Origin: Hanstruepera marina
Lineage (GTDB): Bacteria > Bacteroidota > Bacteroidia > Flavobacteriales > Flavobacteriaceae
Assembly: GCF_019880635.1 (NCBI RefSeq)
Contig: NZ_JAINVX010000001.1
Coordinates: forward strand, 1 to 64,000
Reading direction: 5' to 3'
Length of the DNA: 64,000 nt
The translations under genes and the position numbers were made by a program. The notes beneath the pieces are model-generated. The model saw only the letters and a program-made list of their open reading frames with translations, did not search any database and was not told the DNA's origin. Of the stretch, positions 1 through 64,000 are shown piece by piece; the stretch's first letter is position 1; each line of letters begins with the position of its first letter.

Positions 1-363
1 TCGATACAAATACATTTGCTGATGTCTGATCTTCTGATACTATCGGTAAAAATACATTGCCTGATTGTGATTCTATGGTACTACAGTCTACTACTACTGT
101 TCCTGTTGCATCACATGCACCTGGTCGTGTAAATGTGTAGTTGTATGTTCCAAAGGCTACATTAGCTACTATATTGTCAAATTCTGTTACTGAATACGTG
201 TACGTGTTATTACCATCGGTTAACTCGATATCACCATCTACCCAAGCTCCTATTATTGGATTGCTCGATGTCGATACAAATACGTTGGCTTCTGTTTGTC
301 CACATTGGCTATAACCAAATAAGGTTAACAAGGCAAACACTATTACAAAGTAAATTTTTTTCA
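1..363 (-). CDS. Exported repeat protein, N-terminal part (truncated by window edge)
   Basis: The reading frame opens with ATG at 363 on the minus strand and is still open at base 1, so only about 121 N-terminal residues are visible. It begins with a clear Sec signal peptide (MKKIYFVIVFALLTLFGYSQ) and continues as a beta-rich, Thr/Val/Asn-rich sequence. The motif ANVFVS occurs at about residue 25 and again about 90 residues later, and the DNA at 1-28 resembles that at 271-298, so the protein is probably built of roughly 90-residue repeats. Long flavobacterial surface proteins of this kind often end in a T9SS sorting domain, but that end is outside the window. No function can be assigned. Confidence 0.75.
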
Positions 364-383
364 TGCTTAACTATTTAGATTTA

Positions 384-551
384 TTAATTTGTGTTATTCT
401 TTCTTTTAATCTCCTCAATAATTTTTGTCATCCCTATTTTTAGGGATTCATTTTTCTTGATTAAATCTTTTAACTCGTTGTCAAGATTATCAAGCTCTTC
501 TGATTCCTGTTTGGAATTCTCTGATTTTTTATTGTTCTGTGATTTATTCAA
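384..551 (-). CDS. Possible small charged coiled-coil protein (55 aa, TTG start)
   Basis: A 55-codon open frame lies just upstream of the exported repeat-protein gene on the same strand. It has no ATG; the only candidate start after the upstream in-frame stop is TTG at 551. The product would be Lys/Glu/Asn-rich with a likely helix (ELDNLDNELKDLIKK) and no signal peptide. The 20-base gap to the next gene would fit translational coupling. It could equally be a chance open frame in an AT-rich leader. Confidence 0.3.
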   Translation of the reverse strand: MNKSQNNKKSENSKQESEELDNLDNELKDLIKKNESLKIGMTKIIEEIKRKNNTN

Positions 552-611
552 TTTGATTTTTTTGTTTTGAGTAAAACTATTTTAATCAAATGAAAATGAA
601 GGTGTGGAGTG

Positions 612-664
612 TATTACAAAAAAGCTACAAGGCTAAAAAAAGACATTACAAAATCACTACAAAG
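612..664. repeat. Two imperfect 21-bp direct repeats, 32 bp apart
   Basis: Copies at 612-632 (tattacaaaaaagctacaag) and 644-664 (cattacaaaatcactacaaa) share the pattern ATTACAAAA...CTACAA. They lie between the stop of the LuxR-type regulator gene and the small ORF and exported-protein gene, all transcribed leftward, so they sit where a regulator of the exported-protein gene could bind. Function is inference. Confidence 0.35.
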
Positions 665-745
665 AAATATAAATAACTGATATTCTGTTTTTTAAATCGT
701 AATTTTAAAAATCAGAAAAATGAATGAATTTTTGGTATTGTGAGT

Positions 746-2401
746 CTATTCTAGACTTTTTAGATAAGCAATCAAGTTTTCGTCACGATCAATATGTAAT
801 TTTTTTCGCAGTCTAAATCGTGCCATATTAATACTCTTTACGGATTGATGCGTTATTGCAGATATTTCTTTAGAAGACATATTTAATCTTAAAAACGCAC
901 AAATTTTAACTTCGTTCAATGTTAAATCAGGGTGTGTTTTATGCAGCTCATTATAAAAATCTTTATGCACTTCTTTAAAACGGATTTCAAATTCTTCCCA
1001 CATTTTTGTAGAAGAGTTTTGTCTAATTTCATTAATTATTTGTTGAATTAAATCTTTATTGTCTTTTTTAGCATCAGGTTTTAATTCAATAAGTTTTTTT
1101 GAAATAGAAGTGATAAATTCATTTTTTTCCATCAAGAACATCATATTGGAAGCTAATTCTTTCTTTTTATATTCCAAATCTTGATTAAGCTTTTTCTTTT
1201 CTAAAAGAAGGTTCTCTTCCTTTAGTTTGAGTTTAGCATTTTTGTTTTTCTGATTTATGTACAACAGTATTAAAATAACAGCTAATAATACTGAAAATCC
1301 AGCTACACCTATGTACCGTAATTCTCTGTTCTTATATTCAGCCTCTTGATAAATGCGATCGATTTCGTTTTGCCTTAAAATCTCATCAAACTCATTTTGC
1401 ATTTTAAGTTTAGTAAGCTGCTTGACATCATACTCATCTTGATATTGATTATTAAAATCAATATAGATTTTGTAATATAACAGAGAGGAGTCGACTTCAT
1501 TTTCATTATCATAAATTTCGGCTAATATTTTGGCGCTTTTAAAAATGTTTAATTTGTACGAATTCTCTTTTGAAAGTTTTATGCCTTTACTAGCATACTT
1601 TTTAGCTAAATCAATCTCGCCTTCTTTAAAATATAATTCTGCTGCATTGGTATAAATGGAAGCTTCATAAAATGAAGAAGGTCCAGTATTAAATGAATCT
1701 CTTTTATCTTCAATGGCATTTAAGGCCATTTCTAAATACTCTTTTGCTCTATTATAATCCTCATTTTTTAAATATATCTCGGAAATTGAGTTATAGACAG
1801 AAGCCAAACTGACCCAGTTTTCTGTTTTCAAATGATAAGTCGTTAAGTTTAAGTAACGATTGATGGCATCCTCATCATTTCCGACAATACTCTCAATTAA
1901 TGCAATGTTATAAAGCGGATAAACTGAATTGGGTTCGTCATTATTTTCTAAAAACAGTTTATATGCCTCTTGAAAATTATTTTTTGCATCGTCAAAATCT
2001 TCTATCTGTTTATATACTAGTCCAATATTATTATACAGATGTGGTATAAGTGATTTGAAATTGTTTTCATTAGAAACTGATAAACACTCTTGATATATTT
2101 TTAAGGCTTCTATATGATTATTTTGTGCCAGATTTATATTTCCTAACCGCATTGTGTTTTGTGTATAGGCAAAAAGGCTGTCTGTTTTCCTATATATATT
2201 ACGTGCTTGAGAATAATAAACTTTTGCTGAATCTAGATTGTTCTGCATAACATAAACACGCCCTAGTTGAGCGGACAATTCAGCCTTTTGTAGTGAACTA
2301 TTCGTTTGATTTATTAGCAGCATTAAGCTATCTACTTGTTTTTCTTGTGCATGACAAAACAAGCAATTGCAAACTAAGAACAAAAGAATAGTCTTTTTCA
2401 T
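746..2401 (-). CDS. Membrane-anchored TPR regulator with C-terminal LuxR-type HTH
   Basis: 551 residues. A Sec signal peptide (about 1-19) is followed by a periplasmic array of tetratricopeptide repeats (about 30-335), one transmembrane helix (about 364-382), a cytoplasmic Lys/Glu-rich coiled coil (about 383-430) and a C-terminal helix-turn-helix (about 491-545). The HTH contains LTLNEVKICAFLRL and SSKEISAITHQSVKSINMAR, a pattern of LuxR/GerE-type domains. This architecture is a recurrent flavobacterial one-component regulator that senses outside the inner membrane and binds DNA inside. Targets are unknown; the adjacent exported-protein gene at the left edge, same strand, is a plausible one. 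Start ATG 2401 immediately precedes the signal peptide. Confidence 0.85.
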   Translation of the reverse strand: MKKTILLFLVCNCLFCHAQEKQVDSLMLLINQTNSSLQKAELSAQLGRVYVMQNNLDSAKVYYSQARNIYRKTDSLFAYTQNTMRLGNINLAQNNHIEALKIYQECLSVSNENNFKSLIPHLYNNIGLVYKQIEDFDDAKNNFQEAYKLFLENNDEPNSVYPLYNIALIESIVGNDEDAINRYLNLTTYHLKTENWVSLASVYNSISEIYLKNEDYNRAKEYLEMALNAIEDKRDSFNTGPSSFYEASIYTNAAELYFKEGEIDLAKKYASKGIKLSKENSYKLNIFKSAKILAEIYDNENEVDSSLLYYKIYIDFNNQYQDEYDVKQLTKLKMQNEFDEILRQNEIDRIYQEAEYKNRELRYIGVAGFSVLLAVILILLYINQKNKNAKLKLKEENLLLEKKKLNQDLEYKKKELASNMMFLMEKNEFITSISKKLIELKPDAKKDNKDLIQQIINEIRQNSSTKMWEEFEIRFKEVHKDFYNELHKTHPDLTLNEVKICAFLRLNMSSKEISAITHQSVKSINMARFRLRKKLHIDRDENLIAYLKSLE

Positions 2402-2412
2402 TATTTCAAATA

Positions 2413-2444
2413 TAAAAAAGAGCAGCCAAAATAGCTGCTCTTCT
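2413..2444 (-). terminator. Rho-independent terminator after ssb
   Basis: Perfect 9-bp stem AAGAGCAGC / GCTGCTCTT with a 7-base loop, followed on the minus strand by a T-rich tract. It lies in the 62-base gap between the ssb stop and the start of the LuxR-type gene, so it separates the two transcripts. Confidence 0.8.
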
Positions 2445-2463
2445 TAATCTAAATAAATAATGT

Positions 2464-2796
2464 TTATTTACTCAACATCAATAATTCGTTACAAATTATC
2501 TCTGTCATGTAGCGTTTGTTACCATCCTTATCTTCCCAAGAACGATTTGTCAATTTCCCTTCAATAGCAATTTCCTGTCCTTTGGTTACGTAGTTTTCAA
2601 CCACTTTAACCAACCCACCTTTTACAACAATGTTATGCCAGTAAGCGCGCTCAACTTTTTGACCGTTTTTGTCTTTGTAGCTATCGTCAGTAGCTAATGA
2701 GAATTTGGCCATTTTGTTACCATCTTCAAAATTTACAATTTCTGGATCTTGTCCCAATCTACCAATCAACTGTACTTTGTTTCGTAATGCGTTCAT
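2464..2796 (-). CDS. ssb: Single-stranded DNA-binding protein, short tail-less form
   Basis: 110 residues forming essentially one OB fold. It begins MNALRNKVQLIGRLGQDPE, contains AYWHNIVV at mid-protein and KGQEIAIEGKL in the last third, all typical of bacterial SSB. It stops right after the fold: there is no Gly/Pro-rich linker and no acidic C-terminal tip that recruits partner proteins in housekeeping SSBs of 140-180 residues. It is therefore likely a secondary SSB, of the type linked to stress or DNA uptake, rather than the essential copy. Monocistronic, with a clear terminator downstream and an AT-rich leader upstream. Confidence 0.92.
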   Translation of the reverse strand: MNALRNKVQLIGRLGQDPEIVNFEDGNKMAKFSLATDDSYKDKNGQKVERAYWHNIVVKGGLVKVVENYVTKGQEIAIEGKLTNRSWEDKDGNKRYMTEIICNELLMLSK

Positions 2797-2904
2797 AATT
2801 TTAAATTTTAATGTTAAACAGTTAATACTATCGAGTTCTTATATTTCGACAAGGCAAAGATGCAACAGCTTGCAAAGATTATTCGGTTGTTACCTATTTA
2901 AATT

Positions 2905-2936
2905 CGTTTGTAAATGTTTGTTGTCGTTTGTAAATG
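2905..2936. repeat. 12-bp direct repeat at 20-bp spacing (possible operator)
   Basis: CGTTTGTAAATG occurs exactly at 2905-2916 and 2925-2936. The 20-bp period places both copies on the same face of the helix. The pair lies in the divergent region between ssb and the serine hydrolase gene and overlaps the proposed -33 element of the latter, a position suited to a dimeric regulator. Confidence 0.45.
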
Positions 2937-2956
2937 GATTTAATTCCCTATATTTA
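2927..2956 (+). promoter_or_regulatory. Candidate Bacteroidota promoter for the serine hydrolase operon
   Basis: TTTG at 2927-2930 and TATATTTA at 2949-2956, 18 bases apart, fit the Bacteroidota sigma-ABfr pattern (TTG, about 19 bases, TAnnTTTG) with one mismatch at the last base. Transcription would begin about 15 bases before the ATG at 2977. Confidence 0.4.
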
Positions 2957-2976
2957 GGCATCTAAATGCATAGAAA

Positions 2977-4122
2977 ATGAAAAACCGCCTTTCAACATTG
3001 TTCCTTTTTGTAAGTATTTCGTTTGGATACTCACAAATCACTGAAAAAGTTAGCTTAAACGATTCTGTAAAAACAGTATTAAATACTACTGTAAAGGATG
3101 GACGAATTCCTGGCATAAGCTTTTCAATTATTGAAAGTAATGGCGACATCAAAAACTATACTGCTGGTTTTTCTGATGTTGAAACCCAAACAGAGCTCAC
3201 TACACAAAAAACTTTTCTATCTGGTAGTATTGGTAAAACCTATGCTGCCACTTTGGTGTTTAGATTGGTGGAATCTGGTAAAATTGATTTATCTAAAAAA
3301 TATAAAGATTACTTTCAGGATACCAAATGGTTATCAGAACTGCCAAACATAAACGACATTACGGTTGAAATGTTACTGCAACACACCAGTGGCTTGCCAC
3401 GCTACGTATTAAAGCCCGAGATTTGGAATGCTTTACATGAAGACCCCAATAAGGTTTGGACATATGAAGAGCGTTTAAAAGTTATTTTTAAGGATGAACC
3501 TGTTCATGAAGCAGGAAAAGGTTGGGCGTATTCAGATACCAATTACATTCTATTGGGTATGTTAATAGAACATGTTACTGGTAACGCTTATTACGATTTA
3601 GTACAAAATGTTATTTTTAAGCCTTTGCAATTAACGCATACTTACCCTTCAAACCATAGACATATCGAAAATTTAGCACAAGGGTATTCTAAACTACCAT
3701 CAGGTTTTCACGTGCCTCCAAAAACCGTAAAAGACAAAACCTATTACATGAATCCTCAATTGGAATGGACTGGTGGTGGTATGGCTTCAACTACCGAAGA
3801 TTTAGCCAAGTGGGCAAAATATTATTATGAAGGTAAATTGGTTTCTAAAACCAGTTTAAGCAGTATAACAACTCCAAACCCTAACGGTAAGCATGTAGAA
3901 GGCACCAATTCTTACGGTATGGGAAGCTTTATTTACGAAACTAAACATGGCGAAGCTTATGGACATAGCGGTTTTATGCCAGGGTTTAACGCCCTTTTTG
4001 TTTACTATCCTAAACTAGGTATAGCAGCTGCCTTGAACATTAACTGCGATTACGCTGTGGGTATTTTAAATATGAATACATTAATGGATACTTTAGTTTC
4101 AATAGGGATTTCGGAAGACTAA
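2977..4122 (+). CDS. Exported serine hydrolase, beta-lactamase/class C PBP family
   Basis: 381 residues with an N-terminal signal peptide (about 1-20, ending FGYSQ). It carries the family landmarks in order: SxxK as SIGK in LSGSIGKTYAA (about 85-95), HTSGLP (about 135), YSDTNY as the Tyr-x-Asn element (about 187) and HSG in AYGHSGFMPGF near residue 330. This fits the PF00144 acyl-serine hydrolases (esterases, D-aminopeptidases, PBP-like enzymes); substrate cannot be told. It is followed one base later by the DinB gene, so the two are probably cotranscribed. Confidence 0.88.
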   Translation: MKNRLSTLFLFVSISFGYSQITEKVSLNDSVKTVLNTTVKDGRIPGISFSIIESNGDIKNYTAGFSDVETQTELTTQKTFLSGSIGKTYAATLVFRLVESGKIDLSKKYKDYFQDTKWLSELPNINDITVEMLLQHTSGLPRYVLKPEIWNALHEDPNKVWTYEERLKVIFKDEPVHEAGKGWAYSDTNYILLGMLIEHVTGNAYYDLVQNVIFKPLQLTHTYPSNHRHIENLAQGYSKLPSGFHVPPKTVKDKTYYMNPQLEWTGGGMASTTEDLAKWAKYYYEGKLVSKTSLSSITTPNPNGKHVEGTNSYGMGSFIYETKHGEAYGHSGFMPGFNALFVYYPKLGIAAALNINCDYAVGILNMNTLMDTLVSIGISED

Positions 4123-4123
4123 C

Positions 4124-4648
4124 ATGGCTTTTAATTTAGAAAAATCGATAGAAGTTTTAGAACGAACACCTAAAGCATTACATGTGCTACTAATTGGTTT
4201 ATCTGATGATTGGATTTATAGTAATGAAGGCGATAATACTTGGAGTCCATTTGATGTTGTTGGCCATTTGATTCATGGCGAAAAAACCGATTGGATTCCT
4301 AGAATAACTAACGTTTTAAATAAATCTGAAAATAAAATGTTTGAGCCTTTCGATAGGTTTGCACAATTTGAGGCCTCTAAAAACAAATCCATACATACCT
4401 TGTTGGGTGAATTTGAAACGTTACGATACCAAAATCTAGCTTATTTAAAAACTTTAAATATTTCTAAAGAGCAATTGTATTTAAAAGGGCAACACCCCGA
4501 ATTAGGCGAAGTAACTCTTGAGCAATTAATTGCAACCTGGGTAACGCACGATTTAGGGCACATAGCTCAAATATCTCGAGTAATGGCCAAACAGTACAAA
4601 AACAATGTTGGCCCTTGGATACAATATATCTCCATCTTAAATGACTAA
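4124..4648 (+). CDS. DinB-family (DinB_2) four-helix protein
   Basis: 174 residues, all-helical, cytoplasmic. It has the metal-binding histidine pattern of DinB-like proteins: GHLIHGEKTDW at about residue 47 and THDLGHIAQISRVM at about 143. Members range from damage-inducible proteins to thiol-dependent transferases; the substrate is not predictable here. Start ATG one base after the upstream stop; two bases separate its stop from the zinc-ribbon gene, so 2977-4998 looks like one operon. Confidence 0.8.
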   Translation: MAFNLEKSIEVLERTPKALHVLLIGLSDDWIYSNEGDNTWSPFDVVGHLIHGEKTDWIPRITNVLNKSENKMFEPFDRFAQFEASKNKSIHTLLGEFETLRYQNLAYLKTLNISKEQLYLKGQHPELGEVTLEQLIATWVTHDLGHIAQISRVMAKQYKNNVGPWIQYISILND

Positions 4649-4650
4649 TT

Positions 4651-4998
4651 ATGCAGAAACAATGTTTAGAATGTGGTGAAAAAATTGTGGGACGAATTGA
4701 CAAAAAATTCTGCAGTGATGCTTGTCGTAATACATACAATAACCGCATAAACAAGGATAGTAAAAACCTGATTAGAAACACCAACAATTGGCTTCGTAAA
4801 AACTATCGTATTCTCGAAGAGCTCAACCCAGATAAAAAAACAAAAACGTCAAGAGCTAAACTTATTGAAAAAGGGTTTGACTTTAATTATATAACAAGCA
4901 TATATACCACAAAAGCAGGAACTGTGTATTACTTCGTATACGATCAAGGGTATTTACCTTTAGAAAATGATTTTTATGCTTTAGTAAAACGCGAGTAA
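4651..4998 (+). CDS. Small zinc-ribbon protein
   Basis: 115 residues. The N-terminus has two cysteine pairs, CLECGEK and CSDACRNTYNNR (CxxC and CxxxC), a zinc ribbon like that of DUF2116-type proteins. The rest is basic and helical, with a beta-rich C-terminus (TKAGTVYYFVYDQGYLPL). Such proteins are common and uncharacterised in Flavobacteriia. Last gene of the serine hydrolase/DinB operon; the next gene is convergent. Confidence 0.7.
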   Translation: MQKQCLECGEKIVGRIDKKFCSDACRNTYNNRINKDSKNLIRNTNNWLRKNYRILEELNPDKKTKTSRAKLIEKGFDFNYITSIYTTKAGTVYYFVYDQGYLPLENDFYALVKRE

Positions 4999-5006
4999 AA
5001 AAATTG

Positions 5007-5474
5007 CTATTTCCAGTTGTGCCCTTTAAGCTCTAAAGCGGCTTTTAAAATATCTTTTTGGCTAATTTGTCCAACCAATTTTCCTTCTTCAACAATTGGA
5101 AAACGGCGCCTTTTGGAGTCTAAAAATTTTTTGGCAGCATCAAAAACATTCATGTTACCATCAATAGTTTCTACGTCTTTAATCATCCGTTTTTCCACAT
5201 TATCACTTTCCATCGGCATATTATAATAACGGCTATCACTAATTTGTTTTAAGCAATCACCTTCAGAAATTATACCCACTAATTCATTCTTTTCATTAAC
5301 AACTGGTCCACCAGAAATTTTGTTCTTAATAAGTATATCAATAACCTCTTCAACAGATTGTTCTGCTTTAAAAGTTATTAAATCGCGTGTCATATAATCG
5401 CAAACTCGTAATGGTTTCTCTATAGTATCATTATTTTGTTGCTTTCTTGCTCCTTGAAAACTTTTTATACCCAT
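5007..5474 (-). CDS. CBS-pair (Bateman) domain protein
   Basis: 155 residues from the ATG at 5474; a TTG eight codons upstream would be in frame, but the ATG is preceded by TAAATTTAAGATT, a usual leader here. Two CBS motifs follow: about 25-80 (DYMTRDLITFKAEQSVEEV ending in GIISEGD) and about 90-145 (MIKDVETIDGNMNVFDAAK, RRFPIVEEGKLVGQIS). Stand-alone CBS pairs bind adenine nucleotides and act as energy sensors, often on other proteins; the partner is unknown. Confidence 0.85.
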   Translation of the reverse strand: MGIKSFQGARKQQNNDTIEKPLRVCDYMTRDLITFKAEQSVEEVIDILIKNKISGGPVVNEKNELVGIISEGDCLKQISDSRYYNMPMESDNVEKRMIKDVETIDGNMNVFDAAKKFLDSKRRRFPIVEEGKLVGQISQKDILKAALELKGHNWK

Positions 5475-5595
5475 AATCTTAAATTTACTTGTAGTCAATA
5501 TACCAATTTTTAGACTGTTTTCCTATTGCAAGTTTTCAACACAACAAGCCATGTTAAAATTGTTTACTTTTATATCAAACTAATGCGCTAATAAC

Positions 5596-7896
5596 ATGTC
5601 TAAACGAATTATAGCTTTTTTGTTAATTGCTCTAGCCATATACTGGAGTTTTTCGGTATTACTCCCAAATACCATTTCAGATATTGACACACCAGACTCA
5701 AAATTTTCTACACATCGCGCTTTGGTACATTTAAAAGCAATTTCAAAGCAACCTCATTATGTTGGTAACGCCAATCACAGTGAAGTTAGAAATTACCTCA
5801 TTTCAGAATTGAAAAAATTGGGTTTAGAAACTCAAGTGCAAGAAGGGTACTCCATGGGACCTTGGGGGAATCTATCAAAAGCAAAAAATATTTTAGCGCG
5901 AATTAAAGGACGTGATTCCGGAAAAGCCCTACTCCTATTATCGCATTATGACAGTAACCCACACTCTTCTTTTGGAGCCAGTGATGCAGGTTCGGGTATT
6001 GTCACCATTTTAGAAGGTGTTCGTGCTTTTTTGACTGAAAACAAAACCCCAAAAAACGATATTATTATTTTATTTAGTGATGCTGAAGAGTTGGGATTAA
6101 ATGGCGCTGATATTTTTGTAAATCAACATCCATGGGCAAAAGATGTTGGACTCGTTCTAAATTTTGAAGCTCGCGGAAGTGGTGGCCCAAGTTACATGCT
6201 TATTGAAACCAATCAAGGGAATGCTAGCCTCATGAAACATTTTGTTGAAGCCAATCCTGAATATCCTGTGGCCAATTCGTTGGCATATAGTATTTACAAA
6301 ATGCTACCTAACGACACCGATTTAACACGGTTTCGTGAAGATGGCGATATTGACGGTTTTAATTTTGCCTTTATAGATGATCATTTTGACTACCATACGG
6401 CTTTAGACACCTATGAAAGACTGGATAGGAACACATTGGAACATCAAGGTAGTTACTTAATGCCTTTACTATATTATTTTGCTGATGCCGACTTAACCGA
6501 TATAAAAAACAACGAAGACCATATCTATTTTAACGTGCCTCTGTTTAAAACAGTAATCTATCCATTTTCATGGATTATGCCCATGCTTATTTTGTCTATT
6601 GTACTATTTGTTGGCCTAATAGTTTATGGACTCAAAAAAGAAAGCTTGTCATTAAACCAAATTGGCAAGGGGTTTATTGCCTTTTTTACGGCCTTAATTC
6701 TTTCTGCTGCTAGTGGGTTTGTATTATGGAAATTACTTTTAAAACTTTACCCGCAATACCAAGATATGCTTCATGGGTTTACCTATAACGGCCACACCTA
6801 TATTGCTGCATTTACATGTTTGGCATTGGCCATATGTTTTATGGTTTACCATAAGTTTTATGCTTCAGAAAACACAGCCAGTTTATTAATTGCACCTCTT
6901 GCTTTCTGGATAGTAATATGCGGTATAGTTGCTTTAGCGTTAAAAGGTGCTAGCTTTTTTATCATTCCAGTTTTATTTGGCTTATTAAGCCTGCTTGTTT
7001 TAATTAGGCAAAAAGAACCCAATATATATGTATTGGTGTTTTTAAGCCTACCAGTAATTACTATTATGGCTCCTTTGGTTAAAATGTTTCCGGTAGGATT
7101 AGGCCTTAAAATTCTATTTGTATCCTGTGTTTTAGTTGTGCTAATTTTTGGGTTGACAATAAGTGTTTTTGGGTCGTTCCCAAAGAAAAATAGATTAGCC
7201 TATCTGTTTTTAAGCCTAACAATTGCTTGTTTGGCTGTATCGCATGGCCGTGCCTCTTTTTCAGAAGACAGACCCAAACCTAACAGTTTGCTATACGTAC
7301 TCAATGCTAACAATCAATCTGCTGTTTGGGCAACCTATGATAATGTGTTGGACGATTGGACGAAAGCACATCTAACTGATAATCCTGAACCAGCTTCAGA
7401 GTTACAAGAAAACACCATTGGCAGTAAATATAAAACTGGTTTTACATTTACCAACAAAGCCGAATTGAAATCTCTTCCAGAACCTTCCATCACTATTTTG
7501 CAAGACACGGTTATTGGAGACAATCGTGACATTGTTGTTCAAATAAAATCTAATCGTCAGGCAGAACGTTTTGAAGTATTTTCAGATTCAACCAATGTGT
7601 TTAAACGCTTTACTATTAATGGTGTTTCTGCAAAACGGGATAACAATGCTGATTATGTATTCGAAAAACGATTCCAAAACAGACTCTTTAGCTACTACGT
7701 TTCAGATAACGAACCGCTTGAGATGCATTTTGTTGTACCCAAAAATCAGCAGACTCGTTTCACGATTTACGAAGCCACCTTTAATTTGCTGGAAGATCAA
7801 AATTTTGAGGTATCAAAGCGACAGCCAAATATGATTCCAAAACCTTTTGTACTAAATGATGCCGTTGTGGTTAAAAAACAATTGACCATTAAATAA
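5596..7896 (+). CDS. Membrane-bound M28 family zinc peptidase
   Basis: 766 residues. One N-terminal membrane anchor (about 5-23), then a periplasmic M28 domain (about 30-300) with di-zinc ligands: His and Asp in LLSHYD, bridging Asp in ASDAGSG, Glu pair in SDAEELGLNGA and His in FDYHTALDTYE. From about 315 to 560 there are around eight hydrophobic helices, followed by a 200-residue beta-rich domain. This matches the Fxna/ERMP1-like class of aminopeptidases. Likely removes N-terminal residues from peptides at the periplasmic face. The TPR gene that follows may be cotranscribed. Confidence 0.87.
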   Translation: MSKRIIAFLLIALAIYWSFSVLLPNTISDIDTPDSKFSTHRALVHLKAISKQPHYVGNANHSEVRNYLISELKKLGLETQVQEGYSMGPWGNLSKAKNILARIKGRDSGKALLLLSHYDSNPHSSFGASDAGSGIVTILEGVRAFLTENKTPKNDIIILFSDAEELGLNGADIFVNQHPWAKDVGLVLNFEARGSGGPSYMLIETNQGNASLMKHFVEANPEYPVANSLAYSIYKMLPNDTDLTRFREDGDIDGFNFAFIDDHFDYHTALDTYERLDRNTLEHQGSYLMPLLYYFADADLTDIKNNEDHIYFNVPLFKTVIYPFSWIMPMLILSIVLFVGLIVYGLKKESLSLNQIGKGFIAFFTALILSAASGFVLWKLLLKLYPQYQDMLHGFTYNGHTYIAAFTCLALAICFMVYHKFYASENTASLLIAPLAFWIVICGIVALALKGASFFIIPVLFGLLSLLVLIRQKEPNIYVLVFLSLPVITIMAPLVKMFPVGLGLKILFVSCVLVVLIFGLTISVFGSFPKKNRLAYLFLSLTIACLAVSHGRASFSEDRPKPNSLLYVLNANNQSAVWATYDNVLDDWTKAHLTDNPEPASELQENTIGSKYKTGFTFTNKAELKSLPEPSITILQDTVIGDNRDIVVQIKSNRQAERFEVFSDSTNVFKRFTINGVSAKRDNNADYVFEKRFQNRLFSYYVSDNEPLEMHFVVPKNQQTRFTIYEATFNLLEDQNFEVSKRQPNMIPKPFVLNDAVVVKKQLTIK

Positions 7897-7967
7897 TTAA
7901 CCCTGTTTTAAGAGATTGGTTGGCTATTTTTTATAGTTTTGATGCATGTTTAAAAAATAAATATATC

Positions 7968-8663
7968 ATGAAGAAACTAGTAGTCATTCTTTTACTTTTT
8001 ATAACAGCTAATACCCTAGCTCAAACCAATCAGGAATTGCTAAAACACTATGAAGCCTATTATAAACAAATGAAGCAACAAGGTGATGTGCAAGGCGTAA
8101 TAAATGGCCTAACCCATTTAGCTGTTTTGGAACCCAATCAGGCCAGAAAAGATACTTTGGCATTAATTTACATGAGCGAAGGCATGCATGTGCAAGCCTT
8201 AAACACTATAGGTATAGAAAACAATGCAGCCGATTCTGAAATAGCTATAGAAGTAAAAGCCGTATCGTTAAAAGCCCTAAATGAAACCGAACGTGCTTTG
8301 GTGTTTTTTGAAAAACTGTTTAACCGTAATCCTAACGTTTCTGTGGCTTATGAATTGGCAGAATCGTATTTACAGACCAATCAATTGGAAAAGGCAAAAA
8401 CCTATGCCGATTATGGTGCTGAAAATTCTACTGACAAAATGGGCAAAACCTTTTACGAATCGCAACAACCCTATCAAGTACCTTTGAAAGCCGCTTTTAT
8501 GTATTTACAAGGTTTAATTACATTTAACCAAGACAAAACTGCCAATATTGATGCTGCTGCTTCCATTTTAGAAGAAGCTATAAAATTGGCGCCTAACTTT
8601 AATTTAGCCCGATTAAGCAAAAACGCTATTTTAAACCAAAAGCCCAAACCAAAAGAAGATTAA
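7968..8663 (+). CDS. Exported TPR protein
   Basis: 231 residues from ATG 7968, chosen because it directly precedes a signal peptide (MKKLVVILLLFITANTLAQ); the upstream TTG at 7920 would add 16 residues that destroy it. The mature part is helical with about four tetratricopeptide-like repeats (for example ALNETERALVFFEKLFNRNP and LAESYLQTNQLEKAKTYA). Probably a periplasmic scaffold; no partner is evident. The 71-base gap after the M28 gene permits cotranscription, and a strong terminator follows. Confidence 0.75.
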   Translation: MKKLVVILLLFITANTLAQTNQELLKHYEAYYKQMKQQGDVQGVINGLTHLAVLEPNQARKDTLALIYMSEGMHVQALNTIGIENNAADSEIAIEVKAVSLKALNETERALVFFEKLFNRNPNVSVAYELAESYLQTNQLEKAKTYADYGAENSTDKMGKTFYESQQPYQVPLKAAFMYLQGLITFNQDKTANIDAAASILEEAIKLAPNFNLARLSKNAILNQKPKPKED

Positions 8664-8679
8664 ACTTGTATCATTATAT

Positions 8680-8711
8680 TAAAAAAGCGACCATTGAGGT
8701 TGCTTTTTTAT
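8680..8711. terminator. Terminator hairpin after the TPR gene
   Basis: Stem AAAAAAGCGACC / GGTTGCTTTTTT (one G-T pair) with a 5-base loop, flanked by A and T runs, so it could act in both directions. Its stem closely matches the hairpin at 9717-9753. Confidence 0.85.
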
Positions 8712-9062
8712 TGGCTTTACGGAAAAACCGTAACGCTATTTTTACTTTTCGATAAACGGCATCATTTTGTAAGAATTTTTTGTGCTATTAGTTTTTTTTT
8801 AGTTTGATTTGTCTAACGCTAAACTTCTAAAGTTAAAGCCAAGAAGTTTGGTTAAAGACACCTAACGTTGCAACACAACTAGCGCTAGTTTTTTTAGATT
8901 ATAAACAGGCTTTTTTATAATGTTTTGGCTTTAACCCTCTTGGCTTTACAAATTATTTTTTGGCTTTACAACTTGTTTAGCACCAAACACTATTAAATGT
9001 TTGGTATGGATTTGTTGTGGCTTAATTCTAAAAACAATAAAACTTTAAACAAATTATTAATC
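8711..9062. repeat. Non-coding interval with short repeats and palindromes
   Basis: No convincing gene. The 9-mer TTGGCTTTA occurs at 8711, 8925, 8940 and 8960, and its reverse complement at 8834. TTACGG/CCGTAA form a small inverted repeat near 8717-8733. A perfect 14-bp palindrome AACTAGCGCTAGTT lies at 8877-8890, followed by a T run. A long imperfect hairpin at 8811-8859 is listed separately. This density of short repeats, next to a frameshifted gene, suggests a scar of past insertion or recombination. Confidence 0.5.
8811..8859. other. Long imperfect hairpin with attC-like ends
   Basis: The segment starts GTCTAACGCT and ends GGTTAAAGAC, with an exact 8-bp inner stem AAACTTCT / AGAAGTTT around a 13-base loop and matching outer ends GTCT / AGAC. 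GTCTAAC fits the RYYYAAC half-site of integron attC recombination sites, but the other half (GTTAAAG) misses the final pyrimidine of GTTRRRY. Similarity is suggestive only. Confidence 0.25.
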
Positions 9063-9631
9063 ATGAAACCCTTAAAATTATTTTTCTTTTTTTTATTGAT
9101 ACCTACATGTATGTTACAAGCCCAAATAACCAAAGGCAATTGGCTGGTTGGTGAAGTGGCAATTTCACTTCTCAAAAAACAGATTACGAAAATATCAATG
9201 GAGCTCAACAAACTGTTGAAGGAGTTGGTTTACAAATATCTCCCAACATTGGTTATTTCTTAGCTGATAAATTAGCAACAGGAATTAATTTTAGTTTAGG
9301 TTATTCTAACCCACAAGGTAGGAATAATAGCAATTGGTCAATAGGAGGAGGCCCTTTTTTGAGGTATTATTTTTTAAAACCCACTAAACCATTTAATATT
9401 TTTAGTGAAGCTAATTATAGTTATAGTAAAGGATTGAGTAAGACTAACAATGATGGTTATGGTTCATTTTTTGATTTTAAAGGTGGTGGTGTATTGTTTT
9501 TTAACCAAAGTGTAGGTTTGGAGTTATTTCTTAACTACATCCTGTCTAACTCGAAATCATCTATCTCAAACAGTAATACTAACTCCTTAAGTATAGGAAT
9601 AGGCTTTCAAATTCATTTAGAAAAAAAATAA
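9063..9631 (+). pseudogene. Outer-membrane beta-barrel protein broken by a frameshift
   Basis: The frame from ATG 9063 gives a signal peptide (about 1-21, ending MLQAQ) and ITKGNWLVGE, then runs into unrelated sequence and stops at 9263. A second frame is open without interruption from about 9155 to the stop at 9629-9631 and continues the barrel: SGNFTSQKTDY, GVGLQISPNIGY, GGGPFLRYYF, and a C-terminus SIGIGFQIHLEKK. One missing base near 9153-9156 (GGTGGAAGTGGC would restore GGSGN) reconciles both. The restored protein would be about 188 residues, an OmpA/PorT-like small barrel. Either a genuine loss of function or a sequencing error. Confidence 0.8.
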
Positions 9632-9637
9632 AATATT

Positions 9638-9712
9638 ATGAAAAAAACTATTTCTTATATCATAACTTCCTCTGATGATATTTCAAAGCGAAAAACATTA
9701 GTTGTAAAATAG
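9638..9712 (+). pseudogene. Possible relic of an exported protein (24 aa)
   Basis: A 24-codon frame starts six bases after the barrel pseudogene: MKKTISYIIT followed by a polar stretch and a stop. The first ten residues look like the start of a signal peptide without the hydrophobic core being completed. It may be the remains of a deleted gene, or noise. Confidence 0.2.
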
Positions 9713-9716
9713 AATT

Positions 9717-9753
9717 AAAAAAAGCGACCACATAACAATGGTCGCTTTTTTTA
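9717..9753. terminator. Bidirectional terminator between convergent genes
   Basis: Stem AAAAAAAGCGACCA / TGGTCGCTTTTTTT with an 8-base loop, between the plus-strand pseudogene and the minus-strand M13 gene. A and T runs on both sides suit termination in both directions. Confidence 0.9.
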
Positions 9754-9769
9754 TTATCAAATTTGTGAT

Positions 9770-11869
9770 TTACCAAATTCGTACGCGTTTCTCTGGAGCA
9801 ATATACATGCTGTCGCCTTCTTTAATGTCAAAGGCCTCATAAAACGCATCAACATTTAATAAGGGTTGTACAGCTCTGTTCTTACCTGGCGAATGCGGAT
9901 CGGTTTTAATTCGGGTCTTCAAGGCATCGTCACGCATTTTAATACGCCAAACAGTTGCCCAACTCATAAAGAAGCGTTGCTCTGCTGTTAAACCGTCAAT
10001 ATTTTCTGGTCTACCATTCTTTTCAAAGCTCATTTGTAAAGCGTCATAAGCAGCTAAAACGCCTCCTAAATCACCAATATTCTCACCTAAAGTAAACTTA
10101 CCGTTAATGTTTACATCTGGTAATACTTCAATGGCACTATACTGGTCTGCCAACGCTGCTCCTAAAGCTTCAAACTGCTCTAAATCTTCATCGGTCCACC
10201 AGTTATTTAAGTTTCCATCTTTATCATAACGTGCTCCAGAATCATCAAAACTATGCGAAATTTCATGACCAATTACCGCTCCTATTCCACCGTAATTTAC
10301 CGCATCGTCAGCCTTATAATTGTAAAATGGTGGTTGTAAAATAGCTGCTGGGAAAACAATTTCGTTAAATGCAGGATTGAAATAAGCATTCACAACTTGT
10401 GGTGCCATATACCATTCGCTTTTATCTACTGGTTTTCCTAATTTATCTAAATCTTTTTTAAAGTTCCACTCTCTGGCATTCATGCTATTTTGAAGATACG
10501 AACCGCCTTCTTCTACACTTTTTATTTCTAATGCCGAATAATCTTTCCACTTATCTGGATATGCAATTTTAATTTTTGTTGCTCTTAATTTTTCAATGGC
10601 TTTGGCTTTGGTTTCTTCACTCATCCAATCCAGCTTATTAATACGATGTTCGAAAGCTAAAATCACATTTTTAATCATGTTTTCTGCTTTTACCTTCGCT
10701 TCTGGCGGGAACATTTTATCAACATACAACTTCCCTAAAGCTTCACCTATTGTACCGTTTAAAGCTGCCAAGGCACGCTCATCTCTTGCACGTTGTTTTT
10801 TAGCTCCATTTAAATCGCGACCATAAAATTCCCAGTTGGCTTTTTCTATATCAGTACTTAAAAATCCTGCAGAACCTCTAAAACCGTTCCAACGTAAATA
10901 AGCTTTCCAATCAGACACATTGTTTTCTGCAAGTATAGTTTGTAGGGTTTTAAAGTAATTGATATCACCTATAATAACCGTGTCAATCTCTTTTACACCA
11001 ATACCCTGAAAGAATTTATTCCAATCTACAGCAGGAACCATGTCTTGAACCTGTTCAATAGATCTTGGATTATAACGCTTACGTGCATCACGACGATCTA
11101 CTTTATCCATTTTAGCTTCGGCAATTCGAGTTTCAAAGGCTAAAATCTGTTCTGCTTCCTGTTTTGCATTTGCTTCATCTTCACCTAAAAATTGTAACAT
11201 TCTCGTAATATGATCAACATACATTTTACGTTTTTCTTTAGAATCTTCATCGTCTTTAATGTAGTAATCTCTGTCTGGTAATCCGGTGCTTCCACCACCT
11301 AAATAACCAACATTTCTATTACTATCTTTAGGATCGGCTCCAACACCAAAACCATAAAGACCTCCACCTCCAACAGGTTCCATTTCTATAATATAGTTCT
11401 GAAGATCTTCAATATTCTGGATGGCTTCAATTTTAGCTAAATACGGTTTAATAGGATCTAAACCTTGTTGGTTTCTACCAACAGTATCCATTATGGTTTG
11501 ATAGTAATGAACTGCTTTTTCTTGGTCTGAACCTGGGAGAATTTGAATTTTCTCTAGGTCTTTATTATCCGACATGGCAGACTCAAGAATACTTAAAGCA
11601 TCTGCATCTGTTTTTTTTCGAAGTTCGGCAAAACTTCCCCAAGAAGTTCTATCGTCTGGAATTTCATTGGTTTCCAACCACTTCCCGTTTACATATTTAA
11701 AGAAGTCTTCACTTGGCTTAACCGAAGTATCTACATAATCTAAATTAATCCCTGGTGCTGATTCTTCTTCTACAACAGCCGTTTCTTCTTTAGCATCATT
11801 TTTACAAGCCACTAGACTCATAAATGCCATAGCGCTTAAAAATGATAGGCTTTTAAAATTAGTTCTCAT
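9770..11869 (-). CDS. M13 family (neprilysin-like) zinc metallopeptidase lipoprotein
   Basis: 699 residues, the usual length for bacterial PepO/M13 enzymes. The N-terminus is a lipoprotein signal with cysteine in LVAC (about residue 22) followed by an acidic linker, so it is probably anchored in the outer membrane or periplasm. The catalytic domain is intact: NAYFNPAFNEIVFPAAILQPPFY, zinc motif HEISH at 535-539 and the third ligand Glu596 in GENIGDLGG. It degrades peptides up to a few tens of residues. Transcribed alone; terminator hairpins lie on both sides. Confidence 0.95.
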   Translation of the reverse strand: MRTNFKSLSFLSAMAFMSLVACKNDAKEETAVVEEESAPGINLDYVDTSVKPSEDFFKYVNGKWLETNEIPDDRTSWGSFAELRKKTDADALSILESAMSDNKDLEKIQILPGSDQEKAVHYYQTIMDTVGRNQQGLDPIKPYLAKIEAIQNIEDLQNYIIEMEPVGGGGLYGFGVGADPKDSNRNVGYLGGGSTGLPDRDYYIKDDEDSKEKRKMYVDHITRMLQFLGEDEANAKQEAEQILAFETRIAEAKMDKVDRRDARKRYNPRSIEQVQDMVPAVDWNKFFQGIGVKEIDTVIIGDINYFKTLQTILAENNVSDWKAYLRWNGFRGSAGFLSTDIEKANWEFYGRDLNGAKKQRARDERALAALNGTIGEALGKLYVDKMFPPEAKVKAENMIKNVILAFEHRINKLDWMSEETKAKAIEKLRATKIKIAYPDKWKDYSALEIKSVEEGGSYLQNSMNAREWNFKKDLDKLGKPVDKSEWYMAPQVVNAYFNPAFNEIVFPAAILQPPFYNYKADDAVNYGGIGAVIGHEISHSFDDSGARYDKDGNLNNWWTDEDLEQFEALGAALADQYSAIEVLPDVNINGKFTLGENIGDLGGVLAAYDALQMSFEKNGRPENIDGLTAEQRFFMSWATVWRIKMRDDALKTRIKTDPHSPGKNRAVQPLLNVDAFYEAFDIKEGDSMYIAPEKRVRIW

Positions 11870-11956
11870 AAGTTTGTGTTTGATTTCGAGCCCTAATTTA
11901 CTACTATTTACGTCTTGAAAATTATGATTTATGGGAGATTAACAAAACATTAAGAC

Positions 11957-11990
11957 AAAAAAAGCATCTTCATAATCTGAAGACGCTTAA
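11957..11990 (-). terminator. Terminator of the 1138-residue T9SS protein gene
   Basis: On the minus strand an 11-bp stem AAGCGTCTTCA / TGAAGATGCTT (one G-T pair) with a 5-base loop is followed by seven T residues, about 25 bases past the stop at 12013. Confidence 0.85.
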
Positions 11991-12012
11991 TAAATATACA
12001 TTAAAGCACGTT

Positions 12013-15000
12013 TTAGTTTAAAATTAGCTTTTTAGTTACTGTTGCATTATTAGAAGTCAGCCTTAAGAAATACACACCAGAAGTATAATTACTCATATCC
12101 AGTACATAACTGTTTCCTGTTGGATTTACATTCCTTTTTTGCATAATACGCTGCCCAGAAATATTAAACACTTCAAAATCGAAGGCATTAGCTTGTTTCA
12201 TTTTAATATTAAATACGCTACTTGATGGATTTGGATAAACACTGAATGCACCAGTAGAAAACTCGTCTGTACTTAATGTTCCACGAACCACAAAATCGTC
12301 TATAATAGCTCCTTCTTCAACAACAGCAGCATCGGAATGAAACACAATTCTGAACATAATATTAGACTCGTTTGTAAAGTTTGTTAAACTATACGTATAC
12401 TCCTGCATTTGGAAACTAATTCCTGTCCATTGTGCTCCAGGGCAGTTAAAACATGTATTATTTTCACCCGCCATAGTATCACTATTATACCAGTTTGCAT
12501 CGTTTGCTGATCCTAAAAGGTTCCAAGACATTCCCGAATCGGTTGAATATTCAACATAAACAATATCCCAATCTTCTTCCAATTCGTAAGCCATATAAAA
12601 TGACAGTTCTGGGCTTGATACATTAGTTAAATCATAACAATTGGAAATTAAATAACTTTTAATACCATTGTCATGATCTCCAGATAAGTTCGTACCATAT
12701 ACATTGGTTCCTGAATTTGTAGAATTTAAAAATCTACCTGTTGGCACGCCTTTTTCCCAATATTGACCCGAAGTACCTTCGTCGATTACCAATAACTGCT
12801 CTTCAGGTGTTTCAAATTCGTTCACTTGATTAGGTGTACCTAATTCATTGGCATAAATTAAAAACTGCTCTGAATCGTTATTTATTTCATAAGCATCATT
12901 TACAATGGTTGTATTTACATAAAAATTATGTGAACCACTACTTACAGTAAATTCTGGAATGGTAATTACTTGTGTATTACCAGGAGCAATAGTACCTGTC
13001 CAATCGAAACTTGTAGGTGTATTATCAACAAAATACGTCACCGAAACGGTATTAATAGTATTCTGACCATTATTTTCAACATTGACTTGTGCCATGATAG
13101 AACTATCACAGCTTACCGATGATGTTAATCCAGTAACTTCAAGCAACTTTACGTCATCAGATGGAATTTCCACTGGAATTGGTGATTGCCATATACCTCG
13201 ACCATAAGTAGATGCCGTAATAGTATCATCAAACACATTAATCTCCAAGTCTGTTACTGTGACATTAGGCAGATTATTATTAAATAATTCCCAATCTCCA
13301 GAAGCATCATCATAACGATAAACGCCTAAACTTGTTGCTAGATACAGTGGATTTTGAGAATGTAGGTTCTGATGCTTAATGCAATTTTTTGTTACGTTAG
13401 GTAAGCTACCCGTAATGTTGGCAAAATTATTTCCTCCATCGGTAGATTTATATACACGGCCAGTAGATGTGCCACTAGTAGTGACATAAACAATATTACT
13501 ATCGTTTGTATTGACTTCTATTGATGTAATATTTGAAGAAAACGTTTCTACACTAGTGAAACTCAACCCTCTGTTAGTACTTTTACGCAATGTATTATTA
13601 GTTGCAACATATATGTTATCTGGATTTAAATCGTCTATTTCTAGCTGATCAATGTTAGTCCCAAAACTTGATGAGACAGCTTGCCAACTTGAACCATTTA
13701 ACTTATACAAACTTGAAAAGCCGGAGTATAACTCACTATCCTTGTTCATAACTAATGGTGTAACCCAATTTCCTTGCTCTCCACTAGGCGAACCAACTTG
13801 ACTACTTAATTCACCACCAGCAGAAGTTGATATATTTAAAGATCCTCCAAATTGAGTAAATCCGTAATAAGCATTGGAGTCGTTAGGATCTATTGCCGTA
13901 TCCATTCCATCGGCACCATAATAGTTTTGCCATTGATTATTATTAAAAGCATGGCCTCCATTATCCTGTAAACCGCCTACCATTTTATCTGATGATTGTT
14001 TTGAAACAGCAATTTTATAAAACTGACTAATTTGCATGCTAGCAGTTAAATCGGAAAAACTAGCTGCAGAATCTGTTGACTTATAAAACCCACCATCTGA
14101 TCCAACAAACAAATTCCCGTTATAAAAACGCAACAAGTGAATATCGGCATGTGTGTATGTAGCTGTAAAAGGTGCGTTCCAATTATTAATTTTAGTAAAA
14201 GTTAGTCCGCTATTACTAGTTTTCCAAACATTTAATACTCCAACATAAACTTCATCTTCGTCAACATCTGATACAGCTAAAGCCATATCATACCAAGCCT
14301 GTGTACTCTCAAAAATATCGCCAACAGAAGTCTGATTTGCTACAGTTGTAAAGTCGGCACCTTCGTTAGTAGATTTATATAAGCCTTGAAAACCCCAAGA
14401 GTTATTCGCGGTCAATAAATAAACCACATCTGGGTTGTCCGGTGTTATATCAATAACCATTCTAGCAGATGAAGTAGGTAGACCATGACCTATTATAACA
14501 TTAAAAGTATCTCCTCCATTTGTAGATTTATAGAACCTATTGGTTGTTACTGCATAAATAATGTTAGGGTTTGTTGGGTGAACTTTTATGTCCTTAATGT
14601 TTAAATTATCTGTACCATTAGAATTTGTCCAAGCTGTACCTGCATTTGTAGTTTTGTAAACACCATCACTTGTAGCAACCCATAATATATTTGAATTAGT
14701 AGGGTGTATGTAAATATCATTCATAGAACTTGGTGCGTTAACAGGGCTTAATCCTGTGGTGTTCCATGTCATTCCGCCATCAGTAGATTTCATCACACCA
14801 ACACAAGATGAATCTCCAGCATCATCATCACCAGTAGCAATGTAAATAGTATTTGAATCATTATAATCTACAGCTATACCAGACACACCTATTTGAGGCA
14901 AGGCATCGGTTGTTGTATTCCAAGTTATTCCAGTATCGGTTGATTTCCACAAACCACCTGCTGGCGCACCACTATAGTAGGTGTTTGGATTGTTGGGATC

Positions 15001-15429
15001 TACTGTAATGGCATTAACACGACCTTGTCCAGATGACCATGATCCAGTATTGGTATGTGTAAAAGGTCCTACTGGCTGCCAATCGCTTTCATCAACAATT
15101 CTTCTATTTTGATTTTCATTCTGAAAATCCTGCCATGTATTCCATAACGCTTCCCCTGTAGGTAATACACCGTTTTCATCTACAAAATTTTTCCAATAAT
15201 TTTCCCATCGTTTAAAAGGTTTAAACCCACTACCTTTTACATTAGGGTCTCTAGTTTCCCAATACGTATTAAAGGCATCAACAATTTCTTGAAAGGTAAT
15301 TGGATTAGAATCTCTTCTTTGCTCCATATTTAAATCTTTCATCCAAGGAGCATCTTGATTAAATTGTGCAAAGGCTACACTAAAAGATAAGGTAAAAACT
15401 AAAAGTAATATTTTTTTCATTTTTTTCAT
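12013..15429 (-). CDS. Large T9SS-secreted BNR/sortilin-like beta-propeller protein
   Basis: 1138 residues with signal peptide (about 1-22, ending VAFAQ). From about 110 to 760 there are at least nine BNR/Asp-box motifs of the SxDxGxTW type (STDTGITW, STDGGMTW, STNGGDTF, STNEGADF, TSNSGLTF, STNRGLSF, STDGGNNF), indicating one or two beta-propellers as in Vps10/sortilin or GH74 proteins. A beta-sandwich stretch follows, then a jelly-roll-like segment with WTGISFQM, and a type A T9SS sorting domain at the end (VYPNPSSSVFNIK to VTKKLILN). It is exported to the surface or medium. Function is unknown: GH74-like catalysis is possible, but adhesion or protein binding is as likely. Confidence 0.9.
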   Translation of the reverse strand: MKKMKKILLLVFTLSFSVAFAQFNQDAPWMKDLNMEQRRDSNPITFQEIVDAFNTYWETRDPNVKGSGFKPFKRWENYWKNFVDENGVLPTGEALWNTWQDFQNENQNRRIVDESDWQPVGPFTHTNTGSWSSGQGRVNAITVDPNNPNTYYSGAPAGGLWKSTDTGITWNTTTDALPQIGVSGIAVDYNDSNTIYIATGDDDAGDSSCVGVMKSTDGGMTWNTTGLSPVNAPSSMNDIYIHPTNSNILWVATSDGVYKTTNAGTAWTNSNGTDNLNIKDIKVHPTNPNIIYAVTTNRFYKSTNGGDTFNVIIGHGLPTSSARMVIDITPDNPDVVYLLTANNSWGFQGLYKSTNEGADFTTVANQTSVGDIFESTQAWYDMALAVSDVDEDEVYVGVLNVWKTSNSGLTFTKINNWNAPFTATYTHADIHLLRFYNGNLFVGSDGGFYKSTDSAASFSDLTASMQISQFYKIAVSKQSSDKMVGGLQDNGGHAFNNNQWQNYYGADGMDTAIDPNDSNAYYGFTQFGGSLNISTSAGGELSSQVGSPSGEQGNWVTPLVMNKDSELYSGFSSLYKLNGSSWQAVSSSFGTNIDQLEIDDLNPDNIYVATNNTLRKSTNRGLSFTSVETFSSNITSIEVNTNDSNIVYVTTSGTSTGRVYKSTDGGNNFANITGSLPNVTKNCIKHQNLHSQNPLYLATSLGVYRYDDASGDWELFNNNLPNVTVTDLEINVFDDTITASTYGRGIWQSPIPVEIPSDDVKLLEVTGLTSSVSCDSSIMAQVNVENNGQNTINTVSVTYFVDNTPTSFDWTGTIAPGNTQVITIPEFTVSSGSHNFYVNTTIVNDAYEINNDSEQFLIYANELGTPNQVNEFETPEEQLLVIDEGTSGQYWEKGVPTGRFLNSTNSGTNVYGTNLSGDHDNGIKSYLISNCYDLTNVSSPELSFYMAYELEEDWDIVYVEYSTDSGMSWNLLGSANDANWYNSDTMAGENNTCFNCPGAQWTGISFQMQEYTYSLTNFTNESNIMFRIVFHSDAAVVEEGAIIDDFVVRGTLSTDEFSTGAFSVYPNPSSSVFNIKMKQANAFDFEVFNISGQRIMQKRNVNPTGNSYVLDMSNYTSGVYFLRLTSNNATVTKKLILN

Positions 15430-15582
15430 TTTTTTTTAAGATGAAACAAGTCTTAAATAACTCAAAAAATGAAAGAGGACTCGATTCAAAATAAATTTGG
15501 TTCCCAAAAATAGTACAAATAGCTATAACTAATAGCAGATAATCGTAAAAAAATGGTTTTAAACCTCCTAATTATTAAATAT

Positions 15583-16095
15583 TTACTGGGGTCTTTGAAT
15601 ATTTTGCGATTCTTTTTCCAACTTTTTATTCATCTGTAGGTTAAAATTAGAAAAGGCTACTAAAACCTCTTTTATAGCATTCAGCACATTTTCTTTCTTG
15701 GCATTTGAAAGGTTTACGTTACTTTCCAACTTAAAGATTTTAGTTTCTAAAGCTACAATTCTAGCCATAACATGTGGTGAGTTTACTTTTTCTGGAATAG
15801 TAGATTTTAGCTCTTGAATTAAGGCAACAACAATTTCATTATTATCTCTTAAAAAGGTTAGATTCCCATCTTTAATATCAACTATTACTTTTTGTAATTC
15901 ATTATATTTCTCCCAGCCACTAATAGCACGCTCTACTTTAGCGTCAATTACAAATTCAGTATAATTCAAAGATTGGACATCGTCTTTAGAAACAACTTCA
16001 ACTATTGAGTTTGATGTGGTTTCTTCAACACTATTATCTTTAGAATTTTGGCACGAGCAAAGCAGTATTATAAATAGAAAAGAAATAAATCGCAT
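15583..16095 (-). CDS. Putative lipoprotein of unknown function
   Basis: 170 residues from ATG 16095; a GTG two codons upstream is the only alternative. MRFISFLFIILLCSC is a lipoprotein signal, followed by an Asn/Glu/Ser-rich linker and a helical region with heptad-like spacing (ELQKVIVDIKDGNLTFLRD, MARIVALETKIFKLES). I do not recognise the family. Isolated: about 150-bp gaps on either side. Confidence 0.65.
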   Translation of the reverse strand: MRFISFLFIILLCSCQNSKDNSVEETTSNSIVEVVSKDDVQSLNYTEFVIDAKVERAISGWEKYNELQKVIVDIKDGNLTFLRDNNEIVVALIQELKSTIPEKVNSPHVMARIVALETKIFKLESNVNLSNAKKENVLNAIKEVLVAFSNFNLQMNKKLEKESQNIQRPQ

Positions 16096-16249
16096 AAACA
16101 CTTAAATTTTCAATACAAATATATTGTATTAAGAGCTTTCAATTTAGAATAATAACAATACTTTAATTTTTGGTTCTTTTTTACGATAAAATTAGGGAAA
16201 CATCATGAAAATCTTATTATTTTTGATGACCCTTTAACACATTCAATTA

Positions 16250-17209
16250 ATGAGTCCAAAAATCTTAATCATTGGAGCTTGCGGTCAAATAGGTTCTGAA
16301 CTAACTGTAAAGTTAAGAAGCATTTACGGTAACGATCAGGTGGTCGCTAGTGATATAAGCTATAATAATTTAGATATTGTTAATTCTGGTTTATTCGAAA
16401 TTTTAGACGCCCAAGACTATGCTAGCCTTAAAATATGTATTGAAAAATACGAAATCGATACGGTTTATTTAATGGCAGCCATGTTAAGTGCAACAGGAGA
16501 GAAATACCCCATGAAAGCTTGGGATTTAAATATGAACTCATTATTTCATGTTTTAAATTTAGCAAAAGAAGGATTTATTAAAAAAGTATTCTGGCCATCA
16601 AGTATTGCTGTTTTTGGGCCTACCACACCAAAAATCAATACACCTCAATATACTGTAATGGAACCCTCAACGGTTTACGGCATAACCAAACAAGTAGGTG
16701 AACGTTGGTGTGAATATTATTTTAACAAGTATAATGTTGATGTAAGAAGTATTCGCTATCCGGGAATTATTAGTTACAAAACACTACCTGGTGGTGGCAC
16801 GACAGATTACGCAGTTGATATTTATCACAAAGCTCTTTCTGATAGTCATTACGATTGTTTTTTAACTGAAGGAACAGAACTTCCAATGATGTTTATGGAC
16901 GATGCCATAAAAGCAACAGTAGATATCATGCAGGCTCCAGCAGAATCTATTAAAATTAGGTCGGCTTACAATTTAGCTGCTGTTAGTTTTACACCTAAAG
17001 AGGTTGCTGAATCGATTAAAAAGCAGCTTCCAGATTTTACTATTTCTTACACACCGGATTTCCGTCAGGATATCGCTGATTCGTGGCCCAAAAGTATAGA
17101 CGACAGTGAAGCTAGAAATCACTGGAATTGGAAGCACCAGTTTGATTTAGAGGGAATTACTTCTGAAATGCTAACTAATTTAAAAAAGAAGACTCCACAG
17201 CATTCATAA
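16250..17209 (+). CDS. L-threonine 3-dehydrogenase, NAD-dependent epimerase (SDR) type
   Basis: 319 residues. Rossmann glycine motif GACGQIGSEL at about 9-18 and the active-site YGITKQVGE (Tyr-x-x-x-Lys) near residue 144. The stretch RYPGIISY plus GGGTTDYAVDIYHKAL is characteristic of the extended-SDR threonine dehydrogenases related to UDP-galactose 4-epimerase (EC 1.1.1.103), distinct from the zinc-dependent Tdh. It oxidises L-threonine to 2-amino-3-oxobutyrate, which KBL splits to glycine and acetyl-CoA; no kbl gene is adjacent. Monocistronic. Confidence 0.87.
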   Translation: MSPKILIIGACGQIGSELTVKLRSIYGNDQVVASDISYNNLDIVNSGLFEILDAQDYASLKICIEKYEIDTVYLMAAMLSATGEKYPMKAWDLNMNSLFHVLNLAKEGFIKKVFWPSSIAVFGPTTPKINTPQYTVMEPSTVYGITKQVGERWCEYYFNKYNVDVRSIRYPGIISYKTLPGGGTTDYAVDIYHKALSDSHYDCFLTEGTELPMMFMDDAIKATVDIMQAPAESIKIRSAYNLAAVSFTPKEVAESIKKQLPDFTISYTPDFRQDIADSWPKSIDDSEARNHWNWKHQFDLEGITSEMLTNLKKKTPQHS

Positions 17210-17321
17210 CATTTATAGTTTTTTGCGATAATTAAGAGCAATAAAAAATACGTCATTCCTCGTATATATTTATAGCATAAGTTGTTTTATATTGCGTTGA
17301 TTAATCAAACAACCAAACATC

Positions 17322-17924
17322 ATGAAAAACATTTTTTTAATTACATTATTACTTATTACCACATCAATAGTAGCACAGAAATCTAAAGTTACCAAAGGAG
17401 ATTGGGAGGACTTAAAAGGTATTACAGAATATACTCTTGAATTTGACTATTCAGATTTAGAAATTCCAAAATATGATTCTGAAAAAGCGTTTTTAGAAGA
17501 CAAAATCGCAAAACGCGAAGAGAAAGAGCCAGGAACAGGCGAAAAATTTAAGGAATCTTGGTTTTCAGATAGAGAAGAATATTATGAGCCTAGATTTATT
17601 GAGACTTTTAATGACAGGTATAAAGATGGTGTTGTAAAAGTTGATAGAGATTTAGGAAGTGCTGAATATACCATGAAAGTTCACACAACACTTATTTACC
17701 CAGGCTATAACGTAGGTGTTGTTAGACACAATTCGAAAATTGAAGTCACAATAGATGTCTATAAAAATGATAGCCCTAACGACATTATTTTTTCAGTTGA
17801 TTATACTAAAGTTGAAGGTGCAGGTAATGGTGGTTTCGATTTTAACTCTGGACAACGAATTGCAGATGCCTATATTATATTAGCCCGTAGATTGACTAAG
17901 GACATGTATAAAAACACAAAATAG
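17322..17924 (+). CDS. Exported protein of unknown function
   Basis: 200 residues with signal peptide MKNIFLITLLLITTSIVAQ. The mature part is acidic, with alternating strands (KVHTTLIYPGYNVGVV, KIEVTIDVYKNDSP) and a C-terminal helix (RIADAYIILARRLTKDM). No catalytic motif or named family recognised. A 112-base AT-rich leader precedes it, and a terminator shared with the convergent halogenase-like gene follows. Confidence 0.65.
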   Translation: MKNIFLITLLLITTSIVAQKSKVTKGDWEDLKGITEYTLEFDYSDLEIPKYDSEKAFLEDKIAKREEKEPGTGEKFKESWFSDREEYYEPRFIETFNDRYKDGVVKVDRDLGSAEYTMKVHTTLIYPGYNVGVVRHNSKIEVTIDVYKNDSPNDIIFSVDYTKVEGAGNGGFDFNSGQRIADAYIILARRLTKDMYKNTK

Positions 17925-17944
17925 AATTACATAAATGGTACCAA

Positions 17945-17978
17945 CAAAAAAGCGAGCCCTAAACAGACTCGCTTTTTT
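17945..17978. terminator. Bidirectional terminator overlapping the end of the FAD-enzyme gene
   Basis: Stem AAAAAAGCGAG / CTCGCTTTTTT with a 12-base loop. It serves the plus-strand gene ending at 17924, but its left half extends beyond, and its right half lies inside, the minus-strand gene whose stop is at 17959; the hairpin's bases encode that protein's last residues. Confidence 0.8.
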
Positions 17979-19209
17979 CTTTTCCCATATTTATAATATG
18001 TGCCATGGTTTTTACCAATCTGTTATGCTTAACAACAAAAGGGTTTGTTGTATCCCAAACATATCCTGCTAAAACCGCACAAATTTGCTCTTTTACTTCA
18101 GGGTTTTCAGGCCTATGGAAAAACAAGGTTTGTAAATTTCCTGTATACCACTCTTTAACGTAAGTAGCAAAAACATCAACACCGTATTTTATATAATTGG
18201 TATAGTTTTCTTCCCAATTTACAACTTCGCCTTTTAATTCTTTAGCAATTAACTTGGCTGCCTTTAAAGCTGATTCGGTAGCAAACGTTACACCAGACGA
18301 AAACACAGGGTCTAAAAACTCGGCACTATTACCTGTTAATGCGTAGCCTTTCCCATAAAATTGTTTCACTGCTTTGGAGTAGTTTCTAATACTTTTTGGC
18401 TCGAATAAAAATGGCACATTCTTAAAACGTTCATAATAATAATCAGATTCTTTTAGCATGCTTCTTAAGCGTTCTTCAGTAGTACCTTCAAATGAATCTA
18501 TAAACTCATTTTTACCAACAAATCCAATACTGGTATTACCATTGGAAAAAGGTATAACCCAAAACCAGGTATCTTTACTCAACACATCAAATGTAATCAG
18601 CGTCCCTTCTTCTCCTTTTGGTCTATTTATATCTTTCACGTGTCCAAAAATTGAAGAATGTTCTGGTATTGATGATGGCTTTTCTAAATCTAACAATCTT
18701 GGTAATACTCTACCGTAACCGCTTGAGTCCACAATAAATCTAGCATGGATATTATAGTTACTTCCATTGTCATCTATTACTTCAGTTACTGAGCTTCCAT
18801 CATCAGCAAATTTTACTGCCACCACTTCATGCTCAAAAGCAATGTCAACACCTTTTTTTACAAGGTCTTCTACCAATAAATTATCAAAATCGGCTCTAGG
18901 TACTTGCCATGTCCAATTCCAACCATCTGTATGCTTTTTACTGAAATCGAAGTTACATACAATATCATCCCTTAAAAACCGTGCGCCTCTTTTTACTTCA
19001 AAATTTCCTGCCTTTAAAGCATCTAATAAACCAACTTCTTCAAAATGATCCATACACCTTGGCAACAAACTTTCGCCTATAACAAAACGCGGAAATTTGC
19101 TTTTCTCAACCACTTTTACATCAAAGCCATTTTTATGTAAGTAAGCTGCTGCAACTGAACCTGATGGCCCAGCACCAATGATTAAAACATCTGTATTTAT
19201 ATCCTGCAT
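17959..19209 (-). CDS. FAD-dependent halogenase-like monooxygenase
   Basis: 416 residues. N-terminal FAD-binding motif GAGPSGSVAA (about 12-21), VIGESLLPR (about 43), FEVKRGARF (about 70, with a lysine where halogenases have a conserved one), then the WxWxIP signature of flavin-dependent halogenases as WFWVIP in DTWFWVIPFSNG (about 215), and GNSAEFLDPVFSSGV for FAD near residue 290. Chlorinated flexirubin-type pigments are known, and this gene is divergent from the pigment cluster with a shared 94-base promoter region, so ring halogenation or hydroxylation is a reasonable role. A non-halogenating monooxygenase or geranylgeranyl-reductase-like enzyme cannot be excluded. Confidence 0.75.
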   Translation of the reverse strand: MQDINTDVLIIGAGPSGSVAAAYLHKNGFDVKVVEKSKFPRFVIGESLLPRCMDHFEEVGLLDALKAGNFEVKRGARFLRDDIVCNFDFSKKHTDGWNWTWQVPRADFDNLLVEDLVKKGVDIAFEHEVVAVKFADDGSSVTEVIDDNGSNYNIHARFIVDSSGYGRVLPRLLDLEKPSSIPEHSSIFGHVKDINRPKGEEGTLITFDVLSKDTWFWVIPFSNGNTSIGFVGKNEFIDSFEGTTEERLRSMLKESDYYYERFKNVPFLFEPKSIRNYSKAVKQFYGKGYALTGNSAEFLDPVFSSGVTFATESALKAAKLIAKELKGEVVNWEENYTNYIKYGVDVFATYVKEWYTGNLQTLFFHRPENPEVKEQICAVLAGYVWDTTNPFVVKHNRLVKTMAHIINMGKEKSESV

Positions 19210-19240
19210 GGGTTATGTAGTATAAATTGATTTATTATTA

Positions 19241-19248
19241 TAAATTTG
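19241..19248 (+). promoter_or_regulatory. Candidate -7 element of the pigment cluster
   Basis: TAAATTTG matches the Bacteroidota -7 consensus TAnnTTTG and lies 56 bases before the ATG of the first biosynthetic gene, in the only sizeable gap upstream of the cluster. No convincing -33 TTG is seen at the expected distance. Confidence 0.4.
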
Positions 19249-19280
19249 CAATCGGAAATACCCAAATGAGTTTGGTTGTT

Positions 19281-19288
19281 CAAATATA
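19281..19288 (-). promoter_or_regulatory. Candidate -7 element of the halogenase-like gene
   Basis: On the minus strand TATATTTG matches TAnnTTTG, 72 bases before the start of the divergent FAD enzyme gene. It crosses over the plus-strand candidate, so the two promoters would be arranged as overlapping divergent units. Confidence 0.4.
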
Positions 19289-19303
19289 ATACTAAAAGCA
19301 TAC

Positions 19304-20824
19304 ATGTTAAAATTTAAGGGCAAATTAGGAATAGAAGATTTTTATAAAGTCATTTTCGAAAATCAATCTATTCAAATTGAAGATGAGATTATAGAGCGCG
19401 TAGATAAGAGTTTTAACTTTCTAAAAGAGTTTTCTGAAAACAAAGTTATATATGGTGTTAATACTGGTTTTGGACCAATGGCTCAATACAAAATTAAGGA
19501 TTCTGAACGTATTCAACTTCAGTATAACTTAATTAGAAGTCATGCTTCAGGAACTGGTCAGCCTATTGCACCTATGTATGTGAAGGCTGCCATGCTTGCA
19601 CGTTTAAACACATTATCTTTAGGTCATTCCGGAGTGCATTCTTCAGTAATTAAACTTATGGCCGAACTTATAAATAGAGATATTACACCTTTAATTTATG
19701 AGCATGGAGGCGTTGGTGCCAGTGGAGATTTAGTGCAATTAGCGCATTTAGCTTTAGTATTAATTGGTGAAGGTGAGGTATTTTATAAAGGGAAAAAACT
19801 CGATACCAAGACTGTTTTTGAGACCGAAGGATTACAACCTATTTCTGTTGAGTTACGAGAAGGCTTGGCTCTAATGAATGGTACATCGGTAATGACAGGT
19901 ATTGGAATTGTAAATGCCATTTATTCTAGACGTTTATTAAATTGGATGACGTCTTGCTCCGCCTCGATCAATGAAATTGTAAAAGCTTACGACGACCACT
20001 TATCATACGAACTCAACCAATCAAAAAAACATTTAGGACAAAGAGCCATCGCTGAAAGTATGCGAGAGCATCTTAAAGATAGTGGCTTAACTAGAAAACG
20101 TGAGCATCACTTGTATAGCAAAAATGAAGATGTTTCAGTGTTCAAAGAAAAAGTTCAGGAATACTATTCATTGCGTTGTGTCCCTCAAATTTTAGGACCA
20201 GTTTTGGATACACTAAATTCGGTTGAAGCTATTTTAATTGAAGAAGTAAATTCGGCAAACGACAACCCAATTGTTGATGTTGAAAAAAAGCATGTATATC
20301 ATGGTGGGAATTTCCATGGCGATTATGTTTCGCTTGAAATGGACAAGCTAAAAACTGTTGTCACCAAATTAAGTATGCTTTCCGAAAGACAACTCAATTA
20401 TCTATTGAATGCCCGATTAAATGACATGCTACCTCCTTTTGTCAATTTGGGTCAATTAGGATTAAATTTCGGTATGCAAGGTGTACAGTTTACTGCAACT
20501 TCAACAACTGCAGAAAACCAAATGCTGTCCAACCCTATGTACATCCATAGCATCCCTAACAATAACGACAACCAAGATATTGTAAGTATGGGAACAAATG
20601 CAGCCTTAATTACTAAAAAAGTTATTGAAAACGCTTTTGAAGTATTAGCTATAGAACTCATTACAATAGTACAAGCTATAGAACATCTTGAAGTGCAAGA
20701 TCAAGTATCTTCAAAAACTAAAAAGATGTATAATGAAATTAGAAATATAGTTCCTATATTTACTGAAGACGTCGTCATGTATCCTTATGTCAATAAGGTT
20801 AAAGACTACATAATTAACCATTAA
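19304..20824 (+). CDS. tal: Tyrosine ammonia-lyase (MIO enzyme), pigment starter formation
   Basis: 506 residues. The self-cyclising Ala-Ser-Gly of the MIO cofactor is at 139-141 (GGVGASGDLVQ), the catalytic Tyr at 50 (VIYGVNTGFG), and the rest is colinear with aromatic ammonia-lyases. It resembles the F. johnsoniae tyrosine ammonia-lyase very closely as I remember it (QYNLIRSH, KVQEYYSLRCVPQILGPVL, SIPNNNDNQDIVSMGTN). The selectivity pair is Ser79-His80, as in that enzyme and in histidine lyases. It deaminates tyrosine to 4-coumarate, the aryl starter of flexirubin polyenes. First gene of the 31-kb cluster. Confidence 0.93.
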   Translation: MLKFKGKLGIEDFYKVIFENQSIQIEDEIIERVDKSFNFLKEFSENKVIYGVNTGFGPMAQYKIKDSERIQLQYNLIRSHASGTGQPIAPMYVKAAMLARLNTLSLGHSGVHSSVIKLMAELINRDITPLIYEHGGVGASGDLVQLAHLALVLIGEGEVFYKGKKLDTKTVFETEGLQPISVELREGLALMNGTSVMTGIGIVNAIYSRRLLNWMTSCSASINEIVKAYDDHLSYELNQSKKHLGQRAIAESMREHLKDSGLTRKREHHLYSKNEDVSVFKEKVQEYYSLRCVPQILGPVLDTLNSVEAILIEEVNSANDNPIVDVEKKHVYHGGNFHGDYVSLEMDKLKTVVTKLSMLSERQLNYLLNARLNDMLPPFVNLGQLGLNFGMQGVQFTATSTTAENQMLSNPMYIHSIPNNNDNQDIVSMGTNAALITKKVIENAFEVLAIELITIVQAIEHLEVQDQVSSKTKKMYNEIRNIVPIFTEDVVMYPYVNKVKDYIINH

Positions 20825-20836
20825 ATGCTATTAATC

Positions 20837-21964
20837 ATGAAAACAAAATGTCTGTTACTAATTTGTTTAGTTACGGTATTAACTAGCTTTGCCCAAGAAT
20901 TAGCTCTTGCTAATGCAGATGGAAAGTTTGGTTATATCAATAAAACGGGAAATTGGGAAATCGAACCACAGTTTAAAGTCGCTAAAAACTTTTCGGGCGA
21001 TTTGGCTGAAGCCATGAACGATAATAAAAAATGGGGTTATATCAACCGTAAAGGCGAGTGGGTAATTGAACCTCAATTTGATAAGACAAAAGAATTTAAT
21101 TCTGGAATAGCACTTGTACTTAATAATAAAAACTGGGGCTATATTAACACTAAAGGAGAACCGGTTCTCACCAATATCTCTTCAGAAAAACTTTATGACT
21201 TTGAAAACGGCTACGCTATTTATAGAAAAGATGATGGTGTTGGGTTTATAGATACTAACGGCAAAGTGGTTATTGAGCCTAAATTTAAAAAAGTTTTCAA
21301 TTTTGAAAACGGATATGCCAAAGTACTTGAAGGCGAAAAGTGGGGATTAATTGACACTTCAGGGAATTATTTTGTTAAAACCGAATACGATGGTGTTAGC
21401 AACTTTTATAATGGCAATGTTGTTGCCAACAAAGGGGAGTCTTACGGTTTAATTATAAATGGTGAGTTTAAAGAAATACCAGGAGCTGAAAAAATTTGGG
21501 ATTTTTCGGTGAATGGCACTAACACCTACGCTAAAAAAAATGATAAAATAGGTTTTATAGATAGTGAAGGTAATTGGATTGTAGAACCACAATATGACAA
21601 AGCCAGGGCTTTTATTAACGGTTTAGCTCCTGTGCTTAAAGGGAAAGAATGGGGCTACATAAATACTTCTGGAGAAGTTGTTATTCCATTTCAATATCGC
21701 GATGCTGAAATATTTAGTGAAGATGGTTTAGCTGCTATAAAAGTTTCTAAACTTTGGGGCTTTATCAATGACAAGGGCGAAATGGTTATTGAAGACAAAT
21801 ATGACATCACAGCTGGTGGGTTTTCAATCTTTCAAAAAAATAATCAAAAAGGGTTTTATAACGGTTTAGCTCGAGTAAAGGATAAAAAGTCTTGGGTTTA
21901 TATTAATACCAAAGGTGAAGTTCTCAATAATATGACCTTTGAAAATTTAGAGCTTTTTAAATAA
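20837..21964 (+). CDS. Exported WG-repeat protein
   Basis: 375 residues from ATG 20837, chosen because MKTKCLLLICLVTVLTSFAQ is a signal peptide; an ATG four codons earlier is possible. The mature protein is almost entirely WG repeats: about ten copies of the pattern GYINKTGNWEIEPQF / WGYINRKGEWVIEPQF, each roughly 45 residues with Trp-Gly, Gly-Phe or Gly-Tyr at fixed spacing. WG repeats form beta-rich solenoids thought to bind ligands or proteins. Its place twelve bases after the ammonia-lyase gene is unexpected for biosynthesis; it may help at the cell surface where the pigment resides. Confidence 0.85.
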   Translation: MKTKCLLLICLVTVLTSFAQELALANADGKFGYINKTGNWEIEPQFKVAKNFSGDLAEAMNDNKKWGYINRKGEWVIEPQFDKTKEFNSGIALVLNNKNWGYINTKGEPVLTNISSEKLYDFENGYAIYRKDDGVGFIDTNGKVVIEPKFKKVFNFENGYAKVLEGEKWGLIDTSGNYFVKTEYDGVSNFYNGNVVANKGESYGLIINGEFKEIPGAEKIWDFSVNGTNTYAKKNDKIGFIDSEGNWIVEPQYDKARAFINGLAPVLKGKEWGYINTSGEVVIPFQYRDAEIFSEDGLAAIKVSKLWGFINDKGEMVIEDKYDITAGGFSIFQKNNQKGFYNGLARVKDKKSWVYINTKGEVLNNMTFENLELFK

Positions 21965-21989
21965 CCCATAATCAAAAATTACTTTTTAC

Positions 21990-22721
21990 ATGAAATGTGC
22001 CCTAATAACTGGCGGATCTAGAGGAATTGGCAAGGCTATATGCGAACAGTTAGCGAAAGATACAGATTATCATATTTTAATTAACTATAATTCCAACGAA
22101 ACAGCCGCTTTAGATACGCTTAAAACTGTTGAATCCCATGGGAATTCCGGTGAAATTATCAAGTTTAATGTTTCAAATTCTGACGAGGTAAACACCGCAT
22201 TAAATACATGGCAAGAAAACAACAAAGATGCTGTAGTTGAAGTAATAGTTAACAATGCAGGAATTACCAAAGATGGCTTGTTTATGTGGATGCCGCAACA
22301 AGATTGGCAAGATGTTTTAAACACCTCGTTAAATGGGTTTTATAATGTTACCAATAACCTCATTCAAAAAATGTTACGTAACCGATACGGAAGGATCGTT
22401 AATATTGCATCCGTTTCGGGCGTAAAGGGAACGGCAGGGCAAACCAATTATTCGGCTGCAAAAGGTGCTTTGGTAGCTGCCACAAAAGCACTTGCCCAAG
22501 AAGTTGCAAAAAGAAAAATAACAGTAAACGCTGTTGCTCCTGGTTTTATAAAATCGGACATGACAGCTGAACTAGATGAAGCGGAGCTTAAAAACCTAAT
22601 CCCAATTAATCGGTTTGGAGAGCCCGAAGAAGTTGCTCATGCCGTTTCGTTTTTAGTTTCAAAAAAAGCTTCTTATATTACCGGAGAGGTTATTAATATT
22701 AATGGAGGAATCTACTCTTAA
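21990..22721 (+). CDS. 3-oxoacyl-ACP reductase (FabG-like SDR)
   Basis: 243 residues of a classical short-chain dehydrogenase: TGGSRGIGKAI (7-17), NNAGITKDG (88-96), catalytic Ser141, Tyr154 and Lys158 (QTNYSAAKGAL), and GEVININGG at the C-terminus. In the cluster it would reduce the beta-keto group after each polyene chain extension using NADPH, corresponding to ApeQ in aryl polyene clusters. Four bases separate it from the next ketosynthase. Confidence 0.92.
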   Translation: MKCALITGGSRGIGKAICEQLAKDTDYHILINYNSNETAALDTLKTVESHGNSGEIIKFNVSNSDEVNTALNTWQENNKDAVVEVIVNNAGITKDGLFMWMPQQDWQDVLNTSLNGFYNVTNNLIQKMLRNRYGRIVNIASVSGVKGTAGQTNYSAAKGALVAATKALAQEVAKRKITVNAVAPGFIKSDMTAELDEAELKNLIPINRFGEPEEVAHAVSFLVSKKASYITGEVININGGIYS

Positions 22722-22725
22722 TTAA

Positions 22726-23958
22726 ATGAATAGGGTTGTTATTACTGGAATGGGAATTTACTCGTGCATAGGTAAGAACCTTGCTGAAGTAAAGGAGTCA
22801 TTATACCAAGGCAAATCTGGTATTGTTATAGACAAAGAACGTATAGATTTTGGTTATCGTTCACCGTTAACTGGTATGGTAGAACCCCTTAATTTAAAAT
22901 CAATGCTCTCAAGAAGAGAGCGGATAAGTTTAGGACAAGAGGGTGAGTATGCTTATGTTGCTACAATTGAAGCTTTAGAAAACGCGAAAATAACTCAAGA
23001 TTTTTTAGACGCCAATGAAGTTGGTATCCTTTATGGCAATGATAGCACAGCACAATCTGTTGTTGACTCGGTTGATATTATTAAAGCTAAAAAAGACACA
23101 ACACTCGTAGGTTCTGGTGGCGTTTTTAAAAGTATGAATTCATCGGTTACCATGAATTTATCTACAATATTTAGACTAAAAGGTGTGAATTTCACAATAA
23201 GTGCAGCTTGTGCTAGTGGTTCACATGCTATTGGAATGGGTTATCATCTTATTAAAAGCGGCTTACAAGACTGCATTATTTGTGGTGGAGCTCAAGAGAT
23301 AAACCCAGTATCTATGGGTAGCTTTGATGGTTTAGGTGTATTCTCAACTCATGTCAACAATCCTAAAGAAGCTTCTAGGCCATTCGATAAAAACAGAGAT
23401 GGCCTGGTACCTAGTGGAGGAGCCGCTACATTAATTTTAGAATCTTATGAAAGTGCCATAAAACGAGGCGCACCTATTCTAGGCGAAATTGTTGGCTATG
23501 GATTTTCTTCAAATGGCGAACACATTTCCACACCAAATGTAGACGGTCCAGCAAGGGCTATGAAAATGGCACTTAATCAGGCTCAAGTAAATCCATCAGA
23601 CGTACAATATGTAAATGCCCACGCCACATCAACTCCAGTTGGGGATGCCAATGAAGCAAAAGCCATTTTCGAGGTGTTTGGAGAAAATGGTCCTTATGTT
23701 AGCTCAACAAAATCCATGACTGGCCATGAATGTTGGATGGCTGGAGCTAGTGAAGTAATCTACTCTATGCTCATGATGCAGCATGATTTTATTGCACCTA
23801 ACATTAATTTAGAAAATCCAGATGAAGATTCTTCAAAATTAAATTTAGTCAGTAAAACAATAGATAAAAAAATTGATGTATTTTTGTCCAATTCGTTTGG
23901 ATTTGGCGGAACAAATTCGGCGTTAATAATCAAAAAACAATCTAATGGTAATGGATAA
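22726..23958 (+). CDS. Beta-ketoacyl-ACP synthase (FabF-like), polyene elongation
   Basis: 410 residues with an intact Cys-His-His triad: Cys162 (ISAACASGSHA), His299 (VNAHATSTPVGD) and His334 (KSMTGHECWMAGA). It is a full-length condensing enzyme of the FabF/FabB class and resembles ApeO-type ketosynthases. Cys-Trp-Met after the second His (HECWMAG) replaces the usual small residues (HTLGAAG), which may shape the acyl tunnel. The ACP gene overlaps its 3' end. Confidence 0.92.
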   Translation: MNRVVITGMGIYSCIGKNLAEVKESLYQGKSGIVIDKERIDFGYRSPLTGMVEPLNLKSMLSRRERISLGQEGEYAYVATIEALENAKITQDFLDANEVGILYGNDSTAQSVVDSVDIIKAKKDTTLVGSGGVFKSMNSSVTMNLSTIFRLKGVNFTISAACASGSHAIGMGYHLIKSGLQDCIICGGAQEINPVSMGSFDGLGVFSTHVNNPKEASRPFDKNRDGLVPSGGAATLILESYESAIKRGAPILGEIVGYGFSSNGEHISTPNVDGPARAMKMALNQAQVNPSDVQYVNAHATSTPVGDANEAKAIFEVFGENGPYVSSTKSMTGHECWMAGASEVIYSMLMMQHDFIAPNINLENPDEDSSKLNLVSKTIDKKIDVFLSNSFGFGGTNSALIIKKQSNGNG

Positions 23959-24193
23959 AGAGGTTATTATTGAAAAAATAAACGACTTTCTTATTGATGA
24001 GTTTGAAGTTGAAGAAGAAAATATTGCTCCCGAAGCAAATTTGAAAGAAGCCCTTGAACTTGACAGTTTAGACTTTGTTGATTTAGTTGTTGCTGTAGAA
24101 TCGAATTTCGGAGTAAAATTGGTTGGTGAGGACTTTGTTAATGTAAACACACTTCAAGATTTTTACAATCTTATCGAAAATAAATTAAGCTAA
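23945..24193 (+). CDS. Acyl carrier protein
   Basis: 82 residues; ATG 23945 overlaps the ketosynthase stop by 14 bases, and ATG 23951 is an equally good start. The phosphopantetheine site is Ser41 in LELDSLDFVDL. Acidic, helical, typical ACP length. One of two ACPs in the cluster; its place next to FabG, FabF and DarA/DarB makes it a candidate carrier for the polyene or the resorcinol chain, which cannot be told apart by sequence. Confidence 0.93.
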   Translation: MVMDKEVIIEKINDFLIDEFEVEEENIAPEANLKEALELDSLDFVDLVVAVESNFGVKLVGEDFVNVNTLQDFYNLIENKLS

Positions 24194-24211
24194 AAAGAGC
24201 ACTAAATATGT

Positions 24212-25093
24212 ATGGCTGCTGAATGGCAAGGAAAATCTAGAGGAACGGTTCTAGGATACAAGATTTTTGTATTTTCCATGAAGCATTTAGGTTTAAGAGC
24301 CGTATATTTTATTTTGTATTTTGTAGCCGCTTATTTCTGTTTTTTTTCTAAAAACAGTTCTAAATCAATCTACTATTATTTTCGGCAACGTTTACAATAC
24401 TCCAAATTAAAAAGCCTTGTAAGTATTTACAAAAGTTATTATGTTTTTGGACAAACCATTCTTGACAAAATTGCCATTAATTCTGGTTTAAGTCATAAAT
24501 TCACTTATGTTTCTTATGTTTCAGATTTAATAAATGAAGCCCTTAAAGAAAATAAAGGTGGTATTTTAATTAGTGCCCATGTTGGCAATTTTGAAGTCTC
24601 TGAATATTTTTTGAGTAATTTAGAAGTAGACACATCTGTCAGCATACTTACAACCGATGTAGAGCATACGGCCATTAAAGAATATTTAGACAGTGTAAAA
24701 GAAAAATCAAGAGTCAATTTAATAATAATAAAAGAGGATTTATCTCATATATTTGAGATTAATGCTGCGCTAGCACGAAACGAAATTGTTTGCATTACAG
24801 GAGACCGTTATGTTAAAGGGTCTAAATATTTAACAGAAGAATTATTGGGCAAGAATGCTAAATTTCCTGCTGGTCCTTTTATGTTGTCCTCTAGACTTAA
24901 AGCCCCTGTTATGTTTGTCTATGCCATGAAAGAAAGTAATAGACATTACCAATTATATGCCAGAAAGTCGGAAGCAAAGCACAGAGATGCACAAGCCTTA
25001 TTAAAAGAATATGCAGAAAGTGTCACCTGGATGTTAGAAAAATATCCTTTGCAATGGTTTAATTATTTCGATTTTTGGGACGACTTAAAATAA
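24212..25093 (+). CDS. LpxL/HtrB-like lysophospholipid acyltransferase family protein
   Basis: 293 residues. One N-terminal hydrophobic segment (about 30-46) and the HX4E motif HVGNFE (His123-Glu128) of lipid A late acyltransferases; GDRYVKGS further on replaces the usual GDR region. Homologues recur in aryl polyene and flexirubin clusters, where they may attach the acyl chain to a membrane lipid or hydroxyl group. It could alternatively form the pigment ester. Inner-membrane associated, cytoplasmic face. Confidence 0.85.
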   Translation: MAAEWQGKSRGTVLGYKIFVFSMKHLGLRAVYFILYFVAAYFCFFSKNSSKSIYYYFRQRLQYSKLKSLVSIYKSYYVFGQTILDKIAINSGLSHKFTYVSYVSDLINEALKENKGGILISAHVGNFEVSEYFLSNLEVDTSVSILTTDVEHTAIKEYLDSVKEKSRVNLIIIKEDLSHIFEINAALARNEIVCITGDRYVKGSKYLTEELLGKNAKFPAGPFMLSSRLKAPVMFVYAMKESNRHYQLYARKSEAKHRDAQALLKEYAESVTWMLEKYPLQWFNYFDFWDDLK

Positions 25094-25105
25094 GTTTTAA
25101 AGTAG

Positions 25106-26029
25106 ATGAAAGAAGTTTTAATTATACATTACTCGCAATCCGGACAATTAACCGAGATCTTAAATAACATAATTTCTCCGTTAAACCCTAAAGAGGTAAA
25201 TATAACACGTTTTGAAATTGAAATGGAGAAGCCCTTCCCTTTTCCATGGCCCAAAGCTGAATTTTACGGTGCTTTCCCAAAAACTTATAAACAAAAACCG
25301 CAAAAAATAAAGCCTATTCCAGAAGACATATTAAATAAAAAATATGATTTAATTATTTTTGGATACACCATATGGTATCTAACCCCTTCACTTCCTACAA
25401 CATCTTTTCTAAAAACTCCAGAGGCCAAACAACTGCTTAATAACACGCCTGTAATTACTGTTATTGGTTGTAGAAATATGTGGATAATGGCTCAAGAAAA
25501 AATGAAACGCCATCTTAAAGAATTAGAGGCTAATTTGGTTGGTAATATAGCATTAGTTGACAGACATATAAACCACATAAGTGTTATAACTATAGCACAG
25601 TGGATGTTCTCTGGAAAAAAGGAGCGCTTTTTGGGGATTTTCCCCAAGCCAGGTGTTTCCCAAAAAGATATTAATGATTCATCTAAATTTGGAAATGTCA
25701 TTGCAAAACATTTGCACAACAATGACTTTCAAACACTTCAAAATGAGCTTTTAAAAGATGGCGCTATTAAAATAAAGCCATTTTTGATTACTGTTGACAA
25801 GAGAGCCAATGTCATTTTCTCAAAATGGGCCCATTTAATCACCTCCAAAAGTGAAGAAAACTCATCAAAACGGGCTTTTTTAGTTAAAATGTTTAAATAT
25901 TACCTATTATTTGCTATTTGGCTTATTGCTCCTATAGTTTTTATCTTATTTTTGTTGACTTATTTACCTTTGTATCGTCAAATACAAAAAGATAAAGTAT
26001 ATTACGCATCTGTTGCATTAAAAGAGTAG
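25106..26029 (+). CDS. darA: Dialkylresorcinol condensing/cyclising enzyme DarA
   Basis: 307 residues. The N-terminal half has a flavodoxin-like fold start (VLIIHYSQSGQLTEI, 4-18) and the conserved stretches FPFPWPKAEFYGAFP and FGYTIWYLTPSLPTTSF of DarA proteins; the C-terminus has a hydrophobic segment (about 268-292). In Bacteroidota DAR biosynthesis DarA works with DarB to form the 2,5-dialkylcyclohexanedione precursor of dialkylresorcinols. Ten bases upstream of darB, as usual for this pair. Confidence 0.85.
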   Translation: MKEVLIIHYSQSGQLTEILNNIISPLNPKEVNITRFEIEMEKPFPFPWPKAEFYGAFPKTYKQKPQKIKPIPEDILNKKYDLIIFGYTIWYLTPSLPTTSFLKTPEAKQLLNNTPVITVIGCRNMWIMAQEKMKRHLKELEANLVGNIALVDRHINHISVITIAQWMFSGKKERFLGIFPKPGVSQKDINDSSKFGNVIAKHLHNNDFQTLQNELLKDGAIKIKPFLITVDKRANVIFSKWAHLITSKSEENSSKRAFLVKMFKYYLLFAIWLIAPIVFILFLLTYLPLYRQIQKDKVYYASVALKE

Positions 26030-26039
26030 GCATTTTAAA

Positions 26040-27173
26040 ATGAAGGAAGTTTATATTACCAAAATATCAAAATTTTTACCTAATCGTCCCATTAGTAATG
26101 ATGAGATGGAAGAAAAATTGGGCGTAATTAATGGGAAGTCTTCTAAAGGACGTCGTATTGTTTTGCGTAACAATCAAATAAAAACAAGGTATTATGCTAT
26201 TGATGATGATGGAAATATAACTCACAACAATGCGCAACTTACAAAAGAAGCAATTGCAAATTTATGCGAAGGTACTTTAGAGCCTTCAGAAATAGAACTA
26301 TTGTCCTGTGGAACATCTAGCCCAGACCAAATATTACCATCGCATGCGGCAATGGTTCATGGATTTCTTAAAAATGGAAACACAGAAATTAATTCGCCTT
26401 CTGGCGCATGCTGTTCTGGAATGAATGCCTTAAAATTTGGATATCTTTCTGTCAAGTCGGAACAAACAAAAAATGCTGTTTGTACTGGTTCTGAACGCAC
26501 CTCTTCATGGATGAAATCTGATACTTTTGAAGAAGAGTTAAAATACCTTGAAACACTCGAAGAAAATCCAATATTAGCTTTTAACAAAGACTTTTTACGT
26601 TGGATGCTTTCTGATGGTGCTGGGGCTTTTTTATTGGAAAATGAACCAAAAGGCAATCAGCCCCTTAAAATAGAATGGATGGAAGGGTATTCATACGCAC
26701 ATGAATTAGAAGCATGTATGTATGCTGGTGCAGATAAATTAAACAACGGTTTTTTAAAGCCTTGGAGTGAATACCCATCAGATCAATGGAGTAAAAAATC
26801 GCTTTTCGCCATGAAGCAAGATGTAAAACTTTTAGGCGAAAATATTCTTAAAAAAGGTGTGGATAGTTTAAAGCAAGCCTTAAACAAGCACAATCTTAAA
26901 AGTTCAGATATTGATTATTACCTACCTCATATTTCTTCAAATTTCTTTAAAGAAAAACTTTATCAAGAAATGGTAGACCAAGGAACCGAAATACCTTGGG
27001 AAAATTGGTTTATGAATTTAAGTAAAGTTGGTAATGTTGGAGCTGCTTCAATTTATATCATGTTGGACGAGCTTGTTGCCTCTGGAAAATTGAAAAAAGG
27101 TGATAAAATATTATTATCTGTTCCAGAAAGTGCTCGTTTCGCTTACGCCTATGCACTTTTAACTGTCTGTTAA
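26040..27173 (+). CDS. darB: KAS III-like ketosynthase DarB
   Basis: 377 residues, FabH/KAS III fold. Nucleophile Cys124 (adjacent Cys125) in SPSGACCSGMNAL, His in YYLPHISSNFF and Asn in GNVGAASIYIML complete the Cys-His-Asn triad. DarB condenses an acyl-ACP-derived beta-keto thioester with a second alpha,beta-unsaturated acyl unit, which with DarA gives the dialkylresorcinol ring. Identity rests on the triad, the adjacent darA and the pigment context. Confidence 0.88.
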   Translation: MKEVYITKISKFLPNRPISNDEMEEKLGVINGKSSKGRRIVLRNNQIKTRYYAIDDDGNITHNNAQLTKEAIANLCEGTLEPSEIELLSCGTSSPDQILPSHAAMVHGFLKNGNTEINSPSGACCSGMNALKFGYLSVKSEQTKNAVCTGSERTSSWMKSDTFEEELKYLETLEENPILAFNKDFLRWMLSDGAGAFLLENEPKGNQPLKIEWMEGYSYAHELEACMYAGADKLNNGFLKPWSEYPSDQWSKKSLFAMKQDVKLLGENILKKGVDSLKQALNKHNLKSSDIDYYLPHISSNFFKEKLYQEMVDQGTEIPWENWFMNLSKVGNVGAASIYIMLDELVASGKLKKGDKILLSVPESARFAYAYALLTVC

Positions 27174-27174
27174 A

Positions 27175-27606
27175 ATGGTTAAATCACAATTGCCATTAAC
27201 TAATATTTCGCATTTAATTCCGCAAAAAGCACCATTTGTAATGGTAGATACGCTTTTAGAATTCACTAATGAAAAAGTTGTTTCAGCTTTTAAAATATTG
27301 GATAATAACCTGTTTATTGAAAATGGAAAATTAAATGAACCTGGTTTAATTGAGAATATGGCTCAAAGTGTAGCCCTACATACGGGTTATGATTATTTTT
27401 TAAAAGGTGAGCAGGCACCAACAGGCTACATAGGCTCAATAAAAAAAATAGAGGTTTTTAAACGCCCCGCGTTAAACGATATTATTACAACTAGGGTTGA
27501 TATCTTACACGAATTTGATGGCATTACTATGGTTAAAGTAACTGCTTATAACACCGAAAATGAACCGCTCGCTTCAGGAGAAATGAAAACTGTTATTGCC
27601 AAATAA
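27175..27606 (+). CDS. Hot-dog dehydratase-like protein (ApeP/FabZ family), His lacking
   Basis: 143 residues, single hot-dog domain: HLIPQKAPFVMVD near the N-terminus and EPGLIENMAQSVALH in the central helix. The glutamate of the helix is present (IENMAQ) but the HFPG motif that supplies the catalytic histidine in FabZ is replaced by FIENGKLNEPG. It would need a partner to form a full active site, as proposed for ApeI/ApeP heterodimers. Overlaps the next gene by one base. Confidence 0.8.
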   Translation: MVKSQLPLTNISHLIPQKAPFVMVDTLLEFTNEKVVSAFKILDNNLFIENGKLNEPGLIENMAQSVALHTGYDYFLKGEQAPTGYIGSIKKIEVFKRPALNDIITTRVDILHEFDGITMVKVTAYNTENEPLASGEMKTVIAK

Positions 27607-28058
27607 TGAGTCTGAAATATTTAGACATAAAAAAGTTTTTACCACATCGTGCACCATTTTTAATGGTCGACAACGTTCTATCTATTGACGATGAGCATGT
27701 TTCAACATCATTTAAAATTGAAGCTGATTGTATTTTCAACGATAATGGATTTTTTAATGAAGCTGGTTTAGTTGAAAATGCGGCTCAAACCTGTTCCTCT
27801 ATAGTAGGAAAAAGTTATTTTAAAGAGGATGATTTTGAAGGAAAAGGCATTAAGCTAATTGGTTTTATTAGCGCCATAAAAAAAGTAACCGTTTTTAGGT
27901 GCCCTAAAGTTGGCAGTACCATTATTACAAATGCCAAATTAAAATCCAGATTTGATACAGATGACTATAGTATTTGTACTATAAATTGTATAACAACTTT
28001 AGACAGTAAAGAATTACTATCTTGTGAATTAAATTTGGTGATACAGGAACTCAAATAA
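27606..28058 (+). CDS. Second hot-dog dehydratase-like protein, His lacking
   Basis: 150 residues, a divergent tandem duplicate of the preceding gene: KKFLPHRAPFLMVD at the start and NEAGLVENAAQTCS in the central helix. As in its neighbour, the glutamate is kept (VENAAQ) and the HFPG histidine is absent (FNDNGFFNEAG). The Cys-rich second half (FRCPKVG, SICTINCITT) differs. Probably another subunit for polyene double-bond formation, or a dehydratase-like partner in DAR synthesis. Start ATG shares a base with the upstream stop. Confidence 0.78.
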   Translation: MSLKYLDIKKFLPHRAPFLMVDNVLSIDDEHVSTSFKIEADCIFNDNGFFNEAGLVENAAQTCSSIVGKSYFKEDDFEGKGIKLIGFISAIKKVTVFRCPKVGSTIITNAKLKSRFDTDDYSICTINCITTLDSKELLSCELNLVIQELK

Positions 28059-28065
28059 ATTCAGC

Positions 28066-28476
28066 ATGAAAAAAGATGAAGTCCCTCAAGACAAAAGCAA
28101 TTTAGAATCCGCTAATTTTAAGGAATTGTGCTATGCTGTTGATGAAAATGGTGACTACACAACGGTTAACAGCTCGGGTTGGGATCCTAAAACCATAGCT
28201 TTAAATAAAGCCATTGAAGAAATTAAAGAGCGTGTGGAAAATGCAAGACAACGCGTTTTAAACAACGAAACAAGTCCTATTGAATACTATATGGAACTAC
28301 ACAAAATGGATCTGCCAATTTTAGCAAGCTATGTAGGGATTTGGAAATGGCGAGTAAAAAGACATTTTAAGCCTAGTATCTTCAATAAATTATCAAATAA
28401 AACACTTGAAAAGTATGCTAATGTATTTGACATTAGTATTGAACAATTAAAAAACATTGAGCTTCATGCAGATTAA
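28066..28476 (+). CDS. Small cluster protein of unknown function with HTH-like C-terminus
   Basis: 136 residues, soluble, no signal. The middle is a long amphipathic helix (KTIALNKAIEEIKERVENARQRVL) and the C-terminal half (MDLPILASYVGIWKWRVKRHFKP to YANVFDISIEQLKNIE) is spaced like an XRE-type helix-turn-helix, ending with the usual YANVFDISIEQL third-helix pattern. It may be a regulator or adapter inside the operon. I do not recognise a named family. It overlaps the BtrH-type gene by 11 bases. Confidence 0.7.
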   Translation: MKKDEVPQDKSNLESANFKELCYAVDENGDYTTVNSSGWDPKTIALNKAIEEIKERVENARQRVLNNETSPIEYYMELHKMDLPILASYVGIWKWRVKRHFKPSIFNKLSNKTLEKYANVFDISIEQLKNIELHAD

Positions 28477-29464
28477 TTTTACACACCACCAATCAGCACA
28501 TTGCGAAAACGGTGTGATTTCCAACTTAATGAAACACCATGGCTTTAATGTTAGCGAACCTATGGCATTTGGTATTGGTTCGGGGCTTTTGTTTTGTTAC
28601 ATACCGTTCTTAATGGTAAACCATGCGCCGGCTTTTACCTATAGAGCCTTACCAGGAATTATATTCAAACGTTTTGCGAAACGTGTTGGTATAAAAATTA
28701 AACGCGAAAAATTTAAAAATCCACAACTAGCAAAAGCTCGGTTAGATGAAAATTTAAAAAACAATAATCCAGTAGGTTTACAAGTAGGTGTTTACAATTT
28801 AGTTTATTTCCCTGATGAATATCGTTTCCATTTTAATGCCCATAATTTAGTTGTTTATGGAAAAGAGAATGACACCTATTTAATTAGTGACCCGGTTATG
28901 GAAACCGTAACCACATTAACCGATAAGCAACTAGAAAAAGTACGTTTTGCCAAAGGCGCATTTGCCCCAAAAGGACATATTTACTATCCTATTGATTTCC
29001 CAAAAGAATTAAACCTTGAAAAAGCAATAATAAAAGGAATAAAACATACTTGTCGGGATATGCTTGCACCTATGCCTGTTTTAGGTGTAAAAGGAATACG
29101 CCATACGGCAAAACTTATAAGAAAATGGCCCAAGAAAAAAGGTGTTAAAAAAGCCAATCATTATTTAGGCCAGATAGTTAGGATGCAAGAGGAAATTGGT
29201 ACAGGTGGTGGTGGCTTTAGATATATTTTCGCTGCCTTTTTACAGGAATCTAGCAAGGTTTTAAACAAACCCGAATTGTCAGAACTGTCAAAAGAAATGA
29301 CCAATATTGGAGATCTTTGGCGCGATTTTGCTGTTGATGCCTCTAGAATTTATAAAAATCGAAGTGCTAAAGATGATGCTTATAACAATGTTGCCTCGCA
29401 ACTTGAAGTTATTGCAGATAAAGAAGAAGTATTCTTTAAAAAACTAAAGAAAGCTGTAAAATAA
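28466..29464 (+). CDS. BtrH-type acyltransferase (BtrH_N plus DUF4872-like)
   Basis: 332 residues from ATG 28466 (a TTG three codons earlier is rejected). The N-terminus matches the BtrH_N domain: HHQSAHCENGVISNLMKHHG with the putative nucleophile Cys13, then EPMAFGIGSGLLFCY. The second half is helical. In butirosin synthesis BtrH moves an acyl group from an ACP to an amine; here a transfer from ACP to a resorcinol hydroxyl would build the flexirubin ester. That role is inference from family chemistry and location. Confidence 0.8.
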   Translation: MQINFTHHQSAHCENGVISNLMKHHGFNVSEPMAFGIGSGLLFCYIPFLMVNHAPAFTYRALPGIIFKRFAKRVGIKIKREKFKNPQLAKARLDENLKNNNPVGLQVGVYNLVYFPDEYRFHFNAHNLVVYGKENDTYLISDPVMETVTTLTDKQLEKVRFAKGAFAPKGHIYYPIDFPKELNLEKAIIKGIKHTCRDMLAPMPVLGVKGIRHTAKLIRKWPKKKGVKKANHYLGQIVRMQEEIGTGGGGFRYIFAAFLQESSKVLNKPELSELSKEMTNIGDLWRDFAVDASRIYKNRSAKDDAYNNVASQLEVIADKEEVFFKKLKKAVK

Positions 29465-29467
29465 AGC

Positions 29468-30211
29468 ATGATAAAAATTGAACAAGTTTCTAAAAAATAT
29501 AAAGGTTCCGAAAGTTATTCGGTATCTAATATAGGCTTGTTGATTCATGAAAAGGAAATTTTTGGTTTACTAGGTCCAAATGGTGCAGGAAAAACCACTT
29601 TAATTTCTATGTTATGTGCACTTATTAAACCAACTTCGGGTACTTTTTCCATAGACGGTTTAACTTATCAAAAAAATAAAAACCAGCTTAAACAACATAT
29701 AGGCATTGTTCCGCAGGAATATGCACTATACCCTTCATTAACTGCTTTTGAAAACTTAAAATATTTTGGAAGTATGTATGGCTTAAAAGGAAAAGAATTA
29801 GACACTAAAATCAACCAAACGCTTGAACATTTAGGTTTACTTCATTTTGCTCATAAAAAAATAGATGCGTTTTCTGGAGGTATGAAACGCCGTGTAAATT
29901 TAATTGCTAGTATACTTCATACTCCAAAGGTTTTATTTTTAGATGAACCAACTGTTGGCGTAGACGTACAATCCAAGAATGTTATTATTGAGTTTCTTCA
30001 AGAGCTTAATAAAAATGGAACGACAATAATATACACCTCACATCACTTAAATGAAGCCGAGAAATTTTGCACACGAGTTGCCATTATAGACCATGGAAAA
30101 ATAATTATTAAAGGTCATCCCAAAGATTTAATTAAAAATAATGATGGTGCACATAATCTCGAAGACGTTTTTATTAATTTAACTGGAAAAGCCTTAAGAG
30201 ATCATGCATAA
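29468..30211 (+). CDS. ABC transporter ATP-binding protein
   Basis: 247 residues. Walker A GPNGAGKTT (about 37-45), Q-loop VPQEYALYP, signature FSGGMKRRV, Walker B VLFLDEPTVGVD and H-loop in YTSHH: all intact. It belongs to the ABC-2/daunorubicin-resistance type and pairs with the permease that starts 8 bases before its stop. Likely drives export of the pigment or its precursor through the inner membrane. Confidence 0.95.
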   Translation: MIKIEQVSKKYKGSESYSVSNIGLLIHEKEIFGLLGPNGAGKTTLISMLCALIKPTSGTFSIDGLTYQKNKNQLKQHIGIVPQEYALYPSLTAFENLKYFGSMYGLKGKELDTKINQTLEHLGLLHFAHKKIDAFSGGMKRRVNLIASILHTPKVLFLDEPTVGVDVQSKNVIIEFLQELNKNGTTIIYTSHHLNEAEKFCTRVAIIDHGKIIIKGHPKDLIKNNDGAHNLEDVFINLTGKALRDHA

Positions 30212-31472
30212 GTTAATGGCTTCAACATATAAGGAGTTTTTATTGCTCACCCGAGATATTGGTGGCATTGCTATTTTATTTATTATGCCACTTGTGCTTA
30301 TTATTACTATTACTTTAATTCAGGATAGCACATTTAAAACAGTTACAGATTATAAAATTCCTATTTTAATTGTCAATAACGATAATGGCCATGTATCAAA
30401 AACCATTTTAGAAGGTCTAGAAAAGTCTAATACCTTTGAAATAAACTTAAAAGAAGCCGAAAATACCGCAAGGGATTTAGTATTCAAAGGCAAATACCAA
30501 TTGGCAATTATAATTCCTGAAAATTTAAGCTCTGGTTTAGATAAAAAGGTATCACAAAACGTTGATGGCATTATTGAAAAATTCGGATTAGAAGAAACCT
30601 CCGATAATTTTCAACAAGAAATAATTGAAAGTAAGGAAGTTAAATTATACTTTGACCCAGCTACACAATTAACCTTTAAGAATTCAGTTAAAAATGGTAT
30701 CGATAAAATGGTTGCAAAAATTGAAACCGAATCCATTTACAAAGCGTTTCAAGAGCAGCTAACAGATGACCCTTCAGAAGTTATTTTTGATACTGAAAGC
30801 TTTATTACCTTCAACGAAATACTGCCACAAAAAGACAATGAAGAATACATACCCAATTCTGTTCAACATAATGTTCCGGCATGGACATTGTTTGCCATAT
30901 TCTTTATAATAGTTCCACTCTCCATAAATATTGTTAAAGAAAAAAGTCAGGGCACTTTTGTTAGACTACGAACAAATCCCGTTTCCTATGCTATAGTATT
31001 AGGTGGAAAAACGTTAGTTTATTTAATAGTTTGCCTGATACAATTTATTTTAATGCTTATGGTAGGCTTATATGTATTTCCTGCCATTGGTTTACCTACC
31101 CTAGATATTTCTGGACGCTTGCCACTTCTTTTTGTTGTAGCAGTTTTTGCCGGATTGGCAGCAATTGGATTAGGTTTATTACTAGGTACCATTGCCAAAA
31201 CCCAAGAGCAATCGGCTCCATTTGGCGCAACCTTTGTTGTCATTTTAGCAGCATTAGGTGGTGTTTGGGTTCCTGTTTTTGTTATGCCAAAAATCATGCA
31301 AGCCCTATCTCAAATTTCACCAATGAATTGGGGTTTAAATGCTTTTTACGATGTATTTTTACGAAATGGTTCGTTATTAGATATTTTACCTGAAATTAGT
31401 CTGTTGTTACTGTTTTTTTTAGCAACCACTTTAATTGCAATAGTTTATAATGAAAAGAAAAATGCCGTATAA
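30204..31472 (+). CDS. ABC-2 type permease
   Basis: 422 residues. One N-terminal helix (about 20-40), a large periplasmic loop (about 45-225), then five or so helices from about 230 to 415, with the ABC-2 arrangement (VPAWTLFAIFFIIVPLSINIVKEKSQGTF, GATFVVILAALGGVWVPVF). Start overlaps the ATPase gene by 8 bases. Forms an exporter with it. Confidence 0.93.
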   Translation: MHKLMASTYKEFLLLTRDIGGIAILFIMPLVLIITITLIQDSTFKTVTDYKIPILIVNNDNGHVSKTILEGLEKSNTFEINLKEAENTARDLVFKGKYQLAIIIPENLSSGLDKKVSQNVDGIIEKFGLEETSDNFQQEIIESKEVKLYFDPATQLTFKNSVKNGIDKMVAKIETESIYKAFQEQLTDDPSEVIFDTESFITFNEILPQKDNEEYIPNSVQHNVPAWTLFAIFFIIVPLSINIVKEKSQGTFVRLRTNPVSYAIVLGGKTLVYLIVCLIQFILMLMVGLYVFPAIGLPTLDISGRLPLLFVVAVFAGLAAIGLGLLLGTIAKTQEQSAPFGATFVVILAALGGVWVPVFVMPKIMQALSQISPMNWGLNAFYDVFLRNGSLLDILPEISLLLLFFLATTLIAIVYNEKKNAV

Positions 31473-31902
31473 CCCCAAAGAAATTACACACACTAGTGAA
31501 GTACGTGTTCGCTTTGTTGAAACTGACCCATTGGGAATTGTTTGGCATGGCAACTATATACAGTATTTTGAAGATGGTCGTGAGGCATTTGGCAGACATC
31601 ATGGTATTTCTTATTTAGACCAAAAAAAGTTTGGGTTTGCAACGCCTATAGTGAAATCAAGCACAGATCATAAACTACCCTTACGTTATGGTGATATAGC
31701 AACCATTAAAACAATTTATGTGGACAGTCCTTCTGCCAAAATGGTTTTTAGATACGAAATTTACAATCAAAACAATCAACTCGTCTGTACGGGTGAAACC
31801 ATTCAAGTATTTGTTGATAAAATTGGTGAAGGTGACCTGTGGTTAACCATTCCGCCATTTTTTAAAGATTGGAAACAAAAAGTAGGCTTACTGGATGAAT
31901 AA
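31450..31902 (+). CDS. 4HBT (YbgC-like) acyl thioesterase
   Basis: 150 residues; ATG 31450 overlaps the permease by 23 bases, ATG 31462 is an alternative. Single hot-dog domain with the 4-hydroxybenzoyl-CoA thioesterase motif ETDPLGIVWHGNYIQYFEDGR (Asp in the TDPLG segment as catalytic residue, HGNYxxYFEDGR as hallmark). In the cluster it may release the finished polyene acid, remove stalled chains or provide free acids for DAR synthesis. Confidence 0.88.
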   Translation: MKRKMPYNPKEITHTSEVRVRFVETDPLGIVWHGNYIQYFEDGREAFGRHHGISYLDQKKFGFATPIVKSSTDHKLPLRYGDIATIKTIYVDSPSAKMVFRYEIYNQNNQLVCTGETIQVFVDKIGEGDLWLTIPPFFKDWKQKVGLLDE

Positions 31903-33046
31903 AACCTATGTGTCATATAACAATATTATCTCATCACTGGGTTTTGATAGTGAAACCGTTGTTGAAAACATTCACAATGAAATTTCAGGATTAAAACTAA
32001 TAAACAACCAAGCTATTTTGCCGGAGTCGTTTTATTCTGCTTTAATCAATACTGGTGATTTAGAAAATGCTTTTCAAAAGCTTCATCCAAACCAAGATTA
32101 TACACGTCTTGAAAAAATGATGATAACTGCTTTACACAAGGTCATCAACGATTCTAATTTAGAGTTAAACAAGCGAGTTGGTTTAATTATCTCAACAACA
32201 AAAGGCAATATAGATGCATTGGACGATAATAATTCATTTCCAAAAGACCGCTCTTATTTAGATGTATTGGGAAAGGCTATCAAAAATTTTTTCAATTTTG
32301 AAAATGATGCCATTATTGTTTCCAACGCATGTGTATCTGGAGTTTTAGCTGTAGGCATAGCTAAACGCTTTATCTTGCAAGATGTTTACGACCACGTTTT
32401 TATAGTAAGTGGCGATGTGGTTTCAGAATTTATATTATCTGGATTCAATTCCTTTCAGGCCTTAAGTGACAAACCTTGCAAACCCTATGACAAAAACAGA
32501 ACAGGTATTAATATAGGTGAGGTGGCTGCAAGTGCTTTAGTAACAAAAAACAATACTAATCTTGCGGAGGAAGCCGTTGAAATTCTAGGTGAAAGCTCAT
32601 GTAATGATGCCAATCATATTTCAGGACCCTCTCGAACAGGCGAAGGACTCTATAGAAGCATTCAATCTGCTATGAAACAGGCAAAGATAAGTCCATCTGA
32701 AATCGATTTTATTTCAGCTCATGGCACAGCCACACTGTTTAATGATGAGATGGAGGCTATTGCCGTTAACCGCTGTAATATTCAGAATACTCCTCTAAAC
32801 AGCTTAAAAGGCTATTTTGGCCATACATTAGGTGCATCTGGATTATTAGAAACCATTATCGGGATGCATTCATTAAAAAACAACACGCTTTATGCATCAA
32901 AAGGTTTTGAAACATTAGGCGTTTCACAACCCTTAAATGTTATAAAACAAACAACAAAACCAACCAAACCGTTACAAACATTTCTTAAAACCGCTTCTGG
33001 TTTTGGAGGATGTAACACGGCAATAATTTATAAAACACTAACATAA
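31895..33046 (+). CDS. Beta-ketoacyl-ACP synthase, second full KS
   Basis: 383 residues, somewhat shorter than FabF, with a complete triad: Cys146 (VSNACVSGVLA), His276 (ISAHGTATLFND) and His310 (YFGHTLGASGLLE). The N-terminus is degenerate (YVSYNNIISSLG in place of VVVTGxG). Overlaps the thioesterase gene by 8 bases. It might start the polyene chain by accepting the coumaroyl group, or serve late elongation; three full KS genes must divide these tasks. Confidence 0.88.
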   Translation: MNKTYVSYNNIISSLGFDSETVVENIHNEISGLKLINNQAILPESFYSALINTGDLENAFQKLHPNQDYTRLEKMMITALHKVINDSNLELNKRVGLIISTTKGNIDALDDNNSFPKDRSYLDVLGKAIKNFFNFENDAIIVSNACVSGVLAVGIAKRFILQDVYDHVFIVSGDVVSEFILSGFNSFQALSDKPCKPYDKNRTGINIGEVAASALVTKNNTNLAEEAVEILGESSCNDANHISGPSRTGEGLYRSIQSAMKQAKISPSEIDFISAHGTATLFNDEMEAIAVNRCNIQNTPLNSLKGYFGHTLGASGLLETIIGMHSLKNNTLYASKGFETLGVSQPLNVIKQTTKPTKPLQTFLKTASGFGGCNTAIIYKTLT

Positions 33047-33047
33047 A

Positions 33048-34118
33048 ATGACGACAATGACAAAAAAACCAATTAGGGCCATTGATGCCGTTGAAGAAGC
33101 CGAGAGAATTGCCTTTGCTCCATTCGTATTTCAAGCCGTTGTAGCCCTGCGTAAACTAGGTATTTTTAATTTAATTTTTCAGTTTAGAAAAAAAGGAGGG
33201 ATTTCTATTGAAAAATTAGCTGAAGAATTAGAATTAAGTGTTTATGGTATTGGTGTTTTATTAGAAATAGCCGAAAGTTATAGAATAGTTGACCAAGATG
33301 ATTCTGGTAATTTTGAATTAACCACAACGGGTTACTTTTTAGCTTTTGACAGAACGGTTGATGTTAATATTAACTTTACCCAGGATGTATGCTATAAAGG
33401 GCTTTTCCATTTAACCGATGCAATTAAAACCGGTAAGCCTTCGGGTTTAAAGGAACTTGGTAACTGGAATACTATTTATGAGGGTCTTTCCGTACTTCCT
33501 AAAGATGTTCAAAAAGCTTGGTTTGAATTTGATCATCATTATTCAGATGATGTGTTTCAGGAAGCTTTAGAATTTGTGTTTAGAAATAACCCTAAAACTA
33601 TATATGACGTCGGAGCAAACACCGGGAAGTTCGCCATAAGCGGCAGTAAATATAATGACTCGGTTACCATAAAAATGGTGGACCTGCCTGGCCAATTAAG
33701 AATAGCACGTGCAAATGTTGAAGCTGCTGGTTTTGGAAATCGTGTAACACATCATGAAATAGATTGGTTATCTGAAAATCCACAATTACCAAAAGGCGCA
33801 GATGCTATTTGGATGAGTCAGTTTTTAGATTGTTTCTCTGAAGATGAAATCTTAACCATTCTAAAAGCTTGTGCCGATGCCGTAAATGACGATGGTGAAG
33901 TATTGATTATGGAAACGTTTACTGATAGACAGAGATTTGATAATGCAAAATTTGTTCTAGAAGCAACTTCATTATATTTTACCGTTATGGCCAATGGAAA
34001 CAGTAAAATGTATCCTTCAAAAGTATTGATAAGACTTATTGAGAAAGCAGGCTTGGCAATCACAGAAGATATTCAGGTTGGTGAATATCACACTATTTTA
34101 GCATGTAAGAAAAAGTAA
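33048..34118 (+). CDS. SAM-dependent methyltransferase with N-terminal winged helix
   Basis: 356 residues. N-terminal winged-helix dimerisation domain (about 10-100; VVALRKLGIFNLIF, EKLAEELELSVYGIGVLLE) and a C-terminal Rossmann domain with motif I YDVGANTGKFAI (about 186) and IWMSQFLDCFSEDEI. The layout is that of small-molecule O- and C-methyltransferases. Flexirubins carry a methyl group on the tyrosine-derived ring, so ring C-methylation is the likely reaction; O-methylation is possible. Confidence 0.85.
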   Translation: MTTMTKKPIRAIDAVEEAERIAFAPFVFQAVVALRKLGIFNLIFQFRKKGGISIEKLAEELELSVYGIGVLLEIAESYRIVDQDDSGNFELTTTGYFLAFDRTVDVNINFTQDVCYKGLFHLTDAIKTGKPSGLKELGNWNTIYEGLSVLPKDVQKAWFEFDHHYSDDVFQEALEFVFRNNPKTIYDVGANTGKFAISGSKYNDSVTIKMVDLPGQLRIARANVEAAGFGNRVTHHEIDWLSENPQLPKGADAIWMSQFLDCFSEDEILTILKACADAVNDDGEVLIMETFTDRQRFDNAKFVLEATSLYFTVMANGNSKMYPSKVLIRLIEKAGLAITEDIQVGEYHTILACKKK

Positions 34119-34120
34119 GA

Positions 34121-34741
34121 TTGAAAAACAACTATTACATATCTTCATATTGTCATATTAAAAACAATACTGTTAGGCTAAACGGAAATATCGTTTATCA
34201 TGATAATTCTGAAACCTTTTCAGAGTTTATAAAGAACCTTTATCGAGCAGAAAACACCAAATATGCCAAGTTTTTTAAAATGGATAACTTAAGTAAGTTA
34301 GCATTTATGGCGGCAGATATTATATTAAAAAATGAAAACCTCAATACGGATACTGACAATAATATTGCGCTGGTTTTTTCAAATAAGGCAGCTAGTTTAG
34401 ATACAGACCGTAAACATCAAACTTCCATACAAGACAAACAAGACTATTATCCTAGTCCTGCGGTATTTGTATATACTTTACCTAATATATGCTTAGGTGA
34501 GATTAGTATTAAATATAAACTGTTTTCTGAAAATAGTTTTTTTATCTTTGACAGCTTTAATGCAGACCATTTATTTAACTATTCAAATAGTTTGTTAGAT
34601 TTAAATAAATCGGAAGCTGTATTAAGCGGTTGGGTTGATTTTGATGATACTAATTATGAAGCTTTTTTATATTTAGTGTCTAGATCAGGAGGAGGTACAA
34701 TTCACGACAAACAAAACATAATAACACTATATAACAGATAA
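34121..34741 (+). CDS. Ketosynthase-like fragment without active-site cysteine (TTG start)
   Basis: 206 residues. There is no in-frame ATG before residue 54, so the gene most likely starts at TTG 34121, two bases after the methyltransferase stop. The sequence resembles half of a thiolase-fold KS: MDNLSKLAFMAADIILKN, then IALVFSNKAASLDTDRKH and PAVFVYTLPNICLGEISIKYKLFSENSFFI, where a KS would have its Cys nucleophile elbow. No Cys is present there and no HGTAT or GH motif follows. It is probably non-catalytic, a partner or chain-length-type subunit. Confidence 0.65.
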   Translation: MKNNYYISSYCHIKNNTVRLNGNIVYHDNSETFSEFIKNLYRAENTKYAKFFKMDNLSKLAFMAADIILKNENLNTDTDNNIALVFSNKAASLDTDRKHQTSIQDKQDYYPSPAVFVYTLPNICLGEISIKYKLFSENSFFIFDSFNADHLFNYSNSLLDLNKSEAVLSGWVDFDDTNYEAFLYLVSRSGGGTIHDKQNIITLYNR

Positions 34742-34742
34742 T

Positions 34743-35000
34743 ATGGACGCTTTAAAACAAGAATTAAAAGAAAACATCATAGAGCAATTAAACCTTGAAG
34801 ATATGACACCAGCTGATATTGCTGATGATGACATGCTTTTTGGTGATGGTTTAGGTTTAGACTCAATTGATGCATTGGAGCTTATTGTAATGCTTGATAA
34901 AAACTATGGTATTAAGTTAACAGATCCTAAAGAAGGGCGTACCATTTTTGAGTCAATAAACACAATGGCAGCTTATATTACTGAACACAGATCTAAATAA
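34743..35000 (+). CDS. Acyl carrier protein, second copy
   Basis: 85 residues. Phosphopantetheine attachment Ser41 in GLGLDSIDALEL, typical of type II PKS/FAS ACPs. It lies between the KS-like fragment and a KS/CLF pair, so it is the likely carrier of the growing aryl polyene. One base after the previous stop. Confidence 0.94.
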   Translation: MDALKQELKENIIEQLNLEDMTPADIADDDMLFGDGLGLDSIDALELIVMLDKNYGIKLTDPKEGRTIFESINTMAAYITEHRSK

Positions 35001-35027
35001 GCTATATCTACAGGTGCAGGGAATTTT

Positions 35028-36230
35028 ATGAGTAGAGGAGTCGCAATAACTGGAATGGGTATAATTTCTGCCATTGGCAACAATGTCGCTGAAAATTATC
35101 AGGCTCTTATTTCAGAAACTAAAGGAATTTCAAGAATTTCAAAAATAAAAACTACGCACCAAAATGATATTATGGTTGGTGAAATAGCCTATACCAACCA
35201 AGAACTAGAAACTCTTTTAGGACTTACTCCAGACAACAATTATTCTAGAACAGCATTTCTTGGCGCCATTGCTGCTAAAGAAGCTATTAACGATGCCAAT
35301 ATATCTGATATCAACAAATACAAAACCGGTTTGGTTTCGGCTACTAGTGTTGGTGGTATGGATATGACTGAAAAGTATTATTATGAGTATCTGGATGATG
35401 CAACGCATAGAAAATATATTGCAGGACACAACGCTGGAGATTCTTCTCAAAAAATAGCTGAGCAACTAGGTATTGAGCAAAGTTTAGTTACTACAATAAG
35501 TACGGCTTGTTCATCTGCTGCCAATGCCATAATGTTAGGCGCAAGACTTATTAAATCAGGTCAGTTAGACCGAGTTGTCGTTGGTGGTTCAGACTGTTTG
35601 TCAAAATTTACCATAAACGGTTTTAAAACGTTAATGATATTATCAGACACCTACAACACTCCTTTTGACGATAATAGAAAAGGATTGAATTTAGGTGAAG
35701 CTGCGGCATTTCTGGTTTTAGAATCTGATGCCGTTGTTAATTCTGAAAACAAAAAGGTACTAGCCTATGTAAAAGGTTACGGCAACGCCAATGATGCGTT
35801 CCACCAAACAGCATCTTCCGACAATGGTGATGGCGCCACTTTAGCTATGGAAAAAGCATTACAAGTTGCCAATTTTTCATCTAAAGATATAGACTATATT
35901 AACGCACATGGTACTGCAACTGGTAATAATGATTTATCTGAAGGACGTGCTATAATTCGTGTGTTTGGAGAGAATGTTCCAGATTTCAGCTCTACTAAAG
36001 CTTACACGGGACATACGCTGGCTGCTGCTGGAGCTGTTGAAGCAGTATATTCTGTTTTAGCACTTCAAAATAATGTTATATTCCCCAATTTGAATTTCAA
36101 AACCCAAATGCAGGAATTTTCAATAACACCTCAACTTACATTTAAAGAAAAACCCTTACAGACCGTAATGTCTAATTCATTTGGATTTGGAGGAAATTGT
36201 TCAACTGTCATATTTTCAAAAGAAGCTTGA
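35028..36230 (+). CDS. Beta-ketoacyl-ACP synthase, third full KS (KS of the KS/CLF pair)
   Basis: 400 residues, intact triad: Cys161 (STACSSAANAIMLG), His294 (INAHGTATGNND) and His329 (YTGHTLAAAGAVE). It ends with MSNSFGFGGNCSTVIF, the normal KS C-terminus. Its stop overlaps the start of a Cys-less KS-like gene in a TGATG arrangement, like KS-alpha/KS-beta in type II PKS and ApeO/ApeC in aryl polyene clusters. Likely the main polyene elongation enzyme. Confidence 0.93.
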   Translation: MSRGVAITGMGIISAIGNNVAENYQALISETKGISRISKIKTTHQNDIMVGEIAYTNQELETLLGLTPDNNYSRTAFLGAIAAKEAINDANISDINKYKTGLVSATSVGGMDMTEKYYYEYLDDATHRKYIAGHNAGDSSQKIAEQLGIEQSLVTTISTACSSAANAIMLGARLIKSGQLDRVVVGGSDCLSKFTINGFKTLMILSDTYNTPFDDNRKGLNLGEAAAFLVLESDAVVNSENKKVLAYVKGYGNANDAFHQTASSDNGDGATLAMEKALQVANFSSKDIDYINAHGTATGNNDLSEGRAIIRVFGENVPDFSSTKAYTGHTLAAAGAVEAVYSVLALQNNVIFPNLNFKTQMQEFSITPQLTFKEKPLQTVMSNSFGFGGNCSTVIFSKEA

Positions 36231-37294
36231 TGAAAAGTGTATATATAAATAGTGTTGGGTCAATTTCTGTTCAAAAAACGTATGAAAGCAATAATTTTCT
36301 TGAAGAAATAGTTGAATATAATGATACCGTAATACCTGCCCAAGATCCTAATTATAAAGATTACATTCCTCCCGCTGCTGCCAGGCGTATGGCCAAGGGT
36401 ATAAAAATGGGCATTGTAGCATCAAAAATGGCACTGCAGGATGCAAGTTTAGAGCAAGTTGATGCCATAATAACTGGAACAGGTATGGGTTGCTTACGTG
36501 ATTCTGAAAAGTTTTTAAGTAATATTTTAGATAATGACGAGCAATATTTAACGCCTACGCCGTTTATTCAGTCGACTCACAATACGGTTGGTGGCCAAAT
36601 AGCTTTGGAATTACAATGTAAAGGGTATAACTTTACCTATGTGCATGGTAGCAATTCATTTGAATCTTGTTTAATAGATGCTAAATTACAGCTCGAACAA
36701 AACGAAGCCCAAAATATTTTAGTTGGCGGTGTAGATGAAATTGGCGAGCATACTGTAAAACTATTAAAATTAGTAGGCCAAATAAAAACAGAACCTGTTA
36801 ATAGTAGTGAGTTACTACTATCTAATACTAAAGGCGTTGTTTTTAGTGAAGGTGCTAATTTCTTTGTGTTTTCAAACCAACAACAAGCATCTAGTTATGC
36901 CGAAATTGTAGGTGTCGATATTTTTAACACCCTACCAATAGAATCTGTTTCTAATACAGCAGAAAGCTTTCTAAAAGACCATAATTTAAGTGTTAATGAT
37001 GTTGATTTAGTTATACTTGGTAATAATGGAGATGTTAGATTTGATGATTTTTACAACACATTAACTTCAGGCATTTTTAAAGAAACACAGCAAGCTTATT
37101 ACAAACATTTAAGTGGTGAATTTCATACAGCTTCATCCTTTGGGTTTTGGTTGGCTGCTAACATTTTAAAAGCGCAGTCGCTTCCAAAAGTGGTAAAACT
37201 TAATGATAAAAACACATCTCAATTTAAAAACATACTTTTATACAACCAGTTTTGTGGAGAAAATCATAGTTTCACTTTACTTCGTAAATGCTAA
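36230..37294 (+). CDS. Chain-length-factor-like KS subunit (no catalytic Cys)
   Basis: 354 residues from ATG 36230, which overlaps the upstream stop (TGATG); the longer frame reading back to 36197 is not needed. KS fold with EYIPPAAARRM-like DYIPPAAARRMAKGIKMG (about 44-61) and GTGMGCLRDSEKFL, but the nucleophile elbow reads TYVHGSNSFESCL around residue 140, without Cys, and the paired histidine motifs are absent. This fits a chain length factor that heterodimerises with the preceding KS. Confidence 0.85.
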   Translation: MKSVYINSVGSISVQKTYESNNFLEEIVEYNDTVIPAQDPNYKDYIPPAAARRMAKGIKMGIVASKMALQDASLEQVDAIITGTGMGCLRDSEKFLSNILDNDEQYLTPTPFIQSTHNTVGGQIALELQCKGYNFTYVHGSNSFESCLIDAKLQLEQNEAQNILVGGVDEIGEHTVKLLKLVGQIKTEPVNSSELLLSNTKGVVFSEGANFFVFSNQQQASSYAEIVGVDIFNTLPIESVSNTAESFLKDHNLSVNDVDLVILGNNGDVRFDDFYNTLTSGIFKETQQAYYKHLSGEFHTASSFGFWLAANILKAQSLPKVVKLNDKNTSQFKNILLYNQFCGENHSFTLLRKC

Positions 37295-38064
37295 ATTTTA
37301 AATCAATAAACATAATAACAATTGTTGTCTTTATAGGTTTACTAGTATTATTTTTGTTTTACTCCATATCACCTTGGTGGTTTGGTCTGCTGTTTTTAAT
37401 TTGGTTTTCAATTACCGCATTGGGTTCTGCAATTATAGGTTTGAATTATCACGTCGAAAGCTTAATCAATAATCCCGAAATTCAAGAAAACCATATCGCT
37501 ATTACTTTTGACGATGGTCCTCACCCAGAATTTACACCCCAAGTTTTAGCCATATTAAAACAGTATAATGCAAAAGCTACGTTTTTCTGTATCGGAAAAC
37601 ATGTAAAAGCGTACCCTAATGTTTTTAAACAAATTCTAAACGAAGGGCATACCGTTGGAAACCATACGTATTCCCACAATAATATGTTTGGTTTTTTTAG
37701 TACTAAAAAAGTAATTACTGAACTACAACAGACCCATAAAATTGTTAATGACTTAACAGGGCTATCGTTACAACTTTATCGCCCTGCTTTTGGAGTAACC
37801 AATCCAAGAATTAAAAAGGCTGTTAAAACACTAGCATTATATTCTATTGGTTGGAATAAGAGATCATTCGATACTACCTCTATTAGCAAACAGCAAATAC
37901 TAAATCGGATTACTAAAAACTTAAAACAGGGTGATGTTATTCTGTTACACGATACCAGTTTGAAAACAGTAGAGGTTTTGGAACAGTTATTGTTATTTTT
38001 ACAGCATAAAAATTTAAACGCAGTTACAATTAATGAACTTTTTAACATTAAAGCTTATGCGTAG
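37288..38064 (+). CDS. Membrane-anchored polysaccharide deacetylase-like (NodB) protein
   Basis: 258 residues. Two N-terminal hydrophobic helices (about 8-28 and 30-50), then a NodB domain: TFDDGPHPEFTPQV (metal Asp pair, about 70), HTYSHNNMFGF (metal His, about 127), RPAFGVTNPR and GDVILLHDTS. All key motifs of CE4 metal-dependent deacetylases are present, so it is likely active, on the periplasmic or cytoplasmic membrane face. Why an amide/ester deacetylase belongs in a pigment operon is unclear; hydrolysis of a lipid-linked or ester intermediate is one possibility. Overlaps the CLF gene by 7 bases. Confidence 0.85.
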   Translation: MLNFKSINIITIVVFIGLLVLFLFYSISPWWFGLLFLIWFSITALGSAIIGLNYHVESLINNPEIQENHIAITFDDGPHPEFTPQVLAILKQYNAKATFFCIGKHVKAYPNVFKQILNEGHTVGNHTYSHNNMFGFFSTKKVITELQQTHKIVNDLTGLSLQLYRPAFGVTNPRIKKAVKTLALYSIGWNKRSFDTTSISKQQILNRITKNLKQGDVILLHDTSLKTVEVLEQLLLFLQHKNLNAVTINELFNIKAYA

Positions 38065-38674
38065 GTTATGCTTTATTTTAATTCTAGTCAGTACAACAGT
38101 AATGGCTCAAACCCCATTAAACAATTCTGAATCCAGAATGCTAATAAAACGTGTTAAGGATAAAGCCTTAACAACAAAAACCATATTAAGCGATTTTACC
38201 CAATACAAGCATTTAGACTTTTTAACCAACGATATCATTACCCACGGTAACCTTTCATTTAAAGCTCCAGATTTGGTTAAATGGGAATATACCAATCCTT
38301 ATAGCTATTCCGTGATTTTTAAAAACGAAACACTGTATATTAACGATGAAGGCAATAAAAGTGAGGTTAACATTGGTTCGAGCAAACTATTTAAGCAATT
38401 AAACAATCTTATAATAAAAAGTGTAAAAGGTGATATGTTTGATGACTCTGAATTTGACATTTCATATTTTAAAAATGACAATCAATTTATTGTGCATTTC
38501 AAACCCAGAGATAAGAAATTTGCCAAATATATAAGTGATTTTCATATTTCATATAATCAAGATGGCGATGTAGAAGAAGTAAAAATGATTGAAGCATCAG
38601 GCGATTATACTAAAATTGTTTTCAGCAAAAAGGTTCTAAATAAGCCAATTGATAATGCGGTATTTAATAATTAG
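38057..38674 (+). CDS. LolA-like periplasmic lipid/lipoprotein carrier
   Basis: 205 residues from ATG 38057, which gives a clean signal peptide MRRLCFILILVSTTVMAQ; the ATG at 38033 would add eight residues. The mature protein matches LolA-like beta sheets: KTILSDFTQYKHLDFL, GNLSFKAPDLVKWEYTNPY and YSVIFKNETLYIND. LolA-like proteins are regular members of aryl polyene clusters and probably ferry the pigment lipid across the periplasm to the outer membrane. Overlaps neighbouring genes on both sides. Confidence 0.85.
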   Translation: MRRLCFILILVSTTVMAQTPLNNSESRMLIKRVKDKALTTKTILSDFTQYKHLDFLTNDIITHGNLSFKAPDLVKWEYTNPYSYSVIFKNETLYINDEGNKSEVNIGSSKLFKQLNNLIIKSVKGDMFDDSEFDISYFKNDNQFIVHFKPRDKKFAKYISDFHISYNQDGDVEEVKMIEASGDYTKIVFSKKVLNKPIDNAVFNN

Positions 38675-39263
38675 TTTGTTCGTTTGTTGTACAAGCTGTG
38701 CATCGTATCCCAAAAAACAAGGTTTATCTCCAATTGTTCATACTGCACAAACCGTAAAAAACTCCTATTTTTCTGACACAGCCAAAGATTATGTTTATAA
38801 AGCCAACATAATGGTTTATGATCATAATTTCAGTGGATTATTTATTGTAAAAAAAACAAGCACCAATTCCCACCGTGTGGCCTTTACTACAGAAATGGGG
38901 AATAAACTGTTTGATTTCTCTTTTACTGAATCAGATTTTAAGATTAATTATATTCTTGATGAATTAAATAAAAAAATGCTGATTAACATTTTAAAATCAG
39001 ATTTTCAAACACTTACACACGAAAACTTTAAGGTTAGTCAAGTATTTACTAAACAAGACGATTTAGTGTTTAAAAGCATGGTGAACAACAAACATTACTA
39101 CCTTTATAAAGAAAATGAACTCTATAAAATTATTAGAACAAATAAAACAAAAGAAAAAGTCGTGTTTACGTATTCAGAAATAAATAATAGTTTTGCAAAC
39201 AACATAATAATTGAACACAAAAACATAAAACTCAACATCACCCTTAAATCAATTTCGCAATGA
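38655..39263 (+). CDS. Outer-membrane lipoprotein of the pigment export set
   Basis: 202 residues from ATG 38655 (overlapping the LolA-like gene by 20 bases; a TTG two codons earlier is rejected). Lipoprotein signal MRYLIISLFVCCTSC with lipid Cys at about 15. The mature part is beta-rich (KANIMVYDHNFSGLFIVKK, NKLFDFSFTESDFKINYIL). It looks like a LolB-type receptor paired with the LolA-like carrier, in line with the lipoproteins (DUF3261-like) of aryl polyene clusters. The family assignment is inference. Confidence 0.75.
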   Translation: MRYLIISLFVCCTSCASYPKKQGLSPIVHTAQTVKNSYFSDTAKDYVYKANIMVYDHNFSGLFIVKKTSTNSHRVAFTTEMGNKLFDFSFTESDFKINYILDELNKKMLINILKSDFQTLTHENFKVSQVFTKQDDLVFKSMVNNKHYYLYKENELYKIIRTNKTKEKVVFTYSEINNSFANNIIIEHKNIKLNITLKSISQ

Positions 39264-39889
39264 AAAAATTCATTTTATCTTTTGCAGTAGTTATGATAAC
39301 AGCTGCATCGTTCTCTCAAGTAAAAGTTCGTCCAGGAATTAGAACCGGGTTAAACTTATCAACAGTTACCGATTTAAACAACTCATCTAGAAAAATAGGT
39401 GTTAACGGCGCTATTTTTGTGAACTTAAGATTAGGTGGATTTTATGAATTACAACCTGAATTCACTTACTCAAATCAAGGTTGGTCGCAAGATTTTCCTA
39501 ACATTGAGCCCTATAACGATCCTATTTATCAAAATAACAATAATGATGATGTAAGTGTTCATTACATTGGAATGGCGGTAACTAACAAATTCTATTTTGT
39601 ACCAAAAATAGGATTGCATTTTATAATTGGTCCTAGTATTGAAGTTAATGTGTCTGACAATTTGTATTATGACGATCTTACACCTGTAGACTTTGCACTG
39701 TTTGGTGGACTGGGTTACGAATTCCCTATAGGGCTTGGTATAGAAGCACGCTATAAGCAAGGACTAATTGATGTCCGTGACGGTTATTATGATTATTACT
39801 TTGATGACAACAACAACGACTATTACAATGGAAGCAATAAGTTAAATTCTGTTTTTCAATTTAATGTCTATTATAAATTTGGATGGTAA
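39260..39889 (+). CDS. Outer-membrane beta-barrel protein (PorT/OmpW-like)
   Basis: 209 residues; signal peptide MKKFILSFAVVMITAASFSQ, then amphipathic strands (GIRTGLNLSTVTDL, GGFYELQPEFTYSNQGW, KIGLHFIIGPSIEVNV, GLGIEARYKQGLIDV) and a final strand FQFNVYYKFGW ending in an aromatic, the BAM recognition pattern. An eight-strand barrel is likely. ATGA overlap with the lipoprotein gene. Perhaps the outer-membrane part of pigment placement. Confidence 0.82.
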   Translation: MKKFILSFAVVMITAASFSQVKVRPGIRTGLNLSTVTDLNNSSRKIGVNGAIFVNLRLGGFYELQPEFTYSNQGWSQDFPNIEPYNDPIYQNNNNDDVSVHYIGMAVTNKFYFVPKIGLHFIIGPSIEVNVSDNLYYDDLTPVDFALFGGLGYEFPIGLGIEARYKQGLIDVRDGYYDYYFDDNNNDYYNGSNKLNSVFQFNVYYKFGW

Positions 39890-40254
39890 TGTTATTAAAG
39901 AATTTTTACATTGTAAATAGCTTAAATTATGAGAATGGTCAGGCTAATGCTAGCATAACCATTAACAAAAACCATGTGGTTTTTAAAGGGCATTTTCCTG
40001 GAAATCCTGTAACACCAGGTGTTTGCATGATGCAAATCATCAAGGAATTATCAGAGCAAGTCCTAAACAAAAAATTATTTATGGAATCGGCTAGTAATGT
40101 AAAATTTATGGCCATTATTAACCCAGAAAAAACACCAGATTTACACTTAAATTTAGATATAAGTGAAACAGATTCTGGTTATCGGGTTAAAAATAGTACC
40201 ACTTTTGGAGACACTATGGCATTAAAATTGACAACAAATTACAAGGTCATTTAA
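39889..40254 (+). CDS. Hot-dog dehydratase-like protein (ApeI/FabZ family), Glu replaced
   Basis: 121 residues from ATG 39889, which overlaps the upstream stop as TAATG. Unlike the two hot-dog genes at 27175 and 27606 it has the catalytic-histidine motif GHFPGNPVTPGV, but the helix that supplies the catalytic Glu in FabZ (IEAMAQ) reads MMQIIKEL, with Gln in that place. It is therefore complementary to the other two and may form a heteromeric dehydratase with one of them. Confidence 0.85.
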   Translation: MLLKNFYIVNSLNYENGQANASITINKNHVVFKGHFPGNPVTPGVCMMQIIKELSEQVLNKKLFMESASNVKFMAIINPEKTPDLHLNLDISETDSGYRVKNSTTFGDTMALKLTTNYKVI

Positions 40255-40261
40255 AAATGTT

Positions 40262-40759
40262 ATGAAACACTTTTTTTTAATACTAATAGCTTATTCCTTT
40301 ATATCTTATAATATATCCTTAACAGAAGTGCGTGAGGCTTATAAGGCGGCTGCCAACGACAAAACTAAAGTTGAGGGCTTTTACAACATGTTGTCTGAAA
40401 TTACAAAAGAAGACAAAGGCGCTTTAGTAGCTTACAAAGGGGCTTCAATAGCTTTGCAAGCTAAATATGCTAAAACTATTAAAGAAAAAAAAGAAGGGTT
40501 TATCAATGGTATTAGCTACATAGAATATGCCATAAAAACTGACCCCAATAATATTGAGCCACGTTTTGTACGTCTAGGCATACAGGAAAATACGCCAAAA
40601 TTATTAAAATATAAGGACGCCATAGATGAAGACAAACAATTTATTCTTAAACAGTTTCAATATATTAAGTCCAAAAATCTAAAAGAACATATTCGCGATT
40701 ACATATTACAATCCAGTATTTTTTCAACAGAAGAAAAACAGCTAATTAAAAATCAATAA
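40262..40759 (+). CDS. Exported helical protein of unknown function
   Basis: 165 residues with a short hydrophobic leader MKHFFLILIAYSFISYNISL and a helical, Lys-rich mature part (LTEVREAYKAAANDKTKVEG, ALVAYKGASIALQAKYAK, INGISYIEYAIKTDPNNIEP). The spacing recalls one or two TPR-like hairpins. Similar proteins occur next to LolA-like genes in flavobacterial pigment clusters, probably periplasmic. Family not recognised. Confidence 0.65.
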   Translation: MKHFFLILIAYSFISYNISLTEVREAYKAAANDKTKVEGFYNMLSEITKEDKGALVAYKGASIALQAKYAKTIKEKKEGFINGISYIEYAIKTDPNNIEPRFVRLGIQENTPKLLKYKDAIDEDKQFILKQFQYIKSKNLKEHIRDYILQSSIFSTEEKQLIKNQ

Positions 40760-40765
40760 CTAAAC

Positions 40766-41419
40766 ATGAAACAACTAACCATCCTACTCATTCTACTTCT
40801 TAATATTTCAGTATTCGCACAAGACACCATTGTAACCTCAAATAATGAAGAAATTCCTGCTAAAGTTGAAGAAATTCACATAGAAACCATTTCATATAAA
40901 AAACCTGATAATTTAACCGGCCCTTCTTATCACATAAAAAAAACTGAAGTTTCAAAAATTATTTTTGAAAATGGTACAGTTGAAACTTTTGATGCAAAAC
41001 CTACAGAAGACAAAAGTGACATCTCATATGAAGAAACCCAAGCTTTTTTAGTTGAATACATTGGCAAATACTGTTATGATGACAATGGCTATCTAAAGAA
41101 CAAGTATGTAGCAAAGTTTGAAGGTGATTATTTACGATTAACCATCATGAACAAAAATCAAACAAAGGAATTGAGTTCTAACTTATACGATTTTAAAAGT
41201 GTTTATTCCTTTAAAAGACCAGATAACAGAGATAAAGAATTAGCTTTTATTAATTTACATGTGCCGTATTTGGCCAATAAAAAAAAGGACAAATGGGAGC
41301 GACTTAAATTGGTTATGAGTGTAAAAGGTCATGACAATGCAGAATCTATTGTTAACGCTTTAAAACATTACAACTACCTTCTAAAACAAAAAAGTAAAAA
41401 ACCAGGCCAAAAATTTTAG
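40766..41419 (+). CDS. Exported protein of unknown function
   Basis: 217 residues, signal peptide MKQLTILLILLLNISVFAQ. The first part (DTIVTSNNEEIPAKVEEIHIETISYKKPDN, KTEVSKIIFENGTVETF) looks like the short SH3-like/beta module that many Bacteroidota exported proteins carry, in which a polar stretch is followed by a repeat of I.Y.NG. The rest is polar and mixed alpha/beta. Role unknown; six bases after its neighbour, then the largest gap (79 bases) within the cluster. Confidence 0.6.
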   Translation: MKQLTILLILLLNISVFAQDTIVTSNNEEIPAKVEEIHIETISYKKPDNLTGPSYHIKKTEVSKIIFENGTVETFDAKPTEDKSDISYEETQAFLVEYIGKYCYDDNGYLKNKYVAKFEGDYLRLTIMNKNQTKELSSNLYDFKSVYSFKRPDNRDKELAFINLHVPYLANKKKDKWERLKLVMSVKGHDNAESIVNALKHYNYLLKQKSKKPGQKF

Positions 41420-41498
41420 ACGTTTTTATTTTCACAATCCCTTTAATTAAGCAGAAAATCAGTATTTTCGAACCTATAACAACATAAGGCGCTTTTAG

Positions 41499-42695
41499 TT
41501 GAATACTGAACTTGTAAGACAAAAAATTACAGACTTAAACGTTTGTATTATTATTCCAACATATAATAACGAACGCACTTTAAAACGCGTTATTGATAGT
41601 GTTCTTGAATACACCAACAACATTATTATAGTTAATGATGGCTCAACAGATTCTACCTCAACAATTCTAAAAGAATATGAAGGTATTGAGCAAATCCATT
41701 TTCAAAAAAACAGAGGAAAAGGTATAGCGCTTCGAGAAGGTTTTAAACACGCCATAAAGTTACATTACCATTTTGCACTTACAATAGATTCGGACGGCCA
41801 ACACTTTGCTAGTGATATTCCAGCCTTTATAAAAACGCTAGAAGAGCATAATGCTAACGACATATTAATTATTGGCGCCAGAAATATGGATCAAGAAGGC
41901 GTTCCTGGCAAAAGTAGTTTTGGTAACAAATTCTCTAATTTTTGGTTCAATTTTGAAACGGGAATTAAACTCCAAGATACACAATCTGGATTTCGGTTGT
42001 ACCCTTTAAGAGTTATAAAAAACATGACTTTTTTTACTACCAAATTCGAATTTGAAATTGAGGTTATTGTTAAATCAGCTTGGCGAGATATTCCTGTAAT
42101 AAATATTCCCATTCAAGTATTATATGACGAATCTGAACGCGTATCGCATTTCAGACCTTTTAAAGATTTTACCCGAATTAGCATATTGAATACTTGGCTG
42201 GTAATTTTGGCTTTGTTGTATTATAAGCCGAGACATTTTTTTAGAAATTTTAAAAAAAAAGGCTTTAAACGTTTCTTTAAAGAAGATGTTTTGGGCAGTA
42301 ACGACTCGCCCAGAAAAAAGGCCATGTCTATTGCACTTGGTACGTTTATTGGATTTTCTCCATTATGGGGTTTTCACACTTTTTTGGCCATTACTTTAGC
42401 TGTTTTTTTAAAGCTTAACAAAACCATATCGTTTGCATTCTCGAATGTCAGTTTTCCTCCTTTTATCCCTTTTATTGTCATTGCAAGCTTAAAACTTGGC
42501 GAGCTTATTTTCAATGAACCGGTTACCTATTCCATTTCTGAAGCACTTGATAATTTTGAAGGATTAAAAAATTTAAAACTCTATATAGTAGGCAGTTTTG
42601 CCCTTGCAATAATTGGAGCTGTTTTATTTGGCGGAATAAGTTATCTTATTCTTGAATATTTACAGAACAAAAAACAAGCTGCAGTAAATGGCTGA
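41499..42695 (+). CDS. Glycosyltransferase family 2 with DUF2062 membrane domain (TTG start)
   Basis: 398 residues. N-terminal GT-A domain: IIPTYNNERTLKRVI (about 16-30), VNDGSTDST, TIDSDGQH (metal Asp motif) and a QDTQSGFRLYPL loop as in polyprenyl-phosphate mannosyl/glucosyltransferases. The C-terminal third (about 265-395) has SIALGTFIGFSPLWGFHTFLA, the DUF2062 signature, and three to four membrane helices. No in-frame ATG before about residue 130, so TTG 41499 is the likely start. Flexirubins are not known to be glycosylated; the substrate is open. It overlaps the MMPL gene by 8 bases. Confidence 0.85.
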   Translation: MNTELVRQKITDLNVCIIIPTYNNERTLKRVIDSVLEYTNNIIIVNDGSTDSTSTILKEYEGIEQIHFQKNRGKGIALREGFKHAIKLHYHFALTIDSDGQHFASDIPAFIKTLEEHNANDILIIGARNMDQEGVPGKSSFGNKFSNFWFNFETGIKLQDTQSGFRLYPLRVIKNMTFFTTKFEFEIEVIVKSAWRDIPVINIPIQVLYDESERVSHFRPFKDFTRISILNTWLVILALLYYKPRHFFRNFKKKGFKRFFKEDVLGSNDSPRKKAMSIALGTFIGFSPLWGFHTFLAITLAVFLKLNKTISFAFSNVSFPPFIPFIVIASLKLGELIFNEPVTYSISEALDNFEGLKNLKLYIVGSFALAIIGAVLFGGISYLILEYLQNKKQAAVNG

Positions 42696-45600
42696 ATTAT
42701 TCTATAGAACATATCAACTCATAAAATCTAACACCTTAGTGAGTCTTTTAGGTTTTATAGCAATCCTTTTAGGTTTAATATTTTTAGCTTCAAGAATAGA
42801 GTTTGAAGAAGATATCACGAAACTTATACCAACTTCAGAACAAAATGCCGATGCCCAAAAAGTTCTTAAAACCGCAAATTTTGCCGATAAAATAATCGTT
42901 AATATCAGTCGTGAGCCTCATGCTTCAGTTGAAGACTTAACAGCATACGCCTCACAGTTTATTGATAGTTTAAATCAAAAATCCCGTAACTATTATACCC
43001 AAATTCAAGGTCAAATCCCTGAAGAATCAGTTTCTGAGGTTCTTAACTTTGTTTATGAAAATTTACCGCTGTTTTTAGATGCTTCAGATTATGCCACCAT
43101 TCAAAAAAAACTCAATAAAGACAGTCTTGAAGTTATAACCAGAGCCAATTACAAAGCATTAATATCTCCTTCAGGAATAATAGCCAAAGAAACCATTTTA
43201 AAAGATCCTTTAGGGTTATCTTTTATAGCTTTAAAGAAACTTCAACAATTAAGTTTTGGAGATGCCTTTATTTTAGAAAACGGCTATCTCTTAAGCAAGG
43301 ACAAAAATCATATTCTACTATTTATTACACCTAAACACAAATCAAGTGAAACTGCTGAAAATGCTGTTTTTGCCGATCAGCTTTATGAGTTAAATAGTGA
43401 TTTAAACTCAAGCTTTAATGGTAAAGTATCTAGTGAATATTTTGGTGGTGTTTTAATAGCTGTGGCCAATGCCAAGCAGATTAAGCGTGATATCCAGATT
43501 ACGGTTGGTATTGCCATGAGTATCTTGTTACTCATCCTGATAGTATTCTACAAAAAATTAAGTATTCCGTTAATACTGTTTACTCCAACAGCTTTTGGTG
43601 CTTTATTGGCTGTAGCGTTACTTTTTGTAATTCGCACAAAAATATCAGCTATTTCATTAGGGATAGGTTCTGTATTACTAGGTATTACGTTAGATTACGC
43701 CTTACATATTCTAACCCATATTAGAAGTAATAACAACCCAAAAATCTTATATCAAGAAATCACAAAACCTATTCTAATGAGCAGTTTAACAACTGCTATG
43801 GCATTTTTATGCTTGTTATTCTTAAAATCACAGGCTTTACAGGATTTAGGTATTTTTGCTGCTATAAGCGTATTAGGTGCATCCGTATTTTCTTTGATTT
43901 TCATTCCGCTTGTTTACAGAACAAAAGTGGATGGTTCTGGCAAGCAAACACTGTTGGATAAAATCGCCTATTATCCTTTTCATAAAAACAAATGGTTTAT
44001 TCTAGGTGTTGTAATGGTGTTAACAATAAGTGCTTTTACTTATAACAAAACGCAATTTAACAATGATATTTCACAATTAAACTATGAACCCCAAGAACTG
44101 CTTGACGCTCAAAACAGGCTAGATGCACTAACAAATATAAGTTCAAAGTCTATTTATTTAGTGGCTTATGGCAATAGCATTCAAGAAGCTATGACTGCAA
44201 ATGATAGCATATATTCTAAATTACAAAATCTGAAACAGAATGATGAAATTATAGACTATAGCTCAATTGGTGCCTTAATCCAATCTGATAAAAAGCAAAA
44301 AAACGCTATTAGGGCTTGGGAGGATTTCTGGACAGATGCTACTATTGAGAAAACAAAACTGCAACTTATTGAAAGTGGTGAAACTCTCGGTTTTAAACCC
44401 AATACCCACCAAAGTTTTTACAATCTTTTAAGCACGGATTTTAAGCCATTAAATTTAAATGAATACAGTACCATTAATACCATTTCAATTGATGATTATA
44501 TTAGCACCCAACCAGATTTCACAACAATTACATCATTGGCTAAGGTAAAAGACAATCAAGTAGAGAATTTATTGTATCATTTCAAAGGCTACCCTCAAAC
44601 ATTGGCTATAGACAGAAAGCAAATGAACGAAACCTTTTTAGGTGGGCTAAAAACCGATTTTAACCGATTGGTAACCTATTCTTTAATTGTTGTTTTAATA
44701 CTCTTATTATTGTTTTACCGCAGTGTTTCATTAACATTAGTTACGAGTTTACCCATTGCCTTAACTTGGCTTGTTACTATTGGCTTAATGGGTATATTAC
44801 AAGTTCAATTTAACATCTTTAACATCATTATTTCTACTTTCATTTTTGGTTTAGGAATAGATTACAGCATATTTATTACCAACGGCTTACTACATGAATT
44901 AAAAACAGGCGAACGTGTATTACCTACCCATAAAACATCAATAGTATTATCGGTAATCACTACCATATTAGGAGTTGGGGTTTTAATATTTGCCAAACAT
45001 CCAGCTTTGTATAGTATTTCGTTAGTTTCTATAATTGGAATATTATCGGCTGTTTGTTTGTCCTTTATTATTCAACCTGTAATATTCAAATTCTTTATTG
45101 GAAGTAAATCCAATAGGCCCTCGCCTATTTTAATGTTTATACATTCATCTATTTCATTTACCTATTACGGTTTAGGAGGCTTAATATTATCACTTTTAGG
45201 AATTGTTTGTATTAAAATTATTCCATTGAGTATGAAAATTAAGATGAAATGGTTTCACAAAATTATGTCCCGTTTTATGAAATCGGTTTTAGACTCCTAT
45301 CCATTCTTTAAAACACGCGTTCTAAATCCGCATAATGAAACCTTTGAAAAACAAGCAGTAATTATAGCTAACCATACCTCGTTTTTAGACATTTTGGCCA
45401 TTGGTATGTTGCATCCAAAAATAATTTTCTTGGTTAATGATTGGGTTTATAACTCCCCTTTCTTTGGTAAAGCCGTAAAACTTGCTGGGTTTTACCCTGT
45501 TTCAAGTGGCATTGAAAAAGGTGTCGATCACTTACAAAAAAAGGTAGAACAAGGATACAGTTTAATGGCATTTCCTGAAGGCACACGATCTTACACCAAT

Positions 45601-46377
45601 AAAATGAAACGGTTCCACAAAGGTGCTTTCTTTTTAGCCGAACAATTTAATTTGGATATCGTTCCTGTAATAATTCACGGTAATTCCGAAATTCTACCTA
45701 AAGGTAATTTTGTTATAAAATCTGGGGCTTTATCAGTTAAAATTCTCGATAGAATCGCTATTGACAATCCTAAATTAGGACCAACAACCCGAGATAAAAC
45801 CAAGTATATCAGCCAGGTATTTAAAACACAATTCAAAGCTTTTAGACAAGAGCATGAAGGTGATACGTACTTTCACAAAGTTGTTTTAGAGGAATACCGA
45901 TATAAAGGCCACCATTTATACAAAAGCGTTAAACAAGATTTAAATACCAATAAAACGGTATATAAAACGGTTATGGATTCTATTGGGGAAAAGGACAGCA
46001 TCACGCATTTATCTGACGACCATGGTCAATTGGATTTTCTATTGGCTTTAGATAGTCCTAGTAGACAAATAACTACATGGATTGAAAATGATGACAACAG
46101 AAAACTTGTAAAAAGTAGTTATATTACCAATAACCATTATAAAATTACGGTTACAGATACCATAGAAGAATCGTTAAATACTATTTCAGATATATTAATA
46201 ATCGACTTGAATTTAACATCTAGTAATCATCTAGAAGCAATTTATGACAAAACATATTCTAAAATAATACTCTTAAAATCAGGCCAGGTTTTAAAAGCAG
46301 ATTTTGTTTCTAACCACTACAAAGTGGCACAAAAAAGTACACATATAACCTATCTTATTAAATCGGATAACACTTGA
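42688..46377 (+). CDS. MMPL/RND transporter fused to PlsC-type acyltransferase and a C-terminal extra domain
   Basis: 1229 residues, a three-part protein. About 1-860: MMPL-type RND exporter with about a dozen helices, two large periplasmic loops and the repeated membrane motifs GLGIDYSIFITNG and LGITLDYALHI. About 865-1055: lysophospholipid acyltransferase with HX4D NHTSFLD (His896, Asp901) and FPEGTRS (962-968). About 1060-1229: a soluble domain with EYRYKGHHLYKSVKQDL and DILIIDLNLTSSN that looks like a degenerate class I methyltransferase. MMPL proteins in aryl polyene clusters move the pigment lipid; fusion with an acyltransferase suggests coupling of lipidation and export. Confidence 0.85.
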   Translation: MAELFYRTYQLIKSNTLVSLLGFIAILLGLIFLASRIEFEEDITKLIPTSEQNADAQKVLKTANFADKIIVNISREPHASVEDLTAYASQFIDSLNQKSRNYYTQIQGQIPEESVSEVLNFVYENLPLFLDASDYATIQKKLNKDSLEVITRANYKALISPSGIIAKETILKDPLGLSFIALKKLQQLSFGDAFILENGYLLSKDKNHILLFITPKHKSSETAENAVFADQLYELNSDLNSSFNGKVSSEYFGGVLIAVANAKQIKRDIQITVGIAMSILLLILIVFYKKLSIPLILFTPTAFGALLAVALLFVIRTKISAISLGIGSVLLGITLDYALHILTHIRSNNNPKILYQEITKPILMSSLTTAMAFLCLLFLKSQALQDLGIFAAISVLGASVFSLIFIPLVYRTKVDGSGKQTLLDKIAYYPFHKNKWFILGVVMVLTISAFTYNKTQFNNDISQLNYEPQELLDAQNRLDALTNISSKSIYLVAYGNSIQEAMTANDSIYSKLQNLKQNDEIIDYSSIGALIQSDKKQKNAIRAWEDFWTDATIEKTKLQLIESGETLGFKPNTHQSFYNLLSTDFKPLNLNEYSTINTISIDDYISTQPDFTTITSLAKVKDNQVENLLYHFKGYPQTLAIDRKQMNETFLGGLKTDFNRLVTYSLIVVLILLLLFYRSVSLTLVTSLPIALTWLVTIGLMGILQVQFNIFNIIISTFIFGLGIDYSIFITNGLLHELKTGERVLPTHKTSIVLSVITTILGVGVLIFAKHPALYSISLVSIIGILSAVCLSFIIQPVIFKFFIGSKSNRPSPILMFIHSSISFTYYGLGGLILSLLGIVCIKIIPLSMKIKMKWFHKIMSRFMKSVLDSYPFFKTRVLNPHNETFEKQAVIIANHTSFLDILAIGMLHPKIIFLVNDWVYNSPFFGKAVKLAGFYPVSSGIEKGVDHLQKKVEQGYSLMAFPEGTRSYTNKMKRFHKGAFFLAEQFNLDIVPVIIHGNSEILPKGNFVIKSGALSVKILDRIAIDNPKLGPTTRDKTKYISQVFKTQFKAFRQEHEGDTYFHKVVLEEYRYKGHHLYKSVKQDLNTNKTVYKTVMDSIGEKDSITHLSDDHGQLDFLLALDSPSRQITTWIENDDNRKLVKSSYITNNHYKITVTDTIEESLNTISDILIIDLNLTSSNHLEAIYDKTYSKIILLKSGQVLKADFVSNHYKVAQKSTHITYLIKSDNT

Positions 46378-47897
46378 AACCAAAATCTAAATACGATATT
46401 GTTATAGTAGGCAGTGGATTAGGCGGACTCGTTTCTGCAGTAATACTTGCAAAAGAAGGCTATACTGTTTGTGTTTTGGAAAAGAATCAACAGTTTGGTG
46501 GTAATCTTCAAACGTTTTCTAGAGACAAGTCTATTTTTGATACTGGTGTTCATTACATTGGCAGTTTGAGCCCTGGTCAAAATTTATATCAATATTTTAA
46601 ATATTTGGGTATAATGGATGACCTATCACTAAAAAAAATGGATGAAGACGGGTTTGATATTATATCTTTTGACGATGACAAAAAGGAATACCCTTATGCC
46701 CAAGGTTATAAAAATTTTAGAGCTCAACTGATCCAAGACTTTCCAGATGAAGCTGAAGCGATACATACTTACTGTGAAGAAATGCAGAAAACCTGTGACA
46801 AGTTTCCATTATATCGTTTACAGTCAGGCATTCCATATGCCGATGGCGTTTTTAGGCTTCAAGTAAAGTCTTTTTTAGAATCCATAACTTCTAACGAACG
46901 CCTTAAAGCTGTCCTAGCAGGAACTAATTTCCTATACGCTGGAGATGGTTATAGAACACCTTTTTATGTGCATTCACTTTCGGTAAATTCGTATATCCAA
47001 AGTGCCTATAGATGTATTAATGGCGGCAGCCAGATTACAAAATTACTCATAAAACGACTTAAGGAACATGGTGGTGAAGTTTTTAAATACCATGATGTTA
47101 TTAATTTAGAATGCCAAGACAACAAGATAAAATCGGCTATATGTCAAAATGGAAATCGTATTCAAGGTGATATATTTATATCTAATATTGAACCCAAAGT
47201 TACATTGGATTTAGTAGGTAAAGAACATTTTAGAAAATCCTATACCAATAGAATAGATCGCATAGAAAGTACTGTTGCTTGTTTTAGTTTATATCTCGTA
47301 TTAAAACCAGATTGTTTTAAATATTTGAACAAAAACTATTATCACTTTAAAACTAAAGATGCGGTTTGGAACGCACAGCACTATACCCAAAATAGTTGGC
47401 CAGAAAGCTATATGCTTTCTATGGGAGTTAAAAAGAATCAAAACGAATATGCCGATAATTTAACCGTTATGACCTATATGCGGTATGATGAAGTAAAGCC
47501 TTGGGCAAATACATTTAATACCACTGCCAATAAAAATGACCGTGGTCAGTCGTATGAAGAATTTAAACAAGAAAAAGCAGAAAAAATCATTCAAGAACTA
47601 GAAAAAAAGTTCCCTAACATTCGGGGATGTATAGAAAGCTATTATACCTCATCACCGCTATCCTATCGCGATTATATTGCTACAAACAATGGTTCTATGT
47701 ATGGCTATGTTAAAGACGTCAATAAATCTATGCAGTCGTTTATTCCTCCTCAAACAAAAATTCCTAACTTGCTTTTTACTGGACAAAGTTTAAATATGCA
47801 TGGTATTTTAGGTGTAACCATAAGTGGTGTAGTTACCTGTTCAGAAATTTTAGGACAAGAATATTTATTAAACAAAATTCTTGATGCAAATAAGTAA
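46374..47897 (+). CDS. CrtI/phytoene desaturase-like FAD oxidoreductase (TTG start)
   Basis: 507 residues. FAD motif VGSGLGGLVSAVILAKEGY (about 11-29) and the dinucleotide-binding LEKNQQFGGNLQTF typical of CrtI/CrtN and all-trans-retinol saturase relatives; the C-terminal GVTISGVVTCSEIL is the matching FAD-binding end. The start is TTG in a TTGA overlap with the preceding stop; no ATG is suitably placed. It may add or remove double bonds, or hydroxylate a polyene or ring. Homologues are typical of flexirubin clusters. Confidence 0.87.
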   Translation: MKPKSKYDIVIVGSGLGGLVSAVILAKEGYTVCVLEKNQQFGGNLQTFSRDKSIFDTGVHYIGSLSPGQNLYQYFKYLGIMDDLSLKKMDEDGFDIISFDDDKKEYPYAQGYKNFRAQLIQDFPDEAEAIHTYCEEMQKTCDKFPLYRLQSGIPYADGVFRLQVKSFLESITSNERLKAVLAGTNFLYAGDGYRTPFYVHSLSVNSYIQSAYRCINGGSQITKLLIKRLKEHGGEVFKYHDVINLECQDNKIKSAICQNGNRIQGDIFISNIEPKVTLDLVGKEHFRKSYTNRIDRIESTVACFSLYLVLKPDCFKYLNKNYYHFKTKDAVWNAQHYTQNSWPESYMLSMGVKKNQNEYADNLTVMTYMRYDEVKPWANTFNTTANKNDRGQSYEEFKQEKAEKIIQELEKKFPNIRGCIESYYTSSPLSYRDYIATNNGSMYGYVKDVNKSMQSFIPPQTKIPNLLFTGQSLNMHGILGVTISGVVTCSEILGQEYLLNKILDANK

Positions 47898-49551
47898 GAC
47901 ATATATTTTAGGAATTTTAGTTCTTGTTTTAACATCGTGTGGTGTTAAACCCTCTCTTCTTGACACTCCTGATGTAAGTCCTTACAACCAAAATACCCCA
48001 GAGCGCCAAAAAATTACAGATTCGTCCTATACTACCAAAAACGGATATTTGTCAAAAAACCAATATGGACAATGGGAGCTATATGTCTCTGGAGATCCTT
48101 ATCAAATAGGTTTGCAAACAGGCAGCTTAACTCAAGAACTCTTTCTTAAGCAAGAAGATGCTTTTTTAGGAAAAGTAAATGAACTGGTACCTTCGGAAAA
48201 CAAACAAAAATTACTCAGAAAATTATTGGCTTGGTACAACCGTAAAATGTATTTACATATTCCCGAAGAGTATAAATCTGAAATTTTAGGCGTATCGCAA
48301 TATGCTGGTGATAAATACGATTATGTTGCCGACAACTATTTGCGCATTCTGTATTTCCACAGCGCTCATGATATTGGCCATGCCTTGCAAGACCTTATGC
48401 TAGTTGGTTGTTCGTCATTTGCAGCTTGGGGAAACAAAACCGAAGATGGCTACTTAATTATTGGAAGAAATTTTGACTTTTATGCAGGCGACGATTTCGC
48501 AGAAGATAAAATAATAGCTTTTATAAAACCCACAGAAGGTTATAAGTTTATGTCGGTTACCTGGGCTGGAATGATGGGTGTGGTTTCTGGTATGAACGAC
48601 CAAGGATTGACAGTAACCATAAATGCAGGAAAGTCTAGTATTCCTTGGGTAGCTAAAACACCTATTTCCATTCTTACGCGTGAAATATTACAATATGCTT
48701 CCAATATTGATGAGGCCATTGCCATAGCCAAAAAACGTCAGGTATTTGTTTCTGAATCTATTTTTATAGGCAGTGCAAAAGATAATCGTGCCATTACTAT
48801 TGAAGTGTCGCCCAAAAATTTTGGGATTTACGAAGTTGAAAACTCTAACCAACTTATCTGCTCCAATCATTTCCAAAGTGATGCTTATTCCAATGATAAA
48901 AAAAACCTAAAGCATAAAGCCGAAAGCCATTCGCAATATCGTTACGAGCGTATGGAAGAACTTTTAAGCGAATCACCTAAAGTTACGCCAAAAGTTGCAG
49001 TAGATATTTTACGAAATAAAGAGGGGTTGCACAATAAAGCCATTGGTTATGGTAATGAGAAAGCCTTAAATCAGTTATTGGCGCATCATGGTATTGTATT
49101 TAAGCCTCATGAACGTATGGTGTGGGTTTCGGCCAACCCCTATCAGCTTGGGGAATTTGTGGCTTACAACTTAAATACCATTTTTAGCAAAGCACCAGAA
49201 AACAGCAAAGCCAAGTCTCTACACAATAACAATTTGACCATTGAAAAAGACCCTTTTCAATTTACAAAAGCTTATAAAGATTACGAAGCTTATCGCATTT
49301 TAAGACGTGAGGTAATTGATGCTATCAATAATAATATGCATTTGTTACCTTTAACGCTTCAAGAGCTTCAAAACAGTAATCCAGAGTATTGGGAAGCCTA
49401 TTATTTAGTTGGAAAATACCATTACGAAAAAAAGTATTACACTGCAGCACGTAATGCTTTTAAAATTGCAAAAACCAAAGAAATTACAACCGTTCCTGAA
49501 CAAGAACAAGTAGATTTGTACCTAAAGAAAATTAAAAGGAAATTGAACTAA
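47884..49551 (+). CDS. C45-type (Ntn) acyltransferase/hydrolase lipoprotein
   Basis: 555 residues from ATG 47884, overlapping the FAD enzyme by 14 bases. Lipoprotein signal with Cys in LVLTSC (about 19). The core has the C45 (isopenicillin N acyltransferase-like) pattern: putative nucleophile Cys in LVGCSSFAAWG (about 176), GRNFDFY, GMNDQGLTVTINAG and SILTREILQYASNIDEAI. The last 100 residues are helical, TPR-like. C45 enzymes self-cleave to expose the Cys and transfer or hydrolyse acyl groups. Outer-membrane or periplasmic location suggests late ester formation on the pigment, or trimming. Not previously proved, as far as I know. Confidence 0.8.
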   Translation: MQISKTYILGILVLVLTSCGVKPSLLDTPDVSPYNQNTPERQKITDSSYTTKNGYLSKNQYGQWELYVSGDPYQIGLQTGSLTQELFLKQEDAFLGKVNELVPSENKQKLLRKLLAWYNRKMYLHIPEEYKSEILGVSQYAGDKYDYVADNYLRILYFHSAHDIGHALQDLMLVGCSSFAAWGNKTEDGYLIIGRNFDFYAGDDFAEDKIIAFIKPTEGYKFMSVTWAGMMGVVSGMNDQGLTVTINAGKSSIPWVAKTPISILTREILQYASNIDEAIAIAKKRQVFVSESIFIGSAKDNRAITIEVSPKNFGIYEVENSNQLICSNHFQSDAYSNDKKNLKHKAESHSQYRYERMEELLSESPKVTPKVAVDILRNKEGLHNKAIGYGNEKALNQLLAHHGIVFKPHERMVWVSANPYQLGEFVAYNLNTIFSKAPENSKAKSLHNNNLTIEKDPFQFTKAYKDYEAYRILRREVIDAINNNMHLLPLTLQELQNSNPEYWEAYYLVGKYHYEKKYYTAARNAFKIAKTKEITTVPEQEQVDLYLKKIKRKLN

Positions 49552-50846
49552 TGATTCCTGAAATAGAAAAAGCATCAGCTTCAGAGATTAAAGCCTTTCA
49601 AGAAAAAGAACTAAAAACCCTATTAGTGTATTTAAACACTAATTCCAAGTTCTATCAGCAAGTGTTTAAAACCCATAATATTGATATAACCAGTATCAAT
49701 ACTTTAGAAGATTTAACCAAAATCCCAACCACAACAAAAGATCAATTACAAGTTAATAACGATGATTTTTTATGTGTATCAAAAACCAAAATAATTGATT
49801 ATGTTTCCACTTCTGGAACTTTAGGAGATCCTGTGATTTTTGCCCTTACCGACAAAGATCTAAATCGACTAGCGTACAACGAAGCCATTTCCTTTGCCTG
49901 TTCGGGTGTAACCAATCAAGATGTTATGCAACTCATGACCACAATAGACAGGCGTTTTATGGCTGGACTAGCCTACTTTTTAGGCGCTAGAAAATTAGGA
50001 GCTGGTATTATTCGTGTTGGTGCTGGAATTCCAGAATTGCAATGGGATTCCATTCTGAAATTTAAGCCAACCTACTTAATAGCTGTTCCTTCCTTTTTAT
50101 TAAAACTCATTGAGTATGCCAGACAGCATGATATTGATATCAATCAATCGGGTGTAAAAGGTGCCATCTGCATTGGTGAACCTTTACGCAATCAGGATTT
50201 TTCATTAAATGCCTTGGCCAAAAAAATCACCTATGATTGGGACATTGAACTGTTTTCCACTTACGCATCAACCGAAATGAATACGGCATTTAACGAGTGT
50301 GAAGCACAGCAAGGTGGTCACCATCATCCAGAGCTCATTATTGCTGAAATTTTAGATGAAAACGATAATCCTGTTAAACCCAATACGGTTGGCGAGTTAA
50401 CCATAACTACATTAGGTGTTGAAGGCATGCCACTATTGCGTTTTAAGACAGGAGATATGGTTATGGCACATACAAGCCCTTGTTCATGTGGCAGAAACAC
50501 CATGCGTTTAGGACCTGTTGTAGGTAGAAGAAAACAGATGATAAAATATAAAGGCACCACATTATATCCACCTGCAATGGATAATATTCTAAATGATTTT
50601 AACCAAGTGGAAAGTTATATTATTGAAATATCTACCAACGACATTGGGACCGATGAAATTTGCTTAAAAATCGCTTCAAAAGAACAGTCAACAAAATTAC
50701 TTCAACAAATAAAAGATCATTTTAGAGCTAAACTTCGGGTGACACCTAAAATTGAATTTCACGATAAAAAAACCATTCAAAAACTACAGTTTCCTGCCAT
50801 GAGCAGAAAACCTATTAAGGTTATTGATAAGCGTAAAACAGAGTAA
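49551..50846 (+). CDS. Phenylacetate-CoA ligase-like ANL adenylating enzyme
   Basis: 431 residues, the size of PaaK-like ligases. ATP-binding P-loop YVSTSGTLGDPVIFALT (about 83-100), ANL motif YASTEMNTAF (about 230) and RFKTGDMVMAHTSPC with a Cys-rich CSCGRNTMRLG segment. TAATGA overlap with the C45 gene. In this cluster it likely activates 4-coumarate and loads it on ACP or CoA, equivalent to ApeH. Last gene of the pigment cluster. Confidence 0.88.
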   Translation: MIPEIEKASASEIKAFQEKELKTLLVYLNTNSKFYQQVFKTHNIDITSINTLEDLTKIPTTTKDQLQVNNDDFLCVSKTKIIDYVSTSGTLGDPVIFALTDKDLNRLAYNEAISFACSGVTNQDVMQLMTTIDRRFMAGLAYFLGARKLGAGIIRVGAGIPELQWDSILKFKPTYLIAVPSFLLKLIEYARQHDIDINQSGVKGAICIGEPLRNQDFSLNALAKKITYDWDIELFSTYASTEMNTAFNECEAQQGGHHHPELIIAEILDENDNPVKPNTVGELTITTLGVEGMPLLRFKTGDMVMAHTSPCSCGRNTMRLGPVVGRRKQMIKYKGTTLYPPAMDNILNDFNQVESYIIEISTNDIGTDEICLKIASKEQSTKLLQQIKDHFRAKLRVTPKIEFHDKKTIQKLQFPAMSRKPIKVIDKRKTE

Positions 50847-50855
50847 TTCAATACG

Positions 50856-50869
50856 TTAACAGCTGTTAA
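50856..50869. promoter_or_regulatory. Perfect 14-bp palindrome TTAACAGCTGTTAA
   Basis: Ten bases after the end of the pigment cluster and 40 bases before the next gene. An uninterrupted palindrome with no loop is more like a protein-binding site than a terminator, although an A-run follows on this strand. The core TAACAGCTGT recurs at 54508-54517 just upstream of the LacI-type gene. Confidence 0.35.
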
Positions 50870-50908
50870 AAAATAGTTTAAAACGGTTTTTATATGTAAT
50901 TTGATTGC

Positions 50909-51844
50909 ATGAAGGTCTATAAAGTATTAATCGTTTTATTTTTTGTCTTTGCAACCACTTGGCAATTACAATCTCACCCTTCTTGGGGAATTGTCGTTGA
51001 TGAAAACGGTTGCATTTATTTTGCGGATGTTATGCACAACGGAGATGGCACCCTCTGGAAACTAGACCCTTCAACCAATGAATTGGAAGCGGTTTTTACC
51101 AATTTTCATGCACATCACATTTATCTGCATAGTCCCAATGAAATTATTGCGGGAATAGCCAAATGGCGATCAGGTGAAATTGAAGGCGAAGGCCATAACT
51201 ATTTATTCAAATACGATACCCAATTAAAAAAATTAGACACACTATTGTTTACTGATGATTGGGACGAGTACCATGGTCAAGTATTTTCAATGTCAAAAAA
51301 ATTAAAAAACGTGTATTTTGCCATGAACAAGCAAATACATATAAAGCCACTTAATGGTTCTGCAAAACCATTATTTGACAGAAAATTCGAGCGTATTTGT
51401 ACATTAGCTTCAGATGTATCTGGTAACCTCTACATTTCTGATGCCAATTACAAACAAGGCACGCTTTTTAAATGGAACAAGAGCCAAGGATTGGTTGAAC
51501 TAGCCAACAACCTGATAGAACAAAACCCAAAACACCCCATATTTAAAGAAAAACGATTTCAACTATTTTATGGTATAGCCTTCTCAAAAAACAACTATCC
51601 ACTTATTACAGAATCTGCCAGTAGAACTATAAAAGAAATTTCAAACAATGGTTCTAGCCTAATAAGGTACACCTCTCAAAAAAATTGGACTCCTAACGGT
51701 GTATATTATCACAAGGATAGATATTATATTATGGAAACAGGCTATGACAATCAACACTTGGGACCTCGCATCATCATAACGGACTCTAATTTCAAGGTAT
51801 TAAAAACATTAGAAATAAATTTCAATTCAAAAAAAGTTAAATGA
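50909..51844 (+). CDS. Exported beta-propeller protein (SMP-30/NHL-like)
   Basis: 311 residues with signal peptide MKVYKVLIVLFFVFATTWQLQS. The remainder reads as blades of a propeller: SWGIVVDENGCIYFADVMHNGDG, SLASDVSGNLYISDANYKQGTL-like CTLASDVSGNLYISDANY and NWTPNGVYYHKDRYYIME. Such proteins are often lactonases or paraoxonase-like hydrolases, or are simply structural. No metal-binding set can be assigned safely. Separate from the pigment operon by 62 bases and a palindrome. Confidence 0.75.
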   Translation: MKVYKVLIVLFFVFATTWQLQSHPSWGIVVDENGCIYFADVMHNGDGTLWKLDPSTNELEAVFTNFHAHHIYLHSPNEIIAGIAKWRSGEIEGEGHNYLFKYDTQLKKLDTLLFTDDWDEYHGQVFSMSKKLKNVYFAMNKQIHIKPLNGSAKPLFDRKFERICTLASDVSGNLYISDANYKQGTLFKWNKSQGLVELANNLIEQNPKHPIFKEKRFQLFYGIAFSKNNYPLITESASRTIKEISNNGSSLIRYTSQKNWTPNGVYYHKDRYYIMETGYDNQHLGPRIIITDSNFKVLKTLEINFNSKKVK

Positions 51845-51938
51845 TTTTGGATTTGACTTCTTGTTGCTTTTAATGTTATTTAACTTTTTGACGACTCTTT
51901 TTTTTACCGTAAGTTTATATAGTTATTCGTAATAATTT

Positions 51939-53366
51939 ATGAACTTCAAAAAACGTCTTTTTTTGGTCATAGTATATGCGTCATATTTTGGTTATGCGCA
52001 ACAAGGGAATTACAAGTTCAATAATTTTGGTAATCGTTCGATATTATTAACAGGAAATGTTACAGGTAGTGTATCCGATTTAGGACTAACATACTACAAC
52101 CCATCATTCTTGGCAAAGGCGGAAAATGTGGGGTTTTCGTTAAATGCCAAAGCTTATCAATTGGTAGATGTAAAACTAGAAAATGTTTTAAACGAAAATT
52201 CAAAATTAACCAACTCGCGTTTTAATGGTGCTTCAACTATGGCTGGAGGTATTTTTAATTTGTTGGGCACACGGTTTGCCTACTCCTACCTCACCAAGTC
52301 GAATTTTAATTTCAATGTAAATTATGGTAGCTATTATTTAAATGATAATATACTAGCACTATTTCCTAATGCCGAAAAACATTATGCCAATATTGGTTTG
52401 AACTCAAGAATAAAAGACGATTGGACTGGTTTAACTTGGGCTTATGCTTTTAATGATAAATTTAGCCTGGGAATTTCGGGTTTTGCTTCGATATATAATT
52501 ACAATGGCGGATCAGATTTAAGCCATACCATAGAATCTACTGGTAACGAAGTGGCATTTTACCAAAACATTATAAGCTTTCGTCAGAAATCGTATGGATT
52601 ATTTTTAAAAATTGGGGCGAGTTATGTGCTTAAAAATATTGAACTAGGTTTAAACATTAACCTACCTTATATAGAGGTTTATAGTGATGGCAATTACAGT
52701 TTTTCTGAAGTTGTTGCAGGCCTAGATCCTTCTTATAATAATTTTGTAGATAATTATTTTGATGACCTTTCGGGTAAGCGCAGAGAACCTCTTGGCATTT
52801 CATTAGGAGCAGGAATACCTATCAAAAAAAGTAAATTGCATCTTAACGTTGATTATTATAGCGGATTGAGTGAATATAAACGATTGGACATTCCAGATAT
52901 TGATACCGGTGATGGAAATTTAACCCCTGTAAACTTTAACGAAGAACGTCGTGCAGTATTCAATTTTGGTGCAGGTATTGAATTTTATCTATCGGAACAA
53001 TTTAAGGCCTATGGTGGTTTTTCTACCGATTATAGTGCTTTTAGAAGTAGCGCCAATGTTTTTAACTTGTCATCTACTGACAATAAGGACATAAATATTG
53101 GCACCAATTTTTTTCACATGAGCTTAGGTATAGACTGGAAGTTATCGTGGTCTAGTATAATTGTTGGTGCAACCTATACTAGTAGTTCAGACAGTTTTGC
53201 CAACCCTTATACCCTAGATGTAGATGGTCTTGAAATTGAAAACACCTTAAATCCGCAAATAAAATATACGCGTTGGCAATTTGTAGTAGGAATAGATGTA
53301 CCTATATTAGGTAAAAAAGTAAGTGACCTTTTTAGTAAGGATGACAATGAAGAAAAAAATAAGTAA
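51939..53366 (+). CDS. FadL/OMPP1-like outer-membrane barrel protein
   Basis: 475 residues. Signal peptide MNFKKRLFLVIVYASYFGYAQQ, then NFGNRSILLTGNVTGSVSDLGLTYYNPSFLA, which is the N-terminal hatch pattern of FadL/TodX-like proteins (GSxxGLTYYNPA), and about 14 amphipathic strands ending KYTRWQFVVGIDVPIL, followed by a polar Lys/Asp tail. Possibly uptake or passage of hydrophobic compounds. It could export or insert pigment, but location is the only argument. Converges with the LacI-type gene. Confidence 0.8.
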   Translation: MNFKKRLFLVIVYASYFGYAQQGNYKFNNFGNRSILLTGNVTGSVSDLGLTYYNPSFLAKAENVGFSLNAKAYQLVDVKLENVLNENSKLTNSRFNGASTMAGGIFNLLGTRFAYSYLTKSNFNFNVNYGSYYLNDNILALFPNAEKHYANIGLNSRIKDDWTGLTWAYAFNDKFSLGISGFASIYNYNGGSDLSHTIESTGNEVAFYQNIISFRQKSYGLFLKIGASYVLKNIELGLNINLPYIEVYSDGNYSFSEVVAGLDPSYNNFVDNYFDDLSGKRREPLGISLGAGIPIKKSKLHLNVDYYSGLSEYKRLDIPDIDTGDGNLTPVNFNEERRAVFNFGAGIEFYLSEQFKAYGGFSTDYSAFRSSANVFNLSSTDNKDINIGTNFFHMSLGIDWKLSWSSIIVGATYTSSSDSFANPYTLDVDGLEIENTLNPQIKYTRWQFVVGIDVPILGKKVSDLFSKDDNEEKNK

Positions 53367-53468
53367 TTTATATCTTTTCATTATTATATCATAAACTACT
53401 GTAAATTCGAATACATCCGCATCAAATCAAGACTTTATAGCAATCCTAAACCATGACATTTAAGTCAA

Positions 53469-53490
53469 GACAACTCTTTAAAGTGTTGTC
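53469..53490. other. Near-palindrome between convergent genes
   Basis: GACAAC and GTTGTC flank CTTTAAAG with one asymmetric base on each side. It spans the last codons of the LacI-type gene. No T run follows on either strand, so a terminator role is doubtful. Confidence 0.25.
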
Positions 53491-54482
53491 CCTTTCAAAA
53501 CAAGCTCTGTTTTAATTGATATTTTTTTGTTTTCAATTAACTTATTTTCAATTTCACTTATAACCAATCTTGTAGCATTTAGCCCAATATCTATTGGATG
53601 TTGAGCAATTGTTGAAAGTTTAGGATTGGTAAATTGTAATACATTACTATCAGAAAACCCAATTATTGACATTTCTTCTGGCACCTTTTTATTAAGCTTC
53701 AAGGCTTTGTGTAAAGCAATAACTCCAGATGTATTATCTATTGCTATTATACCATCAATATCATTATGATTGATCAATAAAGACTCTATTTTAAATTCAC
53801 AATCAGTATCTGCTAAATAATTAAGAATCAGCGGTTCGTTCTTATAATCTCTTTTTTCTAGTAGCGCTTTTTTATAACCGCTAGTTCTTAATTTTCCTAC
53901 GCTTAAATCAGAAATATTACTTAACAAAGCTATTTTTCTCCTTCCCTCTTTTAATAAGTGCTTGGTTGCATCATAAGCTGAAGCATAATCATTGATAATT
54001 ACTTGAGTACAATTGACATCATTTAAAACCCTATCAAACATTACCAAAGGAATTTGTTGGTTGATAATTGTGTTAAAATGTTCTGAATTATTATTTACTT
54101 GCGTTTCTTCAGCGACTGAAACAATAAATCCATCAACACTTCCATTTGATAATATTTCAAGACTTTTCATCTCTTTATCATAAGACTCATTTGATAAACA
54201 TGTTATTATATTATAACCCTGTTTAGTAGCTTCTCTTTCAATACTAAATAAAACTTTTGCAAAAAAATGATTTAAAATATCAGGAATTATAACACCAATT
54301 GTTTTCGTATTCCTGCTCTTTAAATTAAGAGCAGCACGATTAGGTTTATAATTATATAATCTGGCCAATTCCTTAACTCTCTCAATGGTTTCTATACTTA
54401 TTTCATCATTATCATTTAACGCCTTAGAAACAGTAGAAACAGAAACATTAAGTTCTTCGGCTAATTTTTTTAAAGTTACCAT
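53478..54482 (-). CDS. LacI-family transcriptional regulator
   Basis: 334 residues, standard LacI length. N-terminal HTH (TLKKLAEELNVSVSTVSKAL, 3-22, then YKPNRAALNLKSR hinge helix) and a periplasmic-binding-protein-like sensor domain (TIGVIIPDILNHFFAKVLFSI to GLNATRLVISEI). The recognition helix SVSTVSKALN is canonical. It lies just downstream of, and in the same direction as, the beta-glucan locus, so it probably controls that locus with a sugar effector, and may also bind the TAACAGCTGT site upstream of itself. Confidence 0.93.
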   Translation of the reverse strand: MVTLKKLAEELNVSVSTVSKALNDNDEISIETIERVKELARLYNYKPNRAALNLKSRNTKTIGVIIPDILNHFFAKVLFSIEREATKQGYNIITCLSNESYDKEMKSLEILSNGSVDGFIVSVAEETQVNNNSEHFNTIINQQIPLVMFDRVLNDVNCTQVIINDYASAYDATKHLLKEGRRKIALLSNISDLSVGKLRTSGYKKALLEKRDYKNEPLILNYLADTDCEFKIESLLINHNDIDGIIAIDNTSGVIALHKALKLNKKVPEEMSIIGFSDSNVLQFTNPKLSTIAQHPIDIGLNATRLVISEIENKLIENKKISIKTELVLKGTTL

Positions 54483-54484
54483 AG

Positions 54485-54528
54485 CTATAAAAAATAAAAG
54501 AGTGCGCTAACAGCTGTAACGCACTCTT
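54485..54528 (-). terminator. Terminator between the glycan-binding protein gene and lacI-type gene
   Basis: Minus-strand stem AAGAGTGCG / CGCACTCTT with a loop containing TTACAGCTGTTAG, followed by a TTTTATTTTTT tract that runs into the regulator's leader. The palindromic loop (plus strand TAACAGCTGTAA at 54508-54519) sits 26 bases before the regulator's ATG, so it may double as an operator. Confidence 0.7.
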
Positions 54529-54558
54529 GATATTATGCAATAATACTCTAGTGGTTAA

Positions 54559-56724
54559 TTACTGCTTTATTAATTTAATACTTTCTGTTCCTGCTGCCGT
54601 ATTAATTCTTGCAAAATACAATCCAGTTGGTAAACCTGAAGCATCAATAGTAGCTTTTGTAGTATTGGTGTTTAAATCTAACACCTGTCTGCCTTGGATG
54701 TCAATAATTTGAATAGAGTTAATATCCAGATTGTTAGTTTTAACATTCCACACGTTTTGCGTTGGGTTAGGATATACTCTAATTTCTGCATCATTTAATG
54801 TAACTGTGTCAACACTTAGTGTTTGGTCATTATTAACCATAGACACGTTATCAAAAAATATGTTTGCAAAAGATCCTACATCAGCACTGGTAACTGCTCC
54901 TAATTGTAATGTTATCCCACCACTTACATCTGGACCTACATTAGTTGTAAACTCATAACTTGTCCAAACTTCAGGGTCTGCATTTGGAAACAATGGCCCA
55001 CCACTTAATATTTGAGCATCTGAAACACCTCCACCAGTTAATTCTGAAAAAAGTTCTGCAAACACAAGTCCACCAGGTCCAACAGAACCACGCATATCGA
55101 ACTTAATGGTAACTTCATCTCCAGGATTAACAATACCAATTCCTCTATTAGCACTTTTTATTAGACTATTTGAACCTAATGTAGTATTATTAATATTAGC
55201 CGTGAAAACCCCTTCTGATGGATTTGTATCAACTACTGTTTGATTACCAGCGGCTGATTCAAATTGTTGCCAATCGGTAAAATCTCCTGTTTCAAAACTA
55301 CCATTACCTACTAACTCGGTTAACGGTCCTTGAACTACAAAATTTATGGTATATGTTTCTGTAACAGTTGTGTCTTCAGAAGTCACATCAAACGTAGCCG
55401 TTCCAGGAACTCCCGATGCTTGCGTTATTGTTCCAACAGTAGCATTCGAGTTATTTGGTGTTACCAAAGTAACTACAGGAACTGGATCACCTTCTGGAAC
55501 ATTAATATTATAAGTTGTAGTAGAACCTGAAAAGCCATTAATTGTTTCTCCATCTAATTGTAAATCAGCTAAAGAAACATCTTGTGCTGGATCACCACAA
55601 ACCGATAAATATGGTAATGTAATGTTCGGACTATTCTGCCCTAATTGCCAGAATGCTCCTCCCGTACCAGTTTTCTGCCATTGGAAAAACTCAATAACAA
55701 CATCTCCTGCTGGTGGAGCAGCCCATGTAAGTGTTAAACTAGCTTGTTCTGGCACAGATAAATCTACTGTTCCTATTGTAGCGCCTGACGGCGGTACACC
55801 AGCTATTTGAATATTGTTTGGAAAACCTCCAAATCCTCCTGGGTTTGTTGCCGTTATAGTCATAGTATTTCCTCCAGTATTTTCAATCGTTAAATTAATA
55901 ACTGAATCAGCATTACCACCAAAGTGAAATACTTCAGTATCACAATATGGCGATTGCACAGGATCTCCGCCACCACCTGTATCAGGGCACACACCAAATT
56001 CGTCCATTTTATCTTCTCCTGCTGCATGAATTCTATTTGCAAATGTTGCGTTATCAGTATTTATAGTGACTCCATCATTTGTACAAGACAATAAGTCCTC
56101 ATTAGTATCAGCTCCTGCTGTCCCAGCAGCATCGTTTAATATCCATTTGTATTCAAAACCAACGTCAGGTCTAACAATAGCTGTATAAGTTCCATCACCA
56201 TTATCTACGGTACCTGGGCCACCAAATTCGCTAAAACCATTAACATCGTAAAGCATATAATAATTTTGACCAGCTCCTGGAGCAGGTGCAGTCAGTACTA
56301 ACTCTGTATAACTAATACCTGGTTGTCTGAAAGAATTAAAATAGAAAGTTGGAGGGTCTGGATCTCCAATTACAACTATTCTATTACAGAAATTAACATA
56401 ATCAGTATTGAAAGCCTGTCCAACTGCAACATCATTATCTATTCCTTGTCCTCCAACTTTAGGTGCTAAAGTCTCTTGAAATGTTGAAGCATCGTTAAAC
56501 GTTACTCGCCATAAATATTCATTTTGAGGATCAGTAGAAGTACTCAAATCAAAACTCCAAATACCGTTTCCATCGTCTACAGCAGGAAAAAACGCAAAAC
56601 TACCACCAAAATTTGCCAGTAAATCTACAGTTTGAACGTCTGTTAATTCAGAAACATCAACTCTAACAGTCTGTCCCCATAAAAATCCTGTTAAAAACAG
56701 AAAAACTAATGTAATTTTTTTCAT
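54559..56724 (-). CDS. Modular T9SS-secreted glycan-binding protein with CBM4/9-like module
   Basis: 721 residues. Signal peptide (about 1-18, ending GFLWGQ); two beta-rich modules (about 20-245) with DPDPPTFYFNSF and GFEYKWILND that recall starch/glucan-binding surface proteins; a beta-sandwich region; a cadherin-like beta-sandwich (about 385-470, LADLQLDGETINGFSGSTTTY); a CBM4/9-like jelly roll (about 475-635, LVGNGSFETGDFTDWQ to ANIFFDNVSMV); and a type A T9SS sorting domain (RVYPNPTQNVWNVK to SIKLIKQ). No catalytic residues recognised. It probably binds the beta-glucan outside the cell. First gene after a 330-base gap, upstream of lacI. Confidence 0.87.
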   Translation of the reverse strand: MKKITLVFLFLTGFLWGQTVRVDVSELTDVQTVDLLANFGGSFAFFPAVDDGNGIWSFDLSTSTDPQNEYLWRVTFNDASTFQETLAPKVGGQGIDNDVAVGQAFNTDYVNFCNRIVVIGDPDPPTFYFNSFRQPGISYTELVLTAPAPGAGQNYYMLYDVNGFSEFGGPGTVDNGDGTYTAIVRPDVGFEYKWILNDAAGTAGADTNEDLLSCTNDGVTINTDNATFANRIHAAGEDKMDEFGVCPDTGGGGDPVQSPYCDTEVFHFGGNADSVINLTIENTGGNTMTITATNPGGFGGFPNNIQIAGVPPSGATIGTVDLSVPEQASLTLTWAAPPAGDVVIEFFQWQKTGTGGAFWQLGQNSPNITLPYLSVCGDPAQDVSLADLQLDGETINGFSGSTTTYNINVPEGDPVPVVTLVTPNNSNATVGTITQASGVPGTATFDVTSEDTTVTETYTINFVVQGPLTELVGNGSFETGDFTDWQQFESAAGNQTVVDTNPSEGVFTANINNTTLGSNSLIKSANRGIGIVNPGDEVTIKFDMRGSVGPGGLVFAELFSELTGGGVSDAQILSGGPLFPNADPEVWTSYEFTTNVGPDVSGGITLQLGAVTSADVGSFANIFFDNVSMVNNDQTLSVDTVTLNDAEIRVYPNPTQNVWNVKTNNLDINSIQIIDIQGRQVLDLNTNTTKATIDASGLPTGLYFARINTAAGTESIKLIKQ

Positions 56725-57054
56725 AATTTTATTTGTTAATTATTAAATATTTAAAAACTCGATACATAATATTCGATTTTAGTAAAGATAAGACTCAAAA
56801 AGTGATAAATCCATATTTATCACCAATACAAAAAACATACAAACACAAAAAACATCAAGATGTCAAATAAATTACACATAATTTAATTATAGCTTGCATT
56901 CTTAAGGCCTCTGTATTATTTTATGATCTCTAGTAAATTGTAATTGTATAGGTATTGTTGTGGTGGTAATGTTAAATGTTGCGCTATTCTTTCTTAATGT
57001 TATTTTTACTTGCACACTTATACAAGTAACAAAAAGCATTATAATCCGTAAAAA
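56725..57054. promoter_or_regulatory. 330-base non-coding region upstream of the glycan-binding protein gene
   Basis: No gene seen. It contains a 9-bp inverted repeat GTGATAAAT / ATTTATCAC at 56802-56823 (4-base spacer), a candidate operator about 80 bases before the ATG at 56724; a TATCTTTA box near 56783-56790 on the minus strand that resembles a -7 element; a direct repeat ACAAAAAACAT with 17-base period near 56828-56855; and a weak 7-bp hairpin TTACTTG / CAAGTAA at 57006-57029 that may follow the GH17 gene. Confidence 0.45.
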
Positions 57055-57969
57055 CTAAAATTTCAAGTTTTCACTTTTATCCCACAACCCCCAATAAGCA
57101 CCAACATCTCCTTCATCACCCACTTTCCAAGACTCATCAAATGATGAGAAATAATATATGGGTATGTCATTTTCTTTAGTCCAGTTAATGGTGTCAATAA
57201 AATACTTCATGGCGGCAATATCTCCTGCAACCGCTCCTTTTAAACTTCCTCCTTCACTTGGCCAACCAGTTTCTGTAATTATGATTGGTTTCCCGTTCGC
57301 TGCATCCACAACCTGACCAAACATAGCTTGCATGTGACCCAGAGCATATTCTATAGGGCAGCCTTCCCAATAGGGATATAAATTGGCCAAAATAACGTCA
57401 GAGTGTTCAACCAATTCAGGATGTCTGGAAAACTCATAGTAAGCATCTACATATCCTATTGGAATATCTAAACCTTCTAGAGCTACCTTAACGCGTTTTA
57501 TATACCCCAATAATTCCTCTAACGATAAATCATTGCGATATAACACTTCATTACCTACAGCTGCTACATCAACATAACCAGCCTTAGCCAGTGCAATTAG
57601 GCCCTCGATTTCTTTTTCATTATCTTCCATATCGTCTCCTAACCAAGCCCCAACAAGCGTATTCAACCCATGTTTTTTGGCTGCAACTGGAACATGTTCA
57701 TTACCTTCAACACATGAAAATGATCGGATAGCCTCAACATATGGCTTTAGAATCTGCACACGACGATCAACCTGCTCAAAACTAATATCATCACCTGGTT
57801 GCTGACCATCTTCATACATACTAAAACAAATTCCATGAAATCCTTCGTTTATAGTTTTGCGCCACAAATCTTTTAAGGCTTCCCGTGATAGTTTTGAAGT
57901 ATCAATTCCTACAGTGTTTTTCTGACTATAGCCCTTGTATTTGTAATATGATTCTCTTCTATACGACAT
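57055..57969 (-). CDS. Cytoplasmic GH17 beta-1,3-glucan hydrolase
   Basis: 304 residues, a single GH17 (beta/alpha)8 barrel without signal peptide or lipobox, so cytoplasmic. General acid Glu141 in AAVGNEVLYR and nucleophile Glu233 in IIITETGWPSEGG are both present; IANLYPYW-type DVILANLYPYWEG and FSSFDESWKVGDEG complete the family pattern. Its intracellular location together with the transporter and phosphorylase suggests that it cuts imported laminari-oligosaccharides. Twenty bases after the transporter gene. Confidence 0.9.
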   Translation of the reverse strand: MSYRRESYYKYKGYSQKNTVGIDTSKLSREALKDLWRKTINEGFHGICFSMYEDGQQPGDDISFEQVDRRVQILKPYVEAIRSFSCVEGNEHVPVAAKKHGLNTLVGAWLGDDMEDNEKEIEGLIALAKAGYVDVAAVGNEVLYRNDLSLEELLGYIKRVKVALEGLDIPIGYVDAYYEFSRHPELVEHSDVILANLYPYWEGCPIEYALGHMQAMFGQVVDAANGKPIIITETGWPSEGGSLKGAVAGDIAAMKYFIDTINWTKENDIPIYYFSSFDESWKVGDEGDVGAYWGLWDKSENLKF

Positions 57970-57988
57970 ATATTTAATTAATTAAAAT

Positions 57989-59554
57989 TTATAACTCACC
58001 CCGTCTTTCAACGAGCTGTGCTTTAATTTCCTTTGCTCTTTTTTCATTCAAACTATATTTCCACATCACAATCATCGCCATTGCCGCTGTAGTGGCAGGA
58101 ACAATAATATCAGCTACGCGAAGCCTAGTCATGGTTTCAACAGCTTGTTCAGTGATGTTCTGATCAAACCCTACTATTTTTAAAATCACTCCACTTAAAA
58201 TAATAGCTAGTGCTTGCCCTAATTTTACCATCCACCAATATATTGCTCCAAAGGTTCCTTCCTTTCTTGGCATACCATTTTCCAATTCATCTAAATCGCA
58301 CACATCTGCAGTCATAGACATCATAAGTGTAAACAACCCACCCATACCAAACGCAAATAACGGAATAGGAATAAAAATTAGCCAAGGTATTCCATTACTG
58401 GCATCAATACTAAACCAAGACATCCCTGCCTGTTCCAGATATGGGTTTAAAAATTCAAAGATAGATGCGACACCATTGTTCAAGCTTTGTCCGAGGGATG
58501 TTTGATTAAATTGATCATTTAGTTGAACGTCGAATCCCCACCATTTTAAAATGTAGCCAATGATAGATAGAAAAGTTGAAATTAAAAACGCATTTCGTTT
58601 ACCCCATTTGGTAGCCATTTTGGATATAATTGGAATAACAAGAAAAGCTGTAATAATAGCATTTAGAGTGTTGAACCAGGCAGGCCATGTTCCTGCGAGC
58701 TCCCAGCTTCCTTGATTCATATAAAATACAATTATAAAAACCGAAAAGGCTGCTACAAGTTGAAATCCATTAAATACCAAAAAAGTTGCGCCACATAATT
58801 TCATGAACGGCTTGTTTTTGGAAACTTGCTTAATTCCATGCCAAAGTTCTTTCATATTTGAAGCCAGTGTTTTGAAATTTATCTCTTTTCTGTTTTCCAT
58901 ATGTGCCGCATCAATACCCCTACAAAAAAAGGCTGGCAGAACTCCAAAAACTATACAAACTACACCAACAATAATTGCCATTGTTCGCACACCTTGAGCA
59001 GGATTGTCAAAGGTATTTGCATCAGGAATGATGACATATAACCATGGTACAATCATCCAAGCAATTTGACCCATTGAATTAGCAAGACTCATTAAACGGG
59101 TTCTTTCATTATAGTCAGAGGTCATCTCATAACCAAGACCTACTAATGGCGTTGCAAACATGGTATTTCCAACTAAAAACAATATTTGCAAAATCATCAC
59201 ATACCAAAAATTGAAGGTTTGTGATGCATTTTCATCAAGTTGCCACATTAATATGAAAAGAATACCACTAATAATTGCACCTGTAAAAATATAAGGTCGG
59301 CGCCGTCCAAATCGTGACTTGGTATTGTCTGAAATAAAGCCCATTATAGGGTCTGTAAGCGCATCAAATATTCGAGGTAAACCGCCTAATAAACCTGCCC
59401 AAACAGGATCCATTCCAAAAGCGGTTAAAATAAATACTTGAAGATATACTCCTAAAACACCTGGCAAAAGATTAAGCACAAAATGCCCAGCCCCAAAGGC
59501 TGCCTTTTGCCCTATTGGCACTCTATTTCGAGATACTGCTTTAATTTTTGACAT
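57989..59554 (-). CDS. GPH-type (MelB-like) sugar/cation symporter of the MFS
   Basis: 521 residues with about 12 hydrophobic helices. The glycoside-pentoside-hexuronide signature is near the N-terminus: DALTDPIMGFISDNTKS followed by RFGRRRPYI (about 65-92). The central loop is cytoplasmic and the C-terminal half is intact. It probably carries short beta-glucan oligosaccharides, or glucose/laminaribiose released outside, into the cytoplasm with H+ or Na+. Eleven bases separate it from the GH30 gene. Confidence 0.92.
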   Translation of the reverse strand: MSKIKAVSRNRVPIGQKAAFGAGHFVLNLLPGVLGVYLQVFILTAFGMDPVWAGLLGGLPRIFDALTDPIMGFISDNTKSRFGRRRPYIFTGAIISGILFILMWQLDENASQTFNFWYVMILQILFLVGNTMFATPLVGLGYEMTSDYNERTRLMSLANSMGQIAWMIVPWLYVIIPDANTFDNPAQGVRTMAIIVGVVCIVFGVLPAFFCRGIDAAHMENRKEINFKTLASNMKELWHGIKQVSKNKPFMKLCGATFLVFNGFQLVAAFSVFIIVFYMNQGSWELAGTWPAWFNTLNAIITAFLVIPIISKMATKWGKRNAFLISTFLSIIGYILKWWGFDVQLNDQFNQTSLGQSLNNGVASIFEFLNPYLEQAGMSWFSIDASNGIPWLIFIPIPLFAFGMGGLFTLMMSMTADVCDLDELENGMPRKEGTFGAIYWWMVKLGQALAIILSGVILKIVGFDQNITEQAVETMTRLRVADIIVPATTAAMAMIVMWKYSLNEKRAKEIKAQLVERRGEL

Positions 59555-59564
59555 AATACTTAAT

Positions 59565-61070
59565 TTATCTGTTTAGTATTAAAATAGATTGAAGAGTTTG
59601 TCCATCAATATCAATTATGGTGCTTTTGCCATCAAATTGCAATTCAAAATATTTGGATTCCATCCCTTCATTAAAAATGATGACCGTTATTGAATTATCA
59701 GGATTTTTAGCTGCTGTAGCCAAAAGACCATTATCTGTTTTTTCGACTCTTAAAACAACCGCACCAGGTCTAATGTATTTACTAAAATGAGCCATGACAT
59801 AATACAACGGTGTGAAATAGACCTCATCAGCTTCAGGGTCAACAATGATTGGCGCTACACACCAATTTTTAAACCAATTTGGACCACCTTGTCTATCGAG
59901 AACCATGTTCCAATCTACCCAACCATCAACCCAATTATTCAGGCATCCAATAATATCTCTAGCATAACGATTAACCGGTGCATATTTTGGATGCAAATAC
60001 TTTTCGTCTTCTGCGGCCCAATCCCAGCCCCAATCTGTAGCTTCTTTTTTCCAATACCACGCATCATCTTTCCATTTTGGGATTTCCGCATCAATACATC
60101 CTTCCGTTTCAATTAAAAACTTATTAGGTGCTTTTTGATGTGCATATTGTAAGGCTTCAGGAAAGACCTCATAGGTGCTTTCATACCAATGAATCGCTGT
60201 TCCATCGAAATATTTGGAAGATGCTTCTGTAGCATACATAACATCTACCCATTCTTTTAAACCTGCTCTGTTTTGGTCATAACCAAGTACGATTTTATCA
60301 CCGTATCCATCCGATTCTAATTTTGGTCCTAAATGGTTTTGAACAAAATCAGTCATCTCTTGTGGCGTAAAATGCATACTCTCCCAGTTGTTTCCATTAC
60401 CATGTGGTTCATTCTCAACAGTAAAGCCCCAAATAGGAATACCTTGGGCTTCATAAGCATCGATATATTTTGAAAAGAAGAGCGCCCAAGTATCATAATA
60501 TTCGGGCAATAGCTTGCCACCTACCCAATCGTTATTGTCTTTCATCCATGGTGCCGCTGTCCATGGTGAAGCAAATAATTTAAATCCATCTTCAGTAACA
60601 GCCATTGCATCTTTAATCATGGGAATTAAATCGTCTAAATCCTCCTGAATGGTAAAATGCTCTAGATTTATATCATTCTCAACAGGTGAATATGAATAAT
60701 TACTTAATGAAAAATCACAGGAATTCATATGAGTTCTGCAAAGCGAATAGTTGGCACCATCTTTACTGAAATAGGCATTCAGAATTTTTTCCCGATTAGG
60801 TTTGCTCAATTGGTTTAGCAAATATGCAGACGACTCTGTAAAAGCACCACCAAACCCAGTGATGGTTTGATATTTTTTTTCAGGATTAATTTTGATTAGA
60901 GATGCTGAATCAGCGGCTTGAAAATCTTGGCGTTTAGTCAGTTTGTTTCCACTAGCGGAAGTTTCATAAACCTCAACTTTTAAAGTCTTGTTTTGCTTTT
61001 CGTGATTACAACTAACCATAAAACCTAAAAAAAGACAAGCCATTATATAGCCTATTGATTTCATATTCAT
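59565..61070 (-). CDS. GH30 beta-glucanase lipoprotein
   Basis: 501 residues. Lipoprotein signal with Cys in GFMVSC (about 21). The GH30 core has KYQTITGFGGAFTESSAY, PWTAAPWMKDNN, general acid Glu in FTVENEPHGNGN (about 219) and nucleophile Glu in FLIETEGC (about 322), and a C-terminal beta-sandwich (LLATAAKNPDNSITVIIFNEGM). GH30 enzymes of laminarin loci cleave beta-1,6 branches. Probably surface or periplasmic. Exact linkage specificity cannot be read. Confidence 0.9.
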   Translation of the reverse strand: MNMKSIGYIMACLFLGFMVSCNHEKQNKTLKVEVYETSASGNKLTKRQDFQAADSASLIKINPEKKYQTITGFGGAFTESSAYLLNQLSKPNREKILNAYFSKDGANYSLCRTHMNSCDFSLSNYSYSPVENDINLEHFTIQEDLDDLIPMIKDAMAVTEDGFKLFASPWTAAPWMKDNNDWVGGKLLPEYYDTWALFFSKYIDAYEAQGIPIWGFTVENEPHGNGNNWESMHFTPQEMTDFVQNHLGPKLESDGYGDKIVLGYDQNRAGLKEWVDVMYATEASSKYFDGTAIHWYESTYEVFPEALQYAHQKAPNKFLIETEGCIDAEIPKWKDDAWYWKKEATDWGWDWAAEDEKYLHPKYAPVNRYARDIIGCLNNWVDGWVDWNMVLDRQGGPNWFKNWCVAPIIVDPEADEVYFTPLYYVMAHFSKYIRPGAVVLRVEKTDNGLLATAAKNPDNSITVIIFNEGMESKYFELQFDGKSTIIDIDGQTLQSILILNR

Positions 61071-61089
61071 TTGTTTTCATTTATAGCCA

Positions 61090-62385
61090 CTATTTATGAG
61101 CCATCAATTCTTCATAAGATGGCGGCACCATAACATCAACCATTAGTGATTTATATTCCCCATTATATGTTTTTGTTATTTGATTTCCATTACGCGTTAA
61201 TCCTTCAAAAACGCCTTTGTCTACTAATTCCCAAATAGGGTATTTGGCTTGACCATCTATGGTGAATAGCCCAAAATGATTTTCCGATCCCTTTGGGTTA
61301 TGGGCATCTTTCCATTTTTCATTAAAGGCCTCAAAATAAAAGCAGGAAATGCTACTACTATTTGTCCATTCTCTTATTTGCTTGAAATAAAGTCCTTGCT
61401 TATACTCGTCAGTGGCTTTGGAACCATTTGGTCCGTAATGTCCGTTAGACACACTGGCCCAACCTGTTTCTCCTATGTGTATGGGTTTGGTTATACCTAA
61501 ACTTTTTATATAATTTGATACACTATCATATTGTTTTTTTGAAAATTGAATAGCCCGTTTCATGGCTGCATCAATCTTCTCTATACTGGATAATTCTGTT
61601 TCATCTTCAGGAACCACCCAAAACTGTGGATTATAATGCGTGTTATGATATGGATAAGTATGCATTGAAATATAATCCACGGCTTCAATTAATTTATTTA
61701 AATCCTCATTATGGTATTGGCTATCACCGCCTCCCCAAGATGCAAAATCATCGGAGCTTGTTATCCATATATCTTTCGGAAGTTTGCCTTCCTTTTTCAA
61801 GTTTTGCAAATGCGTAACCCATTTTAAGATAACATGAGGCTGTACATAATAACTTGTTGCCCATTTTACCATGGCTTCATTACCCACGGCTAAAATTTTC
61901 ACTATATCAGGATATGCGTTTGCTAATTTTACAGCACGCTCAATTTCTCCTGCGTTATTGGGGCTTTCTATATCGTGGTTGGGAGCTTGATCTGTCCATG
62001 CATTTAAACAGTCTATCCAAGCACCGAGCATGACGTACATTTCAAAATTTGGGTCTTCAGATTTCAACTCTTTAATGGCCTTCAAGACATTAGGCGCATG
62101 ATCTAATTGTACGTTGTAGGTGCGTAAAATTTTAATCCCCATGGCAGACAATATTCTCATATCATTTTTTAGCTGCTGAATGGTTGGCTGACTATCTCTG
62201 GATACCTCTCTGTATCCGCCATAGGATATTGCCAGATATTCTGGATTGCCCAAAATTTCTTTTGCTGTTAAGTTCTTCACTTTTTTCACAGGTGCTGTAT
62301 TGCTCTTTTTTTGGTTTGAATCATTACATGAAAACATAACTATTGATAAACAGAAATAGATGATATGTAATGATGTTATTTTCAT
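61090..62385 (-). CDS. GH17 glucan hydrolase lipoprotein
   Basis: 431 residues. Lipobox IVMFSC with lipid Cys20, a short polar linker, then a GH17-type barrel with acid Glu in ILAVGNEAMVKW and nucleophile Glu in PIHIGETGWASVSNG. It is longer than the cytoplasmic GH17 at 57055 and only distantly similar. It would act outside the cytoplasm on beta-1,3-glucan, making oligosaccharides for the transporter. Seven bases from the phosphorylase-like gene. Confidence 0.9.
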   Translation of the reverse strand: MKITSLHIIYFCLSIVMFSCNDSNQKKSNTAPVKKVKNLTAKEILGNPEYLAISYGGYREVSRDSQPTIQQLKNDMRILSAMGIKILRTYNVQLDHAPNVLKAIKELKSEDPNFEMYVMLGAWIDCLNAWTDQAPNHDIESPNNAGEIERAVKLANAYPDIVKILAVGNEAMVKWATSYYVQPHVILKWVTHLQNLKKEGKLPKDIWITSSDDFASWGGGDSQYHNEDLNKLIEAVDYISMHTYPYHNTHYNPQFWVVPEDETELSSIEKIDAAMKRAIQFSKKQYDSVSNYIKSLGITKPIHIGETGWASVSNGHYGPNGSKATDEYKQGLYFKQIREWTNSSSISCFYFEAFNEKWKDAHNPKGSENHFGLFTIDGQAKYPIWELVDKGVFEGLTRNGNQITKTYNGEYKSLMVDVMVPPSYEELMAHK

Positions 62386-62391
62386 TGGTTT

Positions 62392-64000
62392 TTATTCCTT
62401 TAAAGAAACTTGTATATAATTTATTTCACCTTTTCTTTTAAAGACACTCTCACTTGATTTTGTGTCCATAATTAGAGAATCAAAGACTTCTGATTTCCCA
62501 TCGTTATATGATACTTCTATAGAACTTTGACTACTTAACTTATAAATGACAGGCACTTGACAATAGGTGAAGCAAATAGATTTTTCCTCAACAGGCAATT
62601 TTTTGATTTCGTTATTCAATGCCGTGTAAACAAATGTTTTAGGCTCTTTAAGAAACTCTTCTCCTCTTAATAATCTTGGATTAAACACTATTTTTCCGTT
62701 TTCCACAAAAACACCTAATTCACCAAAACGACATAAAATATCTTCTTTTACTTGACCTGTCATTCCTGGTTGCTGGGCACCTTTTCCTAATGGTGTGTGC
62801 GAATACGGATCTGTTGGAAAGGCTCCATAAAGTTTTGGTGATTTGTGAACACCAATGCCTTCATTAATTTCATAGTAATGATCCAACAAGCCTCCAATAG
62901 TTACGTTACTTTCACCATCCTTATAAGCTTTCAAACTGGTTTCTTGAACTGCCAACAATAATTTTGATACCATGTGCCAATAAATAGAACCAAGACCTTC
63001 ATATCCAAAAAATGTTCCCGAACGCCCTGTAAATGCCTTATGATTGAATAATTCTTCATAGGTGTTTAAAATTACGGTTGAGTCTTTTTTTACAAGAGCT
63101 TCATACTTTTGTGGTAACGCATCAAGAGCTTCCCTCAATCTATCTGCATTATTAAAGTTGCCATTAAAATGGTAACTATTTAAAACATCTTGTTGAATAA
63201 TCTGCTTATTTCCATCTTTGAGTAATTGTTGCAACAATTCAGACTGCTCAACTGCTTGTTTAGGTAGCCTGTTTTTTTCAAAAAATCCTGGAAGATCTTT
63301 ATTTGGATACAATAAATAACTATACTGATCTGGTCTGAACAAAACACTTGCTTTTAAGGCGTTTAAAACTTCTAACGATTGCTCTCCAGAAATATAACCT
63401 GAACTTAAAACAGCTACTTGTCCTTCCAGCATTTCTGGCAAATATGAAATTGATAATTCAGAATTACCTTTAACAGTCATTAAATTGTAAGCGTGATAGA
63501 GTTTGTCTTCACGTTGATTGGCATTGATAGAATGTTCAAGATAGGCATTGGATAAATCTAAAAATTGCGAAATACTAGCTTTGGTTATGTTGCCTTTATT
63601 TCCTGAAAATCCGTTATCGTAAATTTTCAATCTAAAATCACTTCCGGCTTGACCTAATCCATCCAGCACCAATTTTCTATCGCTATCAGAAAAACCAGTG
63701 TTTAGGCGATTTTTAAAATTATCGAAGGTATTCAGTATTCTATCATAAAACGCTTTAAGTTCCTCTGAAACTTCAAAAGATTCCAATTCAGAAGTTATAA
63801 TAATACCTTCAAAGAAGTTGATAAATCGTCTTAAATAATAAAGCGTAACCATAGAAACGCCATTTCCTACCAAAGCATTGTTGGCATCGTTCCATTCGGG
63901 TCTTTGCGTATTCATCCAAATACCACCTTCAGGTATAAAATTGGACAGTTTAGCTAAAACTGTAGCCAAAAGCTTTTCCATTAAATTCGCCTTGCAAATA
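62392..64000 (-). CDS. Large phosphorylase-like enzyme, GH94/GH149-type C-terminal part (truncated by window edge)
   Basis: The frame is open through base 64000, so the ATG at 63981 is not the true start; about 535 residues are visible of a protein that is probably over 1000. Visible elements are PEWNDANNALVG (like the DWND catalytic segment of GH94), GRSGTFFGYEGLGSIYWHMVSKLLLAVQ and QQPGMTGQVKED, as in inverting (alpha/alpha)6 phosphorylases; I place it near GH149 beta-1,3-glucan phosphorylases by memory. No signal can be seen. With a cytoplasmic GH17 and an importer it would split imported laminari-oligosaccharides into glucose 1-phosphate. Confidence 0.7.
   Translation of the reverse strand, partial: ICKANLMEKLLATVLAKLSNFIPEGGIWMNTQRPEWNDANNALVGNGVSMVTLYYLRRFINFFEGIIITSELESFEVSEELKAFYDRILNTFDNFKNRLNTGFSDSDRKLVLDGLGQAGSDFRLKIYDNGFSGNKGNITKASISQFLDLSNAYLEHSINANQREDKLYHAYNLMTVKGNSELSISYLPEMLEGQVAVLSSGYISGEQSLEVLNALKASVLFRPDQYSYLLYPNKDLPGFFEKNRLPKQAVEQSELLQQLLKDGNKQIIQQDVLNSYHFNGNFNNADRLREALDALPQKYEALVKKDSTVILNTYEELFNHKAFTGRSGTFFGYEGLGSIYWHMVSKLLLAVQETSLKAYKDGESNVTIGGLLDHYYEINEGIGVHKSPKLYGAFPTDPYSHTPLGKGAQQPGMTGQVKEDILCRFGELGVFVENGKIVFNPRLLRGEEFLKEPKTFVYTALNNEIKKLPVEEKSICFTYCQVPVIYKLSSQSSIEVSYNDGKSEVFDSLIMDTKSSESVFKRKGEINYIQVSLKE

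What the first reader, a model, noticed from the sequence alone, without database searches (positions are those of the whole stretch)
34121..34741. Half-size ketosynthase-like protein with TTG start and no nucleophile
206 residues that resemble the N-terminal half of a KS, without Cys and without histidine motifs, placed directly before an ACP and the KS/CLF pair. It adds a second non-catalytic KS-like subunit to a cluster that already has a chain length factor. It could cap the KS, control starter choice, or be a decaying copy.
Basis: partly seen in the sequence, partly recalled or inferred. Interest (0 to 1): 0.5.

Follow-up and report, generated by a model that had tools for sequence, protein, structure and literature searches.

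The report
Half-size partner subunit for pigment ketosynthase
This small protein is a conserved, non-catalytic half-size partner (chain-length-factor type) for one of the chain-building enzymes of the orange flexirubin pigment; the cluster appears to carry two such enzyme-partner pairs, and in some relatives each pair is fused into one protein.

Summary
The ORF is real and conserved: 206 aa, TTG start, 201 relatives found, uninterrupted in the 80 fetched. All 28 genomes (of 395 in the phylum) with the flexirubin LolB2 marker over cut-off encode it. Median dN/dS is 0.17: not a decaying copy. "No Cys" is literally wrong (C11, C124), but the nucleophile position is Phe and the catalytic His motifs are missing. 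By gene order it is FlxL, named a putative ketoacyl synthase in 2014. Its predicted fold is one thiolase half; top Foldseek hits are chain length factors (CLFs) ApeC and Iga12, with KSs close behind. Its partner is most likely the KS at 31895 (FlxI). In one family 12 of 22 fetched loci fuse FlxI to FlxL; 7 also fuse KS 35028 to its CLF; none is crossed. Partial distance correlations agree, and a read-through FlxI-FlxL model resembles the PfaC KS-CLF didomain. Verdict: a second, half-size CLF, a variant of a known kind (ApeC, Lysobacter ORF16). Complex and chain-length role are inferred.

The parts
34121..34741 (+). half-size CLF-like protein, FlxL by gene order (206 aa, TTG start)
31895..33046 (+). 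ketosynthase FlxI (by gene order), proposed partner; Cys and two His conserved in 135 of 135 rows
33048..34118 (+). FlxJ-like methyltransferase (NCBIfam FlxJ 442.7 bits, below its cut-off of 560), lies between the pair here, absent from this place in 11 of 80 related loci
34743..35000 (+). acyl carrier protein (FlxM by gene order)
35028..36230 (+). ketosynthase FlxN (by gene order), partner of the other CLF; Cys and two His conserved in 130 of 130 rows
36230..37294 (+). full-size CLF FlxO (by gene order); likely ATG start at 36230 overlapping the KS stop (TGATG), not the TTG at 36197
22726..23958 (+). FabB-type ketosynthase (FlxC by gene order), third KS of the cluster

Best explanation
The protein is FlxL, a catalytically silent half-size chain length factor: one N-terminal thiolase-type subdomain that pairs with the active ketosynthase FlxI (31895-33046) as a KS-CLF heterodimer. 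It would (i) stand in for the second KS monomer at the dimer interface and close FlxI's acyl tunnel, and (ii) supply part of the acyl-carrier-protein docking surface through K50 and K53. The cluster therefore encodes two separate KS-CLF pairs, FlxI-FlxL and FlxN-FlxO, besides the FabB-type FlxC. Shown here: conservation, purifying selection, predicted fold, lack of the nucleophile, gene pairing and natural fusions. Inferred: the physical complex, the tunnel and ACP roles, and that the pair elongates the polyene arm over its own range of chain lengths.
For: Predicted single thiolase half (pLDDT 87.7, pTM 0.84). Foldseek ranks 1-3 are 7f28_C (the same entry's chain A, listed as a two-chain sequence, is matched by an ApeC), Iga12 (6kxe_B) and ApeC (6qsp_B). 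The one PDB hit of the 52-row profile at E<=1 is Iga12, E=0.005. Profile-profile: FlxO 95.3%, 175 columns; FlxI, FlxN, FlxC sets 0.3-1.8%; unrelated cluster genes 0.1-3.8%. FlxI+FlxL fused in 12 of 22 fetched loci of family f11, KS35028+CLF fused in 7 of the 22, no crossed fusion; at least 5 changes fused/separate on a quick tree. In the 11 of 80 loci without the methyltransferase, KS and half gene lie next to each other (gap at most 269 nt), with a 4-nt overlap in 5. Partial distance correlation in 77 loci: FlxL-FlxI 0.60, FlxL-KS35028 0.24; CLF-KS35028 0.57, CLF-FlxI -0.06; FlxL favours FlxI in 200 of 200 resamples, and in 192 of 200 over all 108 loci. Read-through FlxI-FlxL model pTM 0.89; Foldseek rank 1 is PfaC KS-CLF, TMq 0.74, against 0.55-0.58 for the other 49 chains listed. 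K53 in 136 of 136 and K50 Lys/Arg in 136 of 136 rows.
Against: No physical data. FabF-type KSs score almost as well in Foldseek (rank 4, E 4.5e-5) and rank above Iga12 in VIA, where ApeC is not among the 50 rows. Sequence link to ApeC is weak (hhalign 20%), and PF13723 is matched by 1 of 52 members, at E=0.27. The AF2 pair model is an artificial read-through without a control using the other KS; KS dimer geometry may be learned generically; the PfaC match has rmsd 8.5 over 757 columns, and VIA listed only single KS chains for it. Raw distance correlations do not discriminate over 108 loci (0.918 FlxI, 0.919 KS35028, 0.915 CLF), and the partial ones are closer there (0.54 against 0.37). Over all unsaturated pairs FlxL's median dN/dS (0.167) is higher than FlxI's (0.123) and KS35028's (0.062). 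In G017 the half gene lies about 400 kb from the FlxI-like KS. In the window the half gene touches the ACP and KS35028 block, not FlxI.
Confidence: 0.85

Rival explanations
1. FlxL is an auxiliary or capping subunit of the neighbouring FlxN-FlxO (35028/36230) pair or of the ACP.
For: It lies next to the ACP and KS35028 in most of the 80 loci; it keeps some partial correlation with KS35028 (0.24 in 77 loci, 0.37 in 108).
Against: In the 22 fetched f11 loci it is fused only to FlxI, while KS35028 fuses with its own CLF; FlxL-CLF partial correlation is 0.02 in 77 loci and 0.21 in 108; where the methyltransferase is missing, the KS before it is FlxI.
Confidence: 0.08
2. FlxL pairs with FlxI but acts as a gatekeeper that selects the 4-coumaroyl starter rather than setting chain length (overlaps with the best explanation on the pairing).
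For: Pairing as above; ApeR, a different KS, is reported as required for initiation in aryl polyene synthesis (PMC8253772, passage), so division of labour between KSs is known.
Against: I identified no sequence feature that points to starter binding; nothing was tested here on substrates.
Confidence: 0.2
3. FlxL is a decaying ketosynthase copy.
For: Half size, no nucleophile, TTG start.
Against: Present in 28 of 28 marker-positive genomes, uninterrupted in the 80 fetched, dN/dS 0.107 against FlxI 0.102 on shared pairs, 40 invariant columns.
Confidence: 0.01

Closest known systems
ApeC, CLF of aryl polyene clusters (PDB 6QSP, 7F28; PF13723)
   Same: About half the size of its KS, one thiolase fold, heterodimer with ApeO (PMC8358021, passages seen); ranks 1 and 3 in Foldseek.
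   Different: FlxL does not match PF13723 over cut-off and is nearer to FlxO by profile; here it is the second CLF of the cluster, with its own KS.
Lysobacter enzymogenes ORF16 (xanthomonadin-type pigment)
   Same: 275-aa protein like the N-terminal half of a CLF, reported as always accompanying its KS ORF17; deletion abolishes pigment (PMC3691225, abstract and passages).
   Different: ORF16 has an essential Gln (Q166); FlxL has Phe at the nucleophile position in 107 of 136 rows. ORF16 itself was not compared by sequence.
Iga12, ishigamide CLF (6KXD/E/F)
   Same: The one PDB sequence hit of the FlxL profile, KMD motif aligned.
   Different: Full-size CLF (378-residue chain).
PfaC KS-CLF didomain (6RIW)
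   Same: KS and CLF in one chain; best Foldseek match of the FlxI-FlxL read-through model.
   Different: A 923-residue chain, so a much larger CLF part; PfaC as part of PUFA synthases is recalled and appears in listings. In the window FlxI and FlxL are separate genes.
FlxL of Chitinophaga pinensis
   Same: Gene order in L112 (KS-methyltransferase-414 aa-half-ACP-KS-CLF-deacetylase) fits the letters and the five KS-type genes FlxC, I, L, N, O of PMC3992019.
   Different: Identity by gene order only; the C. pinensis protein itself was not fetched, and the passages I saw call it a putative beta-ketoacyl synthase, not a CLF.

Membership tests
Chain length factor (KS-beta) of a type II PKS | thiolase/KS fold | tested here: met
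   AF2 pLDDT 87.7; Foldseek E about 3e-5 to ApeC and Iga12; VIA Z 12.8-13.0 to Iga12, rmsd 5.0-5.2 A over 190-192 residues
Chain length factor (KS-beta) of a type II PKS | no catalytic Cys | tested here: met
   Cys at position 146 in 1 of 136 rows, L113; position taken from the profile alignment with FlxO
Chain length factor (KS-beta) of a type II PKS | genetic pairing with one cognate active KS | tested here: met
   fusions, overlaps, partial correlations; exception G017, unlinked
Chain length factor (KS-beta) of a type II PKS | physical heterodimer | not testable with these tools
   only an AF2 read-through model, pTM 0.89
Chain length factor (KS-beta) of a type II PKS | sets product length | not testable with these tools
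   needs reconstitution or mutants
ApeC / PF13723 | match to PF13723 over cut-off | tested here: not met
   1 of 52 members, E=0.27; Klebsiella ApeC 233 bits as positive control
ApeC / PF13723 | half size, one thiolase unit | tested here: met
   179-239 aa in 123 separate proteins; model
Lysobacter ORF16 type | conserved Gln at the KS nucleophile region | tested here: not met
   position 146 is F, L, K, P, Y or I in 132 of 136 rows, gap in 1, Cys in 1, 2 not printed; that Q166 falls at this position is taken from the paper's text, not aligned here
Active ketosynthase | Cys-His-His triad | tested here: not met
   no HGT or GHT motif in the 206 aa; nucleophile position Phe

The most novel reading that the evidence does not exclude
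Flexirubin synthases are built from two orthogonal KS-CLF machines in one cluster, each with its own half- or full-size silent partner. The half-size form would have arisen more than once (FlxL here; and FlxO in fused relatives, where matches end by profile position 194 of 354), showing that a CLF needs only its N-terminal thiolase half to set chain length and dock the carrier protein.
Probability: 0.5. Interest if true: 0.65.

Novelty: new variant of a known kind. Interest (0 to 1): 0.5.

Why it matters
It assigns a partner and a testable role to a gene that I found named only as a putative ketoacyl synthase, and explains why flexirubin clusters hold five such KS-like genes: one FabB-type KS and two KS-CLF pairs. 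The natural double fusions are ready-made single-chain KS-half-CLF proteins for structure and reconstitution, and raise the question how two KS-CLF pairs share the making of one polyene.

Tried and rejected
Tried without gain: phmmer of the single protein against PDB (two hits at E 0.75 and 1.5); Pfam on the window protein; alignment A2 for the pair model, discarded because half rows aligned onto the KS part; VIA on the pair model, whose 50 listed rows cover the KS only; ApeC not among the 50 VIA rows of the half model; literature searches for flexirubin with KS-CLF wording (one and zero papers). Rejected: decay; KS35028 as main partner; membership of PF13723.

Dropped rows: weak half-profile hits in four genomes (E 2e-5 to 7e-4, frames of 419-444 aa, taken as ordinary KSs) and G451 in family f11. 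Two LolB2 matches under cut-off are outside the count of 28: G394 has the half protein (fused), G326 has no match. G501, a further long frame (580 aa), was not fetched, so 22 of 23 strong f11 loci were checked. L135 and L142, with no KS35028-CLF block after the fusion in the fetched stretch, were left out of the second count; that tree has 12 of 32 inner branches under 80% support. Partial correlations used 108 of 136 half-gene rows, 77 in the narrow set. KS35028-profile hits under 300 bits were relabelled FlxC-like.

Full report
Observation. ORF 34121-34741 (+) encodes 206 aa from a TTG, 2 nt after the stop of a FlxJ-like methyltransferase. It has two Cys (C11, C124), so "without Cys" is wrong, but no HGT/GHT motifs. 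It sits in a flexirubin cluster with FlxA, FlxB, DarB, DarG, DarH, LolA2 and LolB2 matches over NCBIfam cut-offs; the methyltransferase matches FlxJ below its cut-off.

Conservation. One genome scan gave 201 relatives; the best 80 were fetched, 54-93% identical to the window protein over the alignment, none interrupted. In 67 of 80 loci the order TE-KS31895-methyltransferase-half-ACP-KS35028-CLF-deacetylase is complete; of the other 13, 11 lack the methyltransferase there (2 of these also lack later genes) and 2 have it but no match after KS35028. Independently of the half gene, LolB2 marks 28 of 395 phylum genomes over cut-off, the window's own among them; all 28 have the half protein at E<=6.1e-34, one of them (G238) as a fusion. 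In all, 34 of 395 genomes have a strong half match. Median dN/dS is 0.167 over 519 unsaturated pairs (FlxI 0.123 over 272, KS35028 0.062 over 274) and 0.107 on 125 shared pairs, against 0.102 for FlxI, 0.049 for KS35028 and 0.076 for the CLF.

What it is. The AF2 model (52 sequences, pLDDT 87.7, pTM 0.84) is one thiolase half. Foldseek ranks 7f28_C, Iga12 and ApeC first (E 2.9e-5 to 3.8e-5) with a FabF-type KS fourth (4.5e-5); 7f28_A is matched by a Klebsiella ApeC at 1.2e-15. By VIA, KSs rank above Iga12 (Z 14.4 against 13.0), so the fold alone does not separate CLF from KS. The sequence profile does better: only Iga12 in PDB at E<=1, and hhalign favours FlxO (95.3%) over ApeC (20.3%), the three KS sets (0.3-1.8%) and three unrelated cluster genes (0.1-3.8%). 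The Aureispira relative passes the PF00109 KS cut-off (31.0 against 20.8 bits). The nucleophile position is Phe in 107 of 136 rows.

Name. In L112 and L113 a 414-417-aa gene lies between methyltransferase and half gene; in L112 it is halogenase/FAD-oxidoreductase-like. The order then fits the letters flxI-flxP of C. pinensis, where FlxC, I, L, N, O are the putative ketoacyl synthases (PMC3992019, passages seen). By order the protein is FlxL. I saw no text giving FlxL a CLF role; searches bearing on this were made, in open-access papers only; I read passages of six papers.

Partner. In family f11, 23 of 151 genomes have a strong match, 13 of them in frames of 567-702 aa. Of the 22 fetched, 12 are KS31895+half fusions; 7 of these loci also fuse KS35028 with its CLF; none is crossed. 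A quick tree of 35 rows, with 12 of 32 inner branches weakly supported, needs at least 5 changes between fused and separate. In the 7 fused CLFs only profile positions within 12-194 of 354 match, so that CLF too is half size there. In the 11 of 80 loci without the methyltransferase, KS31895 and the half gene lie next to each other, overlapping by 4 nt in 5; Aureispira and Persicobacter plasmids show the same adjacency. Raw distance correlations do not discriminate over 108 loci (0.918, 0.919). Partial ones pair half with KS31895 (0.60 against 0.24) and CLF with KS35028 (0.57 against -0.06) in 77 loci; over all 108 loci the first contrast is weaker (0.54 against 0.37). Related sequences make these correlations descriptive, not a formal test.

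Complex. A read-through of the two neighbouring genes of L075 with 21 similar rows gave pLDDT 84.9 and pTM 0.89. Foldseek's best match is the PfaC KS-CLF didomain (TMq 0.74, rmsd 8.5 over 757 columns) against TMq 0.55-0.58 for the other 49 chains listed. VIA listed only single KS chains. This supports a KS-CLF-like arrangement but has no control with the other KS.

Mechanism. FlxI keeps its Cys and two His in 135 of 135 rows, so the pair has one active site. K53 is invariant and K50 is Lys or Arg in 136 of 136; the KMD motif aligns with KMD in Iga12. FabF Lys65, Arg68 and Lys69 contact the ACP (PMC7138838, passage); that K53 corresponds to Lys69 rests on my recall of the FabF sequence. In 30 of 56 fetched stretches no DarB, DarG or DarH relative was found by tblastn; 28 of these, the 22 f11 loci among them, still hold the FlxI-FlxL pair. 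This points to the polyene arm rather than the resorcinol arm; the rest of those genomes was not searched.

Verdict. A half-size CLF, partner of FlxI: a variant of a known kind (ApeC; Lysobacter ORF16, PMC3691225, abstract and passages), apparently new in being a second CLF with its own KS inside one cluster.

Noticed in passing
36197-36230: The CLF ORF listed from TTG 36197 more likely starts at ATG 36230, overlapping the KS stop (TGATG), giving 354 aa; this suggests translational coupling of that KS-CLF pair.
   Followed up: yes
L129, L130, L137, L140, L143, L145, L146: Loci with two parallel KS-CLF fusions (FlxI-FlxL and FlxN-FlxO) around one ACP; the fused FlxO is cut to its N-terminal half.
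   Followed up: partly
L136:7117-7743: A separate FlxO-type CLF of only 208 aa (profile positions 34-198 of 354), half size without a fusion.
   Followed up: no
L135, L142: FlxI-FlxL fusion without ACP, KS35028 or CLF after it in the fetched stretch; not looked for elsewhere in those genomes.
   Followed up: no
L117 (G017): Divergent half gene beside a methyltransferase and a 410-aa gene, with the FlxI-like KS about 400 kb away on the same contig.
   Followed up: partly
L112:9595-10839: Halogenase/FAD-oxidoreductase-like gene (PF04820, 87.6 bits) between methyltransferase and half gene, at the FlxK position, absent from this place in the window; might tailor the aryl head group.
   Followed up: no
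L123, L126: Flexirubin-type polyene clusters carried on plasmids of Aureispira anguillae and Persicobacter psychrovividus, without DarB, DarG or DarH relatives in the fetched stretches.
   Followed up: partly
L113: The one half protein of 136 rows with a Cys at the nucleophile position.
   Followed up: no
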